A DNA stretch of 23,409 nt from a virus: positions 1 to 23,409 of IMG/VR virus record IMGVR_UViG_3300037071_006337, one strand, 5' to 3'. Numbering within the stretch: position 1 is the first letter of the stretch; every line of letters begins with the position of its first letter. This document shows, one piece after another, positions 1 through 23,409 of this stretch. The notes under the pieces were generated by a model, which made no database searches, was not told where the DNA came from, and saw nothing but the letters and a program-made list of their open reading frames with translations. The translations under genes and the position numbers were made by a program.

Positions 1-1753
1 CGCGCCCGCGCAAGACAAACTGCCGCGCCGTCAACACGGCGTTGCTCACAGCGGCAGCAATCGCAGCGGGCACGATGTTCGTAATGGCAGGCACTGGCGT
101 CGGTTGATTCGCCTGCACGATTTCACCGGCTCCAATGTCAAGACTGCTCGTAAAATCGAACAGGCGGAAAGTTGAAAACGTAGGCGTTCCCGCTATGCCA
201 ATATGCTGCGCCTCAAAAGTCACTTGCACCAGAATTTTGCTGCTCGCGCTTTTGGGCACGATGGTCACCGCCACGCCATTAAAATTCGCGAGCGCCGTGG
301 ACGAATGCGAGTTGCCTGCATCCGTGACGGTCACCACTTGCAGCACCTGACCGGAGAGGAACGGCAGCGTCGGCAGTTGGGCGAGCGGCACCTTGGTCGT
401 GGCATCGAGCGACGCCACGCCGTTCGCCGCGCCGCGCATCGACATTGGAATGAAGTCGCCCCCGGCAGCGGCGAGCGCGACGAGCGTCTCGGTCGCGTCC
501 GGGTTCACGTAGCGCATGGCAAACATGCCCGTATCCGACTCGTACCACTGCTGCCCCTGCTTCATGCCGGCCGGCTGCGGGTCCTGCACGATCGTGCCCG
601 TAACGTCGGCCTTGAGCAGGTATTGATTATGCGGGTCGAGCAGCGCCACGTGGCCGGCAATCGCCGCGGCGTCCAGCACCATGACCTCGTCGGTGCGCGC
701 CAGGTCGGCGGCGGCAGCTGCGCCGGCGAAGCCCTGCACCTTGCCGGTGTAGCCGCCGCCGCTGCGCGCCACGACCTGCGCCCACGCCGCGCCGATGCGG
801 CCGTAGATATTGCCGTCCAGAGGCGCTTCGCCGACGCCGCTCGCCGCGGCCCAGTCGCTGGCGATGGTCGCCCAGCCGGCCGGCCCCTGCTGGCTGCCCA
901 CGTAGCGGTAGACGATGGTGTCGGTCGACTTCCAGCGGTAGTAGATGATTTCGTTGGAGGCGCGCGTGATCGCGCTCGCGTTGGCCTGCGCATTCCAGCC
1001 GCCTTGCACCGTGCCCTGCGCGTCGCCCGTGGCATTGGAGACGATGTTCTTGGTGATGACGCTGCCCGTGAACGTATCGACGTAGGCTTTGTTGGCCGCC
1101 TCAACCGGCAGGGTCGGGAACGCCGACGGCAGGCGCAGCGCGCCGGTCAGCGTGCCGCCCGTCAGCGGCAGGTAGCCGGCGGCGGCATCCAGCGTCTTGA
1201 GGTATTGCGGGTGATCGTCGTCGGCCAGCCCGGTCAGCGCGCCGTGGTCGGTGATGCCAGGCCCGGGCACGCCGGTCGGCGGCGGCAGCAGCTGGATATT
1301 GCCTGCCAGGTCGAAGCCCAGGATAGAGTTGGCGCGCGCGGCCGGGTAAGGCAGCACGAGGTTGGTCGAACCTACCGGCTCCAGCACGGGCGCGCGTATG
1401 GAGTTGGCGATGAACCCGGCTTCTTCCTGCGCGATCATGGTCAACTTGTCCAGCGCCTGCTCGTGCGTCTCCGCCGGGAACGGATCGAACGGCCGGTAGT
1501 CGACGAGCTGGGTCGCAGGCACGGAGCGGCGCAGCGTCAGGTTCTCGCCGGCGAGCGGCGCGACGGCCAGCGTCACCTCGCCGCCGAACTGGTTGCCTAC
1601 GCCCGTAACCGTGTAGCCCGTGACCGGCAGCAGCGCGCCGTTGACCCAGACCTGCAGGTGCTCGGCCGTGATGATATAGAACGGGTAAGTGAATACGGTG
1701 CTGGCGCCGTTGCCGACGTAGCTGACGGTGGAGACTAGCGTTGCGACGGTCAT
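1..1753 (-). CDS. Tail fibre, T7 gp17-like N-terminus (3' end outside window)
   Basis: Reading the minus strand from the ATG at 1753 gives an open frame of about 584 codons that runs off position 1, so the C-terminus is missing. Residues about 8-110 match the T7-type fibre anchor that attaches to the tail: YVGNGASTVFTYPF, then VWVNGALLPVTGY, then RRSVPATQLVDYRPFDPFPAETHEQALDKL in pieces. Next come two collagen-like or collar-type motifs known from many tail proteins, GLADDDHPQYL near residue 165 and LLDPHNQYLLK near 380, and an AANKAYVD repeat motif near 212. The distal part (from about residue 480) contains VTIVPKSASSKILVQV, typical of exchangeable fibre tip modules. The start overlaps the stop of the upstream gene as ATGA, with GGAG five bases before it. 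The fibre should bind the host surface receptor. The last 300 bases before the window edge are clearly AT-richer than the rest of the gene, suggesting an exchanged tip. Confidence 0.88.
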   Translation of the reverse strand, partial: MTVATLVSTVSYVGNGASTVFTYPFYIITAEHLQVWVNGALLPVTGYTVTGVGNQFGGEVTLAVAPLAGENLTLRRSVPATQLVDYRPFDPFPAETHEQALDKLTMIAQEEAGFIANSIRAPVLEPVGSTNLVLPYPAARANSILGFDLAGNIQLLPPPTGVPGPGITDHGALTGLADDDHPQYLKTLDAAAGYLPLTGGTLTGALRLPSAFPTLPVEAANKAYVDTFTGSVITKNIVSNATGDAQGTVQGGWNAQANASAITRASNEIIYYRWKSTDTIVYRYVGSQQGPAGWATIASDWAAASGVGEAPLDGNIYGRIGAAWAQVVARSGGGYTGKVQGFAGAAAAADLARTDEVMVLDAAAIAGHVALLDPHNQYLLKADVTGTIVQDPQPAGMKQGQQWYESDTGMFAMRYVNPDATETLVALAAAGGDFIPMSMRGAANGVASLDATTKVPLAQLPTLPFLSGQVLQVVTVTDAGNSHSSTALANFNGVAVTIVPKSASSKILVQVTFEAQHIGIAGTPTFSTFRLFDFTSSLDIGAGEIVQANQPTPVPAITNIVPAAIAAAVSNAVLTARQFVLRGR

Positions 1754-4700
1754 TTGAACTCCAGTGCAGGCGGTAGCTCGATTTCACGGCGCGATTGCGG
1801 CACTATAGCACGTCCGGCGCTCGGGTCGCGAGCGAGCAGCAATTGAACGAATTGCTGCAGGGTCATGTTGGCTTCGCGCGCCGACTTCTCGAGGCCGCCG
1901 ACTTCGCCGCGCTCGACCATCGGCAGCAGCGTCTCGGTCATGAAGACGGCCTCGCCCTTCTGCCTGCCGAAGGCAATGGCCTGGTCCAGCATCAGGCCTT
2001 GGAAAGCAGGCGTCGTGTTCTTGTAGTCGAACCGATTGATCATGATGTTGACGGCCTCGCGCCGCGCGAACCCGACCTGCTTGATCAGCTCGTCGTAGAT
2101 CATGCCCTTGCCGCCGTCGAGGTCCAGGAGCTCGATCTGGATCAGCTTGCTGCCGAAGTCGAAGCGGCTGGCCACCTCGGATATCCGCACGCCGTGCTTG
2201 ACCAGCTCGCGCGACGCAGGATCGTCGCGCAACTCGCGCATGGGCATAGGCAGCAGGCTCTTGACGATATCCGGGCCTTCCGGCACCTTGACCGCGCCGT
2301 CCCAATAGCGCGCCGGGCGCAGCGTGTCGCGGATGCCGGGGAAGCGGATGGCAAAGTCCTCTCGCACGGAGTTGAAAAGGTCGTCGACGAAGCCCGTGCT
2401 GCCGAAGCCGGGGCTCTTGGTGCGGCTACGCGCGCGCTCGGTCTGGTCGTGCATGCGCGCAACCGATGCCTGCGCGCCGCCGTAGGGCATGAAGCCCGTG
2501 GCAACGCCGCCGAGGTAGGCGATAAGCCTGGCCTGGGTACTGGTTGCGTCGAACAGGCGCTTGAACCCCTCCATGTAAGACGCTTCCAGCATGTATTCCG
2601 AGATAGCGCCCACACCCGTCATGATTTCTTTCACGATGTCGGTCTCGAGGCGCGCGAAGCGCGCGCGCTCCGCGGCCGTTGCCAGGCCCGCAACCAGCCC
2701 TATGACTGGATCGGCCCAGTTGCGGTAGCTGACGTAGTGGTTGCCGACTTTGAAGGAGTAAGGCAGCCAGCCAAGGTCCTCGAGCGCCTTGCGCTGCGCC
2801 GGGTCTTCGGGGCCGCCGCCCGTGATTTGCATGGACGCGAACAGCGGATACAGCGCGGCCGTGACGCTGACGCCTAGGACGATCTTGCCGAGCGCGATGT
2901 CGCCTTGCGCGCCGCCGGCCATGACCTGCCGCCACAGGCGCGGCGATGCCGCGGCCAGCACGCTTGCTTCCACCTGCGAGTCCATGATGCGCGCCGGCGT
3001 CTTGATCCACGGCACGATGAACTGCAGGTAAGGCTGCGCCTTGGCCAGCCGGTGCAGGTGCTCGCCCATTATGATGAAGAACCCGGCATTGCGCGGATCC
3101 TCGGCGCTCGCCTGCATCACGATCTTCTTGCCCTGCTCCAGCGCGTCCTGCTGCAGGTGGTAAGGCGGGTCCATCATGAGGTTCTCGACGTGACGCCACA
3201 GCGCGTCGCCGCTCAGGCCTTTGGTCAGCCCGTCGCGGTAAGCCAGCCCGGTCAGCTCGGCCATGAAACCCGGCACCATCATCGCCTCGTCGACGGCTTT
3301 CATGACGCGGAACGCCGGCGTGGCCACGGCCTCGCTGACGTTGGGCGACATGCCCATGCCGAAGCGCGACAGGAAACCGCCGGGGGCAGAGAATTGCTCG
3401 TAGATCGCGCTGCTGCCGATTTCTTTGCCGCCATACGCGCCGAGCTGGGTCTCGCCCGTCGCCAGCGTGTGCCAGAAGAACTTCAGCCCGTGGTAAAGGC
3501 CGTTGACGCCGGCTACCATCGAGGCGGTCAGCTCGCCGCCGGAGTAATACTCGCGGCTGCCGATGCCTAGCGCGTGGCGCGCCTCGCCGATGCCCGCCGC
3601 GGCCGTGCGCGCAGCCGTTTCGTAGAACATCATGACGGGCGCGCTGAGCATGTTGTAACCTTGCGTCGCGAAGCCTGACAGGTTGTTGGCTTTCCAGAAC
3701 TCGATCCAGGCCTCGAGCGGGGTATGCCGCTCCATCGCGCCCTTGAGCGCAATCGCCGGGTCCACGCCCATGTCCAGCTGCTTGGTCAAGGCGATGGCGC
3801 TATTGACCAGCGCCTCGGGATCGCCGCCGGTGCTGGCGTTGAGCGCGGCCATGATGGCGCGCAGGTCATCGCCTTGCAGCACGTCCGCCACCATCTGCTG
3901 CTGGCTTAGCGCGCGCGCCACCTCGCGCGTCTGGCCCTTGGTAAAGCTGACGAACGCGACCAGCTGCTCGGCCGTCTTAGTATACTCCAGCAGCATGTCG
4001 GCGCGCGGTTTGCCGCCGGCGTTGCTGTTCTGGTATATCTCACGGGCCAGCCGCGCGGTCTTGTCGCCCAGCGTGGCGATCACGGTGCGCAGCGCGAACA
4101 GCTGGCGGTCGTTAGCCAGGCCTTCCTGCGTCAGCGCCTGGGCCACGGCGTCGTAGTCGAAGCCCTGGGCGCGTATGGAGGCGTGCGTGCGCGGCGCCTG
4201 ATGCAGCTGCTCGCCAATCACGTCGAGCATGTCGCCCATCTCGTCGGCCGTGCGGACCATGTGCAGCAGCTTGCCTGGGTCGTTCTGCGCCAGGTCGACC
4301 AGCTCTGGATACTCCTGCGCGGGCGCGCCCGGGTGATGGCGCTCGAGGTTGATTTCGCCGCTCGTGCCGTGCACCGCGCGCGGGCTCGGCGCGCCCTCGG
4401 CAATCGGCACGGGCGGCACGCCGCCTTGCGCCTGCGCCTGCAGGTCCGTACGGCGCGCCTGCGCGCCCTGCTGGCGCGCCTTGCGCATGCTCAGCAGCGC
4501 CTCGTCCATCAGCTGGCGCTCGGTTGCGCTCAGGCCTGCGCCGATGGAGCCCACGGGCGCTGCGCCCTTGACGGCCGCAGCAACGCCGCGCGAAGAGCGG
4601 CCAAGGATGCGCCCCAGCGCGGTGCCCATGCCGGCAACCTGCACGGCATCCTGGTCCTGCGGCAGCGAGTCCAGCAAGTGCCCGTAGGCCAGGCTATCCT

Positions 4701-4776
4701 CCATAGCCGGCTGCGAGCCCTCGAGCTCGGCTTGCAGCGCAGAGCCGCCGAAAAAATCGGGCGATTCGTTCCTCAT
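1750..4776 (-). CDS. Large internal virion / DNA-ejection protein (1008 aa)
   Basis: A 1008-aa protein lying between a second giant protein and the tail fibre, the place where T7 carries its last ejection protein (gp16). Residues about 580-700 hold a pattern I know from giant phage polyvalent virion proteins: FIVPWIKTPARIMDSQVE, then ITGGGPEDPAQRKALEDLGW, PYSFKVGNHYVSYRNWADP and a short hydrophobic stretch. The N-terminal third is Ala/Gln-rich and helical in character. No lytic transglycosylase or protease motif is visible. The start is set at the ATG at 4776 because it overlaps the preceding stop (ATGA) and follows AAGGAA at seven bases. The open frame continues 46 codons further upstream, but that part is Arg-rich and is a shadow of the preceding gene. 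The exact role (injection channel, core, or passenger enzyme) is inferred from position and family resemblance only. Confidence 0.85.
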   Translation of the reverse strand: MRNESPDFFGGSALQAELEGSQPAMEDSLAYGHLLDSLPQDQDAVQVAGMGTALGRILGRSSRGVAAAVKGAAPVGSIGAGLSATERQLMDEALLSMRKARQQGAQARRTDLQAQAQGGVPPVPIAEGAPSPRAVHGTSGEINLERHHPGAPAQEYPELVDLAQNDPGKLLHMVRTADEMGDMLDVIGEQLHQAPRTHASIRAQGFDYDAVAQALTQEGLANDRQLFALRTVIATLGDKTARLAREIYQNSNAGGKPRADMLLEYTKTAEQLVAFVSFTKGQTREVARALSQQQMVADVLQGDDLRAIMAALNASTGGDPEALVNSAIALTKQLDMGVDPAIALKGAMERHTPLEAWIEFWKANNLSGFATQGYNMLSAPVMMFYETAARTAAAGIGEARHALGIGSREYYSGGELTASMVAGVNGLYHGLKFFWHTLATGETQLGAYGGKEIGSSAIYEQFSAPGGFLSRFGMGMSPNVSEAVATPAFRVMKAVDEAMMVPGFMAELTGLAYRDGLTKGLSGDALWRHVENLMMDPPYHLQQDALEQGKKIVMQASAEDPRNAGFFIIMGEHLHRLAKAQPYLQFIVPWIKTPARIMDSQVEASVLAAASPRLWRQVMAGGAQGDIALGKIVLGVSVTAALYPLFASMQITGGGPEDPAQRKALEDLGWLPYSFKVGNHYVSYRNWADPVIGLVAGLATAAERARFARLETDIVKEIMTGVGAISEYMLEASYMEGFKRLFDATSTQARLIAYLGGVATGFMPYGGAQASVARMHDQTERARSRTKSPGFGSTGFVDDLFNSVREDFAIRFPGIRDTLRPARYWDGAVKVPEGPDIVKSLLPMPMRELRDDPASRELVKHGVRISEVASRFDFGSKLIQIELLDLDGGKGMIYDELIKQVGFARREAVNIMINRFDYKNTTPAFQGLMLDQAIAFGRQKGEAVFMTETLLPMVERGEVGGLEKSAREANMTLQQFVQLLLARDPSAGRAIVPQSRREIELPPALEFK

Positions 4777-7700
4777 TGAATTTCCTTGTCTTCCTGCCCG
4801 GCTATCACGGCGGCCCCGGCGGCAGCGCCCATTGGAACGCCGGCCGGAATCTTCTTTGCCGGATCGCCTTCGAGCAGCTTCTTGGCCAACCCGTCGTTGA
4901 GCCTGACGCCCCAAACCTTGACCTTCTGCGAACTGCCTGGCGCGATCGGCATCTCGACCAGCTCGACCTTAGCGCCGTAGCGCTTCAGGAATTTCTCCAT
5001 CTCGTTCTTGACTTTCTTGTTGTAATCGTGAAACGAGCCCGGGTCATACGTAACTTTCTCAGTAAGGTCCATGCTCACCTGGTGCGGCTGCGGCGCGGGC
5101 ATTAGCTCGTTCATAGTTTCGCCGTAGGCGCGCGCCCGCTCTATCATACTGCGCAAATCCTTGGCATGCGCCTCGGGCAGCTTGTCGGCCAGCTCTTCGA
5201 CTTCGGCCATCGTCAAGATTTCGCCGGTGTTTGTGCGCCGCCCGTATTTATCATAAGTATCCAGGCGTATCTCGTCGCGGCCATGCTGATCAGGCGTAAA
5301 CCGCACATCGCCTTCAAGATACTTGGGCCCTTCGCTAGGATAGCGCATCTGCGCCACCTCGGTCGTCGTCCAGCCAAACCAGTCTTTGCCCGAGCGCGCG
5401 GCGTCGAACAGCTCGGCCTTGAAGATATTGGTTTGTGCGCTATGCGCAAAGATCTGCTCGGGCAGCGCCTGGAATTTTGCAGGCATGCCGGGCACGGGCT
5501 TGCGCATCTTCTCCTCGCTCCAGATAGGGTCCTTGCGCATGGCTACGCGCTGCCCCGGCGTCGTATCCTCCCAGTTCTGCGGCAGACGCTTCAGCACGCG
5601 CCGGGCGGCCGAGGCGTCTTTAGCCGCGGCTTCCTTGGCCTGGCGATAAGTGGTCCATACAAAATCATCGTAAGTCGCTGCGCCCAGTATCGGCTCATCG
5701 ACCGCGGACGCCGTAGCCGCGCCGGCCAGCTTCTTCTTGCGCTCCAGGAAAAGCTGCTCCGCAGCATAGCGCGCCTTGACAAGATCGCTTTGCCCTTCAT
5801 CGATGAAGTGCATGGTCTCGCCGTTGAGCAAGCGGCGGAAGCTGGAGTAGGCGAAACCGACGATGCCCTTGGCTTTGCCGCCGGGATGAATAGAAGGGCC
5901 GGCAATCTGCAAGCCTTCAGGGTGAATATACGTGTGCGCCTGATGGCCGAGCGGATCGACGCCGTTGCGGACCTGCCCGCCGGGTTCGAAATTGCCGAGC
6001 AGCGTCGAGTAACGTATATCTTGATAGTCGAATTGGAAATGCGGCAATACGCGATTAAGGTCCTCAGGCGTGACCACTGCGCCCATATTGATGGCCATTT
6101 TGTCTAGCTCCTCCCAGATATTCATTATGATATCGCGATCTGCGGTCAAAACTTGCTGCCATTTGGCGCGCGCCTGATCAGTGCGCGCGCGCTCCAGCAT
6201 GCGCGTATGCTTTATCTCTTCTTCCATCCAGGACATGAGGTCCCTCAGCATGCCCTTCGCCTCGTATGCGCTTGCCCCGGTAATCATATGCTCGATGCCA
6301 TGAATACCCGGCGGGACCTGGCCGTCGGAAATAGCCGCGCGTCTTGCCTCATACGCTACTTTTTCCATGTGACGCCCAACGGCTATCTCGCCCTCGATAT
6401 CTCCCCCAGTTTCGATAAGGTAATTGAGCTCGCTGCGCAGGCGCTGGTATTCGGGATTGCTGTTAAGCAGGTGCGTCTGCCATGCCACGGTTTGGCGCAC
6501 CTGCGGTATAAGCGGATAGCGCTGGATCTTGACCAGGTTGTCGTCTATGAAATCCAGCACTTCTTCTTTCTTCATCCGGCGCGCGGCGTTCTCCGGGCTC
6601 TTTAGAAATTCCTCTAGACCCATCGCGGCTATCTCGTCTTCGCGCACGTCCTGCTTGCCCTTGCGAAAGCCGGGTTTGTCGCCTTTGCCCATTACAACAT
6701 TTGCCCATTCCGTGCCGGTCATGACGCCCATCGGAGAATTGGCAACATGGTATTGCACGGGAGAGTAATAACCCGTAGACGGATCAATGAACACGCGGCT
6801 ATTAGGATCACGAGGCAGCGGCGGCGGGTTAACGATCGGCGGCAACGGCGGCTCGGCAGGCTGCGCCGGCCGGGCGGACTGAACTTGGGGGTCGAAGTCA
6901 GGTATGCCGCCCCAGGCCTGGCCATGCGGACCGGCAATTTGCCCTGGCAACATATCAAATGCGTCCAGCACGGCTAAACCGCTATCTGTCTCTTGCAAGT
7001 ATGCGCGCGTCTCCGGCGACAGCGCGCCGTCGCCCATCTCGGTGCGGACTCGGCTTTCCAAGGTTTCGCCGTAATAAGGATTTTCGTAAATCCATGTATC
7101 GATCAAGCTGCTAAGCGTTGGGCCGTCCTGCAGCGGCTCGCCTAGCTGGTTACCAGTAGCCGCGCGGTCGCGCCGGATCAGGTCTGCGGCCTGTTCGCGC
7201 GTAATACCATGCATATCCATAGTAGCCTGAACCTCGGCTTCATGGAACCGCGCCCGCGTCTCGAGGTCGGCGCGGTCTTGCCCTTGCTGCACAAGCGCGC
7301 GATCCTGCGCCAAGACCGGATCGCCTTCCTCGAATGGCCGCTGTCGTAAAAATTCCTCTGATTCCGGCGTAAGCTGCCTCGCTTCTATATCTTGCTGGAC
7401 AGCGCGCTCGGCTGGCGTCGGCATGCGCTCGACAGTCTGCACGGCGCCTTCACCGGCTGGAATATACTCGCCCTCTATAGGACGCGGATTGACGTTGACC
7501 GAAGGCAGGTTTGGCAAGTCATTCCGCCTGAACCCCTTGATGCCGCGCGCAATGGCTTGGCCGCCTTTGAGCAGCGCAGCCATGACTTCAGGCGCGGCCG
7601 CACTGCCGACCGCGTATCCCGCCCCGCCCTCGACCGCGCTTGCGGCCAGCTCGGCGCCCGTTGGATCGCGTCCGCTCACCGATGCCTTGGCCGTTGCGCC

Positions 7701-8789
7701 CGCCGCGCCGACCGGCGCGCCGACCGCCGCGCCCAGCGCCATGCGCTTGAAGAAGTCCATCGCAGCCGCGCGCCCTGCCGACACCATGGTTAGCTTGCCG
7801 ACGCCCATGCCGACGTAGTTCGTGGGATCAAGGATCACGCGCCTGGCATTAGACAGCTGGCCAAGGAACGACCGCTCTATATTGGTCTGGCTCCAGGACT
7901 CGAGCGCCTGGGCATACGCCTGATGTATCTCGGTCGGCGCATTCTTGGCCTTTAGCATAATCATAGGCCATGTCCAGATATTGAGGTCGAGGTCGCGCAT
8001 ATGCTCGGCCAGCCAGCGCGCCGCGGCGGCGTCAGTGTCATTAAACTCCATGCCAGTATAATGCTTGTGCAGCGTCTTGCCTAGTTTTTGAAACTGCGGA
8101 TCGGCCATGCGCACCGTAAAATCCATGCTTTGCGGCGAGGGCGGGTATAGGCCGACTAGGCCTGCGCCGGCGCGGTCCGTGGCGCCCAGCGCCCCCCACT
8201 TCTGCATGCTCTGGTTGAACTGGTCCACGATACTGTATTGGCGCGCAGAATCCGTGCCTGCGCGCCAGGCTGCGCGCTTCTGGCTTTCGCGCCAGTGCGG
8301 ATGCGCGGCAGAAAAGTCGGTATAAGTCTTATGGCTGTTCTGGAAAGCGCCGGCCACCGCAGATAGCCCGACGACATCCTGGTCAGGGCGCTCGCCGCCC
8401 ATACGGGTATACGAGCCCGTAAGCTGGCCAACGCCATAAGCCGCATTGCCCGCGTAGTCCTTGAGCACGACGCTCTTGACCGGGGCGCCTGTCGCCAGGT
8501 CGTGGCCCGCTACATTCTGCGAGTTTGGCGTAAAGTAACGATTAGGAAGCTCGCCGGTATCAAGGTTAGTGCCGGCGCAATATGCCCCAACGTAGTTGTA
8601 GTCCTGCTTGCCCCAATTAACCTTGGCCGGATCGCTTACTTTTTGCCAGGACTTCTGCGCCTCGGCCGTTTGCGCCTCGGTCTTCACCGCCTCCAGTGAG
8701 GCGCGCTCTTCGGCCAGCGCCTGACTACCCGGCGTCGACTCCTCCAGAAGCTGATGGCGCGCATGGGTAAACCGCTCCTCAGTATTCAT
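4773..8789 (-). CDS. Giant polyvalent internal virion protein (1338 aa)
   Basis: The largest gene in the window, in the position of T7 gp16. Its C-terminal 350 residues carry, in order, a degenerate form of a module seen in large polyvalent phage proteins: MHFIDEGQSD (residues 993-1002, usually an E-x-QSDW box), GWTTTEVAQMRY (about 1139-1150, usually a WTTG-x-Q-x-x-RY box), SFHDYNKKVKNEMEKFLKRY (about 1252-1271, usually FYDK-x-LP) and KVWGVRLNDGLAKKLLEG (about 1291-1308). Residues about 349-405 are Ala/Gly-rich with two weakly hydrophobic stretches, possibly a membrane-inserting segment. Residues about 600-660 are Pro-rich, a likely linker. I saw no transglycosylase Glu motif such as T7 gp16 has. 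The start (ATG 8789) overlaps the upstream stop as ATGA, with AGGGA upstream. Parts of the gene are AT-richer than its neighbours. It is probably packed in the head and ejected with the DNA. Confidence 0.85.
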   Translation of the reverse strand: MNTEERFTHARHQLLEESTPGSQALAEERASLEAVKTEAQTAEAQKSWQKVSDPAKVNWGKQDYNYVGAYCAGTNLDTGELPNRYFTPNSQNVAGHDLATGAPVKSVVLKDYAGNAAYGVGQLTGSYTRMGGERPDQDVVGLSAVAGAFQNSHKTYTDFSAAHPHWRESQKRAAWRAGTDSARQYSIVDQFNQSMQKWGALGATDRAGAGLVGLYPPSPQSMDFTVRMADPQFQKLGKTLHKHYTGMEFNDTDAAAARWLAEHMRDLDLNIWTWPMIMLKAKNAPTEIHQAYAQALESWSQTNIERSFLGQLSNARRVILDPTNYVGMGVGKLTMVSAGRAAAMDFFKRMALGAAVGAPVGAAGATAKASVSGRDPTGAELAASAVEGGAGYAVGSAAAPEVMAALLKGGQAIARGIKGFRRNDLPNLPSVNVNPRPIEGEYIPAGEGAVQTVERMPTPAERAVQQDIEARQLTPESEEFLRQRPFEEGDPVLAQDRALVQQGQDRADLETRARFHEAEVQATMDMHGITREQAADLIRRDRAATGNQLGEPLQDGPTLSSLIDTWIYENPYYGETLESRVRTEMGDGALSPETRAYLQETDSGLAVLDAFDMLPGQIAGPHGQAWGGIPDFDPQVQSARPAQPAEPPLPPIVNPPPLPRDPNSRVFIDPSTGYYSPVQYHVANSPMGVMTGTEWANVVMGKGDKPGFRKGKQDVREDEIAAMGLEEFLKSPENAARRMKKEEVLDFIDDNLVKIQRYPLIPQVRQTVAWQTHLLNSNPEYQRLRSELNYLIETGGDIEGEIAVGRHMEKVAYEARRAAISDGQVPPGIHGIEHMITGASAYEAKGMLRDLMSWMEEEIKHTRMLERARTDQARAKWQQVLTADRDIIMNIWEELDKMAINMGAVVTPEDLNRVLPHFQFDYQDIRYSTLLGNFEPGGQVRNGVDPLGHQAHTYIHPEGLQIAGPSIHPGGKAKGIVGFAYSSFRRLLNGETMHFIDEGQSDLVKARYAAEQLFLERKKKLAGAATASAVDEPILGAATYDDFVWTTYRQAKEAAAKDASAARRVLKRLPQNWEDTTPGQRVAMRKDPIWSEEKMRKPVPGMPAKFQALPEQIFAHSAQTNIFKAELFDAARSGKDWFGWTTTEVAQMRYPSEGPKYLEGDVRFTPDQHGRDEIRLDTYDKYGRRTNTGEILTMAEVEELADKLPEAHAKDLRSMIERARAYGETMNELMPAPQPHQVSMDLTEKVTYDPGSFHDYNKKVKNEMEKFLKRYGAKVELVEMPIAPGSSQKVKVWGVRLNDGLAKKLLEGDPAKKIPAGVPMGAAAGAAVIAGQEDKEIQ

Positions 8790-10570
8790 CGCTGTTCCCT
8801 GCTGTCTTTCTGCCCCGGCTTGGCTTTGTTGGCAGCCGGCGCAGACGGCGGAACCAGGCTCAGCGCATCAACAGCCTGCTTGAACTTGGTCTCGGAAATC
8901 ATATGCTCGCGATATGCTGCGCCCAGCGCCGCGCGCGTGGCCGTGGTATCGAACTTGTCGCCCGTTGTCTTGGCATATGAGCCCAGGCCCAGGTCGTAGA
9001 GACTCTTGTAAATCTGCGACTCAGCCAGGTCCTTGTAACGCGGCATGTTGCGCCGCGCCCACTGCATAGGGTCCAGCTTCGGGTCCTTGCGCGTCGCTTC
9101 GTTGAGCTCCAGCTTCATCTCTATCGACAGCGCCCCGAACCGCGTCAGCTCGCCGGCGGTAAATCCTTGCATCCAACCCTTAGGCGGCAGCAGGTTGCCT
9201 TCGATAAACTCCTCGGCCATTGCATGCTCGGGGCTGCGCTTGAGCGGGCGGTCGCGGTAACGCTCCAGCATCGCCACCAGCTTCTCGTGCGTCGGCTGGT
9301 CCAGCTTGCGGTCAGCGAAAGCCAGCATCAGCCGGTCCATTAACATATCCGCGCGCGCCGTCGAAGACAGGCCGCTGGCGTCGGCCTTGCCCAACCCCAT
9401 GATCTGCAGGCTGAGCTCGCGCACCGTAGTCTGGTCAGGCTTGAGCTGGCCGTTGCCGTCCTTGCGGTCGACCAGCGCTACCAGCGCCAGGTAATCGGCC
9501 GGAATCATCGCCGCCTTGGCGTCGTCCAGCTCCTTGCGCGTCGGAATGTAGCCGTCCAGCCGGATGCGCGTCGCCAGGTCGCCCAGCACGCGCTTGCTCT
9601 CGTCGCGCTCCTTGCGCTGGCGCTGGGTCTCATCGGCCTTGCGGATGGAGTCGGCCTTGCTCAGCGCCTGGTTAGAGTAGGCGCGGCGCTCGTCGGGCGT
9701 CAGCCGCGACTTATCCATAAACAGGATTTCGCTGGCAAAGTCCTCCAGGCGCGTCGGGTTATTGGTAGCGCCGATGCGCTTCGCCGTGCGCAGGTCCTCA
9801 TCGTCGTGCCAGACTTTCTCGATCTTCTGGATGCGCTCGACGGCATTCCACGTGCCGGCCTTGAAACCGTTCTCGATAACGGACACGGCATCCTGCGGCT
9901 TGCCGCTCTGCACCAGCTGGCGGATCGATTCCTCATCCTTGCCCTTCATATCCTTGAGGTTCTCGGATATGTAGTGGTTGCGGATCGCGCTGGCGTTGCT
10001 CGCCTGCTTGGTCGCGAACTGGACTGCGAGCTCCTGGCGGTGCTCGACGCGCGTCACGCCGGACATCGCCTCCTTGTAAAGCTCGCGCTCGGCCTGGTCG
10101 TAGAGCCTGGGCGAAACTTCCCAAGTAGGAATCTGCTCGCGCGTGTCGTTGGGCTTGAGAAAACCGTCAGGCAGGTCCGCGGCCTTGACGAAAGGCTGCG
10201 TCTTGAGTTTGTCCATTAGCTCGGTCGTGCCGCGCACGTAGCCCGCGAGCGCCGTATTCGCGCGCACCTGATCGCTGGCTTTGTCCCAGGCGTCGAAGAC
10301 CTCGGCAGTCTGGTGCAGCGCCTTGCCGATCTGGCCCTTGACCGTGATTTCCTGCGCCATGATGCTGCCGGTGCGAACCATGGTCTCGCCGGTATTGGCC
10401 TGGATCGAGCCGGCGCGCGCAATCGCTTCGCCGGCATTGGCCGTCGCCGTGCCCACGCCCGTCTCGGCCGAGGCTACGGCGAATTGCGCGCGGCTCACGG
10501 CGGTCGGGTCAGTAGGATCGCGTCCCAGCGACGCCTGGCCCCGGCCGTAATTTGGTCCAAACAACTTCAT
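8786..10570 (-). CDS. Internal virion protein (594 aa), T7 gp15-like by position
   Basis: A 594-aa soluble, charged, mostly helical-looking protein. The N-terminal 110 residues are rich in Ala, Thr and Gly (TGVGTATANAGEAIARAGS) and the middle is rich in Lys, Arg and Glu. There is no signal peptide, no membrane segment and no catalytic motif I recognise. In transcription order it follows a 297-aa coiled-coil protein and precedes the 1338-aa protein, matching the gp14-gp15-gp16 order of the T7 ejectosome, so a role as the middle ejection (periplasmic tube) component is inferred. The start at ATG 10570 forms ATGA with the stop of the previous gene and has AAGGG immediately upstream. The stop likewise overlaps the next start as ATGA. 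The specific function rests on position alone. Confidence 0.82.
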   Translation of the reverse strand: MKLFGPNYGRGQASLGRDPTDPTAVSRAQFAVASAETGVGTATANAGEAIARAGSIQANTGETMVRTGSIMAQEITVKGQIGKALHQTAEVFDAWDKASDQVRANTALAGYVRGTTELMDKLKTQPFVKAADLPDGFLKPNDTREQIPTWEVSPRLYDQAERELYKEAMSGVTRVEHRQELAVQFATKQASNASAIRNHYISENLKDMKGKDEESIRQLVQSGKPQDAVSVIENGFKAGTWNAVERIQKIEKVWHDDEDLRTAKRIGATNNPTRLEDFASEILFMDKSRLTPDERRAYSNQALSKADSIRKADETQRQRKERDESKRVLGDLATRIRLDGYIPTRKELDDAKAAMIPADYLALVALVDRKDGNGQLKPDQTTVRELSLQIMGLGKADASGLSSTARADMLMDRLMLAFADRKLDQPTHEKLVAMLERYRDRPLKRSPEHAMAEEFIEGNLLPPKGWMQGFTAGELTRFGALSIEMKLELNEATRKDPKLDPMQWARRNMPRYKDLAESQIYKSLYDLGLGSYAKTTGDKFDTTATRAALGAAYREHMISETKFKQAVDALSLVPPSAPAANKAKPGQKDSREQR

Positions 10571-11460
10571 GCCCTTGTCGGTCCGCTAGGAAAACTGCCG
10601 CTCATGTCATACCAGTTACTGCTCGTCGCCGGCTTCGCCGGCGTCTTGATACGGGTAGGATCGCGCCACCAGTCGTAGACCTTGCCGGCGCTCGTCAGCG
10701 CCGACGGTATCGCCTGCATCAGGGCAACGGTGCCCTGACCGCGAGTAATGCTGGCCTGCGCACGCGAGCCTGCTGCACTCGCCGCGGTGCCCAGCGCCGC
10801 CGCGCGCGTGCCGGCAGCCTGCGCGCGGGTCCCTTCCGCGCCTGCGGCAGTGGCGCGCGCACCCGCCTCCATCTGCTGCGCCTGCGCCAGGTTGGTCGCC
10901 AGCGTCACGTCGCCCCCTCTGCGCAGTATGTCGGCACGCGATATGCCCGCCATTTTCTCATAGGCCAGTTGCCGCTCGTTTTCCTTGCGCTGCGTTGCCA
11001 GCGCCTTGGCAATCGTCGAGCCGGCTTCGTCGTCATTATACACGAAACCGCTCGCCGCGGCCTGCGCGCGTCCCATGGCCTCTTCTTCCTGGAACTGAAG
11101 CTGCTCGCGCCTGATCTTCTCGGCCGTCTCGGCCTGCTCGCGCTGGACGTTGGCCTGGTCGATCTGGAATTTCTCTTGCGCGGCAACCTGCTGCTGCGCC
11201 GCGGCCTGGCGCTGCAACTCCGCGCCCTGCTGCTGTATCTCCGCAGCACGCGCCTGGTAGTCGGCCGCGCGCTGCTGCTCGAGGGAAGCAGCGTCCTGCT
11301 GGCGCGCACCCGCCTCCTGCTGCGCAGCCGCGGCTTTGGATATTTTCTTGGCCTGCAGGCCTGCGGCTACGGTGCCGATCGCCGACGCGGCGTTGAGCAC
11401 CGGGTTGATCCAGCTGAACAGGTCCTTGAGTCCGCCCAGCGCTCCGAACAAGTCGCCCAT
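10567..11460 (-). CDS. Internal virion protein (297 aa), T7 gp14-like by position
   Basis: A 297-aa protein. Residues 1-35 form a hydrophobic, glycine-containing start (MGDLFGALGGLKDLFSWINP, then an Ala/Ile-rich stretch). Residues 38-130 form a long Gln/Ala/Glu-rich coiled coil, and a second Ala/Gln/Arg-rich helical region covers 190-250. A conserved-looking segment around 135-165 (AAASGFVYNDDEAGST, then KALATQRKENERQLAYEK) resembles a segment of small internal core proteins in podophages. By position it matches T7 gp14, the outer-membrane pore of the ejection machine. The start at 11460 is supported by GGTGATC directly upstream, which pairs with the extreme 3' end of 16S rRNA. The capsid gene has the same type of signal. 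Family assignment is moderate. Confidence 0.82.
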   Translation of the reverse strand: MGDLFGALGGLKDLFSWINPVLNAASAIGTVAAGLQAKKISKAAAAQQEAGARQQDAASLEQQRAADYQARAAEIQQQGAELQRQAAAQQQVAAQEKFQIDQANVQREQAETAEKIRREQLQFQEEEAMGRAQAAASGFVYNDDEAGSTIAKALATQRKENERQLAYEKMAGISRADILRRGGDVTLATNLAQAQQMEAGARATAAGAEGTRAQAAGTRAAALGTAASAAGSRAQASITRGQGTVALMQAIPSALTSAGKVYDWWRDPTRIKTPAKPATSSNWYDMSGSFPSGPTRA

Positions 11461-11463
11461 AGA

Positions 11464-12657
11464 TCACCCTATCAAAGACATGCGGCCGGCGTCGTCCAGC
11501 CACGGATTAGGAATACCGGCCTGGCTCGCCGACGGGGCCAGTCCGCCCGTGCCGATGCTGCCGCGCACGCCGGCGCGCGTCGGCTGGCCATAGAGCTCGG
11601 TATAGAAGTCCATCAGGGCCGGCTTGCCTTCGCCGGCGTAGCGGCTCAGCCCGCCCTCGTAGCGGTTCTCTGCGCCGCCGACGGCAATATCATAACCTTC
11701 CTGGAGCAACCCAAACGTCGACGACTTGTTCAGGTCCTCGACGGCCGACACGCGCTGCGACTCGAGGTGCTCGGTCTGCATCTTGATCAAGTCGGGCGCT
11801 GCGCCGGCGGCGCTCAGCCGCGCGCGCACGTCCGCGAACGCGCCCTCGTTGATGCGGTTCACATTATCAATCCAACCAGAGTAGGACTGCCACAGGCTCT
11901 TGTAGTCAGGCGCGCCAGGCTTGGGCGCAGCCGGCAACGGCACGTCCTCGATCGCCGGCGCAACCGGCTCCGCAGACGGTTCTAGAAAGTCCGTGCCAGC
12001 CGCAACGCCTGCGGCGATACCGGCCGCAGGCAACTCGCCGCCCAGCGGCACATTAGAAAAAGTCTCAAGGGCTTGCTTGCCTATTTCCCACCACGTCGGC
12101 TCGGCTCCGACTGCGCCAATCGCGCCGCCTGCCGTGCCGGTGGTGCCGGCCAGGGTCGGCGTTACTTCGGACAGGCCTGGAATACCGGCGGCCAGCCCAC
12201 CCTCTGCCAGGTAAGACGGCACGAACTCGCCCAGACCTTCGATGCCTGCCGTGCTCGTAATGCCCGCGCCCGAAACCGGCGCCAGCATACCGCCCAGCAG
12301 AGCGCTGAACAGCTGCAAAGGGCCATTGGTCCAGATGCTGCCGCTTTTCTGGTTCTCGGCATTGACGACCTGCTGCATCCAGTATTGCGGGATGTAAGCG
12401 TCGCCTTCGACGTCCATGCCGAACTGGTCGACGATAGCCTGGTAGTTAGGATTACCGGCAAATGCGCCGTAGCGATTAGACTCGTCGAAGCCTGCGCCGA
12501 ATCCATGCACCGGAGCGTAGCCCGCTGGCGCTTTGGCCAGCAGCTTGCTCAGGCGCTCGTCGGCTTGCGCCTCGGCGTCGCGCGCGGCGCGAGTCTTGGC
12601 GGCCCGCGCCTGCAAAACAGGATTATATTCCTCGCCGCTGTTATATTCTTCGGCCAT
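11464..12657 (-). CDS. Virion-associated protein of unknown function (397 aa)
   Basis: I do not recognise this family. The 397-aa product starts with a charged, Ala-rich helical section (residues 1-45), continues with a Tyr/Asn/Gly-containing segment (YAPVHGFGAGFDESNRYGAF), and has a Gly/Ala/Thr-rich middle (about 115-215) with little charge. The C-terminal third is helical (KSLWQSYSGWIDNVNRIN and following). It sits between the nozzle gene and the gp14-like gene and shares a TAATG junction with the nozzle gene, with GGAGG seven bases before the ATG. That context makes a tail or internal virion component likely. No catalytic motif, signal peptide or clear membrane segment is visible. Confidence 0.78.
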   Translation of the reverse strand: MAEEYNSGEEYNPVLQARAAKTRAARDAEAQADERLSKLLAKAPAGYAPVHGFGAGFDESNRYGAFAGNPNYQAIVDQFGMDVEGDAYIPQYWMQQVVNAENQKSGSIWTNGPLQLFSALLGGMLAPVSGAGITSTAGIEGLGEFVPSYLAEGGLAAGIPGLSEVTPTLAGTTGTAGGAIGAVGAEPTWWEIGKQALETFSNVPLGGELPAAGIAAGVAAGTDFLEPSAEPVAPAIEDVPLPAAPKPGAPDYKSLWQSYSGWIDNVNRINEGAFADVRARLSAAGAAPDLIKMQTEHLESQRVSAVEDLNKSSTFGLLQEGYDIAVGGAENRYEGGLSRYAGEGKPALMDFYTELYGQPTRAGVRGSIGTGGLAPSASQAGIPNPWLDDAGRMSLIG

Positions 12658-14756
12658 TAGAGCGCCTCCACATCGAGCTCGCCGAACAGCGCGGCCACCT
12701 GCAGGTCGATCGGCAGCGGCTCCTGTATATCGATTACTTCCTGCAGCGCGTAGCCCAGCTTGACGGTAAAGAACCGCCCCGTGGTATACGGCTCGCGCGT
12801 ATCCATGGGCGTGCTCGGCGTGCGGTCGGGCGGGCGCTGCCCGTTAATCAAAGGCTTGCCCGAGGATATGACCTGGACATAAGCCTTGGAGAACCGCTTG
12901 AACGCCGTTCCGGTTCCTTGCGGCGATTGCCCCGGCTCGAACGGCATCGAGGTCAGGCGCGCCGGCGCGTGCAGCCCGGCAATAACCTCGAGCGCAGGGC
13001 GTTGCAGCACGATGTCGCCGGCAGCCGATACGGTCACGGGCGGGTGGACAGCGCCATCTGCCACCACGTCTACTTCCTGAAGCGCCAGGTGCTGAAAGCC
13101 CGGAAATGTCAGACCCAGCGCGTTGATGATGACAACTTTCCAGGAATCCGCGAACTGCTGCGCCACCGCGATGTTGTTCAAAATCCCGTACTGTATGAAC
13201 GTCTGGCCCGCGCGCGTGACGCGCCACGCCGCCAGCAGCACGTCGGTTCCAAAGAACGAGACGGCAGCGATCGAGACCAGCAGCAGCTTGGTAGGATGGC
13301 GATGCCAGCCCACGATGTTGTTGCCGCGCTCGTAGCTCGACGCGACCAGCTCGCCGCTCGTCAGCACCGCCCATACAATGCTCTCGGGGCGCTGCGTATA
13401 CGCCGTCGCCGCCACGCGCCCCAACGTGATGTGCTCGGAGGCCAGCGTCAGGTCCGTGGAAACCCAGCCGCTTTCCTCGAAGCGGTAGCCCATCACGTAC
13501 AGCTTGCGCCCGTCGCCGTTGAAATAAAGCACGACGTTGCCAAGCAGCATGGGCTGCGCGTAGGCCGAGCCGTAGGCGCTCTGCGGCTCGATCAGGATAC
13601 TGGTCGGCGTGATGACTTCCTGCGCGCCGCCCGCTGCGCTCAGCACGAACTCCGTATTCTCCGTACCGATCAGCAGGTTCTTCGCGCCGCTCATCCAGCG
13701 TATTGCGCCGCGCTTGGCGATCGTATAGGCCAGCGCATCGTCGGCCAGCGTGCCCAGCGTGAAGTTCAGGTAATCGCCGGACTTGCTGCCCCAGAACTTC
13801 GAGGGCTGCAACGCCGTGCCGCCGAACCAGAGCCGCCCCTGGAAAAAGGTCAGCGTGCGCGGGTAGTTGTTCGTCGTCCATTCCGGCGGCTGCGCGACGA
13901 ACGCCGCGGCGGATATGGTGAAACTGGTGCCGGTATATTCCACCTTCTGCACCGGCTGCCCGCCCGACGTAATGAACATCGTCATGCCCGTCGGGTCTAT
14001 CTCGTACTGCAGGACAGGCAGCAGGTCCGCCGTGAACGGCGTCGTCAGCGCGCGCGCCGCGGCCAGCGCCGGCACGATATCCTGGATGCTGACGCGCGCA
14101 ATGACGCACGGTACGTTGGGCGTCATGCTGGACACGGATATCCAGTGAGACGTCGCCGTGGCCGTGAACGTCAAGGTCAGTATGTTCAGCGTTCCCTGCG
14201 TCTGCGCGACCTGCAACCCGCCCGACGTCGTGCCGACGCCCAGCCTTACCAGGTCCAGCGGCGCAGCCTGCAGGACCGTGAAGCTGTATTGCTGGCCGAC
14301 GAGCAAGCCCGTCACGTTCTGGATCAGCATCGCCGTGCGGACGACTGAGGACGACAGCGTGCAGAGCAGCGCGCCGAACGTGATCGTCGCGCCCATGCCT
14401 GGATTTGTAGTCCAGTCCTGCGCGCCGAACCTGAAATCCCCGTTCAGCACGCGCTCGGGCGCGATCGGCTCGCCTATCTCGTTCAGCAGATACAACGCGC
14501 CCTCGATGAACAGCAGCGAAAAGAACTTGATGGCAGAAACCGGGAACGGAATAACGCGCGCCTGCTGCGCCGTCACCGGCGTCTCGAACCCGAAGCGCAG
14601 GCCGGGGCGGCGCTTGGCCGGCCCCTGCGCCAGGCTGATCATGTTCTCCATGCGCTGCGCGCCCTCGCGGTATCCCTTGGCGGAGATACGCGATATCATG
14701 CGCGGGCTGAGCTCGCCGGCGGAGAAGCTCTCCTGGATAGGCGTCAGCTTGGGCAC
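12657..14756 (-). CDS. Tail nozzle / tubular protein B-like (699 aa) with CBM-like insert
   Basis: The N-terminus (IQESFSAGELSPRM at 7-20, then YREGAQRMENM and AKRRPGLRFG) and the block YPRTLTFFQGRLWFGG followed by PSKFWGSKSGDYLNF (298-332) are hallmarks of podophage tail tube or nozzle proteins. The gene follows the adaptor gene at the same distance as T7 gp12 follows gp11. Residues about 101-228 look inserted: NGDFRFGAQDWTT, a Thr/Ser-rich beta stretch, GLLVGQQYSFTVL, LGVGTTSGG and TLTFTATATSHW form the order typical of CBM4/9-like jelly-roll carbohydrate-binding modules. The start is taken as GTG 14756. It overlaps the previous TAG by one base, has GAGG about eight bases upstream, and lies just before the conserved segment. 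A longer reading upstream adds 30 residues that overlap the previous gene. Confidence 0.85.
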   Translation of the reverse strand: MPKLTPIQESFSAGELSPRMISRISAKGYREGAQRMENMISLAQGPAKRRPGLRFGFETPVTAQQARVIPFPVSAIKFFSLLFIEGALYLLNEIGEPIAPERVLNGDFRFGAQDWTTNPGMGATITFGALLCTLSSSVVRTAMLIQNVTGLLVGQQYSFTVLQAAPLDLVRLGVGTTSGGLQVAQTQGTLNILTLTFTATATSHWISVSSMTPNVPCVIARVSIQDIVPALAAARALTTPFTADLLPVLQYEIDPTGMTMFITSGGQPVQKVEYTGTSFTISAAAFVAQPPEWTTNNYPRTLTFFQGRLWFGGTALQPSKFWGSKSGDYLNFTLGTLADDALAYTIAKRGAIRWMSGAKNLLIGTENTEFVLSAAGGAQEVITPTSILIEPQSAYGSAYAQPMLLGNVVLYFNGDGRKLYVMGYRFEESGWVSTDLTLASEHITLGRVAATAYTQRPESIVWAVLTSGELVASSYERGNNIVGWHRHPTKLLLVSIAAVSFFGTDVLLAAWRVTRAGQTFIQYGILNNIAVAQQFADSWKVVIINALGLTFPGFQHLALQEVDVVADGAVHPPVTVSAAGDIVLQRPALEVIAGLHAPARLTSMPFEPGQSPQGTGTAFKRFSKAYVQVISSGKPLINGQRPPDRTPSTPMDTREPYTTGRFFTVKLGYALQEVIDIQEPLPIDLQVAALFGELDVEAL

Positions 14757-15025
14757 TACGGCCTCGGGCCTGCAGTCCAATAAAGGTAGAGCATGTCGTC
14801 GAGCGCGCCCGCAAACCCCTTGACTGTGCCGAGGTAATGCGCCCACATGTCGTTCACGTGGCCGGGCGTCTCGCCCTGCGCAACCAGAAACTCCAGCTCT
14901 GCCTGGTCCAGCACCGGCGTCACCGCGCCATTGGCCAGGTAGTAGCGCAGCAGCTTGTCGTTGAGCGCGTTGCCGCCGGCCGCATCGGGTATCGCGGCAT
15001 TAATCGCGTCGTTGATATGGGCCAT
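14756..15025 (-). CDS. Small structural-region protein (89 aa), unknown
   Basis: An 89-aa acidic protein (MAHINDAINAAIPDAAGGN, later LDQAELEFLVAQGETPGHVN) that I cannot assign. It lies between a 138-aa unknown and the nozzle gene, and its TAG stop shares its last base with the nozzle GTG start, so the two are probably translated together. The upstream signal is weak (AGGCGG ending close to the ATG), and the previous stop is only eight bases away, which fits re-initiation. Tail adaptor-nozzle junctions in other podophages often carry one or two such small genes; a chaperone or minor tail role is only a guess. Confidence 0.75.
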   Translation of the reverse strand: MAHINDAINAAIPDAAGGNALNDKLLRYYLANGAVTPVLDQAELEFLVAQGETPGHVNDMWAHYLGTVKGFAGALDDMLYLYWTAGPRP

Positions 15026-15033
15026 GGCGCCGC

Positions 15034-15450
15034 CTACGGCTTAATTGTCAGGCCGCTCGTCAGCGCGGTCTCGCGGAATACCTCGAGGCACTGGGTCAGC
15101 CCCGACAGAATCAGCGTCGTCTGCCCGTCCAAGTTGCCGACATTGTTGCGCACGGCGGCGATGCCCGTCTCGGCGGACAGCGCGCCGTTGGCGCTCATCA
15201 CGATCGCCGGCCGGCCGAACCGCGCGTCGATCATGTCGGCCTTCTGCAGGCCGCCGCCCATGCGCGAGTCCGATATCAGCGCATCGATGCAGTCCTTGCA
15301 CCGCTCCATGATCTGGCCTATGGTCAGCGTCGTGGCCTCGCCGATCAGCAATGCCACGCTCGCTGCGGGCGTTGCCGTGGCAGCCGGCACCTGCAGCAGC
15401 GAGACGTCGAAGCCTGCGCTCTTTCCCAATGCGATAGAGACTTGATACAT
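15034..15450 (-). CDS. Structural-region protein (138 aa), unknown
   Basis: A 138-aa protein without a recognisable motif. It is Ala/Thr/Val-rich near the N-terminus (VSLLQVPAATATPAASVALL) with a mixed alpha/beta pattern after that, and contains a cysteine pair (ERCKDC). The start at ATG 15450 is strongly supported: GGAGGG lies six bases upstream and overlaps the TAG stop of the adaptor gene. It could be a minor tail or head-completion protein judging by its place between adaptor and nozzle, but nothing in the residues shows this directly. Confidence 0.8.
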   Translation of the reverse strand: MYQVSIALGKSAGFDVSLLQVPAATATPAASVALLIGEATTLTIGQIMERCKDCIDALISDSRMGGGLQKADMIDARFGRPAIVMSANGALSAETGIAAVRNNVGNLDGQTTLILSGLTQCLEVFRETALTSGLTIKP

Positions 15451-15459
15451 GCTGCCCTC

Positions 15460-16080
15460 CTAGACGGTAGGTCCGACGAAACCCGTTGCGCCGGCGCGGC
15501 GCGCCAGCTTCATGCCCGGCGCGCGGATCAGGCGCGCCCGCCCCTGTTTGGCGTCCTGCGCCACGGCCTCGGCCATTTTGCTCGCGAACAGGTTAGCCAT
15601 GTCGGATTGCAAGGATCTGGAATTGGCGATCGGTATCGCCAAGTCCATGGCCAGCCGCGCAGCCAGCGCCTGCGTAAACAGCGGGCTGAACAGGTTCGGG
15701 TCCGCTATCTCCACGACGGCGCGCACGAAAATCTGAGACTGCTCGGCCAGGATCGTATGGCCCTCGCGGACCCAGCTGGCGACCGGATCGCCTTCCTCCG
15801 GGCGCGCGCTCTGCCCGACGTAGCACACGCGCAGCACGTCCGATGGCAACTGGAAATTATACGGATAGCCCCAGGCAGGGCCTATGGCCAGCTGCGGCGG
15901 CACGAAGCGCCGCATGGCAAACGTCCAGTCTGCAGCCTCGAGCAGCGCGTTGCGCAACAAGGCGTAGTTGGCCTTGGCCAGCTGCGCCTCGGTCTGCTCC
16001 TGGTCCAGCGAAATGATAAGGTTGCCGCCGACCCAGCCTATTGCCTGGTTACAGATGGCGACGTCACTTACGCCGAGCAC
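15460..16080 (-). CDS. Tail adaptor, T7 gp11-like tubular protein A (206 aa)
   Basis: The N-terminal half fits the tail tubular protein A / adaptor family that sits under the portal: residues 4-70 show DVAICNQAIGWVGGN, LIISLDQEQTEAQLAK and ANYALLRNALLEAADWTFAM in order, the typical 'N-A-L-x-x-I-G ... Y ... R-x-x-L-x-x-x-x-W-x-F-A' arrangement. T7 gp11 is about 196 aa, close to the 206 here. The start is GTG 16080: GAGGAG lies seven bases before it and the adaptor homology begins within a few residues. An upstream in-frame ATG would only add 20 Arg/Lys-rich residues that are a shadow of the previous gene. The gene overlaps the preceding 74-aa gene by 17 bases. The product should join the portal to the nozzle. 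Confidence 0.87.
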   Translation of the reverse strand: MLGVSDVAICNQAIGWVGGNLIISLDQEQTEAQLAKANYALLRNALLEAADWTFAMRRFVPPQLAIGPAWGYPYNFQLPSDVLRVCYVGQSARPEEGDPVASWVREGHTILAEQSQIFVRAVVEIADPNLFSPLFTQALAARLAMDLAIPIANSRSLQSDMANLFASKMAEAVAQDAKQGRARLIRAPGMKLARRAGATGFVGPTV

Positions 16081-16288
16081 GCGGCTTCTCCTCTTCCTCT
16101 TCCGCCGGCGTGTCGTAAGCCGCCGGGCGGAAGCCCTCAATCACGGACTCGTCGCAGGCCAGCGCGTCGGCGATTTCCTTGACGCTCTTGCCTTCGGCCA
16201 GCATCGCCTCGACCTGCGGCACCTCGTGGCTCATGATGCCCATGCGGCGCAGCCCCGATGCGATCTTCATGTTGTCTTCTATACTCAT
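16064..16288 (-). CDS. Small protein after capsid gene (74 aa), HTH-like segment
   Basis: A 74-aa acidic protein with a Glu-rich stretch and a basic end (AEEEEEKPRARRK). Residues 32-50 (EGKSVKEIADALACDESVI) read like a helix-turn-helix or coiled segment, a pattern common in small phage proteins encoded between capsid and tail adaptor. It begins directly after the capsid terminator, with GGAG nine bases before ATG 16288 inside the terminator's trailing sequence. Its 3' end overlaps the adaptor start and supplies the adaptor's Shine-Dalgarno sequence. The function is unknown. Confidence 0.78.
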   Translation of the reverse strand: MSIEDNMKIASGLRRMGIMSHEVPQVEAMLAEGKSVKEIADALACDESVIEGFRPAAYDTPAEEEEEKPRARRK

Positions 16289-16299
16289 ATCTTTTCTCC

Positions 16300-16342
16300 A
16301 AAAAACCCCGGGCGGTTGCCGGGAGAAAGCGGGCCGCCCGGG
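16300..16342 (-). terminator. Intrinsic terminator after the capsid gene
   Basis: On the minus strand a perfect 9-bp stem CCCGGGCGG / CCGCCCGGG (plus-strand positions 334-342 and 307-315 of the 16,000 block) with an 18-base loop is followed by one G and six Ts. It starts 13 bases after the capsid TAA stop. The position matches the T7 terminator after gene 10, which lets the capsid be made in excess while allowing read-through into the tail genes. The Shine-Dalgarno sequence of the next gene follows the T run at once. Confidence 0.85.
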
Positions 16343-16355
16343 TCCGGGGTGAAGG

Positions 16356-17231
16356 TTAGACCAGCGAGTTCTTGACGTGCACGTGGACGATCTGCTCGTC
16401 CTCGACGCGCACCGCGCCCATCGTCAGCGCGCAGTAGATGCGCCACGCGAAGCTGATCGACGGATCCTCGGCCACCCGCGTCCAGATATCCTTGGCCACC
16501 TGCAGGCCGAGCGCCCGCTTGGTGAACGCCAGGCACGACAGCTGGCCCGCCGACGGGATCAGCAGCCTGGTCGACACGACCCAGGTGAACCCCATCCAAT
16601 TCGGCACGATGCCCGTCGCGTTGAGCCGCTGCAGGGCCTCGCGCTGCACGTAGTCGGCCGAGGTCTGCTCGGTCAGCTGCATCAGCTTGCGCACCTGCGT
16701 CGGCCCGACCACGAATACCTTCGATATGGAGGGGTCGATGTCGTTGGCCATGAACTTTTCCTGCACCGCCGTCACCATGTCGAAGCTGATGACCTCAGCG
16801 CCCGTGCCGACTTTCTGGCCGGCGGGGAACGCCACCGGCGCGCCCGTGCCGTCGAGCGCGTTGCCAGTGGCTGCGGCGATGATGTAATCGTCCACCGCGC
16901 GCTTGGCGCCCATGCCCTGCTTCTCGGCCACCGAGCTCTTGGGGTCTATCAGCATCTGCACGATATCCTCGGGTTCCACCGTATCGCCGTCGTGCTTCGT
17001 CGATACGATCGAGACGCGCCTGCTCCACGGCGAGTCCGTTGCCGGTGTCGGGGTTCTTGCCGCGGCCTTCGCGGTGAAGTCGCCCTTGCCTAGGCGGTCC
17101 CAATTGTGCTTCTCGGATGTAACGCCCTTCTCCATGACGAACTGGCGCAGGCGCGTTTCGGATTGCTGCGCCAGCTGGCGCACGGTCCGCTCGTACGTCT
17201 GTACGTAGGCGGCAGAAATGGTAATGGCCAT
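16356..17231 (-). CDS. Major capsid protein (291 aa)
   Basis: A 291-aa protein with the features of a podophage coat protein family I recognise: YVQTYERTVRQLAQQ near the N-terminus, WDRLGKGDF at about 45-53, TPATDSPWSRR, GDTVEPEDIVQMLIDPKS at about 82-99, KRAVDDYIIAAATGNA at about 109-124, then MANDIDPSISKVFVVGPTQV, LMQLTEQTSADYV, and near the end RVAEDPSISFAWRIYCALT and GAVRVEDEQIVHVHV. The TEQTSADYV-WMGFTW-AWRIYC order is characteristic. The gene follows the scaffold gene and is followed by a strong terminator, as expected for the most abundant virion protein. The start at ATG 17231 has AAGGTGAT just upstream, an extended match to the 16S rRNA end. A structured 192-base leader precedes it. 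Confidence 0.92.
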   Translation of the reverse strand: MAITISAAYVQTYERTVRQLAQQSETRLRQFVMEKGVTSEKHNWDRLGKGDFTAKAAARTPTPATDSPWSRRVSIVSTKHDGDTVEPEDIVQMLIDPKSSVAEKQGMGAKRAVDDYIIAAATGNALDGTGAPVAFPAGQKVGTGAEVISFDMVTAVQEKFMANDIDPSISKVFVVGPTQVRKLMQLTEQTSADYVQREALQRLNATGIVPNWMGFTWVVSTRLLIPSAGQLSCLAFTKRALGLQVAKDIWTRVAEDPSISFAWRIYCALTMGAVRVEDEQIVHVHVKNSLV

Positions 17232-17276
17232 AAATCACCTTTCCTCGAAAGTGGAATTGAATCGACTCTCGGGTTA

Positions 17277-17404
17277 GGTTGCCCTGCGATTTTTCAGCAG
17301 GACCGATCCCCTGGCCTTATCCCCGGCTCGGGCCTTCGTCAGCCGGACCCATTGGGTTGCCCGGCGATCTTCGAAAGCGAAACGGGCGCATTATGCGCCC
17401 GTTT
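17277..17404 (-). promoter_or_regulatory. Structured leader upstream of the capsid gene
   Basis: The 192-base gap between scaffold and capsid genes (17,232-17,423) holds a chain of hairpins in the capsid mRNA leader: an 11-bp stem at 17,380-17,404; a bulged 5+4-bp stem at 17,342-17,365 (GCCGG/CCGGC and ACCC/GGGT); a 4-bp GC stem with a 3-base loop at 17,322-17,332; and a 5-bp stem at 17,283-17,301 (CCTGC/GCAGG). A 14-base sequence, ggttgccc[g/t]gcgat, occurs twice with one mismatch (17,277-17,290 and 17,355-17,368), each time overlapping a hairpin. This could control capsid translation, mRNA stability or processing. No clear sigma-70 promoter is visible in it. The function is inferred. Confidence 0.45.
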
Positions 17405-17407
17405 TTT
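17380..17407 (+). terminator. Terminator-like hairpin between scaffold and capsid genes
   Basis: An 11-bp perfect stem (AAACGGGCGCA / TGCGCCCGTTT, loop of 3) is followed on the plus strand by six Ts, so it is a good intrinsic terminator for rightward, antisense transcription. On the minus strand, the gene direction, the stem is followed only by TTTCGCTTTC, a weak U tract, so it could attenuate or act as a processing stem there. Confidence 0.6.
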
Positions 17408-17423
17408 CGGCGGCGCAAACGGC

Positions 17424-18281
17424 CTAGGAGCGGCCGGCCGCGGCGCGCTCGATCAGCTGCACGCGCCGCTGCACCAAGCCCTGGTAGTCCGGGTCGCTCG
17501 GGCTCATCGCCTGCAGGCGCTTCTCGATTTCCTCGACGCGCGCCATGGCCTCCTCGGGCGCGAGCGCATTGCCATTGGGGCGCTTGCCCTGGTTCTGCAA
17601 TTCCGCGGGCTCGTCGCCCAGCGCGCTCATCATCGCGTGCAGCCAGCGCGCCGACCCGGCGTCGATCTTGCCGCCCTTCCACGCCGAGACCAGCGCGGGC
17701 GGCGCGCCATGCATCTCGAGGCGGCGCGCCGTGTCCGCCAGGCGCGGCTCGTACGCCTCGCCCCATTCCGCTTTGAGCTCCGCGGCCGCCGCGTCCGCGG
17801 CCGCGCGCTGCGCCACCGCGGCGTCGACGCGCGACTTGGACATGTCGCCGATGATCTTGTTGAACTGGCGCTTGGTCAGGCCTGCCGCATGCGCGATCGC
17901 CTTGAACTGCTGCGCCTCGCCCGGGTCGAACTCGACGCCGGCGGCCTTGCCATCCGGCACCTCGTACTCCTCGGGCTTGCCCGGGCGGCCGAGCAGCGCG
18001 TAGAACGCACTCGGGTCCTCGCCCTCGGCGGGCAGCGCCGCGACGCCATAGTCCTTGCCCAGCTCCAGGACCTTGGCGCGGAACGCCTTGCGATCCGCAT
18101 CGCCCGCTTCCTTCGACGGCAGGCGCAAGCTGCGGCCGAGCGCGCCTTGCGCCTCGAGGTAGTTCTTGGCCAGCGTCCCGACGTCGGCAATGTCCTTCAG
18201 CGCCGGCGCGGCCTTGACGTCATCGGGCAATCCCGCGCGCCAGTCGGGCGCGGCGGCAGCAGCAGCTTGGGCTTCAGCCAT
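17424..18281 (-). CDS. Capsid scaffold protein (285 aa)
   Basis: A 285-aa, highly charged, Ala-rich, helical-looking protein encoded directly before the capsid gene. It begins with a pattern seen in podophage scaffolds: PDWRAGLPDDVKAAPAL then DVGTLAKNYLEAQGALGRS, followed by a 'KAFRAKVLELGKDYG' segment and later long Ala/Glu/Arg helices (residues about 150-180 and 245-280). Position between portal and capsid genes, composition and size fit a T7 gp9-type scaffold, which fills the procapsid and leaves before DNA packaging. The start (ATG 18281) overlaps the previous gene by eight bases. The gene is very GC-rich. Confidence 0.85.
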   Translation of the reverse strand: MAEAQAAAAAAPDWRAGLPDDVKAAPALKDIADVGTLAKNYLEAQGALGRSLRLPSKEAGDADRKAFRAKVLELGKDYGVAALPAEGEDPSAFYALLGRPGKPEEYEVPDGKAAGVEFDPGEAQQFKAIAHAAGLTKRQFNKIIGDMSKSRVDAAVAQRAAADAAAAELKAEWGEAYEPRLADTARRLEMHGAPPALVSAWKGGKIDAGSARWLHAMMSALGDEPAELQNQGKRPNGNALAPEEAMARVEEIEKRLQAMSPSDPDYQGLVQRRVQLIERAAAGRS

Positions 18282-18504
18282 CGTCTTTCTCCTTTAGCAT
18301 GTCCATCATCTCCTTGATATAGATCAGCACGTCGCGCCCGCCCTCGAGATACGCCGTGTGGTGCGGGTCGCCTTTCTGGTAGCACGACCCGCCGAACTGC
18401 TTTATCAGGATCTTCAGCGCTTCCTCGCCGTCGGGCGTGCCGAACACGCGCGCCACGACCAGCGCCTTGCGCCGCGCCTCTAGCTGGGCGTCCGAGCGCT
18501 TCAT
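18274..18504 (-). CDS. Bbp19-like phage protein (76 aa)
   Basis: A 76-aa protein whose core matches, from memory, the Bbp19-like phage domain named after Bordetella phage BPP-1: VFGTPDGEEALKIL at about 20-33, then KGDPHHTAYLEGGRDVLIYI at about 44-63, i.e. the 'F-x-T-x-x-G-x-x-x-L ... D-x-x-x-T-A-x-x-x-G-x-R' pattern. In BPP-1 the namesake gene also lies in the capsid module close to the portal. Its role in assembly is not established as far as I know. The ATG at 18504 overlaps the stop of the Acb2-like gene as ATGA, and the 3' end overlaps the scaffold start, so the three are probably co-translated. Confidence 0.8.
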   Translation of the reverse strand: MKRSDAQLEARRKALVVARVFGTPDGEEALKILIKQFGGSCYQKGDPHHTAYLEGGRDVLIYIKEMMDMLKEKDDG

Positions 18505-18728
18505 CAGAAAAACGTCGGCCGCGCGATGCTGCGCGTCAGCGCCATCAGCCCCTGCTGGAGCGTCGTCGCGCCGATCGCCACCCAGCGCTGGTCGAGCGCC
18601 GAGTCGTTGCGCAGGCTTTCGACCAGCATGCCCAGCCTGGCGCCCATTTCCTTGACCTCGTTCATCATCGCGATTTCGTTCGGATTGAGCTCGCGATAGC
18701 CCTTGATTTCATGGTGCTGATTCTCCAT
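18504..18728 (-). CDS. acb2: Acb2-like anti-CBASS cyclic-nucleotide sponge (74 aa)
   Basis: The 74-aa product has the two-part signature of the Acb2/Tad1 hairpin family: N-terminal HEIKGYRELNPNEI then MMNEVKEMG (residues 6-29) and C-terminal DQRWVAIGATTLQQGLMALT then RSIARPTFF (46-74). Acb2 proteins bind and sequester cyclic di- and trinucleotide signals made by CBASS, and some relatives bind Thoeris signals, so the effector is not activated. Tyr11 and Lys26, which I recall as ligand-contacting residues in the Pseudomonas phage Acb2, fall at the same numbers here. The loop between the two helices is shorter than in many relatives, which explains the small size. The start has AGGAG six bases upstream, just after the portal stop. 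The gene lies between portal and Bbp19-like genes in the late operon, an odd place for an immune evasion gene unless it is a hitch-hiker or also early-expressed. A purely structural role is the alternative. Confidence 0.85.
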   Translation of the reverse strand: MENQHHEIKGYRELNPNEIAMMNEVKEMGARLGMLVESLRNDSALDQRWVAIGATTLQQGLMALTRSIARPTFF

Positions 18729-18737
18729 GCTCTTCTC

Positions 18738-20441
18738 CTATTGAAGTAATCCTACCTGGCCGCCCTGCGGCGGATCGATGTCCTCGGTGGGCGGCAACTC
18801 GCCCTGCATCTGGCCGGCCTGCGCCATGCTCGCCGCGCCCGCGCCGGCGTCCTTGACCGCCCTGGCGGCCTGCTCCGCCTGCGCCAGCTTCGCCTGCTCC
18901 GCCTGCTGCTGCTCGCGCTGCTGCACCAGTTTCTCGATTTCGCGCTTGGTCCTGAGCAGCTTCGCCGGCACCGCGGTCAGCTTGGCGTGCTCCTGCAGCG
19001 CCTTCGTGGCGTCTATTGCGTCCAGCACGGCGGGCCCGTAAGTCTGCGCCAGGTTCGACGCCAGCCCGAGCTCGCGCTCGATCGCCGCGGCGATGTCCGC
19101 CTTCTGCGCCACCGGCAGCGGCCCCGTATACTCGATGTCAAGGTTCTCGGCGCCCGCCTCCATTATCGCCGCGGGCGGCGGCGGCAGCCGGTTGGCGCGC
19201 CGCAGCAAGTTGAACGTCGTCTGGATCGCCGGCTCCAGCAAGTCCATCTGCAGGCGGCCGAGCGTCGGGCCCAGCACCTTCTGCATCTGCTGCCAGCGCC
19301 TTTCCACTTCCGTCGCGGTCATCGCCGGCGAGTCCTTCATGTCCAGCTTGCTGACCATGTAATACTCGCGGATCATGTCGCGCCGGTTGTTGCGCTCCAT
19401 GTTGACGACGTTCCACTCGGATCCGAACGTCATCGGCGCGATGCTGTCCAGGCTGCGCACGATGGTCAGCCCGCCGGGCTGCAGGTCGACGTCGCCGATG
19501 ACGCCGCGCTCCGTCGCCTTCTGCGGCGGGTCGATGACCTTCTCCAGCGCGTCGAGCGTCAGCGCCTCCTGGCGATTGAGCGCTTGCACGTCGTATATAG
19601 CGACGTGGCTCGGCCCGTGCCCCCACTTGCTGTCGCTGACCTTGGCCCACCTGGCCACGAACACGGGCATCTCGTAGTAGCCGCCCTCCTTGCCGAGCAG
19701 CGCGCCGTCCCTGCGCAGGACGTACTTGTAGCCGAACGGCCTTCTCCTGGGCGGCAGCACGCCCGTCACCGGCTTCCGGTGCCTAGGGAACACGCAGAAT
19801 ATCACCTCGTGGCGCGTCTGCACCGCGGCCGGCCCTCTGGCCAGCTCCTTGAGGTCGTCGGGCAGCGCGTCGCCGAACTTGTCCAGCAGTTGCAGCGGCG
19901 TCCAGCTCAGCAGCCGGTAGAAGTGGCTGATGCGCCCGCTCGCGTCCTCCTCGAAGAAGCACTCCTTGAGCGGCAGCGCCGAGAACACCGCGCCTTGCCA
20001 CTCCTCGCCGCCGCCCAGCGCCTCCTCGAACATGAACGTGGTCGCGAACGTCACCAGGTCGAGGTAGTTCTCGGCAATCTCGTGGCTGAAATTGCTCTCG
20101 TTGAGCGTCTGCCACACCTGCACGCCGCACTCCTCGAGCCACTCGCGGCTGTCCGGGTCGTCGCGCAGCGCCTCGGACCGGAAGCTCAGGCCGAACCACT
20201 GCACGTAGGGGCTCGTCAGGTTGCCGTGCAGGTTCGCGGCGAGGTTCTGGCTCGCCTGCAGCGCCGTGCCGTCGACGACCTGGCTCTTGTCCAGCTCGAC
20301 GCCCTGCTCGCCGCTCGCCGTCCTGAAAAACTCGCCGCGGTAAGGCGCGATATACTGCTCTATTGCGTCCCATCTTTCCTCGGGCGTAGTGCGCTCGCCC
20401 TTCAGGAAGCCGAAGCGCTGCCGTATCAGGTCGTTGTCCAT
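18738..20441 (-). CDS. Portal / head-tail connector protein (567 aa), T7 gp8-like
   Basis: A 567-aa member of the T7-type head-tail connector family. Visible family blocks are: RWDAIEQYIAPYRGEFF (23-39), the QASQNLAANLHGNLTSP block (62-78), SKWGHGPSHVAIYDVQALNR (271-290), IDPPQKATERGVIGDVDLQPGG in pieces (303-324), and MTATEVERRWQQMQKVLGP (374-392), which is the most diagnostic. Residues about 490-540 form a Gln/Ala/Lys-rich coiled coil, and the tail is Pro/Gly-rich. The portal forms the dodecameric DNA gate, works with the terminase and initiates capsid assembly around the scaffold. The ATG at 20441 has AGGAG seven bases upstream, overlapping the TAG stop of the large terminase gene. Confidence 0.93.
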   Translation of the reverse strand: MDNDLIRQRFGFLKGERTTPEERWDAIEQYIAPYRGEFFRTASGEQGVELDKSQVVDGTALQASQNLAANLHGNLTSPYVQWFGLSFRSEALRDDPDSREWLEECGVQVWQTLNESNFSHEIAENYLDLVTFATTFMFEEALGGGEEWQGAVFSALPLKECFFEEDASGRISHFYRLLSWTPLQLLDKFGDALPDDLKELARGPAAVQTRHEVIFCVFPRHRKPVTGVLPPRRRPFGYKYVLRRDGALLGKEGGYYEMPVFVARWAKVSDSKWGHGPSHVAIYDVQALNRQEALTLDALEKVIDPPQKATERGVIGDVDLQPGGLTIVRSLDSIAPMTFGSEWNVVNMERNNRRDMIREYYMVSKLDMKDSPAMTATEVERRWQQMQKVLGPTLGRLQMDLLEPAIQTTFNLLRRANRLPPPPAAIMEAGAENLDIEYTGPLPVAQKADIAAAIERELGLASNLAQTYGPAVLDAIDATKALQEHAKLTAVPAKLLRTKREIEKLVQQREQQQAEQAKLAQAEQAARAVKDAGAGAASMAQAGQMQGELPPTEDIDPPQGGQVGLLQ

Positions 20442-20450
20442 TGCCGTCTC

Positions 20451-21830
20451 CTAGATATTGCGCCAGTCCACCGGCTGCGGCGCGCGCCTGCCGCCCCTCG
20501 CGCGTATTACCCGCGGCTTGTGGCGCAGCATAGCACGACTGTCTTCCGCGCCGCCGCCGAACAGCCCCGGCACATGGCGCACCGCGCCCGTCCGCACGGC
20601 GTCCGCGCCGTGGCTCGCCCAGTCATGCCTGGGCTCGTCGCGCGTCCTCATCAATTTCTCGTCGTAGACCCTGTGGTAGCTTTCCAGTGCGTACGCGCCT
20701 TGCTCGCACAGCTTGCTGTCCATCCACACGCTCGGCAGCAGCCTTCTCACGGCGTTGATCTGCTCCGCGAGCTGGTCTTTGTTCCTCGGCCTCGGCGAAA
20801 CCTCGCTCGGCGCTTTGAACTCGTCCTCCCAGGTCTCCGTGCGCGTGCGCCCGCTCGTCTGGTCGTGCACGTCGCCGTCGTGCGGCAATCTCAGCAGGTC
20901 CAGCCTGTAGCCCCACTGGCGTACTTCCCTGGCTATGCGCGGTATGCCCATGCCCTGGAACTCCGCGTACCTCACGGCGCACAGCTGCATGCCCTTGGGC
21001 TGCATCACCCACACCGCGGTCGCGTCGTTATACCCCAGGTCGAACCACAGCTCCACCGCGTAGTTCGGGTCGTAAGGCACCTCGCAGATCCGCTTCTCTT
21101 TCCTCATCTCCTCCATTTCTTTGCCGTAGTAGCTGCCCGCCGCGCCTGCCGTGAAGCTGCAATAGAACTCCTGCTGTATCAGCTCCTCGCTCATGCCCGC
21201 CCTGCGCTCGACCTCGATGTCCTCCAGGCTGATGTGCCGGGTCTGCTCGGTGCTGAGCAGCTCGCAAAACCAGTCGGGGTTGCTGCACGCCATGTTGTAC
21301 ATGGTATACCCGTGGTTCCTGCCGCGCGGGGTATACAGGAACATGGCCCAGCCGCCGTTCTCCGCCAGGATCGGGCGTATATAATTCCACGCGCCCGGGT
21401 CGGCCAGGCTATACTCGCTGAACACGACCCCGAACGGGTCGCTTCCCACCAGCCGGTTGTAGTTGTCGCTTCCCACGGCGTACCACTTGCTGCCGTTCTT
21501 CAACTCTATTCCCATCTCGGCCTCGTTCTTGGCCTTGACGAGCTCCTTTGGGAACACCCTGTCCACGAGCGGCAGCCCGGTCTGCCGGTCGACGGCGTCC
21601 CATATCACCTTCCGCGCCTGCACGTTGGTCGGCAGCATGTGCCAGTACGCCGCGGGCTTTTCGGCCATCTTCACGCTCGTCACCGCCAGCGCCGTCCTGT
21701 CCTTGCCGGCTCTTCTCGGCCACACGACCGCGGCCCTTCTCAGCGGGTTGACCTTGTTCATCATGGCGCGCCAGAACGGCACCTGGTAAGGCCTTGCGAT
21801 CCAGTTCGCGGGCAGCTGTATCCTTGCCAA
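20451..21830 (-). CDS. Terminase large subunit (ATPase-nuclease, 459 aa)
   Basis: This is the DNA-packaging motor. Counting from the TTG at 21830: arginine-rich Walker A WPRRAGKD at 37-44; Walker B VVFSE with catalytic Glu at 135-139; coupling motif YTPRGRNHGY at 166-175; nuclease acidic residues in FDLGYNDA (Asp264), HDGD (317-320) and HDWASHGADA (402-411). The N-terminal PANWIARPYQ is typical for the start of this family. TTG 21830 is preferred as start because AAGGAG lies six bases before it. An in-frame TTG at 21845 would add five residues but has no such signal. There is no ATG nearby. The 5' end overlaps the open frame of the preceding small-terminase-like gene by a long stretch. The TAG stop overlaps the portal's ribosome-binding site. 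Confidence 0.93.
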   Translation of the reverse strand: MARIQLPANWIARPYQVPFWRAMMNKVNPLRRAAVVWPRRAGKDRTALAVTSVKMAEKPAAYWHMLPTNVQARKVIWDAVDRQTGLPLVDRVFPKELVKAKNEAEMGIELKNGSKWYAVGSDNYNRLVGSDPFGVVFSEYSLADPGAWNYIRPILAENGGWAMFLYTPRGRNHGYTMYNMACSNPDWFCELLSTEQTRHISLEDIEVERRAGMSEELIQQEFYCSFTAGAAGSYYGKEMEEMRKEKRICEVPYDPNYAVELWFDLGYNDATAVWVMQPKGMQLCAVRYAEFQGMGIPRIAREVRQWGYRLDLLRLPHDGDVHDQTSGRTRTETWEDEFKAPSEVSPRPRNKDQLAEQINAVRRLLPSVWMDSKLCEQGAYALESYHRVYDEKLMRTRDEPRHDWASHGADAVRTGAVRHVPGLFGGGAEDSRAMLRHKPRVIRARGGRRAPQPVDWRNI

Positions 21831-22146
21831 TGACTTCTCCTTCAACCGTTATGCCCTTCGTCGGGTCGATCAGCTCGATCTGCAAGGGGCCGCCGTCGCC
21901 GCCCGCCAGCTTTACCGGCAGCGTCCGCAGTTGCGCCTGCAGGAACTCGCCCGGGTGATGCGCCAGGTATTCCACCATGCCCTGGCCGTTGCCCGTGCGC
22001 TTGCTGGCCTCGTCCATGATGTCGAGTATACTCCTGGCCGGGCCTGCCGGCAGCGGGCCCAGCTTCAGTATGCCCGTGTCCGGGTCGTATACCTGGTAGC
22101 GCTGCGGGACGTCGTAGCGCTTCTTCCTCAATGTCTTCTGCCTCAT
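21409..22146 (-). CDS. Small-terminase-like protein; 3' part overlaps terL or is frameshifted
   Basis: From ATG 22146 the first about 105 codons read as a genuine protein: YDVPQRYQVYDPDTGILKLG, SILDIMDEASKRTGNGQGM, VEYLAHHPGEFLQAQLRTLP and GPLQIELIDPTKGI. The DEASKRTG-VEYLA-HPGEFL-LP pattern resembles small proteins, often labelled small terminase, that precede large terminase in podophages. After about 21,840 the same frame stays open to a stop at 21409, but there it runs inside the large terminase gene and becomes Arg/Gly/Ala-rich, typical of a shadow frame. Either the two genes overlap by about 420 bases, or a single-base change has removed the natural stop: the -1 frame has a TGA at 21,842-21,844, right before the large terminase start. 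No Shine-Dalgarno sequence precedes ATG 22146. GTG 22194 is a less likely alternative start. Its expected role is to recognise the packaging site on phage DNA. Confidence 0.6.
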   Translation of the reverse strand: MRQKTLRKKRYDVPQRYQVYDPDTGILKLGPLPAGPARSILDIMDEASKRTGNGQGMVEYLAHHPGEFLQAQLRTLPVKLAGGDGGPLQIELIDPTKGITVEGEVIGKDTAARELDRKALPGAVLARHDEQGQPAEKGRGRVAEKSRQGQDGAGGDEREDGRKARGVLAHAADQRAGAEGDMGRRRPADRAAARGQGVPKGARQGQERGRDGNRVEERQQVVRRGKRQLQPAGGKRPVRGRVQRV

Positions 22147-22153
22147 GCGCCAG

Positions 22154-22183
22154 CTTATAGCACGCCGCCGCTCTTTTACGCAA
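22154..22183 (-). promoter_or_regulatory. Possible extended -10 promoter before the terminase genes
   Basis: On the minus strand TGCTATAAG (22,162-22,154) fits an extended -10 box (TG-n-TATAAT type), with TTGCGT (22,183-22,178) 18 bases upstream as a poor -35. Transcription would begin almost at ATG 22146, giving a leaderless mRNA, which would fit the missing Shine-Dalgarno sequence there. This is a prediction only. Confidence 0.3.
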
Positions 22184-22224
22184 ATCCCCGCCACGCGCGC
22201 GCGCGCGGGTCACATAAGTGCCGG

Positions 22225-22311
22225 GTTACTTCCCAGGTACTGGAGAGTTACCTGTTACTTCCCAGGTACTGGAGAGTTACCTGTTACTTCCCAGGTACTG
22301 GAGAGTTACCT
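22225..22311. repeat. Three exact 29-bp tandem repeats
   Basis: The 29-base unit beginning gttacttcccaggtactg and ending gagagttacct occurs three times head to tail without a mismatch (22,225-22,253; 22,254-22,282; 22,283-22,311), followed by a decayed fourth start (gtttcc). Each unit contains a small inverted repeat (AGGTA/TACCT) and a near-symmetric core CCAGGTACTGG. The sequence cgggaagtag just after the array can pair with the gttacttccc start of a unit. The period is not a multiple of three and there are no spacers, so it is neither coding nor CRISPR. It lies about 80 bp upstream of the terminase genes. Candidate roles are a packaging site, iterons, or an operator array. Confidence 0.95.
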
Positions 22312-22342
22312 GTTTCCTGTCGGGAAGTAGCATAAACCCGGT

Positions 22343-22360
22343 AAAAGGGGCGGTGCGCCC
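22343..22360 (-). terminator. Weak terminator or attenuator in the late leader
   Basis: On the minus strand GGGCG-cac-CGCCC (22,360-22,348) is followed by C and TTTT, so RNA polymerase entering from the divergent promoter region toward the terminase genes would meet a short GC-rich hairpin with a brief U tract. A larger alternative stem with the nearby GGGGGCG is also possible. It is a moderate candidate only. Confidence 0.35.
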
Positions 22361-22390
22361 TTGCGCGCCCCCACCTACCCCCTCGCGCGC

Positions 22391-22461
22391 CTGGACGCGG
22401 AAGGAGCGCGCCCGCGCGTGGGTGCGAGTCACTCCGCGCGCGTCCAGTCACTCCGCACGCG
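22391..22461. repeat. 9-bp inverted repeat and 16-base direct repeat pair
   Basis: CTGGACGCG (22,391-22,399) and CGCGTCCAG (22,439-22,447) are perfect inverted repeats 39 bases apart. Overlapping the right arm, agtcactccgcgcgcg (22,427-22,442) is repeated with one mismatch as agtcactccgcacgcg (22,446-22,461), a 19-base period. These could be binding sites for a phage replication or regulatory protein; nothing shows which. Confidence 0.7.
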
Positions 22462-22551
22462 CGCCACGCACAGTATCCCGCATCTAACTTGATGATTTTT
22501 ATTCTAATTTATAGTACTGTACGAATGTACACCTGAAGTTCGCACGCGAAC

Positions 22552-22631
22552 CGTATAGCTATGTCTATAGTCTTAGTAGTCTAAGAATATAATCAAATCA
22601 ATAGACTACTAAGACTACATAAATATATACT
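22552..22631. promoter_or_regulatory. Perfect 16-bp inverted repeat with flanking promoter-like boxes
   Basis: TAGTCTTAGTAGTCTA (22,568-22,583) and its exact reverse complement (22,602-22,617) surround an 18-base AT-rich centre. Rightward, TAGACT at the inner end of the right arm and TATACT at 22,626-22,631, 18 bases further on, resemble -35 and -10 boxes. Leftward, TATACG on the minus strand (22,557-22,552) lies at nearly the mirror-image distance outside the left arm. This suggests an operator controlling divergent promoters, one toward the late genes and one toward the 93-aa gene. The inverted repeat is certain; the promoter reading is inferred. Confidence 0.5.
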
Positions 22632-22645
22632 TTAACTGTAGGCCA

Positions 22646-22657
22646 ATGCCATGGCAT
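22646..22657. repeat. 12-bp perfect palindrome
   Basis: ATGCCATGGCAT is self-complementary over 12 bases. It lies between the promoter-like TATACT box and the alternating CG tract and could be a dimeric protein site; no function can be shown. Confidence 0.6.
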
Positions 22658-22747
22658 ACGCGCGCGGGCGCGCGGGCGCGCGGCCAGGCGCGCGCGGGTG
22701 CGTGCGCGTAGCGCGTGCGCGCATCCGCGTGCGCGTACGCGCGCGCG
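22658..22747. repeat. CG/TG alternating, Z-DNA-prone tract
   Basis: About 90 bases consist almost only of CG, GC, TG and GT steps. The stretch 22,726-22,747 is 22 bases of strictly alternating pyrimidine-purine, the type of sequence that adopts left-handed DNA under negative supercoiling. It separates the AT-rich inverted-repeat region from the palindrome cluster. It contains no convincing open frame on either strand. Confidence 0.7.
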
Positions 22748-22749
22748 AA

Positions 22750-22905
22750 TGCTGTAAATTTATACAGCACTAACTTGAAATGCGCGCTAAGCGCTTGTTT
22801 TCAAATTAGAAAAAAATAATTTGAACTTTTGCAACTGCGCGCTGTCTAATGTTCTGCAAGCGCAATTTTTTCGCAGCTTGCAAGCATGCGCGCTTAGCGC
22901 ATGCT
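22750..22905. repeat. Cluster of four inverted repeats
   Basis: Four hairpin-capable repeats follow each other: TGCTGTA/TACAGCA (22,750-22,769, loop 6); TTCAAATTA/TAATTTGAA (22,800-22,825, loop gaaaaaaa); a 10-bp palindrome GCTTGCAAGC (22,876-22,885); and AGCATGCGC/GCGCATGCT (22,883-22,905, loop 5). They lie in the presumed leader of the rightward 93-aa gene. No tRNA-like cloverleaf or conserved small RNA is recognisable. They may be protein-binding sites, an origin, or RNA structure. Confidence 0.75.
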
Positions 22906-22979
22906 GCGTAAGACGCGCTGAGCACATATAGCGCGCAGCAAACGCTCTTTCACAATATGGAATCTACCTTGAATGCATT

Positions 22980-23056
22980 GCGCTAGCAATTGCTAGCGCG
23001 CTGCATGCTGCATATGCGCATAGCGTGCGCAGCATGCAGCGCAATAATGCGCTGCA
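22980..23056 (+). promoter_or_regulatory. Palindrome and mutually exclusive hairpins before a ribosome-binding site
   Basis: A perfect 20-bp palindrome GCGCTAGCAATTGCTAGCGC (22,980-22,999) leads into a 14-bp perfect stem, GCGCTGCATGCTGC (22,998-23,011) with GCAGCATGCAGCGC (23,029-23,042). The right arm of that stem also forms an 8-bp stem, TGCAGCGC (23,035-23,042) with GCGCTGCA (23,049-23,056), so the two hairpins exclude each other. The second stem ends seven bases before the Shine-Dalgarno AGGAG of the 93-aa gene. This layout is typical of a switch or attenuation element, though the ligand or signal, if any, is unknown. The pairing is seen directly; the regulation is inferred. Confidence 0.55.
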
Positions 23057-23074
23057 CAATCAAGGAGATATCAA

Positions 23075-23356
23075 ATGCTTAACATTGACAGCAATGAATT
23101 TTCTTCAATGATTTGCTCGCCTGCTATGAGCGCTGTAGAAGTCAGCAGCGCAGTCACAGCGCAGCCTAAGAAGAGCGCAAGCAAGAAAGCGAAGAAAAGC
23201 AAGAGCATCGCTGACACTATTAGAGAAGGCATCCGCGCTGAAATGAGCAATGAAGCAATACTCAAATCAGTGCACAAAAAGCACAAAAGCTGCAATACAA
23301 CAATGGCTTGCGTGTATTGGTATCAGAGCCGCTTCAACCGCGGTTTAGAGAAGTAG
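23075..23356 (+). CDS. Small basic phage protein (93 aa), unknown
   Basis: The only convincing plus-strand gene. The start at ATG 23075 has a strong AGGAG seven bases upstream. The 93-aa product has a Lys/Ser-rich stretch at 32-45 (PKKSASKKAKKSKS) and then a pattern seen in many small phage proteins: IADTIREGIRAEMSNEAILK, then NTTMACVYWYQSRFNRG near the end (conserved 'T-x-M-A-x-V-x-W-Y' box). Codon use is AT-richer than in the late genes. It is divergent from the late operon and preceded by a long structured leader, so it is probably the first gene of an early or middle unit. DNA or RNA binding is suggested by the basic charge but not demonstrated. Confidence 0.85.
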   Translation: MLNIDSNEFSSMICSPAMSAVEVSSAVTAQPKKSASKKAKKSKSIADTIREGIRAEMSNEAILKSVHKKHKSCNTTMACVYWYQSRFNRGLEK

Positions 23357-23359
23357 CAG

Positions 23360-23390
23360 CGTATAGCAGCCTCCAACAGGCTGCTATGCG
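23360..23390 (+). other. 13-bp stem-loop after the 93-aa gene
   Basis: Four bases after the TAG stop, GTATAGCAGCCT-ccaac-AGGCTGCTATGC can form a stem of about 13 pairs with one G-U pair. It is followed only by gatgcgatttc, without a proper T run, so it is more likely an mRNA-stabilising or processing stem than an efficient terminator. The remaining bases to 23,409 hold no gene that can be supported. Confidence 0.6.
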
Positions 23391-23409
23391 ATGCGATTTC
23401 ATGGAGTCC

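Follow-up and report, generated by a model that had tools for sequence, protein, structure and literature searches.

The DNA analysed is IMG/VR record IMGVR_UViG_3300037071_006337, a viral sequence of 23,409 nt, all of which (positions 1–23,409) is referred to as the window. Structural genes identified by PHROGs as terminase, portal/head-tail adaptor and major head protein run leftward, followed by a long intergenic stretch and then a single rightward gene, P0001 (23,075–23,356, + strand; 93 amino acids, residues 44–88 matching phrog_17767), which is gene 1 of a rightward operon. Two other IMG/VR contigs, G001 and G002, are 100% identical to the window over 7,378 and 10,189 shared bases, with mismatch confined to the last three window bases. 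Two of the three bases at 23,407–23,409 are unlike both contigs, probably a contig-end artefact. The identical contigs carry the operon onward and provide context, but no sequence variation; positions beyond the window are given on L006 (window position = L006 position + 18,074). A promoter-like element, TTGAAC-18-TCTAAT (22,821–22,850, + strand), recognized by consensus match only, could start a transcript through the gene 1 leader. No tRNA genes were found in a search for them.

Several other features were noted in the divergent intergenic region. Upstream of the leftward terminase gene lies a perfect 29-bp tandem repeat of 3.1 copies (22,225–22,314), and a long AT-rich dyad, AGTCTTAGTAGTCTA ... 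TAGACTACTAAGACT, spans 22,553–22,630. An alternating CG-rich tract at 22,655–22,755 contains the most stable 75-nt window of G001 (−64.4 kcal/mol), with the fold of the + strand 12.7 kcal/mol more stable than that of the complement. The dyad TTCAAATTA-N8-TAATTTGAA (22,800–22,825), possibly an operator, overlaps the −35-like TTGAAC of the promoter-like site.

The leader of gene 1 (leader 1, + strand) contains the word GCGCTGCA at 22,998–23,005 and again at 23,049–23,056, and either copy can pair with TGCAGCGC at 23,035–23,042, in agreement with a preliminary description of the locus. The 14-bp stem proposed there, 22,998–23,011 with 23,029–23,042, has 100% complementarity, and the perfect 20-bp palindrome GCGCTAGCAATTGCTAGCGC (22,980–22,999) does overlap its upstream arm. 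The stem close to the Shine-Dalgarno (SD) sequence is likewise present; however, it is not 8 bp long and seven bases from the SD, as described, but 9 bp long (23,035–23,043/23,048–23,056, loop ATAA), ending five bases before the AAGGAG at 23,062. In the predicted conformer that contains this SD-proximal stem, three hairpins stand back to back in 22,973–23,056: hairpin I (22,973–23,006), an imperfect 34-nt hairpin into which the palindrome extends; hairpin II (23,007–23,033), whose stem can lengthen into the 14-bp stem; and hairpin III (23,035–23,056), which is the 9-bp stem. A single base is left unpaired between II and III.

A third helix, missed in the preliminary description, is predicted to close both conformers. 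In this helix, here called the clamp, GAATCTACCTTGA at 22,960–22,972 pairs with the SD region TCAAGGAGATATC at 23,060–23,072, so covering the entire AAGGAG (23,062–23,067). The clamp comprises 6 + 4 + 2 bp, is worth about 10 kcal/mol, and has pair probabilities of 0.92–1.0 across its six CCTTGA:TCAAGG pairs. Mean SD accessibility is 0.003 with the clamp in either conformer; with the clamp strand held unpaired it is 0.68 or 0.69, irrespective of the inner pairing. Accessibility this low is seldom reached when the upstream sequence is shuffled: values of ≤ 0.01 and ≤ 0.05 arose in 0 and 4 of 300 shuffles of 22,860–22,973, in 9 and 23 of 300 when only 22,940–22,973 was shuffled, and in none of 300 at either threshold when the whole leader was shuffled. 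Predicted accessibility rises to 0.65–0.76 for transcripts that end at 23,090 and start at 22,974 or later. When coding sequence to 23,140 is included, the SD remains largely paired in the absence of the clamp strand as well (0.08–0.09).

Repeated words and total fold behave differently against chance. Markov surrogates of order 1, 2 and 3 reproduce the word triple in 26, 23 and 40 of 200 cases, respectively, when made from the whole window, and in 13, 62 and 74 of 1000 when made from 22,600–23,409; by itself the three-word pattern is weak against chance and not rare. The total fold of leader 1, unlike the word triple, is rare. None of 200 dinucleotide shuffles of 22,960–23,100 is as stable (z = −5.9), and of 300 local Markov surrogates for each order, those matching the whole fold number 0 (order 1), 1 (order 2) and 2 (order 3).

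Each of the next three genes of the operon, read on L006, is preceded by strong hairpins and then by TTCAAGGAGATA, and (T)TCAAGGAGATA is common to all four leaders. Strong hairpins thus precede (T)TCAAGGAGATA and a start codon in four of four genes, an arrangement that we define as a pre-RBS hairpin cassette. The first hairpin of leader 2 (12 bp, 23,361–23,389, + strand), between genes 1 and 2, falls within the window and the remainder of that leader outside it (L006 5316–5372). Segments ending just before the SD form two gapless hairpins in leaders 2–4 and three in leader 1. In every one of the four leaders the predicted folding energy of the 75 nt preceding the SD is about −41 kcal/mol (ranks 12–15 of 945 windows), with z-scores against dinucleotide shuffles of only −2.2 in leader 1 and of −7.2, −4.2 and −6.4 in leaders 2, 3 and 4. 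The sense strand folds better than its complement in all four, by 3.4–10.7 kcal/mol against a background standard deviation of the difference of 5.15, and G-U pairs are present in three. Seven of the 13 perfect hairpins with stems of at least 8 bp in G001 (23,694 bases) are clustered within 6775–8139.

The leaders also differ. SD accessibility is 0.54–0.68 in leaders 2–4; the closed SD is therefore special to leader 1. Across leaders 2, 3 and 4, all 21 cells of a 7-bp stem before the SD are paired, and two of its base pairs show double changes. As the comparison involves three sequences from which the structure itself was taken, and 59 of 500 shuffles of the letters do as well, it offers modest evidence that pairing has been kept among these leaders. 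When leader 3 is folded from its stop codon, another pairing displaces the small hairpin. The 15-mer GCAGCATGCAGCGCA at 23,029–23,043 of leader 1 also occurs in leader 3 (L006 5584–5598), there as the 5′ arm of a different hairpin.

The preliminary description took the 14-bp and 8-bp stems as mutually exclusive and compared their layout with attenuators, thermosensors and riboswitch-like leaders; the corresponding explanation is a bistable switch in which the 14-bp and 8- or 9-bp stems would set translation of gene 1. Two competing pairings do exist, and they are close to equal in predicted energy: the best structure with the 14-bp stem has −65.6 kcal/mol and the best with the SD-proximal stem −65.3 kcal/mol, with pair probabilities of 0.38 and 0.59, respectively. 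The 14-bp conformer arises when stem II grows, taking TGCAGCGC from hairpin III as well as the outer bases of hairpin I. Because stepwise intermediates lie at −58.8 to −64.3 kcal/mol, the worst sampled being 6.8 kcal/mol above the best, we read the two pairings as branch migration rather than separate folds; in the model they would represent two positions of one migrating junction and no on/off switch. Equal SD access in both conformers speaks against switching. Predicted accessibility is 0.000 at 15°C, 0.004 by 42°C and 0.081 at 70°C, and the ratio of 14-bp to SD-proximal pairing shifts little over 15–70°C. These values give no support to a thermosensor or translation switch, access being the same in both pairings and almost nil throughout this range, with no melting predicted at biological temperatures. 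The lack of any terminator-like site in 22,200–23,409 speaks against a transcription attenuator, and that no Rfam family reached its gathering score speaks against a ligand-binding core of a known riboswitch class. A near-equal alternative is, moreover, found only in the first of the four leaders: the best structure that gives up 40% or more of the minimum-free-energy pairs is 0.9 kcal/mol worse in leader 1 and 4.2–12.6 kcal/mol worse in its siblings. We give a bistable switch little credence, despite the similar energies of its two states.

A diverged homologous leader was not found by way of gene 1, terminase, portal, gene 3 or a primase-like gene. The search with gene 1 retained 3 of 55 candidate stretches, two of them the identical contigs and the third a 30% match covering residues 44–87. 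Terminase gave 12 loci (best non-identical 45%), and portal gave 36, the best non-identical one (70%) on a 4.4-kb contig that reaches 506 bases upstream of portal; the gene 3 and primase-like gene searches returned only the two identical contigs, with no phage records for gene 3. Upstream regions were scanned at 16 of the 36 portal loci, and one locus, L087 (portal 38%), was examined further; it has a 9- or 10-bp hairpin shortly upstream of the SD in three of the four divergent AAGGAG genes found. CATCTTCAAGGAGATA occurs in 22 stretches of viral contigs, with hairpin-RBS sites solely in the two identical contigs. For TGCGCTGCA..AAGGAG there are at least 119 stretches in viral contigs, and among the 80 matches listed the upstream arm fits in G001 only. 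Of 69 matches to GATGNC..GNCATCTTCAAGGAG in genome contigs, which appear to be coding sequence, one has the full stem and a start codon in range.

Leaders of gene 1 relatives were also folded, 17 in all, from 16 of 32 records (many of the others being duplicate entries) together with L008; start choices look wrong for several of the set (L101, L295, L300 and L301). SD access is well below that of shuffles in phiH2 (1/200) and AAT-1 (7/200) and not so in the other 15, and SD sequestration as a common property of these leaders was rejected. In L008, which at 4983 also carries a small relative of gene 1, a stretch inside a DNA-polymerase-like gene (2268–2293) matches the first 26 bases of gene 1 (23,075–23,100) at 25 positions, a match that may be selected because L008 was found by a pattern from the same peptide.

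Hairpins before start codons were counted in five annotated phages whose portal or terminase is related, as perfect hairpins with stems of at least 7 bp ending 8–30 nt before the start codon. The census gave 14 hairpins in 240 CDS examined, compared with 3.5 expected. phiVC8 has five in 47 CDS (0.66 expected), K300 four in 56 (0.58 expected) and YeP5 two in 37; enrichment is slight in ct3Et533 (two in 44 CDS, 0.88 expected) and absent in BUCT555 (one in 56 CDS, 1.08 expected). No hairpin cluster like that of the operon was seen in the ends of BUCT555 or in most of ct3Et533. Hairpins of related sequence recur before the RBSs of p09, p27, p31 and p44 in phiVC8 (L097) and before the genes starting at 5821, 23,094 and 28,179 in K300 (L098); recurring arms within these two phages are GGTGTCGAC..GTCGACACC, GGGGTACTGA..TCAGTACCCC and GGGGCGTCCTGA..TCAGGACGCCCC. 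The phiVC8 record annotates such hairpins as terminators and inverted sequences, and the authors of the phiVC8 paper describe its intergenic regions as containing terminators and inverted sequences of 20 bp (PMC4802629).

The position of the hairpins before the RBS, the sense-strand excess, the pairing kept among siblings and the lack of terminator-like sites favour a role of the RNA between cistrons. We propose, at a probability of about one half, that this stretch forms the 5′ leader of gene 1, the first in the rightward operon, and acts as folded sense RNA for processing or insulation, of the RNase III or protective-hairpin kind, with the first copy also occluding its SD. The hairpins, which in each of the first four genes precede a near-identical RBS, would keep the cistrons apart, serving for RNase III-type processing and/or as protective structures, and every gene would thereby get its own translatable, stable mRNA end. 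In leader 1 the clamp is predicted to close the hairpins into a compact four-way junction as it covers the SD; translation of gene 1 would then need loss of the clamp, through cleavage of the leader or through a transcript whose start lies beyond the clamp strand. This scheme builds on the observed sequences, the computed folds, the repetition across four genes, the double changes that preserve pairing and the better folding of the sense strand; that the leader is transcribed and cleaved, and that stabilization and a control step follow, is inferred. As a candidate RNase III substrate, one conformer is predicted to pair over 14 bp, a mismatch and 5 bp. A more specific model, which we hold only tentatively and regard as unlikely in full, has the gene 1 leader as a compact four-way junction with migrating arms, whose SD may stay locked as long as no host or phage factor, such as RNase III cutting a hairpin, separates the clamp strands. 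RNA processing would then switch on gene 1, with genes 2–4 bearing the same hairpin-RBS cassette in clamp-free form.

Other explanations account for parts of these data. Control by transcript length, as for T4 gene e, would have the clamp shut the SD in long transcripts, transcripts starting downstream of 22,972 translated, and the hairpins as mere spacers. The predicted pairing of the SD with an upstream strand in the long transcript is of the gene e type, the contrast between 0.003 with the clamp and 0.65–0.76 for starts at or after 22,974 (3′ end 23,090) is in its favour, and parts of PMC3014915 document the mechanism for T4. Yet a scan limited to the sigma-70 consensus revealed no convincing promoter between the clamp strands, short transcripts that include coding sequence to 23,140 also keep the SD mostly paired, and the hairpins before genes 2–4 are left unexplained; we find this explanation doubtful. 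The palindromes might instead act as DNA, the divergent intergenic region then containing operators, cruciforms or an origin of replication. As DNA the 20-bp palindrome has no mismatch, and many more lie upstream (22,553–22,630, 22,721–22,752, 22,800–22,825 and 22,883–22,905), but the better folding of the sense strand in all four leaders, the G-U pairs in three, and a fixed hairpin position before the SD that holds within the operon too make a DNA-level role unlikely.

It is improbable that the leader is a functionless by-product of GCGC/TGCA-rich intergenic sequence: although the word triple appears in 6–7% of local order-2 and order-3 surrogates, the whole fold is matched by only 0–2 of 300, the four leaders are alike, and double changes preserve pairing. 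Partial transcription terminators between cistrons would agree with the annotation of similar hairpins in phiVC8, as given in passages of PMC4802629; with no terminator-like site in 22,200–23,409 and no T run in the hairpins of leader 1, we consider them highly improbable here. The anatomy of leader 1 is stronger than the preliminary description recognized, and what deserves further attention is the helix over the RBS and the recurrence of hairpins before four genes. A layout drawn as competing stems need not mean a switch: here the RBS is covered by a third pairing. If the proposal is correct, the first four genes of a phage operon are each preceded by a copy of one hairpin-plus-RBS cassette, and one of these copies has been remodelled into a lid on its RBS. 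A literature search, which reached few subscription papers, turned up no account of hairpin cassettes arrayed in tandem before RBSs.

The RNase III sites in the early mRNAs of T7/T3 and lambda are hairpins between early cistrons of a phage operon. The cassettes resemble them as inter-cistron hairpins of a phage operon and differ in adjoining a repeated RBS and in that cleavage is putative. Protective stem-loops are also found in ompA and papA, at the 5′ terminus of the mRNA; those described here similarly lie upstream of the RBS, but would be internal unless processed. Lambda cIII mRNA reportedly has alternative structures. Leader 1 is similar to cIII and adhE in its predicted occluded RBS beside what may be long double-stranded RNA and in its alternative pairings, whereas its alternatives cover the SD equally and cleavage is putative. 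Portions of PMC5371410 name the T7/T3 and lambda early mRNA sites, and describe RNase III as opening the occluded RBS of E. coli adhE and lambda cIII and as processing phage mRNA. PMC3014915 documents T4 genes whose SD is sequestered by an upstream strand: in the gene e, soc, 49 and I-TevI leaders, as predicted for leader 1, the upstream strand covers the SD and is absent from a shorter transcript. Leader 1 differs in having 87 nt of packed hairpins and no late promoter found between the strands, and its structure is a prediction only. The Vibrio phages phiVC8 and K300 have hairpins that stand singly and differ in sequence, some of them with terminator annotations; they share with this phage a related portal protein and perfect hairpins shortly before several start codons. 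If our proposal holds, the pre-start hairpins of several related phages, including some annotated as terminators, would be linked to mRNA processing or insulation.
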